Shown here piece by piece: positions 1-64,000 of a DNA stretch of 64,000 bases; the first letter of the stretch is position 1; every line of letters begins with the position of its first letter. This stretch comes from Bernardetia sp. Lineage in GTDB: Bacteria > Bacteroidota > Bacteroidia > Cytophagales > Bernardetiaceae. Made by a program: the position numbers and the translations under genes. The notes beneath the pieces were generated by a model that was not told where the DNA came from, made no database searches, and saw nothing but the letters and a program-made list of their open reading frames with translations. The stretch lies in assembly GCA_020630575.1 (NCBI GenBank), contig JAHDBD010000008.1:124001-188000 (forward strand), given 5' to 3'.

Positions 1-39
1 TATCTTCAACAAATAAATTTGACAAAATAAAACAAATAA

Positions 40-80
40 AAAAAGGCAAATTCCAAATTACTTTAGAAATTGCCTTTTTA
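40..80 (-). terminator. terminator of the tRNA gene
   Basis: Inverted repeat with arms AAAAGGCAA and TTGCCTTTT around a loop of about 20 bases. It lies just past the 3' end of the minus-strand tRNA, and A/T runs on both sides would give a U tract in either direction. Confidence 0.55.
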
Positions 81-104
81 TTTTGCCTGTTACGACTTAA
101 GTTG

Positions 105-178
105 TGGGTCCACCAGGGCTCGAACCTGGGACCACCTGATTATGAGTCAGGTGCTCTAACCAACTGAGCTATAGACCC
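105..178 (-). tRNA. tRNA with CAT anticodon (Met or Ile2)
   Basis: Read on the minus strand this folds as a 74-nt cloverleaf: acceptor stem GGGTCTA paired with TGGACCC, D arm AGCTCAGTTGGTTAGAGC, anticodon stem around the loop CTCATAA, T arm with GGTTCGAGCC, and discriminator A. The anticodon is CAT. In bacteria this can be elongator Met, initiator Met or lysidine-modified Ile2. The first acceptor pair is a normal G-C, which argues against initiator. I cannot separate Met from Ile2 by eye. CCA is not encoded. Confidence 0.93.
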
Positions 179-180
179 AT

Positions 181-637
181 TCTCTATTCATTTTTAAATA
201 AAAGAACTCCCTTTGTCTGAAAGGGAATGCAAATCTAAGAAAAGATTTGTATATCTACAAGTAAAAAGATAAAAAAATAGTTCAAAAAATGTTTTTTTTA
301 TAAAAAAATCAAATTAGAGAGAAATTGCTGTAGAAAATAGAATCTATTTTGCATATAGATTTGCTATAACAAAAGATTATTTTTTTCTTTGAGTAAATTT
401 ATATAGATTGTATGATAAATGCTTATGTTTATCACTTCTATTCTATTAAGAAATTTCAATACAGGAAATAAAATTTATTGTAAATCAACTTATTGAATAA
501 TCTATTATCAATTATTATTTAAGTTAATTTATTTTTACACATCATTATTTAGCGAGCAGAACTTATTCAATTTATTTAATAGTCATTTTTGCTCATTTAA
601 TTAGTTTGCACTTTAACTCAGAATTAAATTTATTCGT
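181..637. other. AT-rich intergenic region
   Basis: 457 bases between the tRNA and the response-regulator gene. I see no reading frame with coding character and no clean TAnnTTTG promoter box. It is very AT-rich and probably holds the promoter of the downstream gene. Confidence 0.5.
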
Positions 638-1054
638 ATGGCAGATAAAAAATATTATGCAGTAATGCTGATTGACGATAATGAAATCGACAATCTTATT
701 AATCAAAAAATGATTCAGACAGCAGAAATTTGTGATAAAATTTACACACATTCAGGTGCAAAAAGTGCGATTGAATTTTTACGTAATGTAGAAAAGATTG
801 CACAAGACATGCCTAATAATAAGGTTCTTCCACAAATTATATTCTTAGATATTGATATGCCTCTTATGGATGGATTTCAGTTTTTAGATCAATTCAATAC
901 ACTTTCTGATTTTACTCAAAATTATTGTAAAATTGTAATGCTTACTTCTTCTATCAATCCAAAAGATATGAGCAAGGCGAAAAATTATAATTTTGTACGT
1001 AAGTATATCAATAAACCTTTAACACACGAAACATTGCGAGAATTAGAAGTATAA
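638..1054 (+). CDS. single-domain response regulator
   Basis: A stand-alone CheY-like receiver of 138 residues with no output domain. The acidic pair is D13-D14 (LIDDNE), the phosphoacceptor is D71 in LDIDMPLMDG, the switch Thr is T103 in MLTSS, and the conserved Lys is K126 in INKPL, so all catalytic positions are intact. Such orphan receivers are common in Bacteroidota and act as phosphorelay intermediates or partners of hybrid histidine kinases. No kinase is encoded nearby, so its partner is unknown. It is a single-gene unit closed by a strong terminator at 1092-1140. The ATG start leaves only the usual short leader before the first beta strand. Confidence 0.93.
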   Translation: MADKKYYAVMLIDDNEIDNLINQKMIQTAEICDKIYTHSGAKSAIEFLRNVEKIAQDMPNNKVLPQIIFLDIDMPLMDGFQFLDQFNTLSDFTQNYCKIVMLTSSINPKDMSKAKNYNFVRKYINKPLTHETLRELEV

Positions 1055-1091
1055 TCTAATAAGACTACTCAAATTATTTCATTGATTCAAT

Positions 1092-1140
1092 AAACTGTTT
1101 TTTTAATTACCTGAAAATGTAATTAAAAAAACAGTTTTTA
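1092..1140 (+). terminator. strong intrinsic terminator
   Basis: Perfect 19-bp inverted repeat (1092-1110 and 1119-1137) with an 8-base loop, followed by T residues. It sits 38 bases after the response-regulator stop codon. The A-rich 5' arm means it could also work in the other direction. Confidence 0.85.
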
Positions 1141-1185
1141 TTATTTATCTATGTTCATCAAACAATAAATCTTCCTACTTTTTTC

Positions 1186-1794
1186 ATGCATATACAATTA
1201 TTCACAGGAGATGCTATACAACCCTATATTCGAAATTTAGCAGGACTTAGAATCGAAATATTTAAAGAATATCCTTATTTATACGATGGTGATTTTGATT
1301 ACGAACAAGTATATTTATATTCTTATATTCATGCAAAGCATGCAGCTGTAGTGTTAGCTTTTGATGGAAAAGAGGTTGTTGGAGCTTCTACTTGTATTGC
1401 TTTAGAAGAATCAGATACATTTATTCAGTTTCCTTTCATTGCAAAAGGTTATGATATAAGTAAAGGAGTTTATTTTGAAGAATCAGTCCTACAAAAAAAA
1501 TACAGAAATCAAGGAATAGGAGTTCGTTTTTTTGAAGAACGAGAAAAGTGGGCATCTAATTATTTCAAAAAGAAGAATATAGTTGAAGGAAGGTTTACCA
1601 CTTTTTGTGGAATTAATCGTCCAGATGACCATCCTTTACGTCCTAAAAATTACCAAACCTTAGAAGAATTTTGGAAACATAGGAAGTATGAGAAACAACC
1701 AAGCTTACAAACTCAAATTGCTTGGAAGGACATAGAAACAGAACAAGAAGAGTTTCATAACTTAACATTTTGGTTAAGAGAGTGGGACAAGTAA
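1186..1794 (+). CDS. GNAT family N-acetyltransferase
   Basis: A 202-residue protein with the acetyl-CoA binding motif A of the GNAT fold: the beta-4 strand ending near residue 100, then YRNQGIG (106-112) as the R/Q-x-x-G-x-G loop and helix FFEEREKWA. The substrate cannot be told. The C-terminal third (CGINRPDDHPLRP and after) is longer than in minimal GNATs and may form a substrate lid. It is flanked by terminators on both sides, so it is probably transcribed alone. No Shine-Dalgarno is visible, as expected in Bacteroidota; the ATG at 1186 is the first in frame. Confidence 0.85.
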   Translation: MHIQLFTGDAIQPYIRNLAGLRIEIFKEYPYLYDGDFDYEQVYLYSYIHAKHAAVVLAFDGKEVVGASTCIALEESDTFIQFPFIAKGYDISKGVYFEESVLQKKYRNQGIGVRFFEEREKWASNYFKKKNIVEGRFTTFCGINRPDDHPLRPKNYQTLEEFWKHRKYEKQPSLQTQIAWKDIETEQEEFHNLTFWLREWDK

Positions 1795-1829
1795 GTTAAG
1801 AGAATAATCATAAAAACTTATAGTATTCA

Positions 1830-1870
1830 AAAACCCTTTCTAAAATGTTTTAGAAAGGGTTTTCTTTTTA
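1830..1870. terminator. bidirectional terminator
   Basis: Nearly perfect inverted repeat: 16-base arms AAAACCCTTTCTAAAA (1830-1845) and its complement (1848-1863), then TCTTTTTATT. It lies between the convergent GNAT gene (+) and TPR gene (-) and can serve both. Confidence 0.85.
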
Positions 1871-1904
1871 TTATTGCACTAGAATAATTAGATGTTAAGA
1901 GAAA

Positions 1905-3281
1905 CTATTCTCCATCAGTGTCTGCACCTTCTACAACATCTTCTAATTTTTCTTCTTCTACTTCCTCATCATTTTTCTTGAATTTTTCTAGTTCTTCATA
2001 AGCAGCATACTTATAAGAACCATATTTTGCACGAGTAAAAGCACCAGCAGCAGCTTCTGCTTGATCTAACTTTTGGTAAAACATACCAAGAGCAAAGTTA
2101 TATTGTGCTTTTGTTTCTGCATCTATGCCCGGAAATTGAAGTAAATCTTCTAATGTTTTGATAGCATCCTGTGTACTTCCCATTTTATGCTGTGAAATAG
2201 CTTTGATAAATACAACAGCATAATTTTTTGGTTGAGAAGCCAAACATTCGTCAGCAGATTTAATAGCATCTTCATACTTACGAGATTCTAATTGAAGTTC
2301 TGCAAGATCTGCAAATTTCTGAGAACGTTTTACTGCATTAGGTTCTGTCTGAATAGAAGATGATTGGTGTTCGATAACAGCCGATTTATCTGTCGCAGAA
2401 GCAGCAATTTTTACCAAAAGGTCATGTGCTTGAGGGAAATCCTTACGCATTTCTAACGCTTTTTCTACTAATTCTTTACTTTTTTCTAAGTCATATACTT
2501 TGAAATAAGAAAGAGCAATTGCGTGATAATATTGAGGCATTAGTTTAGTTATACGAGCCATAAAAGGACCTACTTTAGCATTATTAAGAGCTTTTTCTTT
2601 CTCATCATACATTTTTAGATTATGATAAGCAAAGCCAAGTTCAAAATAATAACGAGCAATTTCTTTTGGATTATCAGTCGCAAGCATTTCAGTAGCTTTT
2701 AACATAGCTGTTTTTGCTTGTTCGTATTTTCCTACTGAATTGCTATATTTTGCTTCGTAGTAAAGAACATTCAAATCATCTGGAGCAAGTTTTTTGAGGT
2801 CTGCAATATGCGCTCCAGCTTCTTCCAAACGCTTTGTTCTGTCTAAAATCAAAACAATATTAAGTTTATAATCTGTTTTTCTTTTTGCATCAGTATCATA
2901 TTTGAACGCGTTTTGATAAGAAGCTATCGATTGATCATACTTGCCTGTAATTTTGTAAAGACGAGCTAAACGTTCGTGAGCATCTACAAAGTCTTTCTTG
3001 ATAGAAACAGTTTTTTCTAAAGAAGCAATTGCAGGATCAGCTTCACGAAGCACTAAATGACAAAGTGCTTTGTTGTAATGATATTTATAAACAGTAGGGT
3101 CTTTTGTTACTGCAATATCAAACTGCTCAAGGGCAGTTTTCCATTGTTTTTGCTTGCGAAAGTTTTCGCCTTTTACAAAAGCATCTAGTGCCTCACCAGT
3201 TGGCTGTGCTTGTGCCTGAACACCATTTGTAAATAATAAACCTATACAAAAGATAGGAATTAAGAGTAATTTAAATTTCAT
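1905..3281 (-). CDS. secreted TPR-repeat protein
   Basis: 458 residues. A signal peptide (about 1-24, MKFKLLLIPIFCIGLLF then VQAQAQ) is followed by a solenoid of tetratricopeptide repeats from about residue 30 to 425, for example LEQFDIAVTKDPTVYKYHYN and YDQSIASYQNAFKYD. The last 20 residues are very acidic (DEEVEEEKLEDVVEGADTD). Exported TPR proteins of this size in Bacteroidota are scaffolds in the periplasm or on the outer membrane. There is no Cys after the signal peptide, so it is not a lipoprotein. No enzyme domain is present and the partner is unknown. It is probably monocistronic, ending at the terminator at 1830-1870. Confidence 0.8.
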   Translation of the reverse strand: MKFKLLLIPIFCIGLLFTNGVQAQAQPTGEALDAFVKGENFRKQKQWKTALEQFDIAVTKDPTVYKYHYNKALCHLVLREADPAIASLEKTVSIKKDFVDAHERLARLYKITGKYDQSIASYQNAFKYDTDAKRKTDYKLNIVLILDRTKRLEEAGAHIADLKKLAPDDLNVLYYEAKYSNSVGKYEQAKTAMLKATEMLATDNPKEIARYYFELGFAYHNLKMYDEKEKALNNAKVGPFMARITKLMPQYYHAIALSYFKVYDLEKSKELVEKALEMRKDFPQAHDLLVKIAASATDKSAVIEHQSSSIQTEPNAVKRSQKFADLAELQLESRKYEDAIKSADECLASQPKNYAVVFIKAISQHKMGSTQDAIKTLEDLLQFPGIDAETKAQYNFALGMFYQKLDQAEAAAGAFTRAKYGSYKYAAYEELEKFKKNDEEVEEEKLEDVVEGADTDGE

Positions 3282-3971
3282 ATTGATACCGTTTTATGTA
3301 ACGAAATAGAATAGGTAAGATTTTTTTAATAAAATTAATAAATCAGATAATATTCTTTTGTATTTTTACAAAAAATAACTAGTTATTAATTAAATACAAA
3401 TAAGAATTAAAACTTATATTGACTTATTTCAAAGTGATTAAATTTCTTACCAATATAGTAAAGGGTTGTAAATTAGACAAATACAAAACCTTTTATTTGA
3501 AAATTATTTAATAATTATTTTTTGAACTCAACACTATTGCTAGAATAAAAGCCTAAAAATTAAAGTTTCTTAGAAACTAACATAATTTTACTAATATTAC
3601 CTAGTCAAATAATGTTTTGCAAACCATGTGCCATGAAAGTTATAATAGAGTATAATTCGACTATACACAAAAAGATTATAAAATTCTATTGGCTTTATAA
3701 GATTGGTCTTCTATTAAAACGACATACTTCTGTTTTTCTTATTTAAGAAATGAATAAAATTCAAACAAATTGCTCTTTGAAATTAAAACTCAAGCAAATG
3801 CAATTGTCCAAACAGAAAAATGTGTAACTTTGTAGTAAAGTTAATAAAATTTTATCATAAACAAGATTTTTTGTGCTAAAACATATTTGTTTAAACCTTT
3901 AGTTAGTTCTGTAAAAATAAAACACTGACAAGTGTATAAGCTCGTTCATTATATAATAAATACCTTTTAAC
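3282..3971. other. long AT-rich intergenic region between divergent genes
   Basis: 690 bases between the divergent TPR and EnvC-like genes. I found no coding frame. It holds one good promoter for the right-hand gene (see 3804-3832). The rest is AT-rich and without repeats that I can recognise. Confidence 0.5.
3804..3832 (+). promoter_or_regulatory. Bacteroidota-type promoter for the EnvC-like gene
   Basis: TTG at 3804-3806, 18 bases, then TAACTTTG at 3825-3832, which matches the Bacteroidota consensus TTG...TAnnTTTG. It predicts a leader of about 135 nt before the TTG start codon at 3972. Confidence 0.5.
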
Positions 3972-5168
3972 TTGACAAATTTACTCAAACCATTTTTTGT
4001 AGCCCTATTTTCTTTATTCCTGTTGTTTGTGAATATCAATGAGAGTTTTTCTCAACGCAAAAAGCAACTTGAAAAGGAACGTTCTACCATTTTGAATCGA
4101 ATTACTAATACAAATCGAATATTAAAAAGGACACAAAAAGAAAAAAAAACTACTATTAGTTCACTTTCTGCAATAAATGGGCAAATAAATCAGCGTAAAC
4201 AACTTGTTCGTGTTATTGGAAAAGAACTCAAACTATTAGATGAGTCAATAAGAGAAAATCAAAATATTGTAGAGTCATTAGAAAAAGATTTAGCAGAACT
4301 AAAACACGAATACGGTATTATGCTTTATTTAGCGTATAAAAATAATAGTCGTTACGAAAAACTTTCTCTTCTTTTAGCTTCTAATTCTATCAATGAACTC
4401 TTAGCTCGTTTGCGTTATTTTCAAAAATATAATTTACTGCGCAGAGAACAAATAAAACAGATAGAATATGTTAGACAAAATTTGAGTAAACGAACCTCTC
4501 AGCTTCAAGAAAATAAAACAGAAAAACAATCACTTTTAAAAGTTCAAACAAAAGAAGAAAAAGAACTCGCAACTTTAAAAGAGAAGCAAAAGCAAATTCT
4601 TACTACCTTTAAAGTAAAAGAATCTAAACTATTAGCAGATTTGAGCAAAGAACGAAAAATCTTAAAAGAAGTTGATAATTTGATTAGTAAAACTATCAAT
4701 AATTCTGAATTTTCAGCAAGTCTTTCATCAAGTGAGAAAATGACATCTACTTCTTTTGCTAAATCTAAAGGAAGAATCGTTTGGCCTGTCAAAAATGGTT
4801 TTATTTCAGCTCATTTTGGTATTCAGCCCTATTTACCTGAAGAAGAAGGAAAGCCCATCGTAAAAATAGAGAAATTAGGTATAGATATTCAAACCCAACC
4901 CAACGAACCTGTGCGTTCTGTTTTTGCAGGAAAAGTAGTTGATGTAAGCGAAATTGCTGGGCGAGGTTATTTAGTAATTATTCAACATGGAGATTATTTC
5001 ACTGTTTATTCTCGTTTGAAGTCTGTCAAAATAAAAAATGGCGATAAAATAAGTGCAAAACAGCCAATAGGCACAGCAGGTAGTTATAAAGATGATACCT
5101 ATGAAATTGAATTTCAAATATGGAGACATCAAGAAAAGCTCAATCCTGAACAATGGATTAGTAAATAA
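3972..5168 (+). CDS. EnvC-like murein hydrolase activator (degenerate LytM/M23)
   Basis: 398 residues: signal peptide (1-27), long coiled coil (about 28-240) and a C-terminal LytM/M23 domain (about 266-395). The zinc-site residues are mostly lost: K-L-G-I-D replaces H-x-G-x-D (only the Asp kept), YSRL replaces YxHL, and EIEF replaces HxHF. This is the pattern of EnvC and NlpD, which do not cut peptidoglycan but activate amidases at the division septum. That role is inferred. The start is TTG: there is no in-frame ATG before the signal peptide, and a TAA lies in frame at 3957-3959. The promoter at 3804-3832 and the signal peptide support this start. Confidence 0.82.
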   Translation: MTNLLKPFFVALFSLFLLFVNINESFSQRKKQLEKERSTILNRITNTNRILKRTQKEKKTTISSLSAINGQINQRKQLVRVIGKELKLLDESIRENQNIVESLEKDLAELKHEYGIMLYLAYKNNSRYEKLSLLLASNSINELLARLRYFQKYNLLRREQIKQIEYVRQNLSKRTSQLQENKTEKQSLLKVQTKEEKELATLKEKQKQILTTFKVKESKLLADLSKERKILKEVDNLISKTINNSEFSASLSSSEKMTSTSFAKSKGRIVWPVKNGFISAHFGIQPYLPEEEGKPIVKIEKLGIDIQTQPNEPVRSVFAGKVVDVSEIAGRGYLVIIQHGDYFTVYSRLKSVKIKNGDKISAKQPIGTAGSYKDDTYEIEFQIWRHQEKLNPEQWISK

Positions 5169-5188
5169 TTCATTGAATTAAAAATTGC

Positions 5189-5214
5189 GACCTGCTAAAG
5201 CAGCGTAGCTAATT
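5189..5214 (+). repeat. dispersed 26-bp repeat, family A, copy 1
   Basis: Copy of an intergenic sequence that begins GACCTG, has CAGCG in the middle and ends AGCTAATT. Other copies are at 8517-8542 (+), 48240-48265 (-), 50565-50590 (+) and 55763-55788 (-). All five lie outside genes. Confidence 0.75.
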
Positions 5215-5344
5215 ACGGAAATTCAATTACAAATTTCTTTTTTAAAACACAGAGTTACAGAGAACACAGAAGATAAAATTACTTTTTTGTAAAGTGAAAT
5301 TGAATTTAACTGATTACTGGTAACTACTTACAGATAACTAATTT

Positions 5345-6286
5345 ATGAAAAATCCAATTTTATGGTATTTGAAAGGAATGGCAATGGGTGCAGCTGATGT
5401 AGTTCCAGGAGTTTCTGGTGGAACAATTGCTTTTCTGATGGGGATTTATGAACGACTTTTGGAAGCGATTGGAAGTTTTTCTATTCCTACTTTACGTTTA
5501 TTTTTCAAAGGAAAATTTAAAGAGTTTACACAGCAAACAGATTTAGTCTTTTTGATTTGTCTTTTTGCAGGAATAGCAACCAGTATTATTAGTTTTGCTA
5601 AATTATTCAAATATCTATTAGCAAATTATGAAATACTGACAATGTCGTTTTTCTTTGGACTTATCATAGCAACTGTTTGGGTAGTTGGAAGAAGAATAAA
5701 AGAATGGAATATTTCAGCTATTATTTGGTTTTTGATTGGCGCAGCTTTGGCAATTGGAATATCTTTTAGTGGACAGGTAGAAGGTAGCTCTAATCCTTTT
5801 TATTTGTTTCTATGTGGTTTTATTGCTATTTGTAGTATGATTTTGCCTGGAGTTTCGGGTTCTTTTGTGCTTCTTCTTTTAGGAAATTATGCGCTTGTTA
5901 TTGGTGCTATTAGCGATTTACCTTCTGCTATCGTACGTTTTGATATATATGGAATTATTGCAGGTCTTTGGATAATTGTTCCTTTTGCATTAGGTGCTAT
6001 TACAGGGATTCTGACTTTTGCAAAAGTGCTTTCTTGGCTTTTTGATAATTATGAAAATTCTCTTTTAGCTATCTTGACAGGCTTTGTTTTGGGTTCACTT
6101 TCAATTATTTATCCTTGGAAAAAAGTTTTGAGAAGTGAAATAATACATGGAAAAGAGAAAGTTTTGGAAACCATGCGCTACATTCCAGAAATAGATACAC
6201 ATTTCTTTATGGCTCTTGGACTTATGCTTATTGGTGCTATCTTGGTAGCTTCTATTGAATATTTTGGCAATAAAGAATTGAGGTAG
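5345..6286 (+). CDS. DUF368 polyprenyl-phosphate transporter (PopT-like)
   Basis: A 313-residue polytopic membrane protein with the DUF368 signature near the N-terminus, KGMAMGAADVVPGVSGGTIAF, and a second inverted copy of it around residue 165 (ICSMILPGVSGSFVLLLLG), giving two pseudo-symmetric halves. About eight hydrophobic segments are visible. The family has been shown in other bacteria to recycle undecaprenyl phosphate across the inner membrane for cell-wall synthesis. That function is transferred from the family, not seen here. It sits next to a cell-wall hydrolase activator, which fits. It has its own terminator at 6333-6375. Confidence 0.88.
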   Translation: MKNPILWYLKGMAMGAADVVPGVSGGTIAFLMGIYERLLEAIGSFSIPTLRLFFKGKFKEFTQQTDLVFLICLFAGIATSIISFAKLFKYLLANYEILTMSFFFGLIIATVWVVGRRIKEWNISAIIWFLIGAALAIGISFSGQVEGSSNPFYLFLCGFIAICSMILPGVSGSFVLLLLGNYALVIGAISDLPSAIVRFDIYGIIAGLWIIVPFALGAITGILTFAKVLSWLFDNYENSLLAILTGFVLGSLSIIYPWKKVLRSEIIHGKEKVLETMRYIPEIDTHFFMALGLMLIGAILVASIEYFGNKELR

Positions 6287-6332
6287 AGTTCTTTTATGAA
6301 GATATAAATTCAGTTTTGCAGCCTTTATTATA

Positions 6333-6375
6333 TAAAAAACCGTTTCTAGAACAAAAATCTAAAAACGGTTTTTGT
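6333..6375. terminator. bidirectional terminator
   Basis: Arms AAAAACCGTTT and AAAACGGTTTTT around a loop of about 14 bases. It lies between the DUF368 gene (+) and the small membrane-protein gene (-). Confidence 0.8.
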
Positions 6376-6380
6376 ATTTA

Positions 6381-6542
6381 CTATTTTTTATCAGCCTCAC
6401 TACTGACAAAATTATTCCTTATATCATCTTTGTCAAGTGTTCTATACTTTCGGTGGCGCATATAATCCATAAAATAACCTGCTGCTGGGAAAAGCACAGA
6501 CATTACTAGGATAAATACGATTAATGCCATTTTGCTGCTCAT
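6381..6542 (-). CDS. small membrane protein, 53 residues
   Basis: A short frame starting MSSKMALIVFILVMSVLF and ending VSSEADKK, with an uninterrupted ATG-to-TAG frame of 54 codons. One transmembrane segment (about residues 5-24) is followed by a basic patch (MRHRKYR) and a charged tail, giving a predicted cytoplasmic C-terminus. The frame ends 6 bases from a good terminator, which supports it as a real transcript. I do not recognise a family. Codon use is like that of the neighbours. Confidence 0.6.
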   Translation of the reverse strand: MSSKMALIVFILVMSVLFPAAGYFMDYMRHRKYRTLDKDDIRNNFVSSEADKK

Positions 6543-6686
6543 AACTATATTTTTTTAATGGTAAATTATTAGTGGTAACTTATAGGTGAAATACAATAAG
6601 GTTTTAAGCGATTGTTATGTAAAATAGTTTTGTAACTAATTATTAAAATGGTATTTCTCTTACCATTTATCACTTACAACTTATCC

Positions 6687-7322
6687 CTACTTAATCATTT
6701 CAAAGAAGAGTTCTGTTCCTTGTCTTGGTTTGATGCTATTGTAACATCTTTTTAAGTTCTTTATTTCAAAATAAGGTTCAAAAATTTCTCTGTATTCGTT
6801 TGTATTTCCTCCAAAAGGTGGGCTATCTTGTTCTTCTCTGATTGGAAAATCAAATAAAAGTCCGATTAATTTTCCGTCTTTTTTCAGAAGCTCATTCATT
6901 TTTTTTGCGTAATCTGTTCTTAAACGTGGATCTAAAGCACAAAAAAAAGTTTGTTCGACAATTATATCAAAGAAATTAAAGTATTCCGAGTTTTCTCCTT
7001 CAAATTTAAAAAAATCATCTTGAATCAGATGTTCTTTTGGGAAATCAGGATAGCGTTGTGAAAAACTCTCTAAAGGTGCAGCAGCCAAGTCAATTACAAA
7101 AACATTAGAAAAACCTTTTTTATGTAAATATTCAGCTTCATGGCTACTCCCACCACCAGGAATAAGAATTCTTAAATTTTTATTTTCTTCTGACTTTTCA
7201 AGTAATTTGTCAAAATAAGCTACCAAAGGAGGACTAGCATAGCCAATATCCCAAGGCGTATCTGAATCTTTGTAACGATTTTGCCAATAAGCAGTGTCAA
7301 AAGAAGTAGAAGAAGTATTCAT
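6687..7322 (-). CDS. TPMT-family SAM-dependent methyltransferase
   Basis: 211 residues from the ATG at 7322. The frame is open for 21 more codons upstream, but the protein of known families starts here (MNTSSTSFDTAYWQNRY). Typical thiopurine-methyltransferase-family features are the Trp-rich start with TPWDIG, the SAM loop LIPGGGSSHEAEYL (about 52-65), the acidic VIDLA strand end, QDDFF, and FCALDPRLRTDYAKKM with PPFGGNTNEY later. In bacteria members methylate thiols, selenium or tellurium compounds, or halides; the substrate here is unknown. Confidence 0.85.
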   Translation of the reverse strand: MNTSSTSFDTAYWQNRYKDSDTPWDIGYASPPLVAYFDKLLEKSEENKNLRILIPGGGSSHEAEYLHKKGFSNVFVIDLAAAPLESFSQRYPDFPKEHLIQDDFFKFEGENSEYFNFFDIIVEQTFFCALDPRLRTDYAKKMNELLKKDGKLIGLLFDFPIREEQDSPPFGGNTNEYREIFEPYFEIKNLKRCYNSIKPRQGTELFFEMIK

Positions 7323-7765
7323 AAAATGAAAATTATTTGTGTGTTTATGATGCAAAATTACAAATTTATGAGCGAAAAGTAGCACAGATTTTCTACTCAG
7401 TTAGAATAATTACAACTTTCCATTTTTAAATTATAGAATTCTGACAAAAATATCGTATTTTTGTAGCAATGCACCTAAAAAAAAACAACCCTAATAAATT
7501 GTCGTTTATGAAAATTTCAAAAACACATCTAATTAGCTTAAAGCACAAAACATTAAAATATGAAACTTTTGTAGTTTCTACATTTTCTATTTTCACTAGA
7601 AATATTTACTAACCGTTTACTTTTTTAAAGATAAACGGTTTTTTTATGGAATTTGATTTGGTATTTTTTCAAATTATCAAAACAAAACTCTTAAAAAACG
7701 CAAAAAATACAATTACCCAATAATTTTATAGATTTTAATTCTCCAAATTCATATTATAAATCCTT
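7323..7765. other. intergenic region with a promoter box, a short frame and a terminator
   Basis: 443 bases between divergent genes. A TAnnTTTG box (TATTTTTG, 7456-7463) is followed by an AT-rich stretch with a 47-codon frame (7469-7612) and a hairpin with arms AACCGTTTA and TAAACGGTT (7611-7640) followed by seven T residues. The hairpin precedes pyrH by 125 bases. This could be a small RNA gene, a tiny peptide gene, or an attenuating leader of pyrH. I cannot decide between them. Confidence 0.4.
7611..7646 (+). terminator. intrinsic terminator upstream of pyrH
   Basis: Nine-base-pair stem AACCGTTTA/TAAACGGTT with an 11-base loop and a run of T (7639-7645). There is no recognised gene before it on this strand. 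Confidence 0.65.
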
Positions 7766-8503
7766 ATGTATAACTCAAACAACGCTTCAAATTATCGTTA
7801 TCGTCGCATTTTATTAAAACTAAGTGGCGAGGCTCTTATGGGAAACCAACAGTTCGGAATTGATGCCGAAAGATTAGAACAATATGCACTAGAAGTCAAA
7901 AAAGCAGTTGATGAAGGTCTGCAAGTAGCTATTGTAATTGGAGGAGGAAATATTTTTAGAGGAATGCAGTCTCCTAAAATTGGAATTGACAGAGTACAAG
8001 GCGATTATATGGGAATGCTTGCCACTTCTATCAATGGAATGGCTTTACAATCTGCTCTTGAACAAGTTGGTGTTTATACTCGCTTGCTTTCAGGTATAAA
8101 AATGGAACAAATCTGTGAGCCTTATGTGCGTCGCCGTGCTATCCGACATTTGGAAAAAGGACGTGTAGTTATTTTTGTAGCAGGTTTAGGAAGTCCTTAT
8201 TTCACGACAGATTCGGCTGCTTCACTTCGTGCCATTGAAATTGGTGCTGATGTAGTTTTGAAAGGAACACGAGTAGATGGAGTTTATTCAGAAGACCCAG
8301 AAAAAAATCCAGACGCAGTTCGTTATTCAAATCTTTCATTCCAAGAAGTATATAATAAAGGTTTAAATATTATGGATATGACAGCATTTACGCTTTGTAG
8401 AGAAAATAATTTACCAATTATAGTTTTTGATATGAATGAAGAAGGGAATTTATTGAAAGTATTACACGGAGACGAAATTGGAACATTGATAACAGAATAT
8501 TAG
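7766..8503 (+). CDS. pyrH: UMP kinase
   Basis: 245 residues, the usual length for bacterial UMP kinase of the amino-acid-kinase fold. It phosphorylates UMP to UDP in pyrimidine nucleotide synthesis. Visible motifs: the N-terminal [11 protein letters not shown] phosphate loop, [10 protein letters not shown], the UMP-binding region around [16 protein letters not shown], and AYFTTDSAA-like [25 protein letters not shown]. The first residues ([14 protein letters not shown]) are slightly longer than average but begin at the only suitable ATG. In many bacteria pyrH is next to frr or tsf; here it stands alone. The hairpin at 7611-7646 may affect its expression. Confidence 0.96.
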
Positions 8504-8516
8504 AAATTTTAATTAC

Positions 8517-8598
8517 GACCTGCCAAATCAGTATAGCTAATTAAAAATTACGAATTACGAAAAAATAGTTTGTTACTAAAATCGTAATTCGTAATTTG
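8517..8598 (+). repeat. family A repeat copy 2 plus adjacent inverted repeat
   Basis: 8517-8542 is copy 2 of the 26-bp family A repeat. It is followed by an inverted repeat with arms AAATTACGAATTACGA (about 8545-8560) and TCGTAATTCGTAATTT (about 8583-8598). The same TCGTAATTCGTAATT string abuts the family A copy at 55763-55788, so the two may be one composite element. Confidence 0.65.
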
Positions 8599-8605
8599 AT
8601 GAAAT

Positions 8606-8962
8606 ATGAATTCACCAAACATTAACTCTCGTTTAAACAGCTATTTTTATAATGGTTTTTTTGCTTATTTACTTGTTTATATTTCAGCAGGTGCATTATT
8701 TATTTTCTTGCCTTTTCTTTTTAATTTACGAATATTTGAAGATTTCAAAAAAGGAAAGCTACAGTTTTTTATAATAACTATCTTCATAACTTTACTAGCC
8801 ATTTTTCAAATCTATTGTGTTAATGGCATACAAAAAGTATATAGTTGTTTGCGTTTTGGATCAACTCAATTTTCTCTAGGAAATAATGCTTTTGTTCTGA
8901 TTGTGTTTTCAGTTATGCTTTGGGAAGCCTCAGTTTACCTTAGACCAAAATTATTTGTATGA
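8606..8962 (+). CDS. hypothetical membrane protein
   Basis: 118 residues with three to four hydrophobic segments (about 18-41, 51-72 and 93-108), short loops and no charged functional motif. I do not recognise a family. It follows pyrH by 102 bases with a family A repeat in between, so co-transcription is doubtful. The ATG at 8606 is placed directly after the repeat. Confidence 0.6.
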   Translation: MNSPNINSRLNSYFYNGFFAYLLVYISAGALFIFLPFLFNLRIFEDFKKGKLQFFIITIFITLLAIFQIYCVNGIQKVYSCLRFGSTQFSLGNNAFVLIVFSVMLWEASVYLRPKLFV

Positions 8963-9010
8963 ATTTATTTTAAAAAAGGTTAAATAAAATAATCTAACCA
9001 AACTAATAAA

Positions 9011-9035
9011 TTTATTTATCGTAATATTGCAATAT
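9011..9035 (+). promoter_or_regulatory. candidate ArsR operator upstream of arsR
   Basis: TTTATTTATCG followed by the perfect 12-bp palindrome ATATTGCAATAT (9024-9035), 31 bases before the arsR start. A near copy is found before arsM (9454-9479). A shared sequence before two genes of one resistance set suggests autoregulated ArsR binding. Confidence 0.6.
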
Positions 9036-9066
9036 AAAGATTAGCCAAAAAACAATTTTACTCAAA

Positions 9067-9405
9067 ATGGGACTTACCAAATCTGATATTTTTACTGAAA
9101 AACAAAATGAGCTTGCAGATATTGCAAAAGTATTGGGACATCCTGCCCGAATAGCTATTTTGCAACATCTAATAAAAGTCAATGCTTGCATTGGGGGAGA
9201 TTTGGTAAACGAAATTGGATTGGCACAACCCACTATTTCACAACATCTTAGAGAACTCAAACGAGTAGGAATTATACAAGGAACTATTGAAGGAACAAGT
9301 GTTTGTTATTGTATAAATCCTCAAAATTGGAAAAACATACAAACTCTTTTTGCTATTTTCTTTACTGATTTTACTTCAAAAATTGATTCTAATTCGTGCT
9401 GTTAA
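9067..9405 (+). CDS. arsR: ArsR-family metalloregulator
   Basis: 112-residue winged-helix repressor. ADIAKVLGHPARIAILQHL is the first helices and GLAQPTISQHLRELKRVGI (51-69) the recognition helix, followed by the wing. Cysteines are C41 (NACIGG), C80, C82 and a terminal pair C111-C112. Classical ArsR uses a CxC in helix 3; only C41 is there, so As(III) is probably bound by a different Cys set, perhaps with the C-terminal pair. It heads the arsenic cluster and has matching operator candidates before itself and before arsM, so it likely represses both until arsenite binds. Confidence 0.88.
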   Translation: MGLTKSDIFTEKQNELADIAKVLGHPARIAILQHLIKVNACIGGDLVNEIGLAQPTISQHLRELKRVGIIQGTIEGTSVCYCINPQNWKNIQTLFAIFFTDFTSKIDSNSCC

Positions 9406-9411
9406 AATAAC

Positions 9412-9479
9412 TCACGCTCTAGCGTGAAATTATATTCTAGTATTTTTTTACTTATTATTTATCGTTAAATTGCAATAAA
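9412..9479 (+). promoter_or_regulatory. arsR-arsM spacer: hairpin and second ArsR operator candidate
   Basis: A short hairpin TCACGCT/AGCGTGA (9412-9427) just after the arsR stop may weaken read-through. At 9454-9479 the sequence TTATTTATCGTTAAATTGCAATAAA closely matches the site before arsR (shared TTATTTATCG, then TTGCAATA), ending four bases before the arsM start codon. Confidence 0.55.
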
Positions 9480-9482
9480 CAA

Positions 9483-10412
9483 ATGAAAAATTCAATTCAG
9501 ACTTCAAACACATTACAAAACGAATCTCAAACTGAGCAACAAATCAAAGATATGGTTCGTGAGCGTTACGAAAAAGTAGCTCTTCAAGATAAAGTTCTCA
9601 ATGCTTCTTCGTGTTGTGGAACTACAGATTCTTCAACAGAAGTTTACAATATTATGTCAGAAAAATATGACAATCTAAATGGCTATAATTCTGACGCAGA
9701 TTTGGGTTTAGGTTGTGGACTTCCTACCCAGTTTGCTCAAATCAAAAAGGGTAATACAGTGCTTGATTTGGGTTCAGGAGCAGGAAATGACTGTTTTGTA
9801 GCACGAGCAGAAACAGGCGAAACAGGAAAAGTAATTGGAATAGATTTTTCTCCTACAATGCTCAAAAAAGCTCGTCAGAATGCTGATAAATTAGGTTATA
9901 ATAATGTAGAGTTTAGAGAAGGCGATATCGAAAAAATGCCTATTTCTGATAATTCTGTTGATGTAATCGTTAGTAATTGTGTATTGAATCTTGTACCTAA
10001 TAAAAAAGCTGTTTTTACAGAAATGTACAGAACTTTAAAAGATGATGGACATTTTAGTATTTCTGATATTGTGCTTGTGGGTAGTCTTCCAAAAGCTTTA
10101 CGAGAAGATGCAGAAATGTATGCAGGTTGTGTTTCAGGAGCAATTCAGAAAGAAGATTATCTCAATTTTATCAAAGAAGTTGGTTTTGAGAATATTACTT
10201 TACAAAAGGAAAAAGCTATTTTTATTCCTGATGATATTCTCCAAAAATACCTTTCTGAAAACGAAATAAAAGAATTTAGAAATGGAAGTACAGGAATTTT
10301 TAGTATTACTGTTTTTGCTCAAAAAAATCCTTCTCTTCAATCTAATATTTCTCAAAAAGCTGTTACACAAGAAGAAAAAGCAATTTGTTGTCCTGATAGT
10401 GGCTGTTGTTAA
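9483..10412 (+). CDS. arsM: arsenite S-adenosylmethionine methyltransferase
   Basis: 309 residues. ArsM methylates As(III) to methyl and dimethyl arsenicals with SAM. SAM motif I is VLDLGSGAGND (93-103). Cys residues at the expected places are C44-C45 (SSCCGT), C78 (GLGCGLP), C166 (SNCVLN) and C216 (AGCVSG), matching the four conserved As(III)-binding cysteines of the family. The C-terminus ends CCPDSGCC, an extra cluster of metal-binding thiols. The N-terminal VRERYEKVA is typical. It lies 77 bases after arsR with its own operator candidate, and a terminator follows at 10421-10450. No arsenite efflux pump gene lies beside it. Confidence 0.95.
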   Translation: MKNSIQTSNTLQNESQTEQQIKDMVRERYEKVALQDKVLNASSCCGTTDSSTEVYNIMSEKYDNLNGYNSDADLGLGCGLPTQFAQIKKGNTVLDLGSGAGNDCFVARAETGETGKVIGIDFSPTMLKKARQNADKLGYNNVEFREGDIEKMPISDNSVDVIVSNCVLNLVPNKKAVFTEMYRTLKDDGHFSISDIVLVGSLPKALREDAEMYAGCVSGAIQKEDYLNFIKEVGFENITLQKEKAIFIPDDILQKYLSENEIKEFRNGSTGIFSITVFAQKNPSLQSNISQKAVTQEEKAICCPDSGCC

Positions 10413-10420
10413 TTTTTTTT

Positions 10421-10450
10421 ACCCATAACTAAAGTTATGGGTTTCGTTTT
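10421..10450 (+). terminator. terminator after arsM
   Basis: Stem ACCCATAACT/AGTTATGGGT with a tiny loop, followed by TTCGTTTTT, nine bases after the arsM stop. Confidence 0.75.
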
Positions 10451-10500
10451 TCAAAGCTTTAAATATTTATTTTAATCACTTTTCACTAAACATTACAAAA

Positions 10501-11241
10501 ATGAAAACTTCAAATGTATTTCTATCTTTATTTATTATTCCTCTCTTGATTATTAATTTTTCATCTTTTACTTCTTTATCTAAAATGGAAAAAAATAAGT
10601 TCTATCCTAAACTTCAAAATTACTCTGAAAACTTAGCGTCTAATTTTGAAACTATTGATGAAGAACGTAAATTGAAATTACAAGAAATTGGAGACTACAT
10701 AATTAAGCAAAAAGAATCATCAGAAAAAGTAGATTTGACTGTAATCTGTACCCATAATTCACGTAGAAGTCATTTTGGGCAAGTTTGGTTACAAGTTGCT
10801 GCTTATTATTATGGAGTAGAAGGAATAAATACTTTTTCAGGAGGAACAGAAGCAACAGCCTTTAATTCTAGAGCCATTACAGCATTAGAAAGAGTAGGTG
10901 TAAAACTAGAAAAAACAACTGCTTTTGAAGGAGAAAAAAATCCTGTTTATTCTATGTCGGTAGGTGAAAATTATTCAAAAACAATTATGTTTTCAAAGAA
11001 ATATACACACAAACAGAATCCTCAAAATGGCTTTACTGCGATTATGGTTTGTAGTGATGCTGACAAAAATTGCCCGTTAGTTATGGGAGCAGATGCTCGT
11101 TTTGCAATTCCTTTTGAAGATCCAAAAGTTTCGGATAATACACCTAGCGAAGAGCAAGTCTATAATGAGAGATGCCAACAAATAGGAACAGAATTTTTCT
11201 TTGTAATGGATTATGTCAAAACCAAATTGAAGAGAAAATAA
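10501..11241 (+). CDS. low-molecular-weight tyrosine phosphatase / arsenate-reductase-like protein
   Basis: 246 residues. The P-loop is C83-THNSR-R89-S90 (CX5RS), the signature of LMW phosphatases and the thioredoxin-type ArsC arsenate reductases. Further Cys are C188, C195 and C229. The site after arsR-arsM suggests arsenate reduction, but the usual ArsC loop is CTGNSCRS and the second resolving Cys of that loop is absent here, so the chemistry is uncertain. Residues 1-25 are strongly hydrophobic (MKTSNVFLSLFIIPLLIINF) and look like a signal or anchor; a start at Met29 would give a cytosolic protein. A terminator follows at 11265-11302. Confidence 0.75.
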   Translation: MKTSNVFLSLFIIPLLIINFSSFTSLSKMEKNKFYPKLQNYSENLASNFETIDEERKLKLQEIGDYIIKQKESSEKVDLTVICTHNSRRSHFGQVWLQVAAYYYGVEGINTFSGGTEATAFNSRAITALERVGVKLEKTTAFEGEKNPVYSMSVGENYSKTIMFSKKYTHKQNPQNGFTAIMVCSDADKNCPLVMGADARFAIPFEDPKVSDNTPSEEQVYNERCQQIGTEFFFVMDYVKTKLKRK

Positions 11242-11264
11242 TATTTTATTTTAGCATTATTAGG

Positions 11265-11302
11265 AAAGCATTTTGTTTTTTAGAAAGCAAAATGCTTTTT
11301 TT
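11265..11302 (+). terminator. terminator closing the ars cluster
   Basis: Perfect 11-bp stem AAAGCATTTTG/CAAAATGCTTT with a 12-base loop, then seven T in total including the arm. It shows that the next gene must start after it. Confidence 0.85.
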
Positions 11303-11341
11303 ATGAAATTATATTTTTACTATCACAATCAATTTCAAATC

Positions 11342-11848
11342 ATGAAACTTACCACAGAAAGAACAGAATTAAATTTAATTCAGAAAAAAGATTTTAAAGA
11401 AATCATTGATTCTTTTAGAGAAGAAAACGCTGTAAAATACATAAAACACCTTCAAAATTTATCAAATAGTGAATATACAGATTTTTTAGAAAACAAAAGA
11501 ATACTTTCTGATAATCAACATCTTTACTATTGGGTTGTTAGAGAAAAAGAAACTCAAAAATACATTGGAACAATGGGAGTAATGCCTTATTTGGGTTCTG
11601 ATTCTGCTTTTCATATTGGTTTCCGTATTTCAAAAGACTTTCAAGGAAAAGGATTCGCCACCGAATTAGGAAAAACAGTAATTAATTTTGTGAAAAACGA
11701 ACTAAAACATCAAAAAATTTTTGGATTAATAATGGAAGGAAATATCGCTTCACAAACTTTACTTAAAAAGTTAGGGTTTCAATTTTTGAAAACTGATTTT
11801 AATACTGATTACCAAATTCAGTTAGAAACCTATAGGTTAATTTTTTAA
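11342..11848 (+). CDS. GNAT family N-acetyltransferase (RimJ/RimL type)
   Basis: 168 residues. It starts MKLTTERTELNLIQKKDF, the usual opening of RimJ/RimL-like acetyltransferases (Acetyltransf_3). The acetyl-CoA loop is QGKGFAT in FRISKDFQGKGFATELGK, followed by the asparagine motif GNIASQTLLKKLGF. An in-frame codon 69 bases upstream lies inside the preceding terminator stem, so the ATG at 11342 is chosen. Possible substrates are ribosomal-protein or small-molecule amines; this cannot be decided. Confidence 0.85.
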   Translation: MKLTTERTELNLIQKKDFKEIIDSFREENAVKYIKHLQNLSNSEYTDFLENKRILSDNQHLYYWVVREKETQKYIGTMGVMPYLGSDSAFHIGFRISKDFQGKGFATELGKTVINFVKNELKHQKIFGLIMEGNIASQTLLKKLGFQFLKTDFNTDYQIQLETYRLIF

Positions 11849-11858
11849 AGAATGAAGT

Positions 11859-12479
11859 CTATTTTTTGATTTCAAACTCTTTTACAAGTGCTGTAAATGG
11901 AATTGCTTTTACTTTTTTACCCTCTAAAAAAAATATTACTTGTTTGGTGTTGCCTATAATGACTCCTTCTTTAGTCTCATTATCTAAAAACCGTAGTGAA
12001 ATTGAAGTTTGTTCTTTTGTTTTTTCTGCGGCTAATTCGCCGTAAAAATCTGCTACAGAATACAGAAAAAGAAAAAATATTATTACAAATAGCACGTATC
12101 TATTGGAGTTATACCATGTTTTCTTATCCCATCCAAGGGTAATTAAGCTATAAAATTTGGGATGTTTTTTCATCATCCATATATCAAACTTAAAAAACAG
12201 ATATATAAATATGCAAGAACCAATAGTAAAAAATAAAATAATTATGTCAGAAAAAGGAGCTACTAAAAACTCAAATATATCAGCATAATCAAAGATATTG
12301 ATCCCAAACTCAGAATATTTTTGATAATTAAAAAGCATTCCAATAGCTACAGCAAGAATATAAAAAATAGATATAATACTTTGAGCCTCCTTCAATAAAG
12401 CCTCATATTTATCTTTAATTAAGCCCTCAGTGTGAGTTTGGACTTCAATATTAGATTCTGAATCAGGTTCTGATTGCAT
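11859..12479 (-). CDS. hypothetical three-segment membrane protein
   Basis: 206 residues. A polar N-terminus (1-32) precedes hydrophobic segments at about 34-51, 72-95 and 127-147. The C-terminal 55 residues form a soluble, probably beta-rich domain (ISLRFLDNETKEGVIIGNTKQV). I do not recognise a family. The gene converges with the GNAT gene, whose stop is 10 bases away. The ATG is at 12479. Confidence 0.6.
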   Translation of the reverse strand: MQSEPDSESNIEVQTHTEGLIKDKYEALLKEAQSIISIFYILAVAIGMLFNYQKYSEFGINIFDYADIFEFLVAPFSDIIILFFTIGSCIFIYLFFKFDIWMMKKHPKFYSLITLGWDKKTWYNSNRYVLFVIIFFLFLYSVADFYGELAAEKTKEQTSISLRFLDNETKEGVIIGNTKQVIFFLEGKKVKAIPFTALVKEFEIKK

Positions 12480-12589
12480 AGATTTATCTTGAGATTATAA
12501 TTTTATTAATGATACATTGTAGAGTAAGTAATCGAATTTTCCTATTTATTACTTTGAAATTATTTTTTTATTAAAATCTATCAATAAGT

Positions 12590-12620
12590 TTTGGTGTTTT
12601 TAAAAAAAGTATTACCTTTG
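12590..12620 (+). promoter_or_regulatory. promoter of tRNA-Gly
   Basis: TTTTGG around 12590 and TACCTTTG at 12613-12620 match TTG-N20-TAnnTTTG. The tRNA begins about 84 bases further on. Confidence 0.6.
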
Positions 12621-12703
12621 TCATCACAAAGACGGAAGGTCTTGATTTACATCTTAAATAGAGAGGTAAAATCTGAATATTAGCTTACCTAAAGTTAAAA
12701 AAT

Positions 12704-12776
12704 GCGAAAGTAGCTCAGTTGGTAGAGCGCAACCTTGCCAAGGTTGAGGTCGCGAGTTCGAGCCTCGTCTTTCGCT
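12704..12776 (+). tRNA. tRNA-Gly (GCC)
   Basis: 73-nt cloverleaf: acceptor GCGAAAG with CTTTCGC, D arm AGCTCAGTTGGTAGAGC, anticodon arm CAACCTTGCCAAGGTTG with anticodon GCC, T arm with GAGTTCGAGCCTC, and discriminator T, which is typical of bacterial Gly tRNAs. CCA is not encoded. Confidence 0.96.
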
Positions 12777-12874
12777 CAAGTTTACGGACTTCACATGGAG
12801 AAGTAATTCTTTTAAGTCATTCGTAAAAAAGTGATATAAAATATCTATTTGAATTGAAAATATTCTTTTAGAAT

Positions 12875-12917
12875 TAAAAAAGTCATACAATTATTTAAAA
12901 TTGTATGACTTTTTTTG
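12875..12917 (+). terminator. strong terminator downstream of tRNA-Gly
   Basis: Long stem AAAAAAGTCATACAATT with its complement, separated by about 6 bases, ending in a T run. It lies about 100 bases past the tRNA. Confidence 0.8.
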
Positions 12918-12964
12918 TATAGTTTATTGAATTTATGAGCATTCTTATTCTATCCTGAAAAATA

Positions 12965-13000
12965 AAAAACTCAGATAATTTAATAACCATCTGAGTTTTT
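12965..13000 (-). terminator. terminator of porX
   Basis: Stem AAAAACTCAGAT/ATCTGAGTTTTT with a 12-base loop. On the minus strand it follows the porX stop by about 48 bases and ends in T residues. Confidence 0.75.
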
Positions 13001-13047
13001 ACCTAGCTAATTTAAATATTTGTAATATAGTTTTCAACTAAAAATCA

Positions 13048-14622
13048 TTATTTTGCTTCTAACTCAATAAAAGGAATTATCATTTCCTCCATTGAAATTC
13101 CTCCGTGCTGAAATGTATCCTTATAATATTTTACATAGTGATTGTAATTATTTGGATAAGCAAAAAAGTAGTCTTCTGTTGTAAATACAAAAGTAGTTGA
13201 AACATTCTGACGAGGTAAAAAGAATTTTGCAGGGTCTTTAGCTACCAAAACATTTTTAGGATTATAATTTAAATTTTTTCCTTGTTTGTAACGCAAATTT
13301 GTATTGGTATTTCGGTCACCTATAATTTTATAAGGACGTTTTGTACGAATTGTTCCGTGGTCAGTGGTAATAATCAAACGACCATTTACTTCTGCTATTT
13401 TCTTTAACATATCCCATAAAGGAGAGTGTAAAAACCAAGATTTAGTTACTGAGCGATAAGCAGCTTCATCAGGTGCAAGTTCACGAACAACAGCTGTATC
13501 AGTACGAGCATGAGAAAGCATATCTACAAAGTTATAAACGATAACGTTAAACTCATTTTGTTGTAGATTACTAAAATTCTCTACTAATTGTTTACCTTGA
13601 TGATTGCGAAGAATTTTATTGTAGGTTGTTTTTGTATTTCCAAAACCAAATTCTTTCATCTGTCTACGTAAAAATTCGTCTTCAAAGTTGTTTTTTCCTC
13701 CTTCATCTTGGTCATCTACCCAAATATCTGGGTGTTCTTCTGCCATTTCAGAAGGCAAAAGTCCAGAAAAAATAGCGTTGCGAGCATATGCTGTAGTAGT
13801 TGGTAAAATAGAACAATATACTTTTTCTTCTTTGACTGTAAAGTATTCTGCTAAAAGTGATTCGACAACTTTCCATTGATCATAACGCAAATTATCTATC
13901 AAAATAAAAAATAAAGGGCGTTCTTCATTTAGTTTTTTATCTTCTAAAAGAGGAAAAACCCATTCTCCCATAATATCGTGTGACATCATTGGATATTCAT
14001 CATCACCTGCATCATTCAACCAATATTCATAGTTATTTTGAATAAATTTGGCAAAGCTAATATTAGCTTCTTCTTTTTGAGATTCTAAAATCTCTTGCAT
14101 ACTTTGATTTTCAGTATCTTCAATTTCAAGTTCCCAATAAATTAGTTTTTTATAGGCTTCTATCCATTGTTCAAAATCTAAATCATCTTGAAAAATCATT
14201 GAAAGGTTTCTAAAATCTTGCTGATAATTCAAGTTTGTCTTTTCTGTAACCAATCTTTTTTGGTCTAAAATCTTTTTGATAGAAAGAAGAATCTGATTCG
14301 GATTGACAGGTTTTATCAAATAATCGGCAATTTTTGCACCGATGGCATCTTCCATAATATGCTCTTCTTCACTCTTAGTTATCATAATGGCAGGCAAAGA
14401 AGGACGAACAGATTTTATAGCTGTAAGTGTTTCTAAACCAGACATTCCTGGCATATTTTCATCTAAAAATACAATATCAAAATTATCTTCTTCAACGGCT
14501 TCAAGGGCATCTGCGCCACTATTTACAGCTTTTACATCGTAGCCTTTTTTCTCTAAAAATAAAATATGAGGTTTGAGAAATTCAATTTCGTCATCTGCCC
14601 AAAGAATGGAATATCGTTGCAT
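13048..14622 (-). CDS. porX: PorX, response regulator with PglZ domain (type IX secretion)
   Basis: 524 residues. The N-terminal receiver (1-120) has D10-D11, phosphoacceptor D54 in FLDENMPGMSG, T82 in MITKSE and K103 in LIKPV. A helical middle (about 125-205) leads to an alkaline-phosphatase-fold PglZ domain (about 210-524) with zinc-site motifs LIDNLRYDQW, PTTTAYARNAIFSG, ITTDHGTI and FQHGGISMEE. This architecture is PorX, which with the kinase PorY and an ECF sigma factor controls genes of the type IX secretion system and, in some species, cleaves nucleotide signals through its PglZ domain. Those roles are from the family. It predicts gliding or T9SS cargo elsewhere in the genome; no other T9SS gene is in this window. 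Confidence 0.95.
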   Translation of the reverse strand: MQRYSILWADDEIEFLKPHILFLEKKGYDVKAVNSGADALEAVEEDNFDIVFLDENMPGMSGLETLTAIKSVRPSLPAIMITKSEEEHIMEDAIGAKIADYLIKPVNPNQILLSIKKILDQKRLVTEKTNLNYQQDFRNLSMIFQDDLDFEQWIEAYKKLIYWELEIEDTENQSMQEILESQKEEANISFAKFIQNNYEYWLNDAGDDEYPMMSHDIMGEWVFPLLEDKKLNEERPLFFILIDNLRYDQWKVVESLLAEYFTVKEEKVYCSILPTTTAYARNAIFSGLLPSEMAEEHPDIWVDDQDEGGKNNFEDEFLRRQMKEFGFGNTKTTYNKILRNHQGKQLVENFSNLQQNEFNVIVYNFVDMLSHARTDTAVVRELAPDEAAYRSVTKSWFLHSPLWDMLKKIAEVNGRLIITTDHGTIRTKRPYKIIGDRNTNTNLRYKQGKNLNYNPKNVLVAKDPAKFFLPRQNVSTTFVFTTEDYFFAYPNNYNHYVKYYKDTFQHGGISMEEMIIPFIELEAK

Positions 14623-14654
14623 AAAGGAGGGTTTAAGGATCTTAATTTACATTA

Positions 14655-14710
14655 TTTCTTGTTCAAGCATTTGCTTGGACACTCTTTTGAGCAAGCATAT
14701 GCTTGCAAAG
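14655..14710. repeat. family E palindromic repeat, copy 1
   Basis: TTTCTTGTTCAAGCATTTGCTTGGAC followed by the perfect 16-bp palindrome GCAAGCATATGCTTGC (14691-14706). The first part resembles the TTTCTAGTTCAAGC palindromes at 34347-34386 and 37413-37446. Confidence 0.55.
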
Positions 14711-14930
14711 TCATTAGTACAAGATAGAAACTTGCACTAGAATAAGACTTATTTTCTAGTAAAAATTTATCGTATCGTTATAATCTGGTTTTGTTTATTC
14801 AATTATATTCCTATAAAATCTCACAAATATACACTTTTTTGAAGTGAGAACAATTTAAAGAACTCTAAAATAGGTTTTTAGTTTCTGCACTATATAAAAA
14901 AATAAATACTTTTCAGTTTGCTATTAAATC

Positions 14931-14970
14931 AAAAGCTCTCATTTATTAAAATAAAGGAGAGCTTTTTTTT
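14931..14970. terminator. bidirectional terminator after the helicase gene
   Basis: Stem AAAAGCTCTC/GAGAGCTTTT with a 16-base loop, followed by T on the plus strand and by an A/T mix on the minus strand. It lies 27 bases past the helicase stop. Confidence 0.65.
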
Positions 14971-14996
14971 GAAAAAATAAATTTTGTAATTCGTAA

Positions 14997-16307
14997 TTAT
15001 TTCTTAGGTTTTCTCTTTGATGTACTTCTATTTTTCTTTTTACCTATATCTTTCGGATTTAGATAGCGTTTTTTATGATGAAAAGCTCCTTTATAGGTTG
15101 GGTCTTCTCTCTGTTTGATAAAATCTAATGCCTTTATTAGTTTCTGATTTTCTTCGAAAGGTGTTTGTGTAATCTCTACATCTGTTGGAATTCTTTCATT
15201 TGGGATTTTTTTTCCAATCAGTTTTTCAATTCTTTTGATATGATGAACATCCAAAACATTGGCAAAAGTAATGGCAATTCCTTCTTTTTCTGCTCGTCCT
15301 GTACGCCCAATTCTATGCACATAATCATCGTACTGTTTCGGAACTTCAAAATTAATAACATGACTTACATCACTTACGTCTAATCCTCGTGCAGCTACAT
15401 CTGTTGCTACAAGTATTCGAATATCTCCATTTTTAAAATCACTAAAGGAATTACTTCGTGTATTTTGATCTTTGTTACTATGAATTACCCTTACACTATC
15501 ATCTACCTTTCTACCTAAAAATTTATAGACATTATTCGCAACATCTTTTGTTCTTGTAAAGACAATTACTTTATTAAATTTCTCTTTATCCTTGAGTAAA
15601 TAATCTAATAAATTAATCTTGGTTCTGAAATTAGGAACTTCGTAATATTTTTGCTCAACGGTTTCGGCTGTAACCGAAATAGCCGAAATATTTATTTCCT
15701 CTGGAGATTCTAAAAAATCTTCTGTCAATTTTACAACTTTCTCTGGCATTGTAGCAGAAAAAAGGGCGTTCTGACGTTTTTTGCTAGAAATAATTTCTAA
15801 TAAACGATTGATTTGTGGCATAAAACCCATATCCAAAATACGGTCTGCTTCATCCATTATCATCGTTTTGATTTGACGTAAATTCAATTCATTTCGCTCA
15901 TAAATATCCAATAATCGCCCTGGTGTTGCGATAATCAAATCCATTCCTTCTCTCACTTGTTCAAGCTGTCTTTTTATACTTCCACTTCCTCCATACAAAG
16001 CAACGGCACGCAAATCAGTATATTTACCAAGTACCTCAAAATGTTCATGAATTTGAATAACCAACTCACGAGTAGGCGCAAGAATCAGCGCACGAGGATT
16101 TTCGCCCTGTGCATATTTTAGTTTCATCAAAAGAGGCAACATAAAAGCAGCCGTTTTTCCTGTTCCTGTTTGCGCTACACCAATTACATCGTGTCCAGCC
16201 AAAAGCAACGGAATTGCCTGTTCTTGAATCGGACTCGGTTTTTCATAACCAGCTTCTTCAATGGCATTTAATAATTGACGGTTTAATTTAAAATCTTCGA
16301 AACTCAT
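14997..16307 (-). CDS. DEAD-box ATP-dependent RNA helicase (RhlE-like)
   Basis: 436 residues with all helicase motifs: Q motif (FEDFKLNRQLL to PSPIQEQAIP, 3-33), I AQTGTGKT (45-52), Ia PTREL (78-82), II DEAD (152-155), III SAT (184-186), V ARGLD and VI HRIGRTGR (331-338). The C-terminal 35 residues are very basic (KKRYLNPKDIGKKKNRSTSKRKPKK pattern), typical of RhlE proteins that unwind RNA in ribosome assembly or cold adaptation. The exact subgroup is inferred. The 89-base gap to the upstream glmU gene holds a 37-bp repeat. Confidence 0.93.
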   Translation of the reverse strand: MSFEDFKLNRQLLNAIEEAGYEKPSPIQEQAIPLLLAGHDVIGVAQTGTGKTAAFMLPLLMKLKYAQGENPRALILAPTRELVIQIHEHFEVLGKYTDLRAVALYGGSGSIKRQLEQVREGMDLIIATPGRLLDIYERNELNLRQIKTMIMDEADRILDMGFMPQINRLLEIISSKKRQNALFSATMPEKVVKLTEDFLESPEEINISAISVTAETVEQKYYEVPNFRTKINLLDYLLKDKEKFNKVIVFTRTKDVANNVYKFLGRKVDDSVRVIHSNKDQNTRSNSFSDFKNGDIRILVATDVAARGLDVSDVSHVINFEVPKQYDDYVHRIGRTGRAEKEGIAITFANVLDVHHIKRIEKLIGKKIPNERIPTDVEITQTPFEENQKLIKALDFIKQREDPTYKGAFHHKKRYLNPKDIGKKKNRSTSKRKPKK

Positions 16308-16323
16308 TTTTTATTCTTTATTT

Positions 16324-16360
16324 AACCGTCGTTGAGTCTCAAATGCAGTCGCCAACGAGG
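16324..16360 (+). repeat. 37-bp dispersed repeat, family C, copy 1
   Basis: Begins AACCGTCGTTGAGT and ends CAACGAGG. A second copy lies on the other strand at 31197-31233; the first 22 bases differ at one position. CGTTG/CAACG arms allow hairpin folding. Confidence 0.7.
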
Positions 16361-16410
16361 TGTTTAATTTGTATTTGTAATTCCCAATCTCCATTCCCTA
16401 ATCCCCAATA

Positions 16411-17694
16411 TCAACTAAACATTGGATTCGATTCCCAAAATCTATAATTATCGGTATCTTCAAAAACATGTTTCATTATTTTGCGCTCGGTTTCTGTAAA
16501 TGCGACATCTCTACGACTCATCATGCGTTCGGCAGTTTTGAAAAGTGCGTCTAAGTGTGTCGATACAAATTTAGTTTGGTGGTTGCCATTTCCCCACGCA
16601 AAAGAAGGAATAAATTTTGGTGGAAAGCCTTCTCCAAAAACATTTGCGCCTGTTCCTACAACAGTTGCTGTGTTAAACATTGTACAAATTCCAGATTTGC
16701 TATGGTCACCCATTAAAAGTCCACAAAATTGCAATTCTGTTTTTTCGTAGTTCTCTTCTGCATAATTCCAAATTCTGACCGTTCCGTAGTTATTTTTCAG
16801 GTTGGAACAGTTGGTAGCTGCACCCAAATTACACCATTCGCCAATGACTGCATTTCCTAAAAATCCATCATGTCCTTTATTAGAATAACCAAAAAATACA
16901 CAGTTACTTACTTCGCCACCCACTTTACAGAACTTTCCGATGGTTGTATCGCCTCGCATATTTGAACCCGTATTGATTACTGAACCTTCGCCAAGCGCAA
17001 AAGAACCACGAATGATTGCACCTTCTTCGATGCTTGCATTTTTTCCAATATAAATTGAGCCTTTTTCTGCATTTAAAATGGCAGCTTTTATAGTTACTCC
17101 TTCTTCTATAAAAATGCGTTCTTCATTATATAAAACGGTATGTCTATCTGTAACAACTTCACTTTTACGTCCTGTTGTAATCAAATCAAAATCTTTTTCA
17201 ATTTCTTGTTTGTTCGAACGGAAAATATCCCAAGTTCTTTGTAAGAATTGGATACTTATTTTCTCTGTTTTCTGTTTGGCTACCTTTAAAGCAAAATCAT
17301 AAAATTTATCTACACTTTTGAACTGTGTAAATGTTTTGAAAGCAATGAGCTGGTTTCCAGTTTCTGAAAAAATAGCTGTTTCTAATGGAAGAGAAACTAA
17401 TTTCTCAAAAAACTCTAAAGTTGGCAAAACTGCCCCGTTTATATATAGATTTACAGTTTCATTCTCTTGGAAATCAATAGGAAATTTTTCTTGTAAATAA
17501 TCTTGTGTCAAGAATGAAAAATGATGATTCTCAGTTTGTAAATGACCAGTGTTTTTTAGAAATTCATTGAAATATGTTTCAAATTTTTCTTTTATGGTCA
17601 GAATTCCGACACGCAGGTCAGCCACAGGGCGAGTAAAAGTGAAAGGCAACAAATGAGTGCGAAGTGAAGGAGAATCGAAAAAAATGATGTTCAT
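16411..17694 (-). CDS. alternative GlmU-type UDP-GlcNAc synthesis protein
   Basis: 427 residues. An N-terminal nucleotidyltransferase-like half (MNIIFFDSPSLRTHLLPFTFTRPVADLRVG) precedes a C-terminal left-handed beta-helix of hexapeptide repeats (about 190-330: VTIKAAILNAEKGSIYIGKNA and on). This layout matches the Bacteroidota alternative GlmU, assigned to UDP-N-acetylglucosamine diphosphorylase and glucosamine-1-phosphate acetyltransferase, supplying peptidoglycan and lipid A synthesis. The canonical LxxGxGTRM loop of GlmU is replaced by a different N-terminus, as usual for this subgroup. The ATG at 17694 is chosen over an in-frame TTG five codons upstream. A possibly structured leader lies upstream. 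Confidence 0.85.
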   Translation of the reverse strand: MNIIFFDSPSLRTHLLPFTFTRPVADLRVGILTIKEKFETYFNEFLKNTGHLQTENHHFSFLTQDYLQEKFPIDFQENETVNLYINGAVLPTLEFFEKLVSLPLETAIFSETGNQLIAFKTFTQFKSVDKFYDFALKVAKQKTEKISIQFLQRTWDIFRSNKQEIEKDFDLITTGRKSEVVTDRHTVLYNEERIFIEEGVTIKAAILNAEKGSIYIGKNASIEEGAIIRGSFALGEGSVINTGSNMRGDTTIGKFCKVGGEVSNCVFFGYSNKGHDGFLGNAVIGEWCNLGAATNCSNLKNNYGTVRIWNYAEENYEKTELQFCGLLMGDHSKSGICTMFNTATVVGTGANVFGEGFPPKFIPSFAWGNGNHQTKFVSTHLDALFKTAERMMSRRDVAFTETERKIMKHVFEDTDNYRFWESNPMFS

Positions 17695-17742
17695 GAATGA
17701 AAATGACAAGAAAAATGGATATAAATTTGAATTTTTTTAAAT

Positions 17743-17878
17743 AAAGGTTATCACGATTATTTTTGTACAACTATCTTCTAGACTCATTGAATAGGGTAAT
17801 AGGCTTCTTTTATGTTCAGAAAAGATGTCTGAACTACCATAAATGCAAACCGTGATAAGGTTTAATACTGCAAATTTA
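17743..17878 (-). other. possible structured leader RNA upstream of glmU-like gene
   Basis: On the minus strand a TAnnTTTG box (TAAATTTG, complement of 17871-17878) is followed by TTATCACG (complement of 17851-17858), a 7-bp hairpin GTTCAGA/TCTGAAC (complement of about 17814-17834), and then CGTGATAA (complement of 17748-17755). The outer 8 bases pair and enclose about 90 nt, like the closing helix of a riboswitch or small RNA. It ends about 55 bases before the start codon. It does not match any riboswitch class I know. Confidence 0.35.
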
Positions 17879-17949
17879 CGTAAAAGTGAGTTAGAATCGT
17901 TATTTTTTTCCTGTTTAATTCTCTGACACTTTAAAGTATCGTGATAATT

Positions 17950-18702
17950 CTATTTCCTAAAGTCCAAAATCCAAGCTGAAGGAACATAATTTTTTACAAT
18001 AAAGCTACATAGATTTACCCATTTTGAAGCATTAATGGTAATCCAAGCATCACAAGAAGCAACAATATGATTTTCATTCTGGCTCAATTCGACAATAGAT
18101 TTATCAGCATGTTTTTCTAAGAGAACTTTCCAATTCCATTTTTTTTGTTCTGCCAAATCTTCCATAATTTTTTTAAGTCTTCCACTATTTGAAATTGGCG
18201 AATCCAAGACCCAAATGGTTTCTTTTATTTCAAGTTCTTCAATTACGTTTCCGATAAGTTCTAAAGCAGGAATTGTTTCTTCTACTTTTCGATAGGTCGA
18301 ATGAATACTAGCAATATCACGCATACAACCATCTAAACCAATAAAAAGAGGGGCATTCGACAACGCACATTCTGTTGTAATAAGCAGATTATAACCATCA
18401 ATAATTAAGGTAGAATTTAGTTTTTTGAAGTCAGAATGAATATCTAAATCAATGCTAATTTCATTTTTTTTTCTTAATTCTAAACTTTCTTTTTCTGCGC
18501 TGGCAGCATTTATGGCTTTTCTTTGACGGTCTGTAAGAGAAAATTTATCGCCTACCAATTTCAAAGATGCTTTTTGTGCATAGCCATTTGATAAAAGCCA
18601 TGACAAATCCGAAGTGGCTTGTTTTAGATTGTCAATATTTTTTTCAGAAAAAGCAGCATAATCTTTTGGATTTGCGCCTCTGTGTTTTTGTGAATTGGGC
18701 AT
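17950..18702 (-). CDS. DUF434 domain-containing protein
   Basis: 250 residues. The N-terminal DUF434 part has RGANPKDYAAFS (8-19), LSWLLSNGYAQKASLKLVG and LTDRQRKAI. It is followed by a Rossmann-like domain beginning TLIIDGYNLLITTE (about 97-110) with acidic residues D102, D124 (GLDGCMRD) and D175 (WVLDSPISNSGRLK). These acidic residues at strand ends resemble PIN/NYN-type nucleases, but this is my inference and no activity is established. The family occurs in archaea and bacteria as a stand-alone protein. Confidence 0.85.
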   Translation of the reverse strand: MPNSQKHRGANPKDYAAFSEKNIDNLKQATSDLSWLLSNGYAQKASLKLVGDKFSLTDRQRKAINAASAEKESLELRKKNEISIDLDIHSDFKKLNSTLIIDGYNLLITTECALSNAPLFIGLDGCMRDIASIHSTYRKVEETIPALELIGNVIEELEIKETIWVLDSPISNSGRLKKIMEDLAEQKKWNWKVLLEKHADKSIVELSQNENHIVASCDAWITINASKWVNLCSFIVKNYVPSAWILDFRK

Positions 18703-18790
18703 TTAAAAAAATTGTGAATTATAAATGGTAAATTGTGAATGCCATGCAGTAAGTACCCAGTCAAAATTATTTACAGGTAATCTTCTGCTG

Positions 18791-18812
18791 TTGTCGGTGG
18801 GAATACCGACAA
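18791..18812. repeat. family B hairpin (TTGTCGGT/ACCGACAA)
   Basis: Perfect 8-bp stem around a 6-base loop, in the spacer between the DUF434 and DUF4837 genes. Related TGTCGGTG/CACCGAC hairpins are at 41977-42001 and 45674-45698. Confidence 0.65.
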
Positions 18813-18892
18813 CATTAAGATAAACTTTTGTTACACAGTACTTAACACACTTTCATTTACCACTTACCATTAATAATTTATCATTCAAAAAA

Positions 18893-20008
18893 TTACGGCT
18901 CAAAAGTCCATAAAATGCTTTCTACTTCACGAATATAATCACGCTTTTTTGAAGTAGGTGCAAAAATAAATCCTTCGATATAATACAATCTATTTTTCTC
19001 TTCATCAACAATCAAATATCCTAAGAAAGGACCTCCAGAAGTAAGTGAAGTAAGTTTCCAAAGCGCACGAATTTCAATTGCATAATGACCTTTAAAGTTA
19101 ATTTCTTGTGAAAAATAAGGAACTACATCAGTTTGGTCTGTTACATACGAGCCTCTATCTGGGTCTTTCATATACTTTTCGCCTAGCTCTCTTCGCCAAG
19201 CCAAAACACTGTCTGCATTTAATTGTCCTTGTGAAGAATAAGGTTTGTAAGCTACAAAAATATTTCTATCTCTTCCATTGGCATTATCTATCAAACGCAT
19301 AAACACAAAACCTGAATCTTGTTCGTTTATATCTTTTGCTTCTTGATAACCATCTGGAATTCCTATCATGAAACCATGTTCTTTTTTGTAGCGTTCCATT
19401 TTTCCTGTTTGTGTTCCACCTCTAAAGGCTACTAAACGAGAACGTTCACGCTCTGTTTTATAAAAAATCTCACGGAGTTTTTCTTCATTTGCCTTCATGT
19501 GTTTGATAAGCTGCTCATCATTTTTACCAATCAGATAAACAACTTGCTGGTCTTTTGCATGTTCGTTTTGTTTTACAATCAAATAAGGCGTTGTGTCGGC
19601 TTCTATTCTGTCCAAACTTTCTTTTGCAAATTTTTTACGTAAAAGGTCGCTATCTGTTGATTTGCTGTCCAACGACAAAACCACAAAAATAGAATGATAT
19701 TCTTCCAACAAATCATTTACTTTCTTTGGTGCAGCATGATAAATTTTGAAAATTGGCTCGGCAGGTTGTGGAAAACCTGGCATGGGTGCCATGTAAAGTT
19801 CACGAACGGCAGCTCCTAAATCTCCTTCCCATTTACTAGAATCCATTTGAAGCAATATTTCGCCACGTCCACCCTTTGAAGGAGGTAAAAAATCTTTATA
19901 TGAAAATACTTTTTCATCTTTATTATCACTTGAACAAGAAAATAAAAAAACTCCTGTCAGTAGAAAAAAGGCTAAAAAGGCAAATTTGGTTATCGTCTGA
20001 AATTTCAT
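18893..20008 (-). CDS. DUF4837 family lipoprotein
   Basis: 371 residues. The lipoprotein signal peptide ends with LFSCSS (Cys25), so the protein is anchored in a membrane and exposed to the periplasm or cell surface. The body matches DUF4837, a Bacteroidota-specific family: RGEILLQMDSSKWEG near the N-terminus, ERERSRLVAF in the middle and the Trp-containing end VESILWTFEP. Function is unknown. The gene has its own upstream region of about 320 bases shared with the divergent Imm51 gene. Confidence 0.85.
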   Translation of the reverse strand: MKFQTITKFAFLAFFLLTGVFLFSCSSDNKDEKVFSYKDFLPPSKGGRGEILLQMDSSKWEGDLGAAVRELYMAPMPGFPQPAEPIFKIYHAAPKKVNDLLEEYHSIFVVLSLDSKSTDSDLLRKKFAKESLDRIEADTTPYLIVKQNEHAKDQQVVYLIGKNDEQLIKHMKANEEKLREIFYKTERERSRLVAFRGGTQTGKMERYKKEHGFMIGIPDGYQEAKDINEQDSGFVFMRLIDNANGRDRNIFVAYKPYSSQGQLNADSVLAWRRELGEKYMKDPDRGSYVTDQTDVVPYFSQEINFKGHYAIEIRALWKLTSLTSGGPFLGYLIVDEEKNRLYYIEGFIFAPTSKKRDYIREVESILWTFEP

Positions 20009-20327
20009 TGAATATATTGAATTGATTTTTTTGATTCTTATTTTCTATAAACCCTTAGGGTTTGAGTTTATAACAAGGAAACACTATTATACCACGAAAG
20101 TAACAAAAATATAGAGAGTTTTCAGACAAATTAACATCAGAAGTGAAGTAGAGGTTTTGTGTTTTTTGAATTTGGTGGAATATATGATAGAATAGTTTTA
20201 TTTTATCAACTAAATTTTGATTTTTTGCGTACTAAAAATAAAGAAATTTATAAACATTTTTTTTGCAAAAACTATGAGTTGATTAATTTTGAATGTTATT
20301 AAAATAACTTTTATCAAAAAACAAAAC
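20009..20327. other. divergent intergenic region, DUF4837 / imm51
   Basis: 319 bases, AT-rich, with a short palindrome AAACCCTTAGGGTTT near 20049-20063. No gene is seen. It must hold two promoters, but I find no clean TAnnTTTG box. Confidence 0.45.
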
Positions 20328-20678
20328 ATGAACAATCAAGATTTTGAGAACCAAATTAAACCTTTCTTTTGGGTAGACCACGAAGATACAGCTTCAGTTT
20401 GTCTAAATGTAGGTGAGTATAAAACTGAAGTTTTTGAAGTGAGAGCAGAAGAAGGCTTTGAAGGTGGTGGTTACGACTGGGCTTCTTTAGCACGAGTATT
20501 CTTAGAGGAAAAATGTTCTCAACTAACTGAGATGATAAATTTTGATCCTGAGGGAAGTATGTACTGTGCCTATTCTTCTGACAAAGAGGCATTGAAAGAA
20601 TTTAGTATCAAATTTAAAGAAGCCTGTGAAAATGAAACATTAATCAATGATTTGTTTTCACGAGCAGAATTAGATTAG
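20328..20678 (+). CDS. Imm51 family immunity protein (orphan)
   Basis: 116 residues. The motif EGGGYDWASLARVFLEEK (about 48-65) followed by FDPEGSMYCAYSSDKEAL is the hallmark of Imm51, an immunity protein of polymorphic toxin systems that is thought to neutralise a secreted nuclease-type toxin. Start: an in-frame ATG 39 bases upstream exists, but the family-like start MNNQDFENQIKPFFWVD at 20328 is preferred. No toxin with PAAR, Rhs, T6SS or T9SS sorting features is next to it, so it is an orphan immunity gene, perhaps protecting against neighbours. A terminator follows. Confidence 0.8.
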   Translation: MNNQDFENQIKPFFWVDHEDTASVCLNVGEYKTEVFEVRAEEGFEGGGYDWASLARVFLEEKCSQLTEMINFDPEGSMYCAYSSDKEALKEFSIKFKEACENETLINDLFSRAELD

Positions 20679-20714
20679 AAATGTATTTTGGGTGTTGTCA
20701 GTATTATCAAAAAC

Positions 20715-20758
20715 AAAAAAAGCATTTTCCTCTAAAAAAGAAGAAAATGCTTTTTTAA
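20715..20758 (+). terminator. terminator after imm51
   Basis: Stem of about 14 bp, AAAAAAAGCATTTTC with GAAAATGCTTTTTT, loop about 13 bases. Confidence 0.85.
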
Positions 20759-20769
20759 AACTAAAAAAA

Positions 20770-21030
20770 AATACCTAAAGGAAGTAAGACTGTATTTATA
20801 ATGTGAACGATACCATTTGTACCCTGCACATCAGTCAAAACAACTTTTGCAGAAGAGTTTGCTCACACTAAAGTTTGTGACTACTCCCTCAGTAATTACT
20901 TCTAAGTCACCATTCAGTTCAGTATAGTAATAGTTTGTGTATCTGATAAATCACTTGCAGATAAGTTTTCACTAGCTACATGATGTTGTAATACACCTGT
21001 AGGTTCTGATAAAGAAAGTAATTAGGGAAA
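20770..21030 (-). pseudogene. broken fasciclin-domain gene (3' part)
   Basis: On the minus strand three pieces in different frames add up to the end of a fasciclin (FAS1) domain. About 21020-20925 gives VLQHHVASENLSASDLSD. About 20921-20851 gives ELNGDLEVITEGVVTNFSVS. About 20860-20773 gives AKVVLTDVQGTNGIVHIINT and then VLLPLG. The last piece is the FAS1 H2 box. At least two frameshifts and a missing N-terminus show decay. FAS1 proteins are secreted adhesion proteins. It lies between imm51 and the Roco gene, a region with other signs of gene turnover. Confidence 0.85.
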
Positions 21031-21253
21031 ATATAGTATGAATGAAATGATAGAAGAAGTCAGCTAATCAGAATCAGTTTTAGAAGTGTATTTATTGACC
21101 TGTCAGATGTTGGAGGTTTATTGATAAGTTGAATTTTAACTTTGCTGATTTATCAATTCTACACCTCAATAAATTTGGGGATATATTTTCAAAACTATTG
21201 TCAGAGTTATTTCGAATTACCGAAAAACTTCTTTCAAATTTTAAAATCAATTA
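21031..21253. other. remaining spacer before the Roco gene end
   Basis: 223 bases with no frame or repeat that I recognise. It may be further decayed sequence of the fasciclin gene. Confidence 0.35.
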
Positions 21254-24034
21254 TTAGAATTTAGAAACTAAAGTTATTAATCTGCTATGAAAACTGAAAT
21301 CATTTGTTCCACTTATAAACTCATCTTTTAGGCTTGCAATTTCATTTCCTCTAATTCCCATTCTATCTAATTCAGCAAAAAACTCCGATAGATTATTTCT
21401 TTCAATTAATTCTATCAATCTATTTCCTCTTGTAGTTTTTGTATCCAAAATTCCATCTAAAAGTGTAGTTATTTCCACATCTTCTGCACCGATAGCACAT
21501 TCTCTTGTAGTTTTTCCCTTTTCTTGAAAGCGAATCAATGTATCGTAATCATGCAAATGAGGTTTTGAAGAATCTTTACAATCCACACAAACACAAGGAA
21601 TTTTTTGAAAAATCTCTAAGTCTTCAAACTTGCTATGAATATGGTCTATATTTCTTCGAATGATAGCTAAAAGTTTGTCAGCTTGTTTTCCCCAAACTTC
21701 TATTTTTATTGTTTTTGGATTTTCTACTTCATTCAAAATTACTTTTGCAAACGTTTCTTTTTCCTTAGCTTCCAGAACAAGCACAACGCCATTTTTCCAA
21801 AAATACTCTTTAAAAATATTTTCGTGCAGACGACAAATAAAACGACTCAAAATTCCCTTTGGCATAAAAGGATAATGATATTCAAAACGCAAATATTTAG
21901 TTTTTTCGTTTTCAAAAGTAGGTTTTATTTCTGCTACACCTATTGGTTCTTCTACTGGCAAACCTTCAGGAACGATATATACATCGGCTTCATTGAGCTT
22001 AAAAATGAGTTCGAACTTCTCTATTAGATTTATCAAAAACTCGTGCTTTTCATCAAAACGGTCATCTTCCCATATTTTATCTAAATCTTTAAAATGAAAA
22101 CGCCCTCTTTCTACTTTTTTTGTATCTAAAAGTAAATAAGCTGCATCAGTTATCCATTCTGAATTGAGAACAACTGTATTTTTTAATCTTGCTTCTTCCG
22201 AAAAATGAAGAATAGAACCAATATTATGAAGTTGGTCGCTCAAAAATGGCGCATCTTCTTTTGAAACCGTATGTTTTTCACAGATTTTCACATAGTCTTT
22301 GTATCTAATATAATCAATATTTTTGCTGCTTTCTAAAAGCTCATCACGCACAGCAACTCTGTATTTATTCCAAATTTCTCTAGTGTGTGGAAGTTCTATA
22401 AGCTCTTTTTGTATATCTGCTCTAAGTTCATTAATTCCTGTTCCATCTTTACAAGACGTTTTATAAAAACCGACAATATTCTTAAATTGGTCTTTCCATT
22501 GTTTTTGATTTAGGTCACCTTCTAACTCATCTATTTTATTTTGAACAATGAAAATACGTGCATTTTTGGAAAGTAGCGACACAATACGCAGCCAATAGGC
22601 AAACTTTGACTCATCCTCTCCCTTACGAGTTTCCCACACAAAAACATAAATTGAATTTTTAGTAAGAAAAAACTGATGTGTACCATAGTTTATTTCTTGT
22701 CCTGCAAAATCCCAAATATGAGCTATAAAATCTATTTTTTGTTCTTCTCGCTCACAATTCTCTAACAGCCAAGGTTTTATACGAATACCTTTTGTAAATT
22801 TTCTACCTCCTTCAAATTTATATTCTGTTTCACTTAATGCTTCTGAAAGTTCTGTTTTTCCTACTTCTCCCACTCCTACAAAAATTAATTTGGCTTCGTT
22901 GAGTTCTCGTCGATCTTCTTCTTTTTCTATTGATTTTAGGTAATCTTTTACTTTCTCCAAACAGTTCTTAGATATTCCCATATAAAATTCTTGTGGAATA
23001 TTTTTTATCTCATTACCATGTAAATAAAGACTTTTTAAGTTTGGAAATTTTTTGAGAAAATCAAACGAAATGTATTTAATTTTATTAAATCTTAGATCAA
23101 TATTTATCAAATTTTTATTTTCAAAGAGAGTTGAAATATCAGAGATTTGGTTATTGCTTAGGTAAAGCGTTTTTAGTTGTTTTAAAATTGATAAAAAAGA
23201 AAGGTCATATATTTGATTATTATTTAAATGAATAGTTTCTAGTTTTTTAAGTCCTTCTAAAAAAGAATAATCAGTTATCTTGTTATTACTCAAATCTAGA
23301 CTTCTTAATTCTTTTAGATTTTTCAAAAAAGAATAATCTAAAATTTTATTGTTGCTCAAATCTAGCCACTTTAATTTATATAGTTCCTTCAAGAATTTAA
23401 TGTCAGATATTTCATTACTCCTAAAACTGATGATTTCTAACTTTTTTAGCTTTTCAACAAAAGAAATATCGTAAATTTTATTATTTCCTAAATCAAGGAA
23501 TTTTAATTTTTTTAATCCTTTTAAACAAGAACAATCTGAAATATGATTATTTTTCAAATTCACATCAGCTAACTCTTTTAAACTACCTAGGTATGAGATA
23601 TTTGTGATTTCATTATAGCTAAAATCAATAACTTTTATTTTTTTCAAATCTCTAATATTTGAAATATCTATAATTTCGTTTTCACTTAAATTAATACTTT
23701 GTAAATTATTTATTCTTTCTAACGGTGAAATATCTATAATTTCATTGTTACTCAAATTTATTTCTCTTAATTTTTTTAATTCTTTGAGTGAAGAAATATC
23801 TGAAATTTCATTATAACTCAAATTGATTACTTCAAGCAAAATTAAATCTTCTAAAATAGAAATATTAGGAATGTAATTATGACTCAAATCTAGTTCAATT
23901 AAGTAATTCATTTTACTCAATTTTTCTAAAATATTATCATAGAAATATACATCATAATTTGATAAATCTATCTTACTTTTTCTGCCCTCTATATGTTCAT
24001 TAATATAACTTTCAACTCCCTCTATATCTGCCAT
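21254..24034 (-). CDS. Roco protein: LRR - ROC GTPase - COR - C-terminal adaptor-like domain
   Basis: 926 residues. Fourteen leucine-rich repeats of 22 residues (about 44-345, unit like LDLSNNKITDYSFLEGLKKL) precede a Ras-of-complex GTPase: P-loop GVGEVGKTEL (387-396), switch II WDFAGQE (441-447) and NKID (499-502). A COR domain follows (about 560-790, including VLNSEWITDAAYLLLD and FMPKGILSRFICRLH). A region with paired Cys/His (CVCVDC, KPHLHDYD) leads to a last 60 residues, NRLIELIERNNLSEFFAEL and on, that look like a helical effector-associated (death-like) domain. Bacterial Roco proteins are GTP-controlled dimers; with an adaptor domain they may act in signalling or defence. The last point is inference. 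No partner effector is beside it. Confidence 0.88.
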   Translation of the reverse strand: MADIEGVESYINEHIEGRKSKIDLSNYDVYFYDNILEKLSKMNYLIELDLSHNYIPNISILEDLILLEVINLSYNEISDISSLKELKKLREINLSNNEIIDISPLERINNLQSINLSENEIIDISNIRDLKKIKVIDFSYNEITNISYLGSLKELADVNLKNNHISDCSCLKGLKKLKFLDLGNNKIYDISFVEKLKKLEIISFRSNEISDIKFLKELYKLKWLDLSNNKILDYSFLKNLKELRSLDLSNNKITDYSFLEGLKKLETIHLNNNQIYDLSFLSILKQLKTLYLSNNQISDISTLFENKNLINIDLRFNKIKYISFDFLKKFPNLKSLYLHGNEIKNIPQEFYMGISKNCLEKVKDYLKSIEKEEDRRELNEAKLIFVGVGEVGKTELSEALSETEYKFEGGRKFTKGIRIKPWLLENCEREEQKIDFIAHIWDFAGQEINYGTHQFFLTKNSIYVFVWETRKGEDESKFAYWLRIVSLLSKNARIFIVQNKIDELEGDLNQKQWKDQFKNIVGFYKTSCKDGTGINELRADIQKELIELPHTREIWNKYRVAVRDELLESSKNIDYIRYKDYVKICEKHTVSKEDAPFLSDQLHNIGSILHFSEEARLKNTVVLNSEWITDAAYLLLDTKKVERGRFHFKDLDKIWEDDRFDEKHEFLINLIEKFELIFKLNEADVYIVPEGLPVEEPIGVAEIKPTFENEKTKYLRFEYHYPFMPKGILSRFICRLHENIFKEYFWKNGVVLVLEAKEKETFAKVILNEVENPKTIKIEVWGKQADKLLAIIRRNIDHIHSKFEDLEIFQKIPCVCVDCKDSSKPHLHDYDTLIRFQEKGKTTRECAIGAEDVEITTLLDGILDTKTTRGNRLIELIERNNLSEFFAELDRMGIRGNEIASLKDEFISGTNDFSFHSRLITLVSKF

Positions 24035-24154
24035 TTCTTTAAGTAGTTAAGTAAAAACGAATATAGTTATTTTTTCTTTTTTTGTAATGGAAAAAGGAAG
24101 TGTTTTTTTGTGGTTTTTTATTTTGGTGTAGAATATGAAAAGGTTATTTCATTT

Positions 24155-24297
24155 GTAGGGGAAATGGCTTGCCTTTTCCTAGTCATATTGTCATTAAAAA
24201 AACACAGACTAAAAAATAATTTCAATCTGTGTTCTTTGTAGTATTCGTTTGAATAAAATTACCTACTGTTTAGGAAAAGGCAAGCCGTTTTCCCTAC
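24155..24297. repeat. family D long inverted repeat element
   Basis: Arms of 27 bases (24155-24181 and 24271-24297) match at 25 positions and contain GGCTTGCCTTTTCCTA. Between them sits a second hairpin, ACACAGA/TCTGTGT (about 24201-24232). The whole 143-bp element is palindromic, like a small non-autonomous mobile element or a strong bidirectional terminator between the Roco and kbl genes. A shorter relative is at 53926-54016. Confidence 0.65.
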
Positions 24298-24326
24298 ATA
24301 AATACATAATTTTTGAAATTGAATAA

Positions 24327-25523
24327 TTACGAAATAACGCCCAATTCTTTCCCTACTTTAGTAAAAGCTGCAATGGCTTTATCTAAATGTTCACGCTCAT
24401 GCAGAGCCGAAATCTGAACACGAATACGAGCTTTTCCCTTAGGAACAACAGGATAATAAAAACCAATTACATAAATTCCTTCTTCCAAAAGTCGTTCAGC
24501 AAATTTTTGAGAAAGTGGCGCATCATAGAGCATCACAGGAACAATCGGATGTTCTCCTTTTACGATGTCAAAACCTGCTGCTGTCATTTTTTCTCTAAAA
24601 TATTTTGTACTTTCCTCTAGCTTATCTCTAAGCGAAGTAGATTCCATAAGTACATTCAAAACCTCAATAGAAGCTCCCACAATCGGTGGGGCAACCGTAT
24701 TTGAAAATAAATAAGGACGAGAACGCTGACGAAGCATTTCTACAATTTCCTTTTTTGCTGCCGTAAAACCACCCGAAGCACCTCCAAGAGCTTTTCCATA
24801 CGTTCCTGTAATGATGTCAATTCTGCCCATTACATTTCTGTATTCGTGTGTGCCTCGTCCTGTTTTTCCAATAAAGCCAGACGAATGACACTCATCTACC
24901 ATAACAAGAGCCTTATATTTATCAGCCAAATCACAAATTTTGTCTAGTTGTGCAATCGTTCCGTCCATCGAAAAAACACCATCAGTAACAATCATTTTAT
25001 GAACTGCTCCTGCTGCATCGGCATCTTGAAGTTGTTTTTCAAGGTCAGCCATGTTGTTGTGTTCGTAACGAAAACGCTTTGCCTTACACAAACGAACACC
25101 ATCAATAATAGAAGCGTGATTCAACGCATCGGAAATAATGGCATCGTCTGCTCCCAAAAGAGGCTCAAAAACTCCACCGTTTGCATCAAAAGCTGCTGCA
25201 TACAAAATACAGTCTTCTGTTCCCAAAAATTCGGCGGTTTTGCGTTCTAGTTCTTTGTGTAAATCTTGTGTTCCACAAATAAAACGAACCGAAGAAAGTC
25301 CGAAACCGTGTGTATCAATGGCTTTTTTGGCTGCTTCCAAAACACGAGGGTTTGAAGAAAGACCTAGGTAATTATTTGCACAAAAATTGATTACTTCGCC
25401 TGTGCTTTGGGTTTTGATGGCTGCTGATTGTGGCGTTGTGATGATACGTTCTTTTTTGTAAAGTCCTGCATCTTTTATTTCTTGTAATTCCTTTTCTAAA
25501 AAGGGTTGAAGTGTATCGTACAT
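24327..25523 (-). CDS. kbl: glycine C-acetyltransferase (2-amino-3-ketobutyrate CoA ligase)
   Basis: 398 residues, the full family length. PLP-dependent enzyme of the alpha-oxoamine synthase family that splits 2-amino-3-oxobutanoate with CoA to glycine and acetyl-CoA in threonine breakdown. Seen: the substrate loop [26 protein letters not shown], the cofactor Asp in [18 protein letters not shown], and the PLP lysine K244 in [14 protein letters not shown], at the same number as in E. coli Kbl. The usual partner threonine dehydrogenase (tdh) is not in the window. Very close homologues make serine palmitoyl or AON products, but length and motifs favour Kbl. Confidence 0.92.
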
Positions 25524-25824
25524 GAGTTTTTGTTTGGGTTAAAGTGACGTAACTGATACTTTCTAAGTATCGTAAGGAAATAATTTATTGATTTTTTTAA
25601 CGACAGTTTGGAAAATGTCAACTACTTTTGATTCAAATTTAGTGATTTTTGGAGTTTTTTTTTGTATCAGTTTTCAAATTATATCTTTTATAAAAAGAGA
25701 AACAACTTTTCCTTATTTTCGTTTAAGAGTATCACAGACTTGCTAGTCTGTGTGCAATATTTCAAATTCAACAGGCAAGGATGTCTGTTTTATATTATTT
25801 TTTAAACTAAATCTTTTAGATAAA
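25524..25824. other. divergent intergenic region with a hairpin
   Basis: 301 bases between kbl (-) and the zinc protease gene (+). A hairpin CACAGACT/AGTCTGTG with loop TGCT (25733-25752) is the only clear structure. No small gene is seen. Confidence 0.5.
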
Positions 25825-26511
25825 ATGAGTGGAGGTTATATATTAATAATTGTTGTAGGCTTGATAAGCATGGGCGTACAATATATGTTTAGAAATCGCT
25901 TTAAAAAATATTCTCAAACTCCTTTAGCTTCCAATATGAGTGGAGCAGAAGTAGCTCAAAGAATGCTAAACGACAATGGAATAAGAGGTGTAAAAATTCT
26001 TTCTGTAGCTGGTAGACTTACTGACCACTATAATCCAAGTGATAAAACAGTAAATTTAAGTGAAGCTGTTTATCATGGTCGTAATGCTGCTGCTGTTGCT
26101 GTAGCTGCTCACGAATGTGGACATGCTGTTCAGGATGCAAAAGCGTATGCTTTTTTAGGCTTTCGTTCGGCAATGGTTCCCGTTCTGAATATAACAAATC
26201 GGTTTACTCCTTTTTTATTAATGATTGGAATTGGTCTTTTATTTTTTGCTAATATCCCCTATGTTTTGGCTGCTGGTGTTTTAGCTTTAGCTGTTTCTAC
26301 GCTTTTTAGTTTTATTACTTTGCCAGTAGAATTTGATGCCAGTAGAAGAGCTTTAAAATGGATAAAAGATGAAAATGTAGTCAATCCACAAGAATATTCG
26401 ATGGCAAAAGGCGCACTCTCTTGGGCTGCCATGACCTATGTAGTAGCTGCACTAAGTTCTTTAGCAACACTACTTTATTATGCTTCGATGCTGATGGGAA
26501 GAAGAGACTAA
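25825..26511 (+). CDS. membrane zinc metallopeptidase (Zn_peptidase_2 / YugP family)
   Basis: 228 residues from the ATG at 25825 (MSGGYILIIVVGLISMG). The frame is open further upstream, but the family starts with this membrane segment. The zinc motif HECGHA (HExxH variant with Cys) lies near residue 92, in AVAAHECGHAVQDAKAY, and a downstream acidic ligand is in LPVEFDASRRAL. There are transmembrane segments at about 4-18, 118-135, 139-160 and 205-225. Family PF04298; substrates are unknown in Bacteroidota. A terminator follows at 26541-26580. Confidence 0.88.
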   Translation: MSGGYILIIVVGLISMGVQYMFRNRFKKYSQTPLASNMSGAEVAQRMLNDNGIRGVKILSVAGRLTDHYNPSDKTVNLSEAVYHGRNAAAVAVAAHECGHAVQDAKAYAFLGFRSAMVPVLNITNRFTPFLLMIGIGLLFFANIPYVLAAGVLALAVSTLFSFITLPVEFDASRRALKWIKDENVVNPQEYSMAKGALSWAAMTYVVAALSSLATLLYYASMLMGRRD

Positions 26512-26540
26512 TTTAATTTACACTACTTTAATTATTATTT

Positions 26541-26580
26541 AAAGCCCTAAATTTCTCAATGATTCTTAGGGTTTTGTTTT
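26541..26580 (+). terminator. terminator after zinc peptidase gene
   Basis: Stem AAAGCCCTAA/TTAGGGTTT followed by TGTTTTTT. Confidence 0.8.
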
Positions 26581-26612
26581 TTCAAAAATTCTAACTAAAC
26601 AAAAAAAACAGG

Positions 26613-26643
26613 TTGAATAATGAATAGAATTATGCTATGTTTG
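26613..26643 (+). promoter_or_regulatory. Bacteroidota-type promoter of the alpha/beta hydrolase
   Basis: TTG at 26613-26615, 20 bases, TATGTTTG at 26636-26643. The fit to TTG-N20-TAnnTTTG is complete, and the start codon is 85 bases downstream. Confidence 0.65.
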
Positions 26644-26727
26644 TAGATAGCGACTTTTAGAATATATAATTTTTGTAAATTTGTCGTTTAATATATCTAA
26701 ACTCATTATACATTTAATTTCATAGGC

Positions 26728-27504
26728 ATGACGATAAAAGAAAAAGGAGGCTATCAATATATAGATGAAGGAGAAGGAGAAGTGCTTTTGCTTCTACATG
26801 GACTTTTTGGTGAGATGAGTAATTGGGAGGGTGTAGTAGCTCATTTTTCCAAAAATTACAGAGTCTTGATTCCGATGATGCCTATTTATACTATTTCTTT
26901 GCGAAAGGCGCATTTAGAAGGACTTATAGATTTTGTAGAAGGTTTTGTACAAATGGAAGACTTAAAAGATATAACTTTGGTAGGAAATTCTTTAGGAGGA
27001 CATTTGGCTCTTATTTTTATGCTTCGCAACAAAGAAATATCTAAAAGAATGGTCTTGACAGGTAGTTCAGGGCTTTTTGAAAATGGTATGGGAGGCTCTT
27101 TTCCTAAGCGTGGAAGCTATGAGTATATCAAAGAAAAAGTACAATATACCTTCCATGACCCAAAAGTTGCAACGAAAGAGCTAGTAGATGACGTATTCGA
27201 AGTAACAAACAATAATGCAAAATGCTTGCGAATGATTACGATTGCTCGCTCAGCACAGCGCAACAACATGGCTAAAGAAATTCCACAAATAAATATTCCT
27301 ACTCTTTTGGTTTGGGGACTCAATGATACAATTACACCACCTTTAGTAGCTCATGAATTTCATAGGCTTTTAAGAAATAGTGAACTTCGTTTTATTGATA
27401 AATGTGGACATGCACCTATGATGGAACATTCAGCTATTTTCAATGCGTACTTTGATGAGTTTTTAAGAAAAAATCCATTAGAAAAAACAGCTACATTAGT
27501 TTAA
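26728..27504 (+). CDS. alpha/beta-fold hydrolase
   Basis: 258 residues with a complete catalytic triad: nucleophile S88 in GNSLGGH, Asp200 in VWGLNDTITPP and His228 in KCGHAPMMEH. The oxyanion region is LLHGLFGEMSNWEG (23-36). The lid (about 115-180) is short. This places it among esterases, lipases and ring-cleavage (MhpC-like) hydrolases. No pathway genes are beside it, so the substrate is open. No signal peptide, so it is cytosolic. Confidence 0.87.
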   Translation: MTIKEKGGYQYIDEGEGEVLLLLHGLFGEMSNWEGVVAHFSKNYRVLIPMMPIYTISLRKAHLEGLIDFVEGFVQMEDLKDITLVGNSLGGHLALIFMLRNKEISKRMVLTGSSGLFENGMGGSFPKRGSYEYIKEKVQYTFHDPKVATKELVDDVFEVTNNNAKCLRMITIARSAQRNNMAKEIPQINIPTLLVWGLNDTITPPLVAHEFHRLLRNSELRFIDKCGHAPMMEHSAIFNAYFDEFLRKNPLEKTATLV

Positions 27505-27814
27505 TTTTTCGTTAAAATAATTGCATAGAGTTAAGAATAAAAATAGTGGATGGATTTGAAATAGACTAAAAAAAATAAAATCAATATAAAACGAAACATA
27601 AAAAGTGAACATTTTTTTACTAAAATAATTTGAATAAGCTATTTAACTAAAAATAATAGCTTTTCTAAATAAATTAGCATACAAATTGTTATTCTATATA
27701 GTAGCAAAATAGTTGTGTTTTGTTTTTTGTAAACTCTTGATTTCCAAATAAATTAGAGTAAAATTAATAAAAAGCCATTTTTGCTAGTATTGCCTTATTC
27801 AAAAAACAACCACT
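27505..27814. other. intergenic region with a hairpin
   Basis: 310 bases, very AT-rich. A stem AAGCTATT/AATAGCTT (27636-27662) followed by TTTCT may terminate the hydrolase transcript. No small gene or promoter box is clear. Confidence 0.45.
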
Positions 27815-28513
27815 ATGGCCGATACATACAATACTACTACTTCTATTATGGTCGCTGCTGACCTTATAAACGAGATGATTCCTCCATTAAAAAGTCAGGA
27901 CAGTGTCAAAAAGGCTCTTAATTGGATGGATGCGTTCAGAATTACGCAGCTACCTATCGTTGAAAATAATGTTTATAAAGGCATTATTACAGAAGATATG
28001 CTCTACGAAATCAATAATCCAGATGCAACTATTGATGCTATCGAACCTTTATATGAAGATGTTTTTGTAGGAGAAGACCAACATTTTTATGATGTTATGC
28101 GACTAGCAACTGACCATAATTTACGCATTATTGCTGTTGTAGACTTAAGTAACATTTTTGTAGGTGTGATTACGGTAAGAGATACCCTAGCAGCCTTTGC
28201 ACGTACTTTTGCTAACCAAAGTGCAGGGGCAATACTTGTTATGTCAATGAATTACAGAGATTATTCTTTGGCACATATTAGTCGATTGATAGAAGAAAAT
28301 AACACCAAAATTTTGAGTAGTTATGTAGACACAGATCCCTATGATACCAACCTTATCAAACTTACTCTAAAATTAGATAAAACGGAGCTTACACCTATTT
28401 TAGCAACTTTAGAGCGTTTCGAATATCGTGTTATTGCTAAGTTCCAAGAAAATCCAGATGCAGATATTCAAAAAGAACGTTTGGATATGTTTTTTAGATA
28501 TTTTGATATTTAA
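27815..28513 (+). CDS. CBS-domain protein with ACT-like C-terminus
   Basis: 232 residues. Two CBS motifs (about 12-70 and 75-128; ITQLPIVENNVYKGIITEDML and IIAVVDLSNIFVGVITVRDTL) form a Bateman module that binds adenine nucleotides. The C-terminal part (about 138-212, ending FEYRVIAKFQEN) has the length and pattern of an ACT-like regulatory domain. No enzyme or channel domain is attached, so it probably regulates a partner in response to energy state. That is inference. Two tandem hairpins follow. Confidence 0.85.
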   Translation: MADTYNTTTSIMVAADLINEMIPPLKSQDSVKKALNWMDAFRITQLPIVENNVYKGIITEDMLYEINNPDATIDAIEPLYEDVFVGEDQHFYDVMRLATDHNLRIIAVVDLSNIFVGVITVRDTLAAFARTFANQSAGAILVMSMNYRDYSLAHISRLIEENNTKILSSYVDTDPYDTNLIKLTLKLDKTELTPILATLERFEYRVIAKFQENPDADIQKERLDMFFRYFDI

Positions 28514-28527
28514 TTTTCAGAGCTATA

Positions 28528-28612
28528 AAACCTATAAGACTTCTGAAAACCTTATAGGTTTATTGTTTTAATTATAAAAAGCATTTTTCGAAAAAAGAAA
28601 AATGCTTTTCTT
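28528..28612 (+). terminator. tandem terminators after the CBS gene
   Basis: First hairpin AAACCTATAAG/CTTATAGGTTT (28528-28538, 28551-28561) with a T-rich tail; second AAAAAGCATTTTTC/GAAAAATGCTTTTC (28576-28609). Confidence 0.8.
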
Positions 28613-28667
28613 GTTTTAAAAAACTGTACTGAATTATTTATTATACCAATCATTCCTTATTTATTCC

Positions 28668-30677
28668 ATGAATTTAATTAAATCAAATCTACTCTTTGTA
28701 GTCTTATTTACCTTTACTTTTTTTTCTACTTTGTCAGTTTTTGCAGACAACGACAAACACCAATACGCAGATTATGACTGGGAAGAAAACAGAAAAAGAA
28801 ATGAAGTTCCTTCACACTTAGAAAACGGAGGATCAGTTGTTTTTTTAGATAAAAATATGATAGAATATTTTTATCTAGCAGACGAAGAAAAAGTAATTCT
28901 TTATAAAACACATCACGTAATTCGTTGGCTCGGAAGTACAGATGCCGTTGAACGTTATAATGCTATCTTCATTCCCTTGGGAGAAGGAACATTAGAAAAG
29001 CTAAAAGTACGTTCTATTTCTCCAGATGGTAAAGTAGTTATTTCTGACCAAAATAATTTGAAAGAAATAAAAGACGAAGAATCTGGGCGTGGTTATAAAA
29101 TGATTGCCATCGAAGGAATAGAAAAGGGAAGTGAAATTGAATATTTTTATACAACTAAAGAACCTATTTTTGGTGGAAATCAAGAAGGAAGAGAATATCT
29201 GCAAAGCAGTACACCCACCAAAAATATTCTTTTCGAACTCATTACGCCTTCTCATTTAGATTTTGAAGTAAAGAGTTATAATGGTTTGGCTGATGCAGAG
29301 CTTATAGAAGATATCAAAAATGAAAAGAGAATGCAACGTATAGAAGTTGATAGTATTGCACCTCTGAATGGAGAACCTTTTGCTTATGCAGACCCAAATA
29401 AAATGAGAGTAGATTATAAATTAGCTTATAATTTGGCTACTAATTCTCGTCAGCGTTTTTATACCTTTACTGATGCAGCAAAACGATATTATGATTTTTT
29501 TTGTCAGACAAGAGATAAAAAAGAAGCAAAAGCACTTAAGAAAATCTACAAAGAAATAGATATAAAATCTAAAGATACAGAGGAAGCTAAAATCCGTAAA
29601 ATTGAAAATTATTTGAAAGTTAAGATACAGGGAACAGAATCTCCTACACCTAATTTCTCAAATATTGAAGAAATAGAAAAAACAAAAATTGCTAATGAAC
29701 GAGGTTTAGTTCGTCTTTTTACTACAATGTTAGAGTTGGCTGAAGTGCCTTATGAACTTGTTTTGACTTCTGACAGAAGTGAAGTCAGATTTGATGGCGA
29801 TTTTGACTATTGGGGAAATATGCGTGAGTTTTTGATTTATTTTCCAAATACAAAAAAATACCTTGTGCCTGCTGTTCCTCTGTATCGTTATGGAATTGTG
29901 CCTGATACTTGGACGGCTACTGACGGACTTTTTATTCGTAAAATGAAAGTAGGAGATGAAGTATTTGGATTGGGAACAGTCAGAGAAATAGAACCCTTAG
30001 AAGGCGACCAAAATTTCAGTAATATCAATCTTAAAATGAAATTTAATGAAGATATGGATGCCGTAGAAGCTGAACTTAAATATGGCTTTGGTGGGCTTTC
30101 GGCTGTGGGACTTCAACCAATTATTCCTTATCTATCAGAAGAAAAACGTACTGAAATGATAGAAAATGTTTTGAGAGGGCTTTCAGCAGATGCCGAGTTT
30201 AAAGATATTAAATTAGAAAATGAAGTAATGAATACAGACCTTTTAGAAAACGAGTTTGCTATCAAAACCAATTTTTCTTCTAAATCATGGATAGAAAAAG
30301 CAGGTAATAAATATCTTTTCACTATCGGAAAATGTATAGGGCCTCAATCTGAACTGTATCAAGAAAAAGAAAGAAAACTAGCTGTAGAAAATGGACACAA
30401 CAGAATCTACAAAAGAAAACTAACTTTTGAAGTTCCAAAAGGGTATAAAGTCAAAAATATAGATGATTTGAAACTGAATGTTGTTTTTGATAAAGATGAT
30501 AAGAAAAACTGTGGTTTTATTTCTGATTACAAACAAGAAGGAAATACCATAACCGTTGATGTTTTTGAATATTATTATGAAATTTATCTTCCTTTAGAAG
30601 ACTTTGAAGATTATAGAAAAGTAATCAACGCAGCAGCCGATTTTAATAAAATTGTGTTGGTTTTAGAGAAAGCATAA
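28668..30677 (+). CDS. exported DUF3857 / transglutaminase-like protein
   Basis: 669 residues. The signal peptide (1-26) ends FSTLSVFADN. The N-terminal beta domain (about 55-260; ILYKTHHVIRWLGSTDAVERYNAI and YKMIAIEGIEKGSEIEYFY) matches the DUF3857 type. A middle region (about 290-430) has the place of a transglutaminase-like domain (KIRKIENYLK, RGLVRLFTTMLELAEVPYELVLTSDRS, FPNTKKYLVP), but the catalytic Cys is not evident, so it may be inactive. The C-terminus is another beta-rich region. Such proteins are common and uncharacterised in Bacteroidota. It is monocistronic, with a terminator at 30709-30752. Confidence 0.78.
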   Translation: MNLIKSNLLFVVLFTFTFFSTLSVFADNDKHQYADYDWEENRKRNEVPSHLENGGSVVFLDKNMIEYFYLADEEKVILYKTHHVIRWLGSTDAVERYNAIFIPLGEGTLEKLKVRSISPDGKVVISDQNNLKEIKDEESGRGYKMIAIEGIEKGSEIEYFYTTKEPIFGGNQEGREYLQSSTPTKNILFELITPSHLDFEVKSYNGLADAELIEDIKNEKRMQRIEVDSIAPLNGEPFAYADPNKMRVDYKLAYNLATNSRQRFYTFTDAAKRYYDFFCQTRDKKEAKALKKIYKEIDIKSKDTEEAKIRKIENYLKVKIQGTESPTPNFSNIEEIEKTKIANERGLVRLFTTMLELAEVPYELVLTSDRSEVRFDGDFDYWGNMREFLIYFPNTKKYLVPAVPLYRYGIVPDTWTATDGLFIRKMKVGDEVFGLGTVREIEPLEGDQNFSNINLKMKFNEDMDAVEAELKYGFGGLSAVGLQPIIPYLSEEKRTEMIENVLRGLSADAEFKDIKLENEVMNTDLLENEFAIKTNFSSKSWIEKAGNKYLFTIGKCIGPQSELYQEKERKLAVENGHNRIYKRKLTFEVPKGYKVKNIDDLKLNVVFDKDDKKNCGFISDYKQEGNTITVDVFEYYYEIYLPLEDFEDYRKVINAAADFNKIVLVLEKA

Positions 30678-30708
30678 TCTATTTCTAAGGATTATAATTT
30701 ATAAAAAT

Positions 30709-30752
30709 CAAAAGCCTTTATTTCTAATTTATAGAAATGAAGGCTTTTTTTT
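30709..30752 (+). terminator. terminator after DUF3857 gene
   Basis: Stem AAAAGCCTT/AAGGCTTTT, extended by inner pairing ATTTCTA/TAGAAAT, with a run of eight T. Confidence 0.85.
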
Positions 30753-31297
30753 GATACAATTTCTAAAATATATTATCCTAAGTAATTAGGCAGAATTACA
30801 TACAACAAAAACCACGATTTTAATCGTGGGAAAAGAGGATCAGAAAGGTAGAAAATACCCTCTAATTATCTGATAACTTTAGGTATGAGTTTTATTTTAA
30901 AATCATAAAACTGATAATTGGGTGAAAACAAATCACTTGCTAATGATGTCTGTATGTAGTATTGTAAATTTCAAGTAAAATAATTTTACACTTTTTTTAA
31001 ATTAAAAATCTCTTCTGAATTTCCCAAATTCTCCAAAACAAAAACAAAGGAAATAGCATTAAGAGCTTATAAAAGCTATCGTAAAATATAAATACCTCAA
31101 AATGAATGTCTTATGAACTCTTAATTTTATTAAATTCTCAAATTTCCAAATCTGCGTTTGGTTTGTTAAATTTGTAAGAACACAAAATACTATTTTCCTC
31201 GTTGACGGTTTCATTTGAAACTCAACGACGGTTAAGATAAGAATACAAAAAAATAAACACACATATAAAATCTATAAAAAATAAGCCACCTAAAGTT
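30753..31297. other. intergenic region upstream of the E1 gene
   Basis: 545 bases. Contents: a hairpin CCACGATT/AATCGTGG (30812-30829), a TAAATTTG box (31167-31174) that could drive the E1 gene although no TTG is placed well, and the family C repeat at 31197-31233. No small gene is seen. Confidence 0.5.
31197..31233 (-). repeat. 37-bp dispersed repeat, family C, copy 2
   Basis: Minus-strand copy of the element at 16324-16360, with the same AACCGTCGTTGAGT start and CAACGAGG end. The internal GTTTCA/TGAAAC and outer CGTTGA/TCAACG arms make a hairpin. Confidence 0.7.
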
Positions 31298-33757
31298 ATG
31301 CAAACAAAAGAAACGCTAAAAGAATCGACTCCTAAAAATACAAACTCGTTTACAAACCAAAATACAAGTTTTGACCCTAACGATGTTTTAAAATATTATC
31401 GAATTGGGTGGGAAAGCCGAAATGCCAGTCTATTAGGACGAAAGGAAGTTTTTGCAGGAAAAGCCAAATTCGGGATTTTTGGAGATGGAAAAGAAGTTCC
31501 ACAGATTGCAATGGCAAAAGCGTTTCAAAAAGGAGATTTTCGTTCGGGATATTACCGTGACCAAACCTTTATGTTGGCATTAGAAGAAATCACTTTAGAG
31601 CAATACTTTGCACAGCTTTATGCCCACACAGACCTAGAAGTAGAGCCTGCATCAGCAGGAAGACAAATGAACGGACACTTTGCTACTCGTTCGATAGATG
31701 AAAATGGAAATTGGAAAAATCTTACAGAACAATATAATTCTAGTGCAGATATTTCTCCAACAGCAGGGCAAATGCCTCGTTTGGTAGGTTTGGCTTTGGC
31801 TTCAAAAACATATCGTCAAAATGCCGATATTTTATCAGAATATACAAACTTCTCAAAAAATGGAAATGAAATTGCCTTTGGAACAATTGGCGATGCTTCT
31901 ACCTCAGAAGGTCTTTTTTGGGAAGCTATCAATGCAATGGGTGTTTTGCAAGTTCCTGTTTTGATGTCTGTTTGGGATGACGGATATGGAATTTCTGTTC
32001 CTAAAAAATATCAAACTACAAAGGAAAGTATTTCGGATGTCTTGGCAGGTTTTCAAAGAGATGAAAATAACAAAGGTTACGAAATTATTAAAGTAAAAGC
32101 GTGGGACTATGCAGAATTGTGTAGAGTTTATGCAAAAGCAGCTCATCTTTGTCGAACTGAACATCAGCCTGTTTTGATTCATGTAGAAGAAGTTACACAA
32201 CCACAAGGACACTCTACTTCGGGTTCGCATACTCGTTATAAGCCAAAAGAGCGTTTAGAGTTTGAAAAAGAATTTGATTGCTTAGTACAAATGCGTAAAT
32301 GGATTTTAGAAGAAGGCATTGCAAACGAAGAAGAATTAGATGAAATAGAAAAAACATCATTTGCTAGAGCTAGAGATGCAAGAAATTATGCTTGGAAAGC
32401 CTTCAATGAAGCTATGAAAGCAGACCAAGATGAAGCATTAAATTTATTAGAAAAAGGCGCAAATCAGTCTTCAAATAATACTGTCAAAAATGAATTATTA
32501 GAAATTCATTCGACATTAAAAACTACGCTCAATGCTATGCGTTTGGATACAATCAAAGCCGTAAAAGCAGCTTTGAGAACATTGAAAAATGAATTAGAAA
32601 ATCCAATTCGTGTAGATTTAAAATTATTTTTAGACAGAACAAAAGAAGAAAATTACGACCGTTATAATTCTCATTTGCATTCTGAAACTGAGCTTTCAGC
32701 TTTAAAAGTAGAAGAAATAAAGCCAACATATAGCGATGAGAGTCCAGTAGTTGATGGTAGAGAAGTTTTACAATCTTGTTTTATAAAAGCATTTGAAAAT
32801 AATCCTTTAGTTGTTGCTTTTGGAGAAGATGTAGGAAGAATTGGTGATGTAAATCAAGCCTTTGCAGGTCTGCAAGAGCAGTTTGGAGAAAGCAGAATTA
32901 CTGATACAGGTATTCGTGAAGCTACTATTATGGGACAAGGAATTGGAATGGCAATGCGTGGATTGCGTCCGATTGCAGAAATTCAGTATTTAGATTACTT
33001 GCTGTATGGCTTACAAATTTTATCTGATGATTTGGCTTGTTTGCGTTACCGTACAAAAGCAGGGCAAAAAGCTCCATTGATTATTCGTACTCGTGGACAT
33101 CGTTTAGAAGGCGTTTGGCATGCAGGTTCGCCTATCGGAACTATCTTGGGTGCATTGCGTGGAATTTATGTTTTAGTTCCTCGTAATATGACACAAGCAG
33201 CAGGCTTTTACAATACGATGCTCAAATCTGACGACCCTGCACTTATTATTGAATGTCTGAATGGTTACCGTTTGAAGGAAACAACACCTGATAATGTAGG
33301 AGAATTTACTGTTCCTTTAGGTGTTCCAGAAATTTTGAGAGAAGGTAGTGATGTTACTGTTGTTACCTATGGTTCTATGTGTAGAATTGTGATGGAAGCA
33401 GCCGAACAGTTGGAAAAATTAGGTGTAAATATTGAAGTTATTGATGTTCAGACTTTACTTCCTTTTGACCGTCATCATGCTATTTTGGAATCTATCAAAA
33501 AGACCAACCGTGTTATTTTTGCAGATGAAGATGTATCGGGTGGAGGAACGGCTTATATGATGCAAAAAGTTTTAGATGAACAAAATGCTTATCAATTCTT
33601 AGATTCTAAGCCTGTTTGTGTTTCAGCAAGAGATCATCGTCCTGCGTATGCAACTGATGGAGATTATTTCTCTAAACCAAATCCAGAAGACATTACAGAA
33701 GCTGCTTATAATTTGATGCATGAATTTAATCCAGAGCAGTTTCCTGAATTGTATTAA
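31298..33757 (+). CDS. fused E1 alpha/beta subunit of a 2-oxoacid dehydrogenase
   Basis: 819 residues carrying both halves of a thiamine-diphosphate E1 in one chain. The alpha part (about 25-400) has the TPP motif GDASTSEGLFWEAINAM and WDDGYGISVP. A linker (about 400-480) leads to the beta part (about 485-819) with VAFGEDVGRIGDVNQAF, TGIREATIMGQGIGMAMRG and VTYGSMC. Bacteroidota often have such a fusion as branched-chain 2-oxoacid (2-oxoisovalerate) dehydrogenase E1, but a pyruvate-type role cannot be excluded. It decarboxylates the oxoacid and acylates the lipoyl group of E2. E2 and E3 genes are not adjacent. Confidence 0.9.
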   Translation: MQTKETLKESTPKNTNSFTNQNTSFDPNDVLKYYRIGWESRNASLLGRKEVFAGKAKFGIFGDGKEVPQIAMAKAFQKGDFRSGYYRDQTFMLALEEITLEQYFAQLYAHTDLEVEPASAGRQMNGHFATRSIDENGNWKNLTEQYNSSADISPTAGQMPRLVGLALASKTYRQNADILSEYTNFSKNGNEIAFGTIGDASTSEGLFWEAINAMGVLQVPVLMSVWDDGYGISVPKKYQTTKESISDVLAGFQRDENNKGYEIIKVKAWDYAELCRVYAKAAHLCRTEHQPVLIHVEEVTQPQGHSTSGSHTRYKPKERLEFEKEFDCLVQMRKWILEEGIANEEELDEIEKTSFARARDARNYAWKAFNEAMKADQDEALNLLEKGANQSSNNTVKNELLEIHSTLKTTLNAMRLDTIKAVKAALRTLKNELENPIRVDLKLFLDRTKEENYDRYNSHLHSETELSALKVEEIKPTYSDESPVVDGREVLQSCFIKAFENNPLVVAFGEDVGRIGDVNQAFAGLQEQFGESRITDTGIREATIMGQGIGMAMRGLRPIAEIQYLDYLLYGLQILSDDLACLRYRTKAGQKAPLIIRTRGHRLEGVWHAGSPIGTILGALRGIYVLVPRNMTQAAGFYNTMLKSDDPALIIECLNGYRLKETTPDNVGEFTVPLGVPEILREGSDVTVVTYGSMCRIVMEAAEQLEKLGVNIEVIDVQTLLPFDRHHAILESIKKTNRVIFADEDVSGGGTAYMMQKVLDEQNAYQFLDSKPVCVSARDHRPAYATDGDYFSKPNPEDITEAAYNLMHEFNPEQFPELY

Positions 33758-33796
33758 GAATTAATTTTTTAGATTGATTTTTGTATATATAGAAGA

Positions 33797-33835
33797 GTGA
33801 GTATGTTATCATTAATGATTTCATACTCACTTTTT
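33797..33835 (+). terminator. terminator after the E1 gene
   Basis: Stem GTGAGTATG/CATACTCAC with an inner palindrome ATCATTAATGAT and five T after the stem. Confidence 0.85.
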
Positions 33836-33909
33836 CTGTTAGTTAAAACATACACTCATAAACTTTAAAGCCTATTACTTTTTTTACTACTTCTAAATTT
33901 TAATAAAAA

Positions 33910-34326
33910 ATGCTCTACGATAAAGCCAACGACCACCAAAAGAACGAAGAATTTATGGATCTTTCACTTACTCATGCACATACACACATCGGCATGTTTT
34001 TAGGGTGGATAGTTCAAAACGACCTTGCCAGTGAAGATTTTGAAGATGAAGCTGGTTTACAAATCAGACATCTTATGCAACGTACTATTTCTTGCTGTAT
34101 TTTTAGTGAACTTTGGGATGGTGTTATTTCTGATGATATGCTCAATCCAAAAGCCAAAAAATTTACGGATGCCTATTATGCAACTGGAAAATATATTGAA
34201 GATTATAGAAAAGTTTTTCCTCAACACGATTGCATGTATCTAGTAGAAGACACGTGGCAAAACTATGAAAAAGTAGCCAAAATACTAGATATGCGTTTTT
34301 TGGAATGGAAAAATATGAACGCTTAA
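33910..34326 (+). CDS. conserved small protein, probably DUF7832-like
   Basis: 138 residues, soluble and helical. The phrase THAHTHIGMFLGWIVQNDL (20-38), with a nearby YDKAN start, resembles the DUF7832 family, whose members carry THIGMFLAW. That match is from memory and moderate. Two adjacent cysteines (SCCIF) and an acidic helix follow. Homologous genes are often found near toxin-immunity loci, but nothing of that kind is adjacent here. It shares a terminator with the convergent symporter gene. Confidence 0.6.
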   Translation: MLYDKANDHQKNEEFMDLSLTHAHTHIGMFLGWIVQNDLASEDFEDEAGLQIRHLMQRTISCCIFSELWDGVISDDMLNPKAKKFTDAYYATGKYIEDYRKVFPQHDCMYLVEDTWQNYEKVAKILDMRFLEWKNMNA

Positions 34327-34346
34327 TAATTTGTATACTCATACTA

Positions 34347-34386
34347 TTTTTTCTAGTTCAAGCATTGAAACTTGAACTAGAAAAAA
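34347..34386. terminator. family E palindrome acting as bidirectional terminator
   Basis: Perfect 16-bp arms TTTTTTCTAGTTCAAG and its complement (34347-34362, 34371-34386), loop CATTGAAA, between convergent genes. It shares TTCTAGTTCAAG with 37413-37446 and 14655-14680. Confidence 0.8.
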
Positions 34387-34391
34387 TAATT

Positions 34392-35846
34392 CTATTTCTT
34401 AGAAACTGAAACATGAACAATAGCAAAAAGTATAATAGAAACAGTTATTCCAAAAAGATTTGCATCCAAATCATAAGGTAATTTCAAGTTTTCTAACTTC
34501 TGCATTAAAATCAAAATTAGAGTAGTTGTTCCTCCTCCAATCATTGCTACTAAGGCAGCAGAAGGACTTGGGTTTTTGATAAAAAGCATAGCCAAAACAG
34601 GTACAAATAAACCTGAAACCATAAAAGCATACGAATAAAGCATCAATTCTAAAACGTTCTGCATGTGCAATGCAAGTACAATCGCAAAAGCACCAATTAC
34701 AAAAGTAAGGAGTTGAGAAAGAATTAAATTACTTGCCATTTTCTTTTTGAAACGACCAATAATATCTGTCATTAAGTTTCCAGAAGCAGCCATCAAACAG
34801 CTATCTGCCGTCGACATAATGGCAGAAAAATAAGCTGAAAGCATAAGTCCCATCAAACCAACAGGAAGCATGGTGCGAAGTAAAAGAGGCAATCCCATTT
34901 CGGCATCTAAAGGATTAGTTGCAGCCGTCGCCACCGAGAAACCTGCCTCAGCAAAAGCTCCTTGTAAATAAGCTACTTTAGCAAACATTCCTAACAAAAC
35001 ACCCATAAAAGCCATAAACGGATATTCGAAAATACCTGCAATTCGCCATGCACGAATCGCTGTTTTTTCGTCTTTAGCTGCATAAATTCGTTGATAAAGT
35101 GTCATTCCGACAAACCAAATCGGTACAATTGTAATAAACCAATTTATGACTTGAGAAACCGTAATATTTCCGAAAGATAACATTTGAGCAGGTAAATATT
35201 CTCTTATTCCTTCCATTCCACCCACAAAAAAATAACCCATCGGAAGACCAATTCCGACAAGTCCAGTAAGTAAGATAATCCATTGCACTGTATCGGTATA
35301 AATTACAGCTTTTATTCCACCAAATACTGTATAAAGAACAGCCACAACGCCCATTGCCCAAACAGCTTGTTCTAGTGTGATAGCTGTTGGAAAAGTAGCT
35401 GAAGCCAGCTTTGCACCAGCCAAAATCTGACTACTAGAAAAACCTACATAACCAATAAGAGAGATAATTCCTGCAGCAAGTGCTACATCTCTTGTATAAT
35501 AATGTTCAACAGCTTGTGGAAAACTAAGCAGTTTTTTCTTTCTAGCAATAGGGTAAATTTTTGGAATTAAATAAACAGCACTTAACCATGCTCCCAAAAG
35601 ACCTGTAAATAACATCCAACTTCCTGCAATTCCTATCGAAAAACCTAGTCCACCTAGTCCTATCGAAAAACCTCCACCTACATCTGTTGCTACTACGGAA
35701 AGTCCGATATGCCCTGCTGAAAGTCCACGCCCACCGACATAATAATCTTCGTCTGATTTGTTGGTACGATAAAAATAGAAACCAATAGCTAAAAGAGCAA
35801 TAAAATAAACAATAAAAATACTAATATCTATCCAATGTAAATCCAT
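34392..35846 (-). CDS. sodium:solute symporter (SSS family)
   Basis: 484 residues with about 13 transmembrane segments. It starts at the ATG at 35846 (MDLHWIDISIFIVYFIALLAIGFYFY). SSS hallmarks: YYVGGRGLSAGHIGLSVVATDVGGGFSIG near the N-terminus, GFSSSQILAG, and the sodium-site region YFSAIMSTADSCLMAASGNLMTDII around residue 345. It imports a solute (sugar, amino acid, organic acid or similar) with sodium, which fits a marine lifestyle. Substrate is not predictable. Confidence 0.92.
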   Translation of the reverse strand: MDLHWIDISIFIVYFIALLAIGFYFYRTNKSDEDYYVGGRGLSAGHIGLSVVATDVGGGFSIGLGGLGFSIGIAGSWMLFTGLLGAWLSAVYLIPKIYPIARKKKLLSFPQAVEHYYTRDVALAAGIISLIGYVGFSSSQILAGAKLASATFPTAITLEQAVWAMGVVAVLYTVFGGIKAVIYTDTVQWIILLTGLVGIGLPMGYFFVGGMEGIREYLPAQMLSFGNITVSQVINWFITIVPIWFVGMTLYQRIYAAKDEKTAIRAWRIAGIFEYPFMAFMGVLLGMFAKVAYLQGAFAEAGFSVATAATNPLDAEMGLPLLLRTMLPVGLMGLMLSAYFSAIMSTADSCLMAASGNLMTDIIGRFKKKMASNLILSQLLTFVIGAFAIVLALHMQNVLELMLYSYAFMVSGLFVPVLAMLFIKNPSPSAALVAMIGGGTTTLILILMQKLENLKLPYDLDANLFGITVSIILFAIVHVSVSKK

Positions 35847-36049
35847 TAAAACCTGTTTTTGATAAGTCTGTAAAATGCAAAATTTTAAAGATAACAAAAA
35901 TAGAAGGGAAATGCTAGTTTTAGAAGATTTGGATAGATAGCTTATATAACTATCTTTTGAATAACTATTTAGCTCTTTTATTTTTCATACTATACTTCTT
36001 ACAAAGTCTATATATCTATGATACTCAAAACTTGTAAGATAAACTCATT

Positions 36050-37384
36050 CTAAATCATTCCTCTAGCCTTCAATTCCATATACTTATTGACTGTATTGAC
36101 AGATAAATCTTCTGGACGAGTGAGAACCGACTGGATACCATATTTTTTGAGTTCATCTACCATTCTACGTTTTTCTACTAAGAATTTTTGTGCTAGAGTT
36201 TGGCTATAAATATCTTCTAAATCAGTTGTGGGAAGGTTTGAATAATCAGTAAGTTCGGTGTTTTGGAAAAAGACAACCACTAAAAGGTGTAGTTTATTAA
36301 GTCTTCTAAGTGTTGGTAAGTTGCGTTTGAGTGCGCTCATACTCTCAAAGTTGGTAAAGAAAATCAAGAGACTTCTACCATTGGTAAGGCGACGAACACC
36401 ATCATACATCAAGTCATAATCAGCTTCTAAAAATTCCGTTTTTTGACGATATAATGATTCCATTATTTTACCTAGCTGTCCCGAACGCTGTTCTGCTTTT
36501 ATCCTTGAATCTAGTGTATTCGAAAAACTAATCAATCCTACTCTATCTCCTTTTTGAAGGATAATATTTGACATTACTAACGTAGAATTAATGGCATAAT
36601 CTAACAAAGTCATTTCTTCAAAAGGCATTTTCATAACACGACTTTTATCCAAAATAAGATAAATAGGTTGTGAGCGTTCGTCTTCATATTGATTTACCAT
36701 CAGTTCATTTCTACGACTTGTTGCTTTCCAGTTGATACTTCTAAAATCATCGCCACGAACATAATTTTTTACTTGGTCAAACTCATAACTATGTCCAATT
36801 CTGCGAAGTTTGCGAACTCCATTTTGCATACTTAGATTCGAAAACATCATCAATTCATATTTTTTCATCTGCATAACCGACGGATAAACAGCCGTATCGT
36901 ATTGAGCAGGAATTTGGACACGTCGTTTTAAAAGTCCAATTTGAGTTTTGGCAATGAGATTTATATCTCCAAAATTAAAAATTCCTCTTTCAGTGGGTTT
37001 TACGTGATATAATATTTCCTCTGGCTTTTCTTGTTGTAGCTTTGTCGTAATACCAAAGTCTCGTACTTGAAGCTGAAAAGGCAATTCATCATAAATTTCT
37101 ATCTCAACAGGCAAAGGATATTCACTTTTTACAATTAAGCGAACAGGATTTGCATCTCCTAAAGAAAGTTTTGGATTCAAAAGGCGTTCGGCTTTTAGTT
37201 TCATTTTTGGATGAAAAAGCATAATTCCTTCAGCAGTTGCCAAGACAGCCAAGGCTGCTAACGCAATTTTGGCAATCCATAACAAAGGAGGAAACCAAAA
37301 AGCACTAATAAAAAGACAAATACAAGCCGTAATGGCATAAAAAAAGCGATTAGTAAGAAAGGTGTTTTTTATGATTGACCACAT
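36050..37384 (-). CDS. DUF58 domain-containing membrane protein
   Basis: 444 residues. Two membrane helices at the N-terminus (about 15-52) precede a periplasm-side beta region. The DUF58 signature YVRGDDFRSINWKATSRRNELMVNQYEDE (about 208-236) is followed by a von Willebrand A-like domain (LILDKSRVMKMPF, GDRVGLISFSN). DUF58 proteins usually work with a MoxR AAA ATPase in envelope stress or metal-insertion complexes; here no moxR or batA-like gene is adjacent, so it is split from its usual operon. Confidence 0.87.
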   Translation of the reverse strand: MWSIIKNTFLTNRFFYAITACICLFISAFWFPPLLWIAKIALAALAVLATAEGIMLFHPKMKLKAERLLNPKLSLGDANPVRLIVKSEYPLPVEIEIYDELPFQLQVRDFGITTKLQQEKPEEILYHVKPTERGIFNFGDINLIAKTQIGLLKRRVQIPAQYDTAVYPSVMQMKKYELMMFSNLSMQNGVRKLRRIGHSYEFDQVKNYVRGDDFRSINWKATSRRNELMVNQYEDERSQPIYLILDKSRVMKMPFEEMTLLDYAINSTLVMSNIILQKGDRVGLISFSNTLDSRIKAEQRSGQLGKIMESLYRQKTEFLEADYDLMYDGVRRLTNGRSLLIFFTNFESMSALKRNLPTLRRLNKLHLLVVVFFQNTELTDYSNLPTTDLEDIYSQTLAQKFLVEKRRMVDELKKYGIQSVLTRPEDLSVNTVNKYMELKARGMI

Positions 37385-37412
37385 TTTTGAATAGGGTTTT
37401 GTTATTTTTTCT

Positions 37413-37446
37413 TTTCTAGTTCAAGCGTCGACGCTTCAACTAGAAA
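37413..37446. repeat. family E palindromic repeat, copy 3
   Basis: TTCTAGTTCAAGCG around a central GTCGAC, then the inverted arm with one change. It lies between the stop of the TPR-phosphatase gene and the start of the DUF58 gene, and may terminate the former. Confidence 0.65.
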
Positions 37447-37452
37447 TACTTA

Positions 37453-39357
37453 TTATTTTTGTAATTCTATTGTAACCAAAATCACATCATCAGTTTGTTT
37501 GTTTTCTCCTTTCCAATTTAGGAAATTATTTTTCAAAAAGTCATATTGTTCAGAGCAACATAGTTTTGAACTCTCTTCAATATGAGCAATCAGATTTTTT
37601 GACATAAACTTACGATTGTTTTCTCCTCCAAACTGGTCTTGATAACCATCAGAAAACAAAAAGAAACGGTCTTTTTCTTGAAAGTCCAAACGATGTGTTT
37701 GAAATTGTTTTTCTTTTTTATAGGTTTTCCCTCCAATAGCAGAAGAAGACCCTTTTATACGCTCTGCTTTTCCATTTCTTACAAAAACTAAAGGCAGTTT
37801 TGCACCCGAAAATTCTATTTTTTTGTTTTCTTCATCAATTACTAAAATAGTTGCATCCATTCCATCATTGGTATTTGAAGTTTCTTGATGCAATGATTCT
37901 CTGACACTCTTATCCAAAGCATACAAAATTTGAGATGGCTCAGTTAGTTTCTGATCTTCTACAATGGAATTCAAAAGTGTACGTCCCAAAACAGTCATAA
38001 TTGCTCCTGGTACACCATGTCCTGTACAATCAGCAACAACCACTATTTTTTTATTCTCAATTTTTGTTGTCCACATAAAATCTCCACTCACAATATCACG
38101 AGGCATGTAAATGATAAATGATTCTGGAAACATCTCATTGAAATATTCTTTACTGGAAAAAGCATTCTGAATGCGCTGTGCATAATTTATACTTGCCGTA
38201 ATGTCTTTATTTTTTTCTTCGATAAGATCGTAGGCTTCTTTTAGCTCTACATTTCTCAGACGATAGATTTCTGATTCTTGTTGTGCTTTTTCGGCTTCAA
38301 ACTGAGTTTCTAAATTTCTTATACGAACTGAATTTTCATCTCCTAAAGCCAGCTCTTTTATTTCATTGTATTTTTCTAAATGAAAAAAAGCCTTTTCATA
38401 GTTCTTATTTTCTTTATAAGCATTACTTATTAATAAATGAATTCTGAATAGCTTTGCTTTTGCATCTAACTTTTCAGCTTCTTCAATGGCTTTTTTGAGA
38501 AAAGTGATAGCTTCTTTTGTATTACTTAATACTAAGTGCAAACTTCCAATTTCGGAAAGTGTGGTAACAGCAGCAGTATAAAAATTATTGTCTAGTCGTA
38601 TTTTGAGAGCATTTCCATAGTAATTAAATGCTTTTTCATAGTCTTTTTTAGCAGCATAGATTTTTCCTAAATCATTATAATCTCTAGAAATACTACTTTG
38701 ATTGTTTTCTTCTATATGCAATTCTAATGCTTTATAAGCCTTTTCTAAAGCTAATTCATACTCTCCTTTAAGGTAGTGTACATTGGCAAGCCCATTTATA
38801 ATTCTTCCCTTTCCATTATTTTCCTCTATTTTTTCGAAAGCTATATAAGCACGACTATAATACTTTTCAGCTTGTTCATAATCTTTCAAATCAATAAAAA
38901 ATCCTCCTAAAAGATATGCACTAAAACCAACTGTTCTATCCATTTCGAATTTTTGGGCTAATAAAAATCCTTCTCTAGTAAGTTTTAATCCCTCATCGTA
39001 GTTTCCTATATTCCAATAAGTACTGCCCAAACGCATATAAAGGTCAGCTAAATAGTTACTTTGAATAGTTTCTAAATAATGTTTTGCTTTGGTTAGATAT
39101 TCTATTGCTTTTTTGCTATCTCCAATAGAACTTTGAAGAAAACCTATACTTGAATATCCGATACCTTTTACTTGATAATTCTCTTTCTCATCCTGTACTT
39201 TTTCTATATTTTCTTCAATTAGTTTCCCAGCTTCAAAAGATTCATCTATCTTTCCTCTAAAAAATAATTCTTGTACAAAACTAACAGCCAATTTAACAAT
39301 TTGCTCGGGTTCTTTAGTAGTCGTCAATTCAATATATAGTTGGTCTATTTTTTTCAT
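37453..39357 (-). CDS. TPR protein with C-terminal SpoIIE-type PP2C phosphatase
   Basis: 634 residues, no signal peptide. TPR solenoid from about 1 to 345 (units such as YEKAFNYYGNALKIRLDNNF), a coiled coil (about 345-395, LETQFEAEKAQQESEIYRLR), and a PP2C/SpoIIE domain (about 400-632): PRDIVSGDFMW with the metal-binding Asp, VVVADCTGHGVPGAIMTVLG, NDGMDATILVID, FLFSDGYQDQFGG and KQTDDVILVTIE. All metal ligands are present, so it should be active. These phosphatases typically control anti-sigma or partner-switching regulators. Which signal the TPR part senses is unknown. Confidence 0.9.
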   Translation of the reverse strand: MKKIDQLYIELTTTKEPEQIVKLAVSFVQELFFRGKIDESFEAGKLIEENIEKVQDEKENYQVKGIGYSSIGFLQSSIGDSKKAIEYLTKAKHYLETIQSNYLADLYMRLGSTYWNIGNYDEGLKLTREGFLLAQKFEMDRTVGFSAYLLGGFFIDLKDYEQAEKYYSRAYIAFEKIEENNGKGRIINGLANVHYLKGEYELALEKAYKALELHIEENNQSSISRDYNDLGKIYAAKKDYEKAFNYYGNALKIRLDNNFYTAAVTTLSEIGSLHLVLSNTKEAITFLKKAIEEAEKLDAKAKLFRIHLLISNAYKENKNYEKAFFHLEKYNEIKELALGDENSVRIRNLETQFEAEKAQQESEIYRLRNVELKEAYDLIEEKNKDITASINYAQRIQNAFSSKEYFNEMFPESFIIYMPRDIVSGDFMWTTKIENKKIVVVADCTGHGVPGAIMTVLGRTLLNSIVEDQKLTEPSQILYALDKSVRESLHQETSNTNDGMDATILVIDEENKKIEFSGAKLPLVFVRNGKAERIKGSSSAIGGKTYKKEKQFQTHRLDFQEKDRFFLFSDGYQDQFGGENNRKFMSKNLIAHIEESSKLCCSEQYDFLKNNFLNWKGENKQTDDVILVTIELQK

Positions 39358-39532
39358 TTGCTAAATTTATAATCGTGAATTTATAGATGTACGAGTTGGA
39401 ATAAATTCTGAATATGATTTTAACTGTTTTTTATGATTTTTTTTGAAATTATTTTTTTAAGTATAACTACCTAAATTTACGTAATTTTGATTCTTAAACA
39501 ACTTTTTTTAGCATAAAAAGAATAAGAAAACG

Positions 39533-40579
39533 ATGAGTTTACCCAAAATTACGATAATTACGCCTTCTTTTAATCAAGGAAGTTTTATAGAAGAAACAAT
39601 AAATTCTATCTTATCACAAAATTATCCAAATTTAGAATACATTATTATAGATGGAAAAAGTACAGACAATACTGTAGAAATTATAAAAAAATATGAAAAA
39701 TATATTACTTACTGGGAATCAGAAAAAGATAAAGGACAAAGTGAAGCGATAAATAAAGGGATGCGAAAAGCAACAGGAGATATTCTGACTTGGATTTGTA
39801 GTGATGATTTATTGTTAGAAAATTCTTTAGAAACAGCAGCCAATCATTTTTTAGAAAATCCAACTGTTTCACTTATTCATGGAAAAACAAAAACATTTGG
39901 AGAAGGATATAAAGACAAAATAACAGCAGGATTTCACTCCGATTTGAACATTGATTATTTTACTCACATGGCTTTTCCTCAACCTTCAAGTTTTTTTAAG
40001 AGAGAGATATTTGAAAGTCAAAGTTATGTTGTGAATAAACAAAAGAATTTGGTAGATGAATCCTTGCATTATTGTATGGATTATGACTTATTATTACGAA
40101 CAGCATTAAATTATGAAATTCTGAAAGTAGATGATCTTTTTTCTGCTTATCGCTTGCACCCAGCCAGCAAAACGGTTAATGATTGGAGTAAATTTGAAGT
40201 AGAAAAAGACAGCGTTTTTTTGAGATTACTCAATACACTGAATGCAAAAAAAGAAGCTAGAGAAAGAATAGAGTTTTTAAAAAAATTAGGCATTGAATCT
40301 AAAGAAAATTCAGAATCAAATGGAATCTATAATTTTGATAATCAGATAGTTAGTAAAATAGATTTAGACAGAATAATTCAGATGTTTTTATATAGAAAAA
40401 TTCCTGTTTTGTTTGAAGCTAAAGAATATGAAACTGTTGTTTTGTATTGTGATGTTTTACAAAAAAAATATCCTAATTTCTATAAAGAAATGAATTTGGA
40501 TTCTATGTATCAGACAAGTAAGTATAATTCTTTGTCTTCGTTGGGGAAATTAGGTTGGAAGTTTAAGAAATTATTGTAG
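39533..40579 (+). CDS. family 2 glycosyltransferase
   Basis: 348 residues with a GT-A fold: ITPSFNQGSFIEETINSIL at the N-terminus, EYIIIDGKSTDNTVEII, and the acidic motif CSDDLLLENS (about 89-98) for nucleotide-sugar/metal binding. The last 100 residues are outside the GT domain and helical. It probably adds a sugar to a cell-surface polysaccharide or lipid, but it stands alone, without other glycan genes nearby. The donor and acceptor are unknown. Confidence 0.88.
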   Translation: MSLPKITIITPSFNQGSFIEETINSILSQNYPNLEYIIIDGKSTDNTVEIIKKYEKYITYWESEKDKGQSEAINKGMRKATGDILTWICSDDLLLENSLETAANHFLENPTVSLIHGKTKTFGEGYKDKITAGFHSDLNIDYFTHMAFPQPSSFFKREIFESQSYVVNKQKNLVDESLHYCMDYDLLLRTALNYEILKVDDLFSAYRLHPASKTVNDWSKFEVEKDSVFLRLLNTLNAKKEARERIEFLKKLGIESKENSESNGIYNFDNQIVSKIDLDRIIQMFLYRKIPVLFEAKEYETVVLYCDVLQKKYPNFYKEMNLDSMYQTSKYNSLSSLGKLGWKFKKLL

Positions 40580-40603
40580 TGGAAAATTATTGAGCAGATT
40601 TTC

Positions 40604-41341
40604 TTAAATCAAATTAGATTCTAATCGTTTTTGTTCTAAATTTTTCTGAATTATAAGTTTTTTTGTGTCTAAATCAAAACAGATTAGCTTGCCAAAACCT
40701 TGATTTTTAAAGTCATAAAATACTGCTCCATTATCAAGACAAATTAAAGGAGAATTATTTTGAATAGAATAATGAATGTCAATGAGTGGCGTGGGTTGGT
40801 GTCCGAATATGATAGTTTTAGACTTTGCTACTTCTTTATCATAAAATACATCACGCATCCAGAGCATAGAATCAAAATCTTGAAAAGGCTTTTCTGCATC
40901 AAAATCAAATCCTGCATGAACCAAAAGATAATCTTCTAACTCAAAATAATAAAATAAATTTTTGAGAAAAGTATGATAATTGCCTTCTATATTTCCATTT
41001 TCATTCAATAAGTTTTCTAGTTTATAGGCTTTATGAAAAAGAAGAGGGTTTTCTGGATATTCTTCTATGCTTTCTAAAAGTGTTTGTTCGTGATTTCCTC
41101 TAAGCGTAAAAACTTGATAGTTTTCAGATTGAAGGCGCAAAATTTCATCAATTACTCCCTTACTGTCTATTCCTTTATCGATATAATCTCCCAAGAAAAA
41201 CAACAAATCATCGTGTGTAAGATTGATTTTTTGAAGCAAAGCTCTAAAAGTAAGAGAACAGCCATGAATATCTGGAATGACTAACCTTCTTCCTTTAGTT
41301 TGCTTTGTGTTATTGAATGTTTTTGTTGGAAATGCTGTCAT
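40604..41341 (-). CDS. calcineurin-like metallophosphatase (PPP family)
   Basis: 245 residues. Metallophosphoesterase motifs in order: DIHGC (24-28), GDYIDKGIDSKG, RGNHEQTL, then histidines HAGFD and FGHQPT. The spacing is that of bacterial PPP-type serine/threonine phosphatases and ApaH-like diadenosine tetraphosphatases. The substrate may be phosphoprotein or nucleotide. It lies 15 bases after the LRR lipoprotein gene on the same strand, so the two may be co-transcribed. Confidence 0.87.
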   Translation of the reverse strand: MTAFPTKTFNNTKQTKGRRLVIPDIHGCSLTFRALLQKINLTHDDLLFFLGDYIDKGIDSKGVIDEILRLQSENYQVFTLRGNHEQTLLESIEEYPENPLLFHKAYKLENLLNENGNIEGNYHTFLKNLFYYFELEDYLLVHAGFDFDAEKPFQDFDSMLWMRDVFYDKEVAKSKTIIFGHQPTPLIDIHYSIQNNSPLICLDNGAVFYDFKNQGFGKLICFDLDTKKLIIQKNLEQKRLESNLI

Positions 41342-41356
41342 ATTTTAAATATAGTT

Positions 41357-41881
41357 CTAATAATTAGCTCCAATTTTACAATTAGGAAGCTGTTTTTTTA
41401 AATATTCAATTTCTTCTTTAGAAAGATAACAACCATAACAGTAAAACTCTTCTAGCCATTTTATTTTTCCCACTGTTTCTATATCAGCAAAGCTTGGATT
41501 TTCAGTTAAGCTAAGAACTTTAAGCTTTTTCAATTCCAAAATTTCAAGAGGAAGTTTTTCAATATAATTCAAAGTCAATGATAGAGTTTCTAAGTTTTTT
41601 AAATTCTTAATCTCTTTTGGAATTTCTCTAATAGCTAGACATTCAACTCCTGCTAAACAACAATCCTGTCCAATAACAGACAGATAAGTGAGCCAATTTT
41701 TGTCAAAAACCTCAACAGGAATTTCTTTTATTCTTTTGAGACTAAGAGAGTCAGATTTTTCTTCCTTGTTTTCTACTTGCGTTGTTTCTGTAAAAAGTTT
41801 TTTAGATTTATTTTTTTGAGACTTTTCATTGCAAGAAAAAAAGAGAAGTAATATAGAAAATACTAGAATTTGGTTTTGCAT
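41357..41881 (-). CDS. leucine-rich-repeat lipoprotein
   Basis: 174 residues. The lipoprotein signal ends LLLFFSC (Cys17). A charged linker leads to LRRs from about residue 90: IPKEIKNLKNLETLSLTLNY, IEKLPLEILELKKLKVLSLT and a final unit. Four or five Cys in the domain (CCLAGVEC, YCYGCY) may form disulfides, in line with export. A role in surface binding is likely but unproven. The upstream gene start is at 41881 with the family B hairpin 96 bases further on. Confidence 0.75.
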   Translation of the reverse strand: MQNQILVFSILLLFFSCNEKSQKNKSKKLFTETTQVENKEEKSDSLSLKRIKEIPVEVFDKNWLTYLSVIGQDCCLAGVECLAIREIPKEIKNLKNLETLSLTLNYIEKLPLEILELKKLKVLSLTENPSFADIETVGKIKWLEEFYCYGCYLSKEEIEYLKKQLPNCKIGANY

Positions 41882-41976
41882 GTTTCGTTTGTGGATTTAA
41901 GATGAAAACAAAAATACGATTTATCCGACCACAAAAATCGAACAAACCGTATTTCCTTAAACTGTCTTTACCTCTG

Positions 41977-42001
41977 CCGTTGTCGGTGTCTCACCGACGA
42001 C
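41977..42001. repeat. family B hairpin
   Basis: CCGTTGTCGGTGTCTCACCGACGAC pattern: arms GTCGGTG and CACCGAC around TCT. It is almost identical to 45674-45698 (two or three changes). Confidence 0.7.
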
Positions 42002-42018
42002 AAAAAACAATGACTTAT

Positions 42019-44448
42019 TTAAAAATTAATTTTCAAGCCCACCAAAAAATTACGTTCAGCTTGTGGATAGAAATAATTCTGACGAGTAGTTTCTCCTCCT
42101 GCAATGTACCCAAAAGTATAGCCATTACTTTCGTATTCTTCACTCAAAATATTATTTACAAGTAAATTTAATTCTATATTTTTGAAGAATTTGTAAGAAA
42201 AATTATAAACAAGTTGCAAGTCATTTACAAAATAAGCATCTAGTTTTCTTGTATCTGTACTTGTGTTATCCAAAAACTGCTCACCTACATATTTTGACAA
42301 AAGATTGATAGAAAAACCAGTTGAAGGACGGAAAGAGAATGTATTTGCAGCAATAACCGAAGGCGAAAAAGCAATATCTGTTTCTCCATACTTGTTTTCT
42401 TGCTGTCCTCCATTATCATAATCATCTAAATATTCTGTAAAATCCTTGATTTTGTTTTGGCTAAAGGTAGCATTTGCCGACCAAGAAAATTTTTGATTAA
42501 ACTGATAATCTGCCACAATTTCTACTCCTGTACGGTAACTTTTATCTACATTTTGGCGAGTATAAGAACCGACATCATTTACTTGACCAGTTAAGATAAG
42601 TTGGTCAGTATAATTCATCAAATAATAATTGGCAGACAAAGAAAGTTTCTCAAAACGACCATTCCAGCCGATTTCTATATTATCCAAACGCTCGGCTTTC
42701 GGACGAGTAGAAGGTGTAGATTCTGTAAAATCATCACGATTTGGCTCTCTGTTAGCCCTTGCCCAAGAACCATAAAAACGATGATTATCTAGTTTGTAAG
42801 TCAAGCCAAACTTTGGATTGAAAAACGAAAGATTAGCATTTTGTTTTACATTACTCAAATCATTATCAAAACCTAAAAAGTCGTAATCAATAGTTCTGAT
42901 TTGAAGGTCAGCAAAAACAAAAAGATTTTCAAAGGCTTGATAATTTACTTTTCCAAAAAGATTAAAATCTTTTTTAGTAGCATCATTTTCATAATAACGC
43001 TGACGAATTGAGCTATTTGAAGCATATTTTGCCCAAATAATTTCCCCAAAGTGTCCACCTTCATATACATTATAACCACCTCCAACAATGGCAGTCAAAA
43101 CAGATTCGTTGCCTTTTGTTGCACTACTTTCATAGTTTAGATTAAAAACAGTTCCATAAAAATCATTATCTAACCAACGACGACGAATCAAATCCGTAGT
43201 ATTTATTGTAACAGAATCATTAATTACAATCTCTTCTAAACCATAATCAGAAAAATCTTCATTAGATTTGAATTGCTCATAATATCCTTTTCCTTTTGTA
43301 TAATGCAAGGCTACATTTGCCGTCAAATTTTTATTAATTTTTTGGTCAAAAATAAATTGGTAATGGTCTTGTCCATAATTATCCGTTTCGTTATCATAAC
43401 CAGCCAATTCATTGTAAGTACGATTTCCTTCTTCTAAAATTTCTTGAGGAACGCCATTCCATGCTTGAAAAGTTTGTTCTCTTCCTCCAAAAATATTGAG
43501 TTTTATACTTGTTCCGACTTTATTTTGATAGACACCAGACACAAAAAAGGATTTCAAATCTGAAAATGCTTTATCGATAAATCCATCAGAAGTAATTTTT
43601 GAAAGACGACCCGAAAACTTAATTCTATCTTTCAAAAGTCCTGTGTGAAACTGAACATTATGACGAAAAGTATTAAAAGAACCGAAAGAATTACTAATTT
43701 CTGCTCCTGCTTCGTCTTGTGGTTCTTGCGTTGCAATATTTACAGAAGCACCAAAAGCACCTGCACCATTTACAGAAGTTCCGACACCTCTTTGAATCTG
43801 AACTGAACTAGCAGAACTAGCAAAATCAGGCATATTCACCCAAAAAGTTCCTTGTGATTCTGCATCATTCAAAGGAATTCCGTTTACAGTTACGTTCGTA
43901 CGAGTGGCATCACTTCCACGAACTCGCATTCCTGTATAACCCACACCTGCACCAGCATCAGACGTACTCACAACTGAAGGTGTATATTGTAATAAAATTG
44001 GCAAATCTTGTCCTAAATTACGTTTTTCTAGTTGTTCTTCATTAAGTTCGGTAAGTGTTACAGGGTATTCTCTGTAGGATTTAATGATGATTTGGGAAAG
44101 TGTGTTTCCATCTAGTAAGACAATATCAAACACTGTATTTGCATTGAGATCAATCGTTTTTTCTATAGTTTGATAACCGATATAAGAAACTTTTAATGTG
44201 TATTCTCCTATTTCAGAAGACAAATTTGTAAGAATAAACTCTCCATTCAGATTGGTAATTGTTCCTTTGCTGAAACTTCCATTATTGAAGTTCAATAATA
44301 CAGTTGCACCAATAAGATTTTCCCCTTTTGTATCTTTTACAGTTCCTGTAATAGAATATGTATCCGTATTTTTAGCAGATTGACCAAAAGAAAAATTAGA
44401 AAGTGATAAAGAAATGAGAAGAGAAAAAATCAAATATAGATTTTTCAT
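42019..44448 (-). CDS. TonB-dependent receptor, probably for thiamine
   Basis: 809 residues. The signal peptide ends NFSFGQSA. Next are a CarboxypepD_reg-like domain (about 30-112, ITGTVKDTKGENLIGATVLL), a plug domain (about 125-240, with GMRVRGSDATRTNVTVNGIPLND and SVQIQRGVGTS), and a 22-strand barrel ending in the C-terminal strand NFLVGLKINF. It imports a nutrient across the outer membrane with TonB energy. A TPP riboswitch lies upstream (44593-44714), so thiamine or a precursor is the probable cargo. That is inference from regulation, with no structural evidence from the sequence itself. It is probably monocistronic. Confidence 0.9.
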   Translation of the reverse strand: MKNLYLIFSLLISLSLSNFSFGQSAKNTDTYSITGTVKDTKGENLIGATVLLNFNNGSFSKGTITNLNGEFILTNLSSEIGEYTLKVSYIGYQTIEKTIDLNANTVFDIVLLDGNTLSQIIIKSYREYPVTLTELNEEQLEKRNLGQDLPILLQYTPSVVSTSDAGAGVGYTGMRVRGSDATRTNVTVNGIPLNDAESQGTFWVNMPDFASSASSVQIQRGVGTSVNGAGAFGASVNIATQEPQDEAGAEISNSFGSFNTFRHNVQFHTGLLKDRIKFSGRLSKITSDGFIDKAFSDLKSFFVSGVYQNKVGTSIKLNIFGGREQTFQAWNGVPQEILEEGNRTYNELAGYDNETDNYGQDHYQFIFDQKINKNLTANVALHYTKGKGYYEQFKSNEDFSDYGLEEIVINDSVTINTTDLIRRRWLDNDFYGTVFNLNYESSATKGNESVLTAIVGGGYNVYEGGHFGEIIWAKYASNSSIRQRYYENDATKKDFNLFGKVNYQAFENLFVFADLQIRTIDYDFLGFDNDLSNVKQNANLSFFNPKFGLTYKLDNHRFYGSWARANREPNRDDFTESTPSTRPKAERLDNIEIGWNGRFEKLSLSANYYLMNYTDQLILTGQVNDVGSYTRQNVDKSYRTGVEIVADYQFNQKFSWSANATFSQNKIKDFTEYLDDYDNGGQQENKYGETDIAFSPSVIAANTFSFRPSTGFSINLLSKYVGEQFLDNTSTDTRKLDAYFVNDLQLVYNFSYKFFKNIELNLLVNNILSEEYESNGYTFGYIAGGETTRQNYFYPQAERNFLVGLKINF

Positions 44449-44527
44449 AATTTCCGTTTTGTTTTAGTGTTTTTAGTTAAAAAGTAAAACGGAAAGGAGA
44501 CAAAAGACAATTACCAACTATTTTCAG

Positions 44528-44543
44528 AGTCTGATTACAGACT
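44528..44543 (-). promoter_or_regulatory. hairpin between riboswitch and start codon
   Basis: AGTCTG/CAGACT stem with a 4-base loop in the leader between the TPP aptamer and the receptor gene. It may be part of the expression platform. Confidence 0.3.
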
Positions 44544-44592
44544 ACTTACAAAGGTATAGGTATTATTTTTTGATGAGAATATAAAAATGAGG

Positions 44593-44714
44593 AGCGAATC
44601 CCTACGCTTGCATTACCAAGTTCAGGTTCATCTACAAAATTTTGTATAGGGTATAATCTCAGCTTCTAATTTTCCTAATTTTTATTTTGGAAAAATTGTT
44701 AGCACCCCTTTCGC
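44593..44714 (-). promoter_or_regulatory. TPP riboswitch (THI element)
   Basis: Minus-strand order: CGAAAGGGGTGC, then CTGAGATTATACCC, a variable stem ATACAAAATTTTGTA, then GAACCTGAACTTGGTAATGC and GCGTAGGGATTCG. These are the conserved thi-box blocks (GGGGTGC, CTGAGA, ACCTGA, GGTAATGC, GTAGGGA) in the correct order. It should turn off the TonB receptor gene when thiamine pyrophosphate is abundant. An AT-rich P3 extension sits between GGTGC and CTGAGA. The 245 bases to its right hold no other feature that I can identify. Confidence 0.95.
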
Positions 44715-44959
44715 AGCGCAAAGGTAAGCGATTTTTTTTTAGTATTGCAAATAAAATAGTTGTAGAGTCTTTGGTATGTTATTTTATAATGAGTTAGCTT
44801 ATAGAAAATATTTTATTTTTCCATCAAAAATTTGTAGTTTAGTAGTATGTAACTTTTTTATAGCATTTTTTCAATAGTAGTCAAACAAAATACGCTGTTA
44901 GTTTGTCTAACAAAATAAAAAATTGGCTACTCACACTATACAGTTTTAATTAATAAAAA

Positions 44960-45616
44960 ATGTCTTTTCCTCTCATAAAAGTTTGTGGAATGCGTGATGC
45001 TCAAAATATTGAGCAAATAGCTTCTCTTTGTCCTGATTTTTTAGGATTCATTTTTTATCCTCGTTCGAAGCGTTACGTACGTCAATCAGATTTGAGTATA
45101 GAACAAGTAGATAAATTACTTCCAAAAAATTTACCTACTTCTATCAAACGAGTAGGTGTTTTTGTTGAGTCTCCTGATGCTGAAGTTGAAAGAATTGCCA
45201 AGAATTGGAAGTTAGATTTTGTACAACTCCATGGAAATGAATCTCCTGCTTTTTGTCAAAAATTAAAAGAAAAAGGCTTCAAAATTATTAAAGTTTTTTC
45301 AGTAGGAAAAGAAGGAATTTCGTTGTCTTATATGAGTCTGTATGAAGAGTTTGTAGATTATTTTTTATTTGATACTCAAACGCCAGATTATGGAGGAAGT
45401 GGACACAAATTTGACTGGGATGCGCTCAAAATGTATGACTTAGAAACTCCTTTTATGCTTAGTGGTGGAATTTCTCTACAAGATGTCGAAAAACTAAAAG
45501 GATATATTCATCACAAATGTATTGGTTTTGATGTAAATAGTAAATTTGAAACTGCTCCTGCTCAAAAGAATGCTGCTTTATTGGAAGAGTTCATTACTCT
45601 GATGAGACAGAAATAA
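44960..45616 (+). CDS. trpF: phosphoribosylanthranilate isomerase
   Basis: 218 residues, TIM barrel, third step of tryptophan synthesis. Catalytic Cys in IKVCGMRD (residue 9) and Asp in LFDTQTPDYGGSGHKFDW (about 138) are present, with FIFYPRSKRYV, VQLHGNES, MLSGGIS and GFDVNSKFE for phosphate binding. It is a lone trpF; other trp genes are not in the window, unlike the usual operon. The ATG at 44960 is right at the first beta strand. Confidence 0.95.
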   Translation: MSFPLIKVCGMRDAQNIEQIASLCPDFLGFIFYPRSKRYVRQSDLSIEQVDKLLPKNLPTSIKRVGVFVESPDAEVERIAKNWKLDFVQLHGNESPAFCQKLKEKGFKIIKVFSVGKEGISLSYMSLYEEFVDYFLFDTQTPDYGGSGHKFDWDALKMYDLETPFMLSGGISLQDVEKLKGYIHHKCIGFDVNSKFETAPAQKNAALLEEFITLMRQK

Positions 45617-45673
45617 ATTTATAAAGTTAGACTTTAGAAGTTAGAATTGAAAATCAAGTAATAGAATTTTTTT

Positions 45674-45698
45674 CCGTTGTTGGTGTCTCACCGACTAC
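45674..45698. repeat. family B hairpin
   Basis: CCGTTGTTGGTGTCTCACCGACTAC, two or three changes from the copy at 41977-42001. The arms are GGTG and CACC extended by GU-type pairs. Confidence 0.65.
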
Positions 45699-45715
45699 AC
45701 ACAGGTTCACGTTAA

Positions 45716-47371
45716 TTAATAAAACACTTTATACAATCGAATGGTAGTAGTGTCTTGTGCTTGTTTTTGCCACAAATCATAACTTTCAGAAAAATTCAAA
45801 CCTAGATACTGACTATGTTCGACGTATAAAAAAGGTTCTGAAAGTGTAGGTTCTTTCCATTCTTTTAAAAGTTGATATTTTTGAGCATACTGATTTCTGA
45901 TTGAATATTTGATTTTTTTATCTTTCATTATGCTTTCTGCTTCCAAACAATCATTAGCCAAAACACAATAATCATCTGTCAAGATATAAAAAATAGAATC
46001 TATACTATTTAATTTATTTTTATTGTTAATGGTAGAATCTGTATCAAAATCTTGAGGTAAGATAAAATAATTAATCTTCGCTTTCTCTAAAAATGGGATA
46101 GGTTGCAGTGTTCCTTTCAAGTAGATTTTTTCTGTTTTATCTAACTCATTGGTAACCAAATTTTCTTTTATATACATTGTTGCTTCATTATAAGAAGTTG
46201 CAGAATAGGAGTAAATATGAGCCAGTACGAGCCAACAATTATAAAATATCCCTAAAAAAAGTAACCATTTACCAGATTTATTGAGAAGTTCCCCAAATAA
46301 AAATGCCCAAGCAGAAAGAGCATAAGCAAGCAGCAAAACCAAAATCCAGATACGAGGAGCTTTTTCTAAAAATAGTGTTGGAAGGGCAATAGAAATTAAA
46401 AATAAAAGCCAAAAAATAATTTTTTGATTTATTAGTTCTTTCCAATCAAAGGAAAGAGCATTGGTATTTTCTTTGGTTATGGTTTCTTTTCGCTTCAAAA
46501 ATTTCTTGATGATAGAAAAAATAACCATTCCCATTCCTATCCAAATTAAAGGATTTTCAAAAAAGAAAATATATTTGAAGTAGTAAAGCAAATCAAATTC
46601 TATCCAAGATTCGCCTGTAACTTCTCGTTGGTGTGCTTCAAAAATTAAGTAATATAAGTTTCCTAGATAAGCTGTCCATTTTCCTAAAAGAAGTTGTCCA
46701 ATTAAAGTCCAAAAACCTACAAAAAGAATATTTATTACGCCAAAAACAATTATTTTTTTTATGAAATTAAGAATAGAGTTTTGATAGAATAAATAACCAA
46801 AAATGAAAGGCAGAATCAAAATAGACTTGTAATTAAAACCGAAAGCAATAGCAAAATAAATACTCAAATGAATTAGTTTTGTATAGTTCTGATTAGTTAC
46901 TTCTTCTTTAAAGATAAGTTTTTGAAGTTGATTCAAAGTGAGAACCAAAAAAAGTAAACTGCCATTATCAATTGTCAAACAACGACCAGAGTAAACCAAT
47001 AAAGGCGAACTTCCTACAAAAATAGCTAAGAAAAATGCAGCTGTATCTGAAAACTTCCAACCTTTTTTTAGTATCGAACACAAAAACAGAATAGCACTAA
47101 TTTGTAAAATTGCTTCTCCATAAACTATAAAAATAAAAGAATTTGAATTGTTTTGAAATACAAAGTAAAAGAATGCATCAAAAATATGTAAAAATGGTGC
47201 TGCGTGATGGAATAGCATTGAAAAATCGCCCTCTACCAGTTGTTTTGCAGCTAAAAAATTAGTTACAGCATCATAATCATGCAAACCTAATTCGGACAAA
47301 CGAAAAAAACGAAGCAAGAATAAAAAAATAAAGGCAGCAATGAGCCAAAAATGAGTTTTGTAATTATTCAT
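45716..47371 (-). CDS. multi-pass membrane glycosyltransferase (GT39/ArnT-like)
   Basis: 551 residues. About 11 hydrophobic segments cover residues 8-410, followed by a soluble C-terminal domain (about 415-551). The first loop carries SELGLHDYDAVTNFLAAKQL, where acidic residues in the first periplasmic loop match the catalytic site of GT-C enzymes such as ArnT and PMT family members. It would transfer a sugar from a polyprenyl-phosphate carrier to lipid or protein. The assignment as GT39-like is by layout, so moderate. The gene is flanked by a family B repeat and a terminator. Confidence 0.7.
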   Translation of the reverse strand: MNNYKTHFWLIAAFIFLFLLRFFRLSELGLHDYDAVTNFLAAKQLVEGDFSMLFHHAAPFLHIFDAFFYFVFQNNSNSFIFIVYGEAILQISAILFLCSILKKGWKFSDTAAFFLAIFVGSSPLLVYSGRCLTIDNGSLLFLVLTLNQLQKLIFKEEVTNQNYTKLIHLSIYFAIAFGFNYKSILILPFIFGYLFYQNSILNFIKKIIVFGVINILFVGFWTLIGQLLLGKWTAYLGNLYYLIFEAHQREVTGESWIEFDLLYYFKYIFFFENPLIWIGMGMVIFSIIKKFLKRKETITKENTNALSFDWKELINQKIIFWLLFLISIALPTLFLEKAPRIWILVLLLAYALSAWAFLFGELLNKSGKWLLFLGIFYNCWLVLAHIYSYSATSYNEATMYIKENLVTNELDKTEKIYLKGTLQPIPFLEKAKINYFILPQDFDTDSTINNKNKLNSIDSIFYILTDDYCVLANDCLEAESIMKDKKIKYSIRNQYAQKYQLLKEWKEPTLSEPFLYVEHSQYLGLNFSESYDLWQKQAQDTTTIRLYKVFY

Positions 47372-47390
47372 TGAAATAAAAAATGTATAT

Positions 47391-47427
47391 CAAAAAAGCA
47401 TATTCCTTTGATAGAATATGCTTTTTA
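47391..47427 (-). terminator. terminator of the lipoprotein gene
   Basis: Stem AAAAAAGCATATTC/GAATATGCTTTTTT with an 8-base loop. On the minus strand it follows the lipoprotein stop by about 60 bases. Confidence 0.8.
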
Positions 47428-47486
47428 AATTTTACTAAAATAGTCTGTAATTCAATAAGCTAAAAAATTATAACTTATTTTATGCT

Positions 47487-48110
47487 TTATTTTCCTGTAA
47501 GAGCCGAAAATACAGCATTTAAGTTTTCACTTCCTCTCAATTTCTCTAAATTATCATTCGGCATATCAGCACGAAAAAGGTCTCCAATTTTATTACCTAC
47601 AAGAGAGTTTAGGTCTGTTCCTGCATATTGTTTGGCTACTTCTTCTGCTTTCTGGCGAGTGATAGTACCTTCTTGCATATATTTTTCCATCATTTTTGCA
47701 TCTTCAGGATTCATAGATGCTTTTTGAGGAATAACTTTAATACTTACTTCTGTTACATCAGTGTGGATGAAAGCACGCATTGCCATAGAAACCATACTTG
47801 CTTTTACAATATCTTGAATCTGAGCATCGTCAGCACTTGCTGGAACTGCAGGAGAAATACGAATTTGTGTATCCGACATTTTCTCATACGTATTATTATC
47901 TGTACTATAATCTCCTAAATCCATAATCATTTCATCAAGGTTAGCAAATCTGGTTGGAGATTCTTGATCAGTGTTTACTGTTTCATCGGTAGTAGTTTCT
48001 TCTGTATTTTCGTCTGTCGTAGTTTCTGTACTAGCACAAGAAGAAAACATTCCGATAGATAAAAGTAGAGAAAAAACAAGAAAATACGAGTATAAAGAAT
48101 TTAATTTCAT
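47487..48110 (-). CDS. hypothetical lipoprotein
   Basis: 207 residues. Signal peptide and lipobox MFSSCAS (Cys25), then a Thr/Glu-rich linker (TTTDENTEETTTDETVNTD) typical of a tether, then a soluble domain with DIVKASMVSMAMRAFIHTDV and a helical end. I recognise no family. Localisation at the outer membrane is likely. Confidence 0.7.
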   Translation of the reverse strand: MKLNSLYSYFLVFSLLLSIGMFSSCASTETTTDENTEETTTDETVNTDQESPTRFANLDEMIMDLGDYSTDNNTYEKMSDTQIRISPAVPASADDAQIQDIVKASMVSMAMRAFIHTDVTEVSIKVIPQKASMNPEDAKMMEKYMQEGTITRQKAEEVAKQYAGTDLNSLVGNKIGDLFRADMPNDNLEKLRGSENLNAVFSALTGK

Positions 48111-48461
48111 AAAATAGGGAATTTCGTTTGAGGGTAAATTAATTTTTGAAAAGATATGGAATAGAAATTAAATAAACTACTACTTTCAAATTTGCAATTT
48201 ATTGAGAGCTAATAAATTGCAATGATAGTTATAATTTTTAATTAGCTTCACTGCTTTAACAGGTCTTCATTATTCCTATGTGTTTTGTTACTTGATTCTA
48301 AATTAAAAGATCTGGCTTTATAATGATTTATTACTTAGTAGTTTTTTGAGAAAAAACTTAATAACAGCCGAAAATTACGAAAAAAAACAATAACTTTTGT
48401 TAAAAAAAAAGAAGATAGACTGATTATTAATTAATCTATTAAAGTAGTGAAGTAGATAGAT
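48111..48461. other. intergenic region with family A repeat
   Basis: 351 bases. The only feature I see is the family A repeat (48240-48265, minus). The flank AATTTGCAATTTATTG and AATAAATTGCAATG makes a weak palindrome just before it. Confidence 0.5.
48240..48265 (-). repeat. dispersed 26-bp repeat, family A, copy 3
   Basis: Minus-strand reading begins GACCTGTTAAAGCAG and ends AGCTAATT. It differs from copy 1 at a few positions. Confidence 0.75.
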
Positions 48462-49076
48462 TTAGAAAGCATAACCCAAATTCACACCTATACGTGGAAA
48501 AAGTCCAGCAATAGGAACAGGTATTTTTTCTTCTACTACATCATCATTTTGATACTTTATCTTGATTTTACTTAGGTTATACCAAAAGCCTCCTAGACCA
48601 CCAAAAACATCAATTGAAAAACGGTCTTGTATCAAAAAATTATAGCCTGTCATAATCCCCAAGCCATAATTATTAAATTTTGCATTGGCACTTCCACTTG
48701 TTTCTGCTGTGCCACCATTGACTGAAATATCCAAATTCATACGAGCATAATTAGCATACGAACCTACATAGAATCCTTTCAATGCTTGCTCACTAAAATA
48801 ATATCTATATTCAGGCATAAATCCCCAACTTGTAAGTTCTAAATCTCCTCCTACTTCCGAACCATTGCTTGTCTCGTATTTGAATTTATTAAAACTTAGA
48901 TTAGAACGACTTACCAACAAACTCAACGAAGAGTGTTCTGTAATAGCTACTTCTAAACCCAACGTATAACGTCCCAAGATGGGATTAAATGGATTTGTCT
49001 TTATTATAGCTTGTTGTGCAAAGCTCATTTCAAAAAATGAAAAGCAAAGCAGAGTTAGAAAAAATAGTTTTTTCAT
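48462..49076 (-). CDS. outer-membrane beta-barrel protein (DUF3575-like)
   Basis: 204 residues from the ATG at 49076 (MKKLFFLTLLCFSFFEMSFAQ), the first with a signal peptide; the frame opens ten codons earlier but would overlap marC. The mature part alternates polar and apolar residues (NPILGRYTLGLEVAITEHSSLSLLVSRS, GFMPEYRYYFSEQALKGFYVGSY, GVNLGYAF), an eight-strand barrel pattern like DUF3575 proteins. It ends with an aromatic residue, as expected of an outer-membrane protein. It lies 22 bases after marC and may be co-transcribed. Confidence 0.78.
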   Translation of the reverse strand: MKKLFFLTLLCFSFFEMSFAQQAIIKTNPFNPILGRYTLGLEVAITEHSSLSLLVSRSNLSFNKFKYETSNGSEVGGDLELTSWGFMPEYRYYFSEQALKGFYVGSYANYARMNLDISVNGGTAETSGSANAKFNNYGLGIMTGYNFLIQDRFSIDVFGGLGGFWYNLSKIKIKYQNDDVVEEKIPVPIAGLFPRIGVNLGYAF

Positions 49077-49098
49077 ATTATTTGTTTTAAGAATGTAA

Positions 49099-49674
49099 TT
49101 ATCCAATTACAATATTTGTTTTGATAAGTTTTATCGCAATAGCTAGAAGAATAATGCCAAAAACTTTTCGTAAAACTGCTTTTCCTGTTGCTCCTAACTT
49201 TTTATCAATCCATTTAGAGCCACGTAAAACAGCATAAATAACAATCAGATTAATCATAATACTAATCAAAACACTTGCTTGTGAATATTCGGCACGTAGT
49301 GAAATGAGTGTTGTCATTGTTCCTGCACCTGCAATAAGTGGAAAAGCCAATGGAACAACAGTAGAATGACTTACTTCTGGGTCAGATTTAAAAAAATCAA
49401 CTCCTAATACCATTTCCAAACCAATTAGAAACATAATTAGACCACCTGCAATAGCAAAAGATGCCACATCAAGACCAAAAAGTTGTAAAATTTCTTGTCC
49501 AACAAACAAAAAAGCAACCATCAAAATACCTGAAACAACTGTTGCCTGTAAGGCTTTTAGCTCTCCACCATTTTTCTGACGTAAATCAATAATAATAGGA
49601 ATTGAACCTAAAATATCGATGACTGAAAATAAAATAAGAGACACAGAGGCAATGTCTTTAAAATTGAATTCCAT
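49099..49674 (-). CDS. MarC family membrane protein
   Basis: 191 residues with six transmembrane segments. The family core is seen in DILGSIPIIIDL (20-31), GLIMFLIGLEMVLG (78-91) and VVPLAFPLIAGAGTMTTLISL (105-125). MarC members were once linked to multiple antibiotic resistance, later disproved for E. coli MarC; amino-acid efflux has been suggested for some. The gene is followed by the beta-barrel gene and preceded by DUF502 (90-base gap). Confidence 0.92.
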   Translation of the reverse strand: MEFNFKDIASVSLILFSVIDILGSIPIIIDLRQKNGGELKALQATVVSGILMVAFLFVGQEILQLFGLDVASFAIAGGLIMFLIGLEMVLGVDFFKSDPEVSHSTVVPLAFPLIAGAGTMTTLISLRAEYSQASVLISIMINLIVIYAVLRGSKWIDKKLGATGKAVLRKVFGIILLAIAIKLIKTNIVIG

Positions 49675-49764
49675 ATTTTTGGGAAATGAAAATTGAGAAA
49701 TAAATAAGTAGTAGTAATAAAGAAGAACAAAATTTAATTAATTCATAACTGACCAGTTATAGTT

Positions 49765-50367
49765 CTACAGTAGATCTTCTCCAAATTCTTTATCGTTGTT
49801 TTCTGTTATTGCAAGCTCTGAAACACCACCAGATGCAATAAATTTCATTAAGTCAGCCGAATTATCATAATCAATAGGAGTAATATTTTTAGCAGCTACC
49901 AAATACAAATTACCTGAAATATTATAAGAGTGAGGAAAATAAACACCAATTAAATCATTGATTTTGAGTAGTGATAAATCTTCTGCTGTAATAAAACCAA
50001 GTCTATAAATTTCATTTTCAGCATTGAGCTTTACTAATACTGATTTACTAAATTTCTTCTCTTCTCCTACAAAGGCAGCCATCAAATCTTTAATAGAAGT
50101 ATAAATAAGTCCAACCATAGGAAGGCGCAAAAGTATTCTTTCAAACCACTCAAAAAATGATTTTGCTATAAAAAGAGAGGTTAGGTAACCAATAAAAGTA
50201 AGAGCTACTAAAATAACTATAATACCCACTCCCCAAGTACTAAAAGTGAGTAGCGAATCCATCCACTCTAAAAAAGAAATTACGACATAGATTGTTCCAG
50301 CTAGAGGAACTGTAATAAGCAGACCACGAAAAAAATAGGTAGCAATTGTTGAAAAAGTAACCTTCAT
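49765..50367 (-). CDS. DUF502 family membrane protein
   Basis: 200 residues. Two transmembrane helices at about 9-31 and 43-68 (GLLITVPLAGTIYVVISFLEW; VGIIVILVALTFIGYLTS), then the conserved LPMVGLIYTSIKDLMAAF and VYFPHSYNISGNLYLV regions of DUF502. Function unknown. In plants the family (COV) acts in membrane trafficking; in bacteria the role is not established. Confidence 0.9.
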   Translation of the reverse strand: MKVTFSTIATYFFRGLLITVPLAGTIYVVISFLEWMDSLLTFSTWGVGIIVILVALTFIGYLTSLFIAKSFFEWFERILLRLPMVGLIYTSIKDLMAAFVGEEKKFSKSVLVKLNAENEIYRLGFITAEDLSLLKINDLIGVYFPHSYNISGNLYLVAAKNITPIDYDNSADLMKFIASGGVSELAITENNDKEFGEDLL

Positions 50368-50702
50368 AGTTTTTTGATGGTTTATATTTTTTTTAGTTTT
50401 AAAATCTTACAAAGGTCGATATTTTTAGCCATAAAACCTTAATAAATTTAGGGTTTATAAGTTAGAATTTAGAACAAATAGCAAAGCCAAAACCTAGAAG
50501 TAAAATAAATTTAGATTTTGGAGGTCAGAAGTTTTATATTTGTAGTAAATAAATTTAGAAGTTAGACCTCTCAAATCAGCGAAGCTAATTCAGATTTTAG
50601 AATTAACTATGCTTATTTTTAGTTTTAGCTTTTAAATTAGTATCAAGAAATTTTGCATTTGTATTATTTCTGAATTCTAAATTCTAAACTCTAAATTGGT
50701 TC
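50368..50702. other. intergenic region with repeats
   Basis: 335 bases. Several imperfect repeats of AATTTAGAAGTTAGA / TCTAAATTCTAAA type, including a set of TTCTAAATTCTAAACTCTAAA just before purB, and the family A repeat at 50565-50590. A TATATTTG string (50536-50543 region) may be a promoter element. Confidence 0.45.
50565..50590 (+). repeat. dispersed 26-bp repeat, family A, copy 4
   Basis: GACCTCTCAAATCAGCG ending AGCTAATT, plus strand, 113 bases before purB. Confidence 0.72.
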
Positions 50703-52046
50703 ATGCTTACAGCCATTTCACCCATTGATGGACGTTACCAACGTCATACAAAATCGTTACAAAATTATTTTTCAGAATATGCGCTTATCAAAGCTCGTGT
50801 GCAAGTAGAAATTGAATATTTTATTGCGCTTTGTAAAGTTCCCAAAACAGAATTATCACAACTTCCAGAGCTTTCCGAAACACAGCTTATTTACCTAAGA
50901 AAAATCTATACCGAATTTTCTTTAGAGAATGCTCAAAAAATAAAAGAGACTGAAAAAGTTACTAATCATGATGTAAAAGCAGTTGAGTATTTTGTAAAAG
51001 AAGAGTTAGAAAAGCTAGATTTAGGAATTTATAATGAATTTGTTCATTTTGGTCTAACTTCACAAGATATAAACAATACAGCTAATCCCATTTTATTAAA
51101 AGAAGCTGAAGAGAATGTTTTATTTAATGAAATTAATGAGATAATAGAAAAACTAAATTCTATTTCAGAAGAATGGAAATCAATTCCGTTGTTGGCTCAT
51201 ACACACGGACAACCAGCATCACCTACGCATTTGGGAAAAGAAATAAAGGTTTTTGCGTATCGTTTGGAAAAGCAATTTGAAAGCCTCAAAACACTTCCTC
51301 ATACTGGAAAATTTGGAGGTGCAACAGGAAATTTTAATGCCCACAAAGTAGCCTATCCAAAAACAGATTGGAGAAGTTTTGGAAAGAATTTTTTAGCTGC
51401 TCACTTGGGTTTGGAACGTCAAGAATGGACTACACAAATTGATAATTATGATTTTTTGGCAGCCCGACTAGATGCTTATAAGCGAATCAATACTATTTTG
51501 ATAGATTTTAGTAGAGATATTTGGGCGTATGTTTCGATGGGATATTTCAAGCAAAAAATAAATCCGAATGAAGTAGGTTCTTCTGCAATGCCACACAAAG
51601 TCAATCCAATAGACTTCGAAAATGCAGAAGGGAATTTAGGAATTTCGACGGCTCTTTTCGAACATTTATCTACCAAACTTCCTATTTCTAGGTTACAGCG
51701 TGATTTGACAGACTCAACTGTTTTGAGAAATTTGGGCGTTCCGTTTGGGCATTTTCTGATTGCTCTCAAATCTCTTCAAAAAGGAATTTCTAAATTAGAG
51801 ATAAATGAAGTTAAAATAAAAGCTGATTTAGAAAACAATTGGGCTGTTGTGGCAGAAGCTATCCAAACTGTTTTGAGACGAGAAAATTATCCAAAGCCTT
51901 ATGAAGCCTTAAAAGCACTTACACGCACAGGAAAAACAATGAATGAGGAAACAATTCATGAGTTTATAAAGACTTTGAATGTTTCTGATAAAATAAAAAA
52001 TGAACTCTTAGAGATTACACCTTTTAATTTTACGGGTTATAACTAA
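50703..52046 (+). CDS. purB: adenylosuccinate lyase
   Basis: 447 residues. Cleaves SAICAR and adenylosuccinate in purine synthesis, releasing fumarate. The long N-terminus MLTAISPIDGRYQRHTKSL is typical of this PurB subgroup. The fumarase/ASL superfamily signature is GSSAMPHKVNPIDFENAEG (about 298-316), with HTHGQPASPTHLGKE holding the general-acid His and TSQDINNTANP before it. It stands alone. guaA of the same pathway lies 2 kb downstream on the other strand. Confidence 0.96.
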   Translation: MLTAISPIDGRYQRHTKSLQNYFSEYALIKARVQVEIEYFIALCKVPKTELSQLPELSETQLIYLRKIYTEFSLENAQKIKETEKVTNHDVKAVEYFVKEELEKLDLGIYNEFVHFGLTSQDINNTANPILLKEAEENVLFNEINEIIEKLNSISEEWKSIPLLAHTHGQPASPTHLGKEIKVFAYRLEKQFESLKTLPHTGKFGGATGNFNAHKVAYPKTDWRSFGKNFLAAHLGLERQEWTTQIDNYDFLAARLDAYKRINTILIDFSRDIWAYVSMGYFKQKINPNEVGSSAMPHKVNPIDFENAEGNLGISTALFEHLSTKLPISRLQRDLTDSTVLRNLGVPFGHFLIALKSLQKGISKLEINEVKIKADLENNWAVVAEAIQTVLRRENYPKPYEALKALTRTGKTMNEETIHEFIKTLNVSDKIKNELLEITPFNFTGYN

Positions 52047-52551
52047 CTCCAATTTGGGCATATAGGATAGGGGAGTCTAAGTTTTTAAAAATTGTTATTT
52101 GATAGGTAAAAAAAATAATTATTAATTTACTGATTACAAATGCTTTATGTGTGTCGTCGTAGTCTAGGGGTTTTCTTATTACTAGACTGCGACGACAAAC
52201 TTGGTATTTTTAGAAATAAAAATTAGGTTTCTATTGTATAAATCAACTTTTTTCTGAAATTGTAACGGAAATTAATCGTACCCAAGTGGAATTGAAATAC
52301 TTATCCTAGATAGATTTAGAAATAAAAAAATATAGACGTAATTTGTAATTGTTCTCTAGCGTTAAAAAGATAAAATAAGTAGCACAGTTATTAAAATTTT
52401 CTTATCTTTTATATCTTTAATGTAAATTAAATAAACTACCCCAAGAAAAACAGTAAACATAATGATTATTAATGAGTTATGACTAAAAAAGAGCAGAATA
52501 AAGATTTATAAAATAAAAATATAAAAAGAATAAAAAAGCGATAAACGAGCA
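52047..52551. other. intergenic region with a long palindrome
   Basis: 505 bases. Contains the GTCGTCG palindrome (52153-52196). The rest is AT-rich. No small gene is evident, and no TAnnTTTG box is clear before the DnaJ-TPR gene. Confidence 0.45.
52153..52196. repeat. long imperfect palindrome (family F)
   Basis: Arms GTCGTCGTAGTCTAG (52153-52167) and CTAGACTGCGACGAC (52182-52196) pair with one mismatch around a 14-base loop. No T run follows, so it is not a typical terminator. It is G+C-rich compared with its surroundings. Confidence 0.6.
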
Positions 52552-53817
52552 ATGCAAAATCATTATACTACTTTGGGAATTCCAGAACTTGCTTCTCAAG
52601 AGCAAGCTAAAGTAGCCTTTAAACGCTTGGCAGTCGAATATCATCCAGATAAAAATCCTAACAATCCTGTTGCAGAAGAGCTTTTCAAGCAGATTAATGA
52701 AGCCTATCAAGTTTTGTCTAATCCAGTTATGAAACAGCAATATGATACAACACTTCGTTTTGCTTATTCATATAGTTATTATGTCAATCATCGTCCTCAA
52801 GAAGCTGAGCAAAACTTTCAACGTTATCATACAGAACGCCAAAAAGACCCAAAAAACACAAATCTATATTCTACTTTAATTTCTATCGGACTTATAGCTT
52901 ATATGTTTTTGCTAGTCAATTCTATTCATAATTTTATGAGTAGGTTTCATTATTATCAAGCTCTTCAAAGTATCGAAGTCAAAGAGTATGATAAGGCAAT
53001 AGATGAACTTAGCTATTCTATAGGCTATGATAATTCTTTTGCAACAGCTTATTTTTTGCGAGCGAAGTTATATAGTGAACATTTTCGTTTTCCGAATGGA
53101 GCTTTGAAAGATTATACAAAGGCAATTGAAAATGCACTCATTCAGGAAAGTGATTTTTATTTGGAAAGAGGAATTGCTTATGGTCAAATTAATGAAAAAG
53201 AGGGTGCAATTACAGATTTTTCTACAGCTCTTGACCTAAGCAAATACGAACAAAAAACAGCTCAAGAAATAGCTGATGAATATTACAATAGTCTCAAAGA
53301 ATACGAGTTAGCTATTGAAATTTATACTACTCTAATAAAACAAGATTCTACAAAACCTGCCTATTATGAGCAGCGAGCTTTGGCTTATGCAAATCTTCAA
53401 AATGATAATTTGGCACAAAAAGATTTTGAAACAATAATCCAGTGGAATGATAATCCAACCCAAAAACGAGTTGAAATAATAGCAAAACTAGAAAATGAAG
53501 TAAAAAATTATGTTTTAGCTTTAAAAAATAACTTCATCCTAATCAATGAAAATCCAACAGAATCAGATTTTCATTATACTCGTTCTAATTTATTTTTTAA
53601 GTTAAATAATCAGGACAAAGGAATGGAAAACTTAAACTTAGCTATTCTTTACAATGATGGTAAAAAAGAATATTATGTGCAACGAGCTAAATTGCTTTTA
53701 GACCTTCAACAACCTGACAAAGCCTGTAAAGATTGGAAAAAAGCAAGAGAGTTAGGAAACACTATCAAGAATACGACACTAGATTTTTTCTGTTTTGATG
53801 AATTAGACGCAAATTAA
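52552..53817 (+). CDS. J-domain protein with TM segment and TPR repeats
   Basis: 421 residues. The N-terminal J domain (1-68) has HPD (31-33) in EYHPDKNPNN and ends with QYDTTLRF. A transmembrane helix (about 106-126, STLISIGLIAYMFLLVNS) follows, then tetratricopeptide repeats from about 135 to 410. The HPD loop suggests it stimulates a DnaK-type Hsp70, here from a membrane-anchored position, with the TPR part outside the membrane or binding clients. Side of the TPR part is uncertain: if J is cytosolic, the TPRs would be periplasmic. Confidence 0.85.
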   Translation: MQNHYTTLGIPELASQEQAKVAFKRLAVEYHPDKNPNNPVAEELFKQINEAYQVLSNPVMKQQYDTTLRFAYSYSYYVNHRPQEAEQNFQRYHTERQKDPKNTNLYSTLISIGLIAYMFLLVNSIHNFMSRFHYYQALQSIEVKEYDKAIDELSYSIGYDNSFATAYFLRAKLYSEHFRFPNGALKDYTKAIENALIQESDFYLERGIAYGQINEKEGAITDFSTALDLSKYEQKTAQEIADEYYNSLKEYELAIEIYTTLIKQDSTKPAYYEQRALAYANLQNDNLAQKDFETIIQWNDNPTQKRVEIIAKLENEVKNYVLALKNNFILINENPTESDFHYTRSNLFFKLNNQDKGMENLNLAILYNDGKKEYYVQRAKLLLDLQQPDKACKDWKKARELGNTIKNTTLDFFCFDELDAN

Positions 53818-53925
53818 TTTTATTCCTCAACAAAACAAGGTTAAATTTATAGATTAATTGAACCAAAAACGAAAGCTATTATATATATCCTCTTAATAGT
53901 TTTTATTAAAATAATTCTGAAATTA

Positions 53926-54016
53926 GTAGGGTAAAGGCTTGCCTTTGACAGCATTTTTTATTTCTCTAGTATAAAAAAGACTGTCTAACAAGTCAAAGGC
54001 AAGCCTTTTGACCTAT
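53926..54016. repeat. family D inverted repeat, short form
   Basis: Perfect 17-bp arms AAAGGCTTGCCTTTGAC (53933-53949) and complement (53992-54008), with inner CTGTC/GACAG pairing. GTAGGG at its left border also occurs at the border of the element at 24155. It lies between convergent genes. A variant of the family B sequence (GACACCAACAAC) follows at 54036-54047. Confidence 0.65.
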
Positions 54017-54058
54017 ATTGGTGTTTTACCGTAGCGACACCAACAACTAAAACTTAAC

Positions 54059-55597
54059 TTATTCCCATTCAATAGTAGCAGGAGGTTTTGAGCTAATATC
54101 ATAAACTACTCTGTTTACACCTCTTACATTATTGATAATCTTGTTGGAGATATCAGCTAAAAATTCATAAGGCAAATGACACCAATCGGCTGTCATTCCG
54201 TCCAAACTTGTAACGGCACGTAAAGCAACTACATTTTCGTAGGTACGCTCATCTCCCATTACACCAACCGAATTGACTGGTAAAAGAATAGAACCAGCTT
54301 GCCAAACCTCATCATACAAACCTGCTTCTCTGAGTCCATTGATAAAAATAGCATCTACTTCTTGCAAAATATCTACTCTATCTATCGAAACTGCTCCCAA
54401 AATACGAATAGCTAATCCAGGTCCTGGGAAAGGATGACGTTGTAAAATGAAATTATCGATACCAAGCTCTGCGCCGACTCTTCTAACTTCATCTTTAAAC
54501 AAATCACGTAAAGGCTCTACAATTTTGAGATTCATCTTTTCAGGAAGTCCACCAACATTGTGATGCGATTTGATAGTTGCAGAAGGACCTTTTACAGAAA
54601 CAGATTCGATTACATCTGGATAAATTGTTCCTTGTCCGAGCCATTTTACATCTTGAATGCGTTTTGCTTCTTCATCAAAAACTTCAATAAATGTAAAACC
54701 GATAGCTTTACGCTTGTCTTCTGGGTCAGTTTTGTCTTTTAGCTTGTGATAAAAACGTTCTTTTGAATCTACGCCAGTCACATTTAAGCCCATTTTGTGA
54801 TAGGTTTCCAAAACTTGTTCGAATTCTCCTTTTCTCAAAAGACCATTATCAACAAAAATTCCATATAGATTTTTTCCAATTGCTTTATGTAAAAGAACAG
54901 CAGCAACTGTAGAATCTACGCCACCCGAAAGAGCCAAAACAACTTTATCATTACCTAATTTCTCTTTCAAAGATTGAATAGTATCCTCTACAAAAGCAGC
55001 AGGAGTCCAGTCTTGCGAACATTTACAAATATTGACTAAGAAATTTTCTACAATTTTTTTGCCGTCTGTCGAATGCGTTACTTCGGGGTGAAATTGCAAA
55101 CCATAAGTAGGTTCGCCTTTAAAATGATAGGCTGCCACAGGAATACTCGCTGTTTTGGCAATCACTTCAATAGAATCTGGAAGAGAATAAATACTATCTC
55201 CATGAGACATCCAAATTTGAGAATCGGCTGTAATGCCTTCCAAAAGTGGATTTTCTGTAACAGGAATTAGTTTTGCTCTGCCATATTCACGAGTTTCTGA
55301 ACGCTTTACTTCGCCTTCGTGGGTATGAACTAAGAGTTGTGCGCCATAACAAACAGCTAAAATAGGTAGTTTTTTGCGCCATTCTGAAATTTGTGGTACT
55401 CTAGGCGAATCTTCTTGATGCACCGAATACGGACTCCCTGAAAGAATAATTCCTTTAATTTCACCAGATGATAGGTCAAGTTGAGGAATATTATTAAAAG
55501 GGTGTATTTCACAAAATACGTTGAGTTCACGAACACGACGAGCAATAAGCTGTGTATATTGTGAACCAAAATCTAGGATAATAATTTTTTCTTGCAT
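54059..55597 (-). CDS. guaA: GMP synthase (glutamine-hydrolysing)
   Basis: 512 residues from the ATG at 55597; an in-frame TTG two codons earlier is not preferred. Three parts: class I glutamine amidotransferase (1-190) with catalytic Cys in [10 protein letters not shown] and His-Glu in [13 protein letters not shown]-pyrophosphatase with [18 protein letters not shown] (about 225-242); and the C-terminal dimer domain with [15 protein letters not shown] and PPATIEWE at the end. It converts XMP to GMP. No riboswitch is seen in the upstream 200 bases. Confidence 0.97.
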
Positions 55598-55762
55598 ACG
55601 CAAAGGTAAGAAAAGCCTTTTTTTCTAAAAACTTTAATTGAACCAAAAACCTATTAAATAAAAATTAAATCAAAATAAAAAATGAGAATTTTTATTGCAT
55701 TACCCTTTCTAAGGGATTGAAATTAAATACTGTTTTTTAATCAACTAATAATCAGTAGTTTA

Positions 55763-55788
55763 AATTAGCTTTGCTGCTTTGACAGGTC
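55763..55788 (-). repeat. dispersed 26-bp repeat, family A, copy 5
   Basis: Minus reading GACCTGTCAAAGCAGCAAAGCTAATT-like. To its right lies TCGTAATTCGTAATTTTTAATTCGTAATT, the same string that flanks copy 2. Confidence 0.75.
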
Positions 55789-55802
55789 GTAATTCGTAAT
55801 TT

Positions 55803-57176
55803 TTAATTCGTAATTGTACTCAAACTATCAATTTCTTCTATTCCTAAAACGATTTCTTCAAAAGGAGCTTTTATAGCTTCTTTTACTAATTTGTGTCCTT
55901 CTGCATTCCAGTGTCCATCACCTTGTATAAAATATTTTTTGTTTACTTGCTCAAAAGAAGTTTCTTTTACCTTTTCTTCAAAAACTGGAAATAAATTGAT
56001 AAAATGAATATTGTTTTTTTGAGTGAAGTCTTTCCACGTTTGTAATTGTCTATCGTGATTATTTATCATAGTAGCCCATGGATAAACAGCAATGGTAAGT
56101 TTGATGTTTTTTTCTTTACAGAGTTCTACTAGTTTTTGCATGTGGTTTTCAGCAAGCTTAATTCCTTCTTTTCCCCATTCTTGATAAACAGCATCGTTAT
56201 CTATCCAAGATAGTCTATTGCTTATATACTTTATTTTTTCATCTGCTTCTGGGTCAGCAAAAAACTTATTATAAGTATTAGAAACTAATCTCACCAATAA
56301 TGAGTGATTTTTATAAATATCCAAAAGAGAGTTGTCATCTTTTTTATTATAACGATAATAGTCTATTGTTCCTGCTTGAGGAACAAATTTTTCATTGCAA
56401 TTAGGTTTAAAGTCTTTATAATTTATTTCATCTTGAATATCTGAACCATCTATGAAAACCCATAGATAATCAATCTTAAAGTTTTCTACTTCGGTATAAT
56501 ATTTTATTTTGTTGTAGTAAACAAGAGGAGAATAAGAAATACAGCCAGCGTTCCAAAGTTCTATTTGATTATTGGTTGAAAACTCTTGTCTCATTCTACC
56601 AAAAAAAGTATTCTCATAAACTACACCTACTCCTTCTGTAAAAGAATCTCCAATAAAGACAACTTGTTTTTTATCCAAACTCTGTTTTGCTTCAAAAACA
56701 GAAGAGTCTTTAAAGGCAAAAGAATTTGTGTAAAGAGGATATTTAATATCTCCCCAAACTCCTTCTACTGCCATATTTTGCACTAGACCATGATGAAAAC
56801 AGGGATGTGGTGTTCTGTAATAACTTGCTTTATAGATTCTTTCTACTTCTTTTTCATTAAAGAAAGCAAAACCAAAAAAATCTATCAGAATTACAAAAAA
56901 CAGAATAAAACAAATAAATACACTTCCTGCATTTCGTTTCAAGAAATCTTTAGACGTAGGCGCAAAATTTCCTTTCAGCCTTCGTATTACTTCGGGTAAC
57001 CAAAGCAATGCTGAGAGAATCAAAAATACTTGCATGAAACCTACAAAAACATAAATACCCCAAAATATGATTTTTCCGTCACCATCTCCAACAATTATGT
57101 CAAATCCATATTGTAAGAGCCAAAGAAACACTGCAATAAGTAAAAAGGAAAGACTAGGGTTTAATTTTTTGAACAT
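55803..57176 (-). CDS. membrane-anchored SGNH-hydrolase-like protein
   Basis: 457 residues. Three hydrophobic segments at the N-terminus (about 10-30, 37-62 and 89-108) precede a periplasmic SGNH-type domain: GDSFTEGVG (about 176-184) with the catalytic Ser, an Asn block, and DGHWNAEGHKLVKEA (about 426-440) with the Asp-x-x-His pair. This resembles AlgX/AlgJ-type acetyltransferases or esterases that modify polysaccharides. It is divergent from, and 123 bases away from, the carbamoyltransferase gene, and SGNH proteins are common companions of NodU-type genes. Confidence 0.8.
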   Translation of the reverse strand: MFKKLNPSLSFLLIAVFLWLLQYGFDIIVGDGDGKIIFWGIYVFVGFMQVFLILSALLWLPEVIRRLKGNFAPTSKDFLKRNAGSVFICFILFFVILIDFFGFAFFNEKEVERIYKASYYRTPHPCFHHGLVQNMAVEGVWGDIKYPLYTNSFAFKDSSVFEAKQSLDKKQVVFIGDSFTEGVGVVYENTFFGRMRQEFSTNNQIELWNAGCISYSPLVYYNKIKYYTEVENFKIDYLWVFIDGSDIQDEINYKDFKPNCNEKFVPQAGTIDYYRYNKKDDNSLLDIYKNHSLLVRLVSNTYNKFFADPEADEKIKYISNRLSWIDNDAVYQEWGKEGIKLAENHMQKLVELCKEKNIKLTIAVYPWATMINNHDRQLQTWKDFTQKNNIHFINLFPVFEEKVKETSFEQVNKKYFIQGDGHWNAEGHKLVKEAIKAPFEEIVLGIEEIDSLSTITN

Positions 57177-57299
57177 TTTATAGATTTAGTTTTTTCAGTA
57201 GAAATTTGTTTTTGTAGTAAAAACTCCTTTCAAAAGTATGTAGTTCTAATAATAAATCCTAATTTTGTAGTTCATACATTTCTACATTACTATTAGCAA

Positions 57300-59162
57300 A
57301 TGAATATTCTCGGCATTTCAGCATTTTATCACGATTCGGCAGCAGCACTTCTCCAAGACGGAAAAATAATTGCAGCAGCTCAAGAAGAACGTTTTACACG
57401 AATAAAACATGACCCAAATTTTCCTACACAGGCTATAAAATACTGTTTGGAAGAATCTGGACTTACACTTGATAAACTAGATGCGATTGTTTTTTATGAT
57501 AAGCCTCTTCTCAAATTTGAACGCCTTTTAGAAACCTATTATGCTTTTTCTCCAAAAGGCTTACTTTCTTTTTTGACGGCAATTCCTGTTTGGTTAAAAG
57601 AAAAAATGTTTTTGAAACGAATGATTTATCAAGAGCTAAAAGAAATAGAAGACTACGACAAAAAAAGTTTTAAACTTCTCTTTCCCGAACATCACTTATC
57701 ACATGCTGCAAGTGCTTTCTATCCTTCAAATTATGAAGATGCAGCCATTCTTACAATTGATGGTGTTGGAGAATGGGCAACTGTTTCGATTTGTCATGGA
57801 AAAGGAAAAGATATTACAATTCTAAAAGAACTACAATTTCCTCATTCTTTAGGTCTTTTATACTCTGCTTTTACCTATTATACAGGTTTTAAAGTCAATT
57901 CAGGAGAATATAAATTGATGGGACTTGCTCCTTATGGAAATCCAGAAGCAGACCAAACCAAAGAATTTGTAAGAAAAATAAAAGAAACTCTTTGTCATAT
58001 TTATCCTGATGGTTCTATTTGGTTAGACCAATCATATTTCAATTATGCGACAGGATTACGCATGATTCAAGAAAAAAAATGGGAACAGCTTTTTGGTGTG
58101 CCGACAAGAAAGTCAGAAACTCCAATTGATCAAGTGCATTGTGATTTGGCTTTGGCTATTCAGCAAGTGACAGAAGAAGTAGTTATTTTGATGGCACAGG
58201 AAGCAAAGCGACTAACAGGTTCAAAAAATCTTTGTATGGCTGGTGGTGTTGCTTTAAATTGTGTTGCAAATGGAAAACTAGAAAAAGAGAATATTTTTGA
58301 GAATATTTTTATTCAACCAGCAGCAGGTGATGCAGGTGGTGCTTTGGGTGCAGCACAAGCAGCTTATCATATTTATTTCGAACAAGAAAGAGAGATTACT
58401 GATACTTTAGACCAAATGCAGGGTAGTTATTTAGGTCCTCAATATTCAGAATTAGATATTCAGAAGATGGGCAAAAAATACAATGCTGTTTCAGAAAAGT
58501 ATGCTAATTTTGATGATTTAGCTAAAAAAACAGCTTCTCTTTTAGCAGAAGGAAATGTAATTGGTTGGTTTCAAGGAAGAATGGAGTTTGGTCCTAGAGC
58601 TTTGGGAGGAAGAAGTATTTTAGGAGATGCACGTAACCCAGAAATGCAGAAAAAATTAAACTTGAAAATTAAATATAGAGAAGGATTTAGACCTTTTGCT
58701 CCTTCAGTTTTGGCTGAAAAAGTAGAAGAATATTTTGAGCAAACAACACCTTCTCCGTATATGCTTTTGGTGCAGCCTGTCAAAGAATCTCGTCAAAATA
58801 AATTTCCAGATAATTACAATTCATTGCCTTTAATGGAAAAGTTGTATTTTCTCAGAAGTGATTTGCCTTCTATTACCCACATTGATTATTCGGCTCGTAT
58901 TCAGACAGTTCACAAAGAAACAAACCCAAGATACTGGAAACTCATTAGTGCTTTTGAAGAACAAACAGGTTATGCTTTGGTAGTCAATACAAGTTTTAAT
59001 GTACGTGGAGAGCCTATCGTCTGTACACCAGAAGATGCTTATAAATGTTTGATGCGTACAGAAATGGATTATTTAGTAATTGGAGATTTCATTTTTGATA
59101 AAAAACTTCAACCTGAATGGGCTGAAAAAGATGATTGGCGTACAGAATTTGCATTAGACTAA
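57300..59162 (+). CDS. NodU/CmcH-family carbamoyltransferase
   Basis: 620 residues. The N-terminal Kae1/HypF-like domain (ISAFYHDSAAALLQDG, HHLSHAASAFYPSN, ILTIDGVGEWAT, GLYSAFTYYTGFKVNSGEYKLMGLAPYG) and C-terminal domain (QGRMEFGPRALGGRSILGDAR, about 424-444; YALVVNTSFNVRGEP) are complete. The enzyme moves a carbamoyl group from carbamoyl phosphate, through carbamoyl-adenylate, to a hydroxyl of a sugar or natural product. The acceptor is unknown. It forms an operon with the DUF5989 and SxtJ genes. Confidence 0.93.
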   Translation: MNILGISAFYHDSAAALLQDGKIIAAAQEERFTRIKHDPNFPTQAIKYCLEESGLTLDKLDAIVFYDKPLLKFERLLETYYAFSPKGLLSFLTAIPVWLKEKMFLKRMIYQELKEIEDYDKKSFKLLFPEHHLSHAASAFYPSNYEDAAILTIDGVGEWATVSICHGKGKDITILKELQFPHSLGLLYSAFTYYTGFKVNSGEYKLMGLAPYGNPEADQTKEFVRKIKETLCHIYPDGSIWLDQSYFNYATGLRMIQEKKWEQLFGVPTRKSETPIDQVHCDLALAIQQVTEEVVILMAQEAKRLTGSKNLCMAGGVALNCVANGKLEKENIFENIFIQPAAGDAGGALGAAQAAYHIYFEQEREITDTLDQMQGSYLGPQYSELDIQKMGKKYNAVSEKYANFDDLAKKTASLLAEGNVIGWFQGRMEFGPRALGGRSILGDARNPEMQKKLNLKIKYREGFRPFAPSVLAEKVEEYFEQTTPSPYMLLVQPVKESRQNKFPDNYNSLPLMEKLYFLRSDLPSITHIDYSARIQTVHKETNPRYWKLISAFEEQTGYALVVNTSFNVRGEPIVCTPEDAYKCLMRTEMDYLVIGDFIFDKKLQPEWAEKDDWRTEFALD

Positions 59163-59251
59163 TTATAATTTCTGTATAATACTCTTTAGAGTGGTTTGTA
59201 TCGAAATTTTGATTTAAACTAAAAATAAACTCATTTAAAAATAGAAAGAAT

Positions 59252-59401
59252 ATGGATTTTTTAAAAGATTTATGGGCATTTATGATGCAACGTAAAAAGT
59301 TTTGGCTTGCTCCAATGATTATTATTTTGATGCTTTTGGGCGTTCTTATTGTTATTGGTGGTGGTTCTGCTATTGCTCCTTTTATTTATACCTTATTTTA
59401 A
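59252..59401 (+). CDS. DUF5989 family small membrane protein
   Basis: 49 residues, starting MDFLKDLWAFMMQRKKFWLA and with one transmembrane helix (about 21-40: PMIIILMLLGVLIVIGGGSA) ending APFIYTLF. The short RKKFWL segment before the helix is the DUF5989 hallmark. In many genomes this family sits between a carbamoyltransferase and an SxtJ gene, as here: it is 89 bases after the former and 10 before the latter. Function unknown; it may help anchor the complex at the membrane. Confidence 0.85.
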   Translation: MDFLKDLWAFMMQRKKFWLAPMIIILMLLGVLIVIGGGSAIAPFIYTLF

Positions 59402-59411
59402 AAATTAAATT

Positions 59412-59774
59412 ATGCAAAGAGTAAAAGTAGTCGAAGCCTTATTAGCCATTATGGTTGGTTTTATGGTATTTTATTTTGTCTTTAAGATAGATGTTTTGTT
59501 ATATATTCCTTTTGGAATTGGAGTGATTGCGCTCTTTTGGAATTGGCTTGCTGAAAAAATAGCTTGGGTATGGCTCAAGTTTGCAGGAGTTTTAGGAGTG
59601 ATAAATGGAAAAATTTTACTTTCTATTGTCTTTTTTGTCTTCCTTACTCCAATTGCCTTTATAAACAGGCTTTTTTCTAAGAATATGTTGCAGCTCAAAA
59701 AAGAAAATCATAATTCTGTCTTTGTAGAACGAAATCTAAAGTATAAAAAAGAAGATTTAGAAAATATTTTCTAA
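59412..59774 (+). CDS. SxtJ-like membrane protein
   Basis: 120 residues with a pair of hydrophobic helices (about 8-42) and a third (about 66-82), a short basic segment RLFSKNM, and a polar tail VERNLKYKKEDLENIF. It matches the layout of SxtJ-type proteins, first named in saxitoxin clusters where sxtI encodes a NodU-like carbamoyltransferase. The role is unknown. It is the last gene of the set and is followed by a terminator. Confidence 0.8.
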   Translation: MQRVKVVEALLAIMVGFMVFYFVFKIDVLLYIPFGIGVIALFWNWLAEKIAWVWLKFAGVLGVINGKILLSIVFFVFLTPIAFINRLFSKNMLQLKKENHNSVFVERNLKYKKEDLENIF

Positions 59775-59796
59775 AAAAAACATCTAGTTCAAAAAA

Positions 59797-59833
59797 AGTC
59801 TATGCAAAAGTATAGGCTTTTTTTTTGCCCTTT
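59797..59833 (+). terminator. terminator of the carbamoyltransferase operon
   Basis: Stem AAAAGTCTATGC/GTATAGGCTTTT with one G-U pair, ending in nine T. Confidence 0.75.
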
Positions 59834-60131
59834 TTTAAAAGTAAAATAAATATGATATTTTTGATATAGATTAATTGTGTTTTTTATATAAGCACAATTT
59901 ATTTTTTAAGCTACTTTTAAAGTGTTTGATTTATTTTTAACGTGAAAAAGATTGTTTATTAACATTCCTAATTTGGTTTTTTATAGAAAAAGTGGGTTTT
60001 TTGACTGATTAGCTAATAAAAGAGTGTTTTTTTGTTAAAAAAAGATATAAAATACTAAAAAAAAATTAGTGGGTGAAGTATGATTGATTTATTTCACGAG
60101 TAATTTTTTATTAAAATAAATAGTGTTTTAG

Positions 60132-60162
60132 TTGTGTTTTAAGAAAATGATTTTTACATTTG
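60132..60162 (+). promoter_or_regulatory. promoter of the lanthipeptide cluster
   Basis: TTG at 60132-60134, 20 bases, TACATTTG at 60155-60162, a full match to the Bacteroidota consensus. Transcription would begin near 60169, about 95 bases before the precursor ATG. Confidence 0.65.
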
Positions 60163-60263
60163 TCGTATCAGAAATATAATTTATTTAATTTTGATAACTG
60201 GCGAAATCCGAAAAGCCTTTAAAAGAGTAGGAAAATTAACTAACCTTATTAATCTATTTAAAG

Positions 60264-60440
60264 ATGAAGCTGAAATTAAAAAAAGAAAAAATTGTTGTTT
60301 TGACAGATGAGCAACAAGCATCTATCAACGGTGGACAAGCACCTGCAGAATTAGCTTTGACAGGAAGTCGTTTAATTCATTGTGGTTCTAAAAAAGTTTG
60401 CTCTCATTCATGTAAAGCAATTGTTTGTATTCCTTTGTAA
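60264..60440 (+). CDS. class I lanthipeptide precursor
   Basis: 58 residues. The leader MKLKLKKEKIVVLTDEQQAS runs on to INGG (1-24): a Lys-rich start, LTDEQ helix and double-Gly cleavage site, as in Bacteroidota natural-product precursors. The core (25-58) has Thr33, Ser35, Ser42, Ser47 and Ser49 and Cys40, Cys46, Cys50 and Cys55, enough for up to four (methyl)lanthionine rings, with a hydrophobic, Pro-containing end (AIVCIPL). LanC is encoded 2.5 kb downstream on the same strand. The core looks novel to me; ring pattern cannot be told by eye. It is preceded by a strong promoter. Confidence 0.88.
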   Translation: MKLKLKKEKIVVLTDEQQASINGGQAPAELALTGSRLIHCGSKKVCSHSCKAIVCIPL

Positions 60441-60618
60441 TCTGATAGAAGCTGATTCTCATTTGGCTTCTCTAAATTTAAGACAACTGTACCAAAATTT
60501 TCTCCCCCTTGTTATTGAGCTTTAAATGAAGTTTTAACTTTAAAAAGTAATTTATCTTTATTATATATGAAAGTTTTTCTATTTTCATTAAAGAGCCTTT
60601 GTTAATTTTGGTGCGGTT

Positions 60619-60800
60619 GCCTTATTGTTTATTTTATTCTAAATAAAAAAATCTTGTTTTGACAGGCGAAAAATAAGTAAAGTATCTGTTAAATAGTGGA
60701 GAGGAATTAGCCTTGAGAGGATGTTGTTTAATCGTTTGTGGTTCTAGAAATGAGGGCGAGTGCTTTAATCTTGTAAATTTGTTTTTTGCATTCTTGAGTA
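60619..60800 (+). pseudogene. decayed second lanthipeptide precursor
   Basis: A degenerate copy of the precursor gene. TTGTTTTGACAG (60654-60665) matches the leader region VLTD of the intact gene (60295-60306). GAATTAGC... to ...GGTTCTAGAAAT (60704-60751) matches 60348-60395 at 39 of 48 bases by eye. Translated, it gives ELALRGCCLIVCGSRNEGEC, to compare with ELALTGSRLIHCGSKKVCSH. The leader has no start codon and an in-frame TAA after LTGEK, and the GG site reads SGE. The spacing between the two matching blocks is shorter by exactly 3 bases. It looks like a tandem duplicate that has decayed. Confidence 0.75.
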
Positions 60801-60883
60801 GTCAGAATAAAAAAAAGAAGCTAGACAAGAAATTTATCTTCTTTTTTGAATTAAATTTTAAGTATAGAATCAAAATAGTTTTT

Positions 60884-62095
60884 ATGTGGTATAGAATAGT
60901 GGTATTGTTAGTATTGAATTTATTATTATATAGCCAAATGAGCCAAGCTCAAATAAATGAAAAAATTGCAAATAATCTTAGTGAACAAATTGAAATAGTA
61001 GCATTAGGTGAACCTAATCATTATGATGGAACTATCAATATACATCGCACAGATTTGGTGAAAAAATTAGTTGAAAAAAGAAATTTCAAAATTTTGGCTT
61101 TTGAGTCAAATACATTTGAAATGTATCATTCCTATAAGAAGTTTTTAAAATCAAAAGATCCACAAGATTTATTTAATGGAATATATGCACAGTTTGAATG
61201 CCAAGAGTTAGTTGCCTTATTTGATTTTGTAGAAGAACAAAATAAAAAAGGAGACTCTATTATTATTACTGGTTTTGATAGTAATCATTCTGGAAGGAAA
61301 ACAATGGAGTATCTTCTGCCTGAATTGGATAAATATCTAGCAACTAAGGAATTATTATCTAAAGAAGAGAAAAAAAAATATTATAAAAATCTAAAAAAAA
61401 CAAATACTGTTAATTTGAAAGTTCTTTTTATGAATGGAAACAGGATTGTATCTGAACTTATTCCTCCAACAAAGAGAATAATATCTTCTTTAGAAGAAAA
61501 AACTAACAAGACACAAGATGAACGTTTCTTATTGCAACAGTTGTATAATATTGTTCAGTTACGTGACAATAGGCAAGCCAAAGACAGTATGAGTTTTAGG
61601 AATAGAAGAGATTACTATATGCTCAATAACATAGAATTTTTGAAAAAAGAATATCCAAATCAAAAAATGATTTTGTGGGGAGCTTCGGGACATTTTTTGA
61701 AAGAACCTGCAAAAGTAAATACAGATTTTTTTCAGAATGATCAACTTGTTATTATTGGAAATAGACTCAAAGAAAGATATAAAGAAAAATATTTTCTAAT
61801 TACCTACTCAGTTTTTTCTGGTAGAAAGATAACTAGCTTTGGAACTGTAAAAGTCAAGACTCCAAAAGAAAATACATTAGAGTATTTGGCATTACAAAAA
61901 AGTAAAGAGGGAAAAACAGAGTCTTATTTAATGAATTTTTCTTCACAACTAGATATTCCCCAAACTGAACAAAACCAAGCAATTAATTCTAGAATATTAG
62001 GCTATCAAGATACAGAAATGGAGATACAAGAAGTGTGTGATGCTGTCATTTTCCTCAATAATTGCCAACCTTATACAAAATATAAAGCAAAATAA
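60884..62095 (+). CDS. secreted erythromycin-esterase-like enzyme
   Basis: 403 residues from the ATG at 60884. An earlier in-frame TTG reads through the decayed precursor and is rejected. The signal peptide (1-23, MWYRIVVLLVLNLLLYSQMS, cleaved at AQ) implies export. Erythromycin-esterase-family motifs: ALGEPNHYDG (41-50) with Glu43 and His46, FESN with Glu74, a later RNRRDYYMLNNIEFL, and WGASGHF with a His. The fold hydrolyses esters in EreA-type enzymes, while relatives have other roles. Its stop is one base before the next gene, so it belongs to the lanthipeptide operon. Tailoring, processing or self-protection are all possible. Confidence 0.8.
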   Translation: MWYRIVVLLVLNLLLYSQMSQAQINEKIANNLSEQIEIVALGEPNHYDGTINIHRTDLVKKLVEKRNFKILAFESNTFEMYHSYKKFLKSKDPQDLFNGIYAQFECQELVALFDFVEEQNKKGDSIIITGFDSNHSGRKTMEYLLPELDKYLATKELLSKEEKKKYYKNLKKTNTVNLKVLFMNGNRIVSELIPPTKRIISSLEEKTNKTQDERFLLQQLYNIVQLRDNRQAKDSMSFRNRRDYYMLNNIEFLKKEYPNQKMILWGASGHFLKEPAKVNTDFFQNDQLVIIGNRLKERYKEKYFLITYSVFSGRKITSFGTVKVKTPKENTLEYLALQKSKEGKTESYLMNFSSQLDIPQTEQNQAINSRILGYQDTEMEIQEVCDAVIFLNNCQPYTKYKAK

Positions 62096-62096
62096 T

Positions 62097-62990
62097 ATGA
62101 AACTAGGAATTCTTGATTTAGGACTCATTTCACTAGAAACAGAAAGTTCTGCTGATGTATTAAATAATACTTTTTCTGCTGTTCAACTTGCTGAAGAATT
62201 AGGTTTTGAGAGGTATTGGTTAGCCGAACATCATGCACCTGATACAGCTTGGAGAAATACCGATTTAATGGTTGCTATGGCTGCTGGCTTTACAGAAAAA
62301 ATAAAAGTAGGTTCGGCAGGTGTTATTATATCTGTAAATAATTCGTATAGAGTTGCAAGTAATTTTCGTTTGGCTGCTGCTCTTTATAGTGATAGAATAG
62401 AATTAGGATTAGCAAGAGGTTCGGTTACAGAAACTTATGCAAAGCATTTATTAGATATAGATATTAAAGATGTTGATTTAGAAAAAAAATATGAAGATTT
62501 GATATTGTTTGCACGAAATCAACATACACAAATCCCAGTTCCTCCCTATGGAACTCAAAATCCAGTGCTTTGGACATTAAGTAGTGGCACTGGTGGAATG
62601 GAAAGTGCCATCAAACATAATCTTGATTATTGTATATCTTTATTTCATGGAAATGAATGGAGTCAAGAATTAGCAGAGGCTATCAAAAAATTTAGAGACG
62701 TTTTTTATGAAAAAAATGAGCGTATTCCTAATGTAGTTATTGCATGTGCAGGAGTTTGTAGTGACACAAATGAAAATGCAGAATTGAAATTGAATAATTT
62801 TTTAGGTAATGGCTCAACTTGGAAACCAAATATTACAGGTTCTTATGAAAAGTGTCACGAAGAATTTGAAAAAATAACTAAAGATTCTGGAGTAGAAAAT
62901 TTTGTGTTCTGTGATTTATCACATGCTTCTTTGAAAGAAGAAAATCTACATCATTTAAGCAAATTAATAGAAAATGAAGTATATGGATAA
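62097..62990 (+). CDS. luciferase-like flavin monooxygenase (LLM class)
   Basis: 297 residues from the ATG at 62097 (MKLGILDLGLISLETESSAD); the frame is open 20 codons further upstream inside the esterase gene and this is rejected. LLM features: the first beta strand with LGILDLG, FERYWLAEHHAPDTAWRNTD near 41-60, KVGSAGVIISVNNSYRVAS, and DRIELGLARGSVTETY. It matches MsnO8-type oxidoreductases using reduced flavin and O2. LLM enzymes of this kind recur in Bacteroidota lanthipeptide clusters as tailoring enzymes, but the reaction here is unknown. It overlaps the lanC start by eight bases. Confidence 0.85.
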   Translation: MKLGILDLGLISLETESSADVLNNTFSAVQLAEELGFERYWLAEHHAPDTAWRNTDLMVAMAAGFTEKIKVGSAGVIISVNNSYRVASNFRLAAALYSDRIELGLARGSVTETYAKHLLDIDIKDVDLEKKYEDLILFARNQHTQIPVPPYGTQNPVLWTLSSGTGGMESAIKHNLDYCISLFHGNEWSQELAEAIKKFRDVFYEKNERIPNVVIACAGVCSDTNENAELKLNNFLGNGSTWKPNITGSYEKCHEEFEKITKDSGVENFVFCDLSHASLKEENLHHLSKLIENEVYG

Positions 62991-64000
62991 TAATGATATT
63001 TTAAATTATTTTGATATTCAAAGTGAGGTTTTTTTTCAAAACACAAGTCTTATAGGAAATCTAGGCAGTTTATATCTTCTCTCAAATATAGATTCAACAA
63101 AAACAGAGGAGTTATTAGAAAAATTTTATGTAGAAGTACAAAACGCATCTTTTGTTCCTTCAAATATCTATGGACTCTCTGGAATTGGACTTTTGCTCAC
63201 TTATTTGGATAAAGTAAACCCATCTGTTTTCAATTCTCACAAAACAGAGTTTGTAGCTGATTTTGCTGATGATATTTATGATAATGCACTTCAAATGAGT
63301 AAAGAGCTAAATTATGATACATTTGAAGGTATTGTTTCAGTTCTCAATTTTTTTATTGCTTCTGAACAAAAACAAAAAACACATCAAACTTTACTTTTAC
63401 TTCAAACTATTTCCTTACAACTTTATCAAAATGATAAATTAAATGACTTTGGTTTAGCACATGGAATTTGTGGAATTATTGCAGGACTTTGCAAGGGTTT
63501 TCTTCATCTTAAAGATTCTCTAAAGATAAAAGAAAAAGAAGAAATTGAAACTACTATTGCTTTATTGACTGAACATGTATTGACCCATGAATTAGAAAAT
63601 AATCACTACTGTTTTCCCATGAATACAGAACAAGAATATAGTAGATTAGCTTGGTGTTATGGAGATTTATCTGTTTCTATTGCGCTGACTTGGGTTATGT
63701 TGGTATTTCCTAAAAATGAAAAAGTAAAGAAAAAACTTTCATATACGTTAGATAATGCCATAAATTTGAAAGACAATCAAAGAAATTATCTAGTCAATAA
63801 TACAGATATAGATAATATTATTTTTGATTTGGGTTTGTGTCATGGCTTGGCTGGAAATTGTCTGATTTTTAAGAGAATCAATGAAGTATTTCCTAAAAAA
63901 GAATTACAAACTGAAATAAAAAGACTTGAAAATGAAATTACCAAAGTTTTAGAGAAGGATAAATTTGATACAAAACTACCTATTCCTAATCAAGAAAATG
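62983..64000 (+). CDS. lanthipeptide cyclase LanC (partial, window end)
   Basis: 339 codons are seen and the gene runs off the right edge. LanC adds cysteines to dehydrated Ser/Thr to close (methyl)lanthionine rings. Key residues match NisC: zinc ligands C225 (LAWCYGD), C286 and H287 (LCHGLAG), with R221 four residues before C225 and catalytic His160 in AHGICG. The alpha-alpha barrel repeats are visible (IYGLSGIGLLL, LAHGICGIIAGL). Start: ATG at 62983; an in-frame ATG at 62974 is possible. No LanB dehydratase is in the window, so the cluster must continue to the right. Confidence 0.9.
   Translation, partial: MDNNDILNYFDIQSEVFFQNTSLIGNLGSLYLLSNIDSTKTEELLEKFYVEVQNASFVPSNIYGLSGIGLLLTYLDKVNPSVFNSHKTEFVADFADDIYDNALQMSKELNYDTFEGIVSVLNFFIASEQKQKTHQTLLLLQTISLQLYQNDKLNDFGLAHGICGIIAGLCKGFLHLKDSLKIKEKEEIETTIALLTEHVLTHELENNHYCFPMNTEQEYSRLAWCYGDLSVSIALTWVMLVFPKNEKVKKKLSYTLDNAINLKDNQRNYLVNNTDIDNIIFDLGLCHGLAGNCLIFKRINEVFPKKELQTEIKRLENEITKVLEKDKFDTKLPIPNQEN

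Follow-up and report, generated by a model that had tools for sequence, protein, structure and literature searches.

We analyzed a 64,000-nt stretch of Bernardetia sp. DNA (the window; positions 124001-188000 of contig C36 in genome G000) with the contig to its right, and compared the locus at its right end with the same-species genome G084 and the sister species G002. The first-pass annotation had placed a precursor gene, a remnant of a second precursor, an Ere-like protein, a luciferase-like monooxygenase (LLM), and LanC on one strand, and all of these were found where it had put them. Together with LanB, which lies to the right of the window, the parts are:

60264..60440, + strand: LanA precursor, 58 aa; leader ending in ASINGG, core QAPAELALTGSRLIHCGSKKVCSHSCKAIVCIPL (NF038153 match)
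60641..60793, + strand: broken remnant of a second precursor gene (blastn to the G002 precursors; alignment with G084 and G002)
60884..62095, + strand: exported Ere-fold protein, 403 aa, with an N-terminal signal peptide assigned by eye (MWYRIVVLLVLNLLLYSQMSQAQ) (PF05139)
62097..62990, + strand: LLM, 297 aa (PF00296)
62983..64000 and past the window end, + strand: LanC cyclase, 380 aa; whole gene at L003:3984-5126 (PF05147)
L003:5221-8337, 220-3336 bases past the end of the window: LanB, 1038 aa (PF04738 and PF14028)

Organization of the operon

The contig runs 6,692 bases beyond the window, whose end falls inside LanC; in extended window coordinates, LanC ends at 64125 and LanB occupies 64220-67336, leaving a spacing of 94 bases. 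The single base between the Ere-fold and LLM genes (62096) agrees with the earlier claim and recurs in G002 and G084, while the claimed 8-base overlap of LLM and LanC (62983-62990) holds if LanC starts at its second ATG and becomes 17 bases with the first (62974). LanB and a transporter had been expected to the right, with a LanB within about 15 kb as the preset test; LanB is indeed there, but the transporter is not. In G000, LanB is followed by rpoN on the minus strand (assigned by eye) and an EamA protein before the contig ends, and the 6.7 kb visible to the right of LanB in G084 shows the same genes. No linked exporter was found to the contig end in G000 or in the 6.7 kb to the right of LanB in G084. 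C39 peptidase domains occur at four places in the G000 genome, all on other contigs and one barely above the cut-off (22.2 versus 22 bits).

The promoter candidate named earlier, TTTACA-16-TATAAT (60153-60180), does match the consensus at 11 of 12 positions. However, promoter-like sites are no commoner here than by chance (4 observed in 59775-60900, where shuffled sequences average 5.4 [sd 2.3]), and neither hexamer is the same in G002; the promoter was therefore rejected as evidence for the operon.

The precursor leader matched the NCBIfam model lant_leader_L1a (NF038153) with 28.2 bits (cut-off 22), and the core contains five Ser/Thr and four Cys, whose positions are common to all four cores compared (by eye). 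LanC scored 73.7 bits against PF05147 for the part within the window and 90.5 bits for the whole protein (cut-off 23.2), with its WCYG and CHG motifs aligning with structure 8byk. LanB carries PF04738 (Lant_dehydr_N, 411.2 bits) and PF14028 (Lant_dehydr_C, 223.1 bits) in one chain and matches the NisB structure 4wd9 with an E-value of 1.4e-35. Hence, the hallmarks of class I are present, i.e., a LanB with glutamylation and elimination domains, a separate LanC, and a precursor with a leader and a core of Cys and Ser/Thr. Since LanB also follows LanC so closely, the class I assignment made earlier is upheld, and the locus is almost certainly a class I lanthipeptide operon.

Conservation of the locus and its precursors

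The gene order precursor, Ere, LLM, LanC, LanB, rpoN is the same in G000, G084, and G002. The sister species has two intact precursors, both homologues of the G000 precursor, and blastn of the remnant to these two (best piece, E-value of 7.65e-21) bore out its earlier description as a decayed second precursor; in an alignment with G002, the remnant shows mostly the same breaks in G000 and G084. The intact precursor is identical to that of G084 at 57 of 58 aa. Between G000 and G002, amino acid identity is 90% for LLM, 76% for LanB, 72% for LanC, 69% for Ere, and 89% for the precursor (55 aligned residues), while dN/dS within the species (G000 versus G084) is 0.03 for LLM, 0.16 for LanB, and 0.18 for LanC. 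The G002 precursors are directly preceded, on their own strand, by an ORF that looks ABC-ATPase-like by eye (L027:14750-15808); no such ORF occupies that place in G000 or G084.

Elsewhere in the genus, G001 and G004 gave no LanB, Ere, or LLM match. G003 has LanB, with no Ere or LLM found, and G005 has an Ere homologue (41-45% identity), with no LanB or LLM found; the latter gene lies near a contig end in an assembly with an estimated completeness of 92%. In a second class I locus of G000 (L004), one LanB and two LanC accompany four precursor-like ORFs with leader scores of 17-19 bits (below the cut-off of 22); no LLM or Ere match was found in the L004 stretch.

The LLM belongs to a clade found beside lanthipeptide genes across Bacteroidota

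The LLM scored 79.4 bits against PF00296 (cut-off 27.9) and 141.2 bits against the MsnO8 family TIGR03558, below the curated cut-off of 166.95. Its closest structures are mostly oxygen-using FMN enzymes, the gap in Z between FMN and F420 enzymes being small. The F420 marker gene cofD (TIGR01819, E-value of 0.001) was found in none of the 14 genomes with the LLM (G000 84.5% complete, the others at least 96%), compared with matches in 6 of 14 genomes of a control set, 3 of them above the cut-off. Because no cofD was found, an F420-dependent enzyme is unlikely, and so is an F420-type LanJC identity; the LLM looks like an FMN-type monooxygenase.

An alignment of the LLMs of the window, G002, and G031 was searched against 390 genomes of the order, scoring up to six candidates per genome. 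This search gave 19 matches of at least 195 bits, with the next at 129 bits. Each of the 19 has a LanB match no more than 7.2 kb away, and together they occupy 14 of the 103 LanB-bearing genomes of the sample. Three of the 19 were the query and one came from the same-species genome, so 15 genes (11 loci, 10 genomes) are independent. Of 50 lower matches picked by hand, not at random, from those listed, none lies within 20 kb of a listed LanB. The gap has exceptions, namely two weak relatives near LanB in G037 and G041 (48.8 and 45.7 bits, the second with an internal stop) and the clade member L124, described below.

The same separation appeared in a collection of 84,980 species, in which the best 80 loci of at least 588 pattern matches were scored with an HMM built from the LLMs of known LanB loci. 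Ten loci reached at least 258 bits, and nine of these have LanB within 9 kb (in pieces at L120); the tenth (L126) shares its contig with L125, whose LanB lies about 16 kb away. None of the other 70 (at most 181 bits) has LanB. L128 (Dyadobacter crusticola) has an LLM identical to that of G348 and apparently represents one and the same contig, which leaves eight new named genomes. A tree was built from 59 rows, 58 of them different; in it, the 28 rows labeled with LanB (including L126) and L124 fall on one branch with support of 100/100, and 30 of the 31 rows labeled without LanB fall on the opposite side; because the rows were hand-chosen, the tree speaks to separation and not to frequency. 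The window LLM has a long branch, and its grouping with the nearest rows is poorly supported. At L124, no LanB was found on the 10 kb contig, and a precursor-like ORF and a C39-type transporter adjoin the LLM. The named organisms that carry this clade all belong to Bacteroidota: Saprospiraceae, Chryseobacterium, Flavobacterium, Flavobacteriaceae (L124), Tenacibaculum, Gynurincola, Longitalea, Dyadobacter, Lewinella, and Cytophagales.

The LLM is thus not peculiar to this operon but belongs to a well-separated clade that lies beside lanthipeptide genes across Bacteroidota, and it very probably acts on the precursor peptide of the window operon. In the titles, abstract openings, and selected passages of the literature covered, we recognized no report of either the LLM or the Ere protein from class I lanthipeptide clusters of Bacteroidota.

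The exported Ere-fold protein is rarely found beside LanB

The Ere-like protein scored 67.8 bits against PF05139 (gathering cut-off 26.4) and has the whole Ere fold, which places it in the superfamily. Its closest known systems are the erythromycin esterases and the Bacillus cereus structures annotated as "succinoglycan biosynthesis protein" (2qgm, 2rad, 3b55). It differs from an erythromycin esterase proper in falling far below the NCBIfam cut-offs of 750 (EreA 23.2 bits, EreB 22.1 bits) and in having Ala (A267) for the first His of the HNxH motif, which is intact in relatives such as L117. H46, E74, and H270 are kept in all 10 aligned relatives, while E43 is Asp in G084, G002, and G005. EreC, the sole solved relative found by sequence, was deposited as the H289N mutant; in a weak alignment, H270 stands opposite its position 289 and A267 opposite the other motif His, so the residue mutated for the EreC crystals is kept here.

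A phylum sample of 306 genomes gave 57 matches to the Ere family and 41 listed matches to LanB (up to three LanB candidates scored per genome), and a single Ere match, that of the window, has a listed LanB within 20 kb (by eye); on this count, a broad Ere-LanB partnership was rejected. In the order sample, 26 of 390 genomes have an Ere match, and among the matches listed, the Ere-LanB pair was seen in G000, G084, G002, and G120 (the LanB positions of G300, one of the Ere genomes, are outside the list). The G120 locus (L112) is built differently: its Ere-fold protein is 806 aa long and carries a CarbopepD_reg domain, and the locus also holds a small ORF whose N-terminus resembles a leader (MKKLKLNKEVLSSLDKSEMSQVKGG), together with LanC, LanB, a C39 transporter, and what looks by eye like an HlyD-like protein; no LLM was found there. 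The exported Ere-fold protein is therefore a rare part of the operon, seldom found beside LanB, and of the tailoring set described earlier as unusual, it is this protein that deserves the term and not the LLM, which recurs beside LanB. It probably belongs to the lanthipeptide pathway, although we say this a little less firmly than that the LLM acts on the precursor.

The Ere gene also stands out within the species. Between G000 and G084, the carbamoyltransferase gene, precursor, LLM, LanC, LanB, and rpoN differ by a dS of 0.10-0.16, compared with a dS of 0.78 and a dN of 0.125 in Ere. In 40-codon windows, dS is 0 in Ere codons 1-40 and then 0.58-1.21 (one window saturated), close to the dS of either genome versus G002 (0.74-1.10 for LLM, LanC, LanB, and rpoN). 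LanC codons 201-280 are also raised (dS 0.41-0.53). On a plain reading of these sequences, the mature part of the Ere gene appears to have been replaced by a divergent allele in one lineage, in one event. Since the precursors of the two genomes are identical at 57 of 58 aa, Ere does not track the core.

Proposed pathway and alternative explanations

From the observed gene content, gene order, family and fold assignments, and conservation, we infer the enzymatic steps, export in trans, and accessory roles of the LLM and Ere-fold protein. LanB would glutamylate core Ser/Thr in a Glu-tRNA-dependent manner and dehydrate them, and LanC would use the four Cys to close as many as four thioether rings. 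After ring formation, the LLM would carry out an FMNH2/O2-dependent oxidation of the peptide, most likely converting one thioether sulfur to a sulfoxide. An unlinked C39 ABC transporter may then cut after GG and export the peptide in trans, and the Ere-fold protein, exported through its signal peptide, would act beyond the cytoplasm, where it would most likely serve as a hydrolase protecting the producer from its product. As a whole, this best explanation is tentative; the decayed second precursor, the small Z gap between FMN and F420 enzymes, the near-identical precursors accompanying two different Ere alleles, A267 in HNxH, and the replacement of E43 by Asp in relatives were counted against it, as was, with regard to immunity genes, the ABC-ATPase-like ORF beside the G002 precursors.

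Sulfoxide formation by an LLM has a precedent in GarO of actagardine, and we favor this product over other chemistry, albeit with less than even confidence. Against it, none of the paper passages covered names an LLM for this reaction, and the LLM functions in lanthipeptides described in passages of PMC7268733 and PMC8498797 are dehydroalanine reductions. The LLM could instead be a reductase like LanJC, hydrogenating the one dehydro residue that lacks a Cys partner to a D-amino acid, with reduced FMN instead of F420; LanJC was proposed to do so in birimositide (PMC7268733), LxmJ does so with F420H2 in lexapeptide (PMC8498797), and all four cores have five Ser/Thr for four Cys positions. We regard this as rather unlikely, given that no cofD was found in the 14 LLM genomes, and given the mostly oxygen-using FMN enzymes among the nearest structures. 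For the Ere-fold protein, its export, its fast change, and the G005 homologue found without LanB suggest protection, whereas the tight coupling of its gene to that of the LLM suggests maturation, with the protein trimming or finishing the exported peptide. Maturation, which we consider possible yet doubtful, would fit the 1-base spacing kept in all three genomes, the operon in which no peptidase was recognized, and the L112 locus, where an Ere-fold protein is likewise paired with a small ORF of leader-like type; the same two roles were left open for an Ere homologue in graspetide loci (PMC8939145). But unlinked C39 domains are available for the GG cut, L112 holds a C39 transporter as well as its Ere protein, and the G005 homologue argues against it too. 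Protection is weakly preferred and comes close to an even call. A dying locus that is losing its precursor copies and no longer makes its product might account for the remnant in both genomes of the species and the fact that no linked exporter was found; the intact, nearly invariant first precursor, the low within-species dN/dS values, and the open reading frames of all enzyme genes make this very improbable.

Relation to known systems and significance

Like the Chm cluster of Chryseobacterium OV715 and the Rui cluster of Runella limosa, the operon has a Bacteroidota LanA, LanB, and LanC; the main text of PMC9993889 describes expression of A, B, and C and does not contain the words "luciferase" or "monooxygenase". 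The pinensin cluster of Chitinophaga is likewise a Bacteroidota class I lanthipeptide cluster but has a split LanB (passages of PMC7268733), in contrast to the single LanB here. As with LanJC and LxmJ, an LLM-type enzyme lies beside a lanthipeptide synthetase (passages of PMC7268733 and PMC8498797); those are Streptomyces enzymes, with class II-type precursors for birimositide and class V for lexapeptide, in which LxmJ uses F420H2, whereas the window operon is class I and its LLM genomes gave no cofD match.

At the date of PMC7268733, only pinensins had been isolated from Bacteroidota, according to passages of that paper, although class I clusters are common there. The present locus is a genuine class I lanthipeptide operon; its tailoring enzyme marks many loci in Bacteroidota, and its accessory protein is seldom seen next to LanB. 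It is conceivable, though we think it improbable, that the LLM clade represents a family of FMN-using enzymes that tailor class I lanthipeptides throughout the phylum with a modification new there, and that the operon also holds a new type of self-protection, in which the alleles of an exported Ere-fold hydrolase are swapped between strains while the peptide stays unchanged. The Ere-fold protein is a candidate for peptide maturation or self-protection, the question that PMC8939145 leaves for an Ere homologue in other peptide loci, and the LLM clade, in marking lanthipeptide loci in several Bacteroidota families, gives a means of searching for them and poses a well-defined chemical question.

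Further lanthipeptide loci and LLM neighborhoods

The Bernardetia genome that includes the window also carries another class I lanthipeptide locus, as follows:

L004:4716-12328 (contig C59), four precursor-like ORFs, two LanC genes and one LanB gene

The leaders of all four precursor-like ORFs scored below the NF038153 cut-off (22 bits), and a search of this interval gave no match to a luciferase-like monooxygenase (LLM) or an erythromycin-esterase-fold (Ere) protein. Its neighbors include a biopterin-dependent hydroxylase gene and a glyoxalase-family (HPPD-like) gene. In the sister species (G002), an ABC-ATPase-like ORF recognized by eye (L027:14750-15808) lies immediately upstream of the two precursors; it is not present at the corresponding place in the window's genome or in G084, which is of the same species.

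Among loci with LLM genes, four (L105, L107, L108 and L109) are lanthipeptide loci with two LLM genes in tandem, each pair adjoining several precursor-like ORFs. At L100, a family search identified the product of the first gene (15598-18042), ahead of the LanC-LanC-LLM genes, as a CarboxypepD_reg and outer-membrane beta-barrel (OMP_b-brl_3) protein; other LLM loci have similar genes of 800 aa in this leading position, with the domain assignment coming from the L100 copy only. One LLM clade member (L124:2666-7604) adjoins a precursor-like ORF and, by eye, a C39-type ABC transporter, with neither LanB nor LanC found on its 10-kb contig. An LLM-like fragment in G041 (L044:6369-6653) is interrupted by an in-frame stop and lies ~3 kb from a LanB gene.

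A second pairing of Ere with lanthipeptide genes, here without an LLM, was found in G120:

L112:6627-17264 (contig C97), Ere-fold protein, small ORF, LanC, LanB, C39 transporter and HlyD-like protein

This Ere-fold protein bears a CarbopepD_reg domain and is immediately followed by the small, leader-like ORF.
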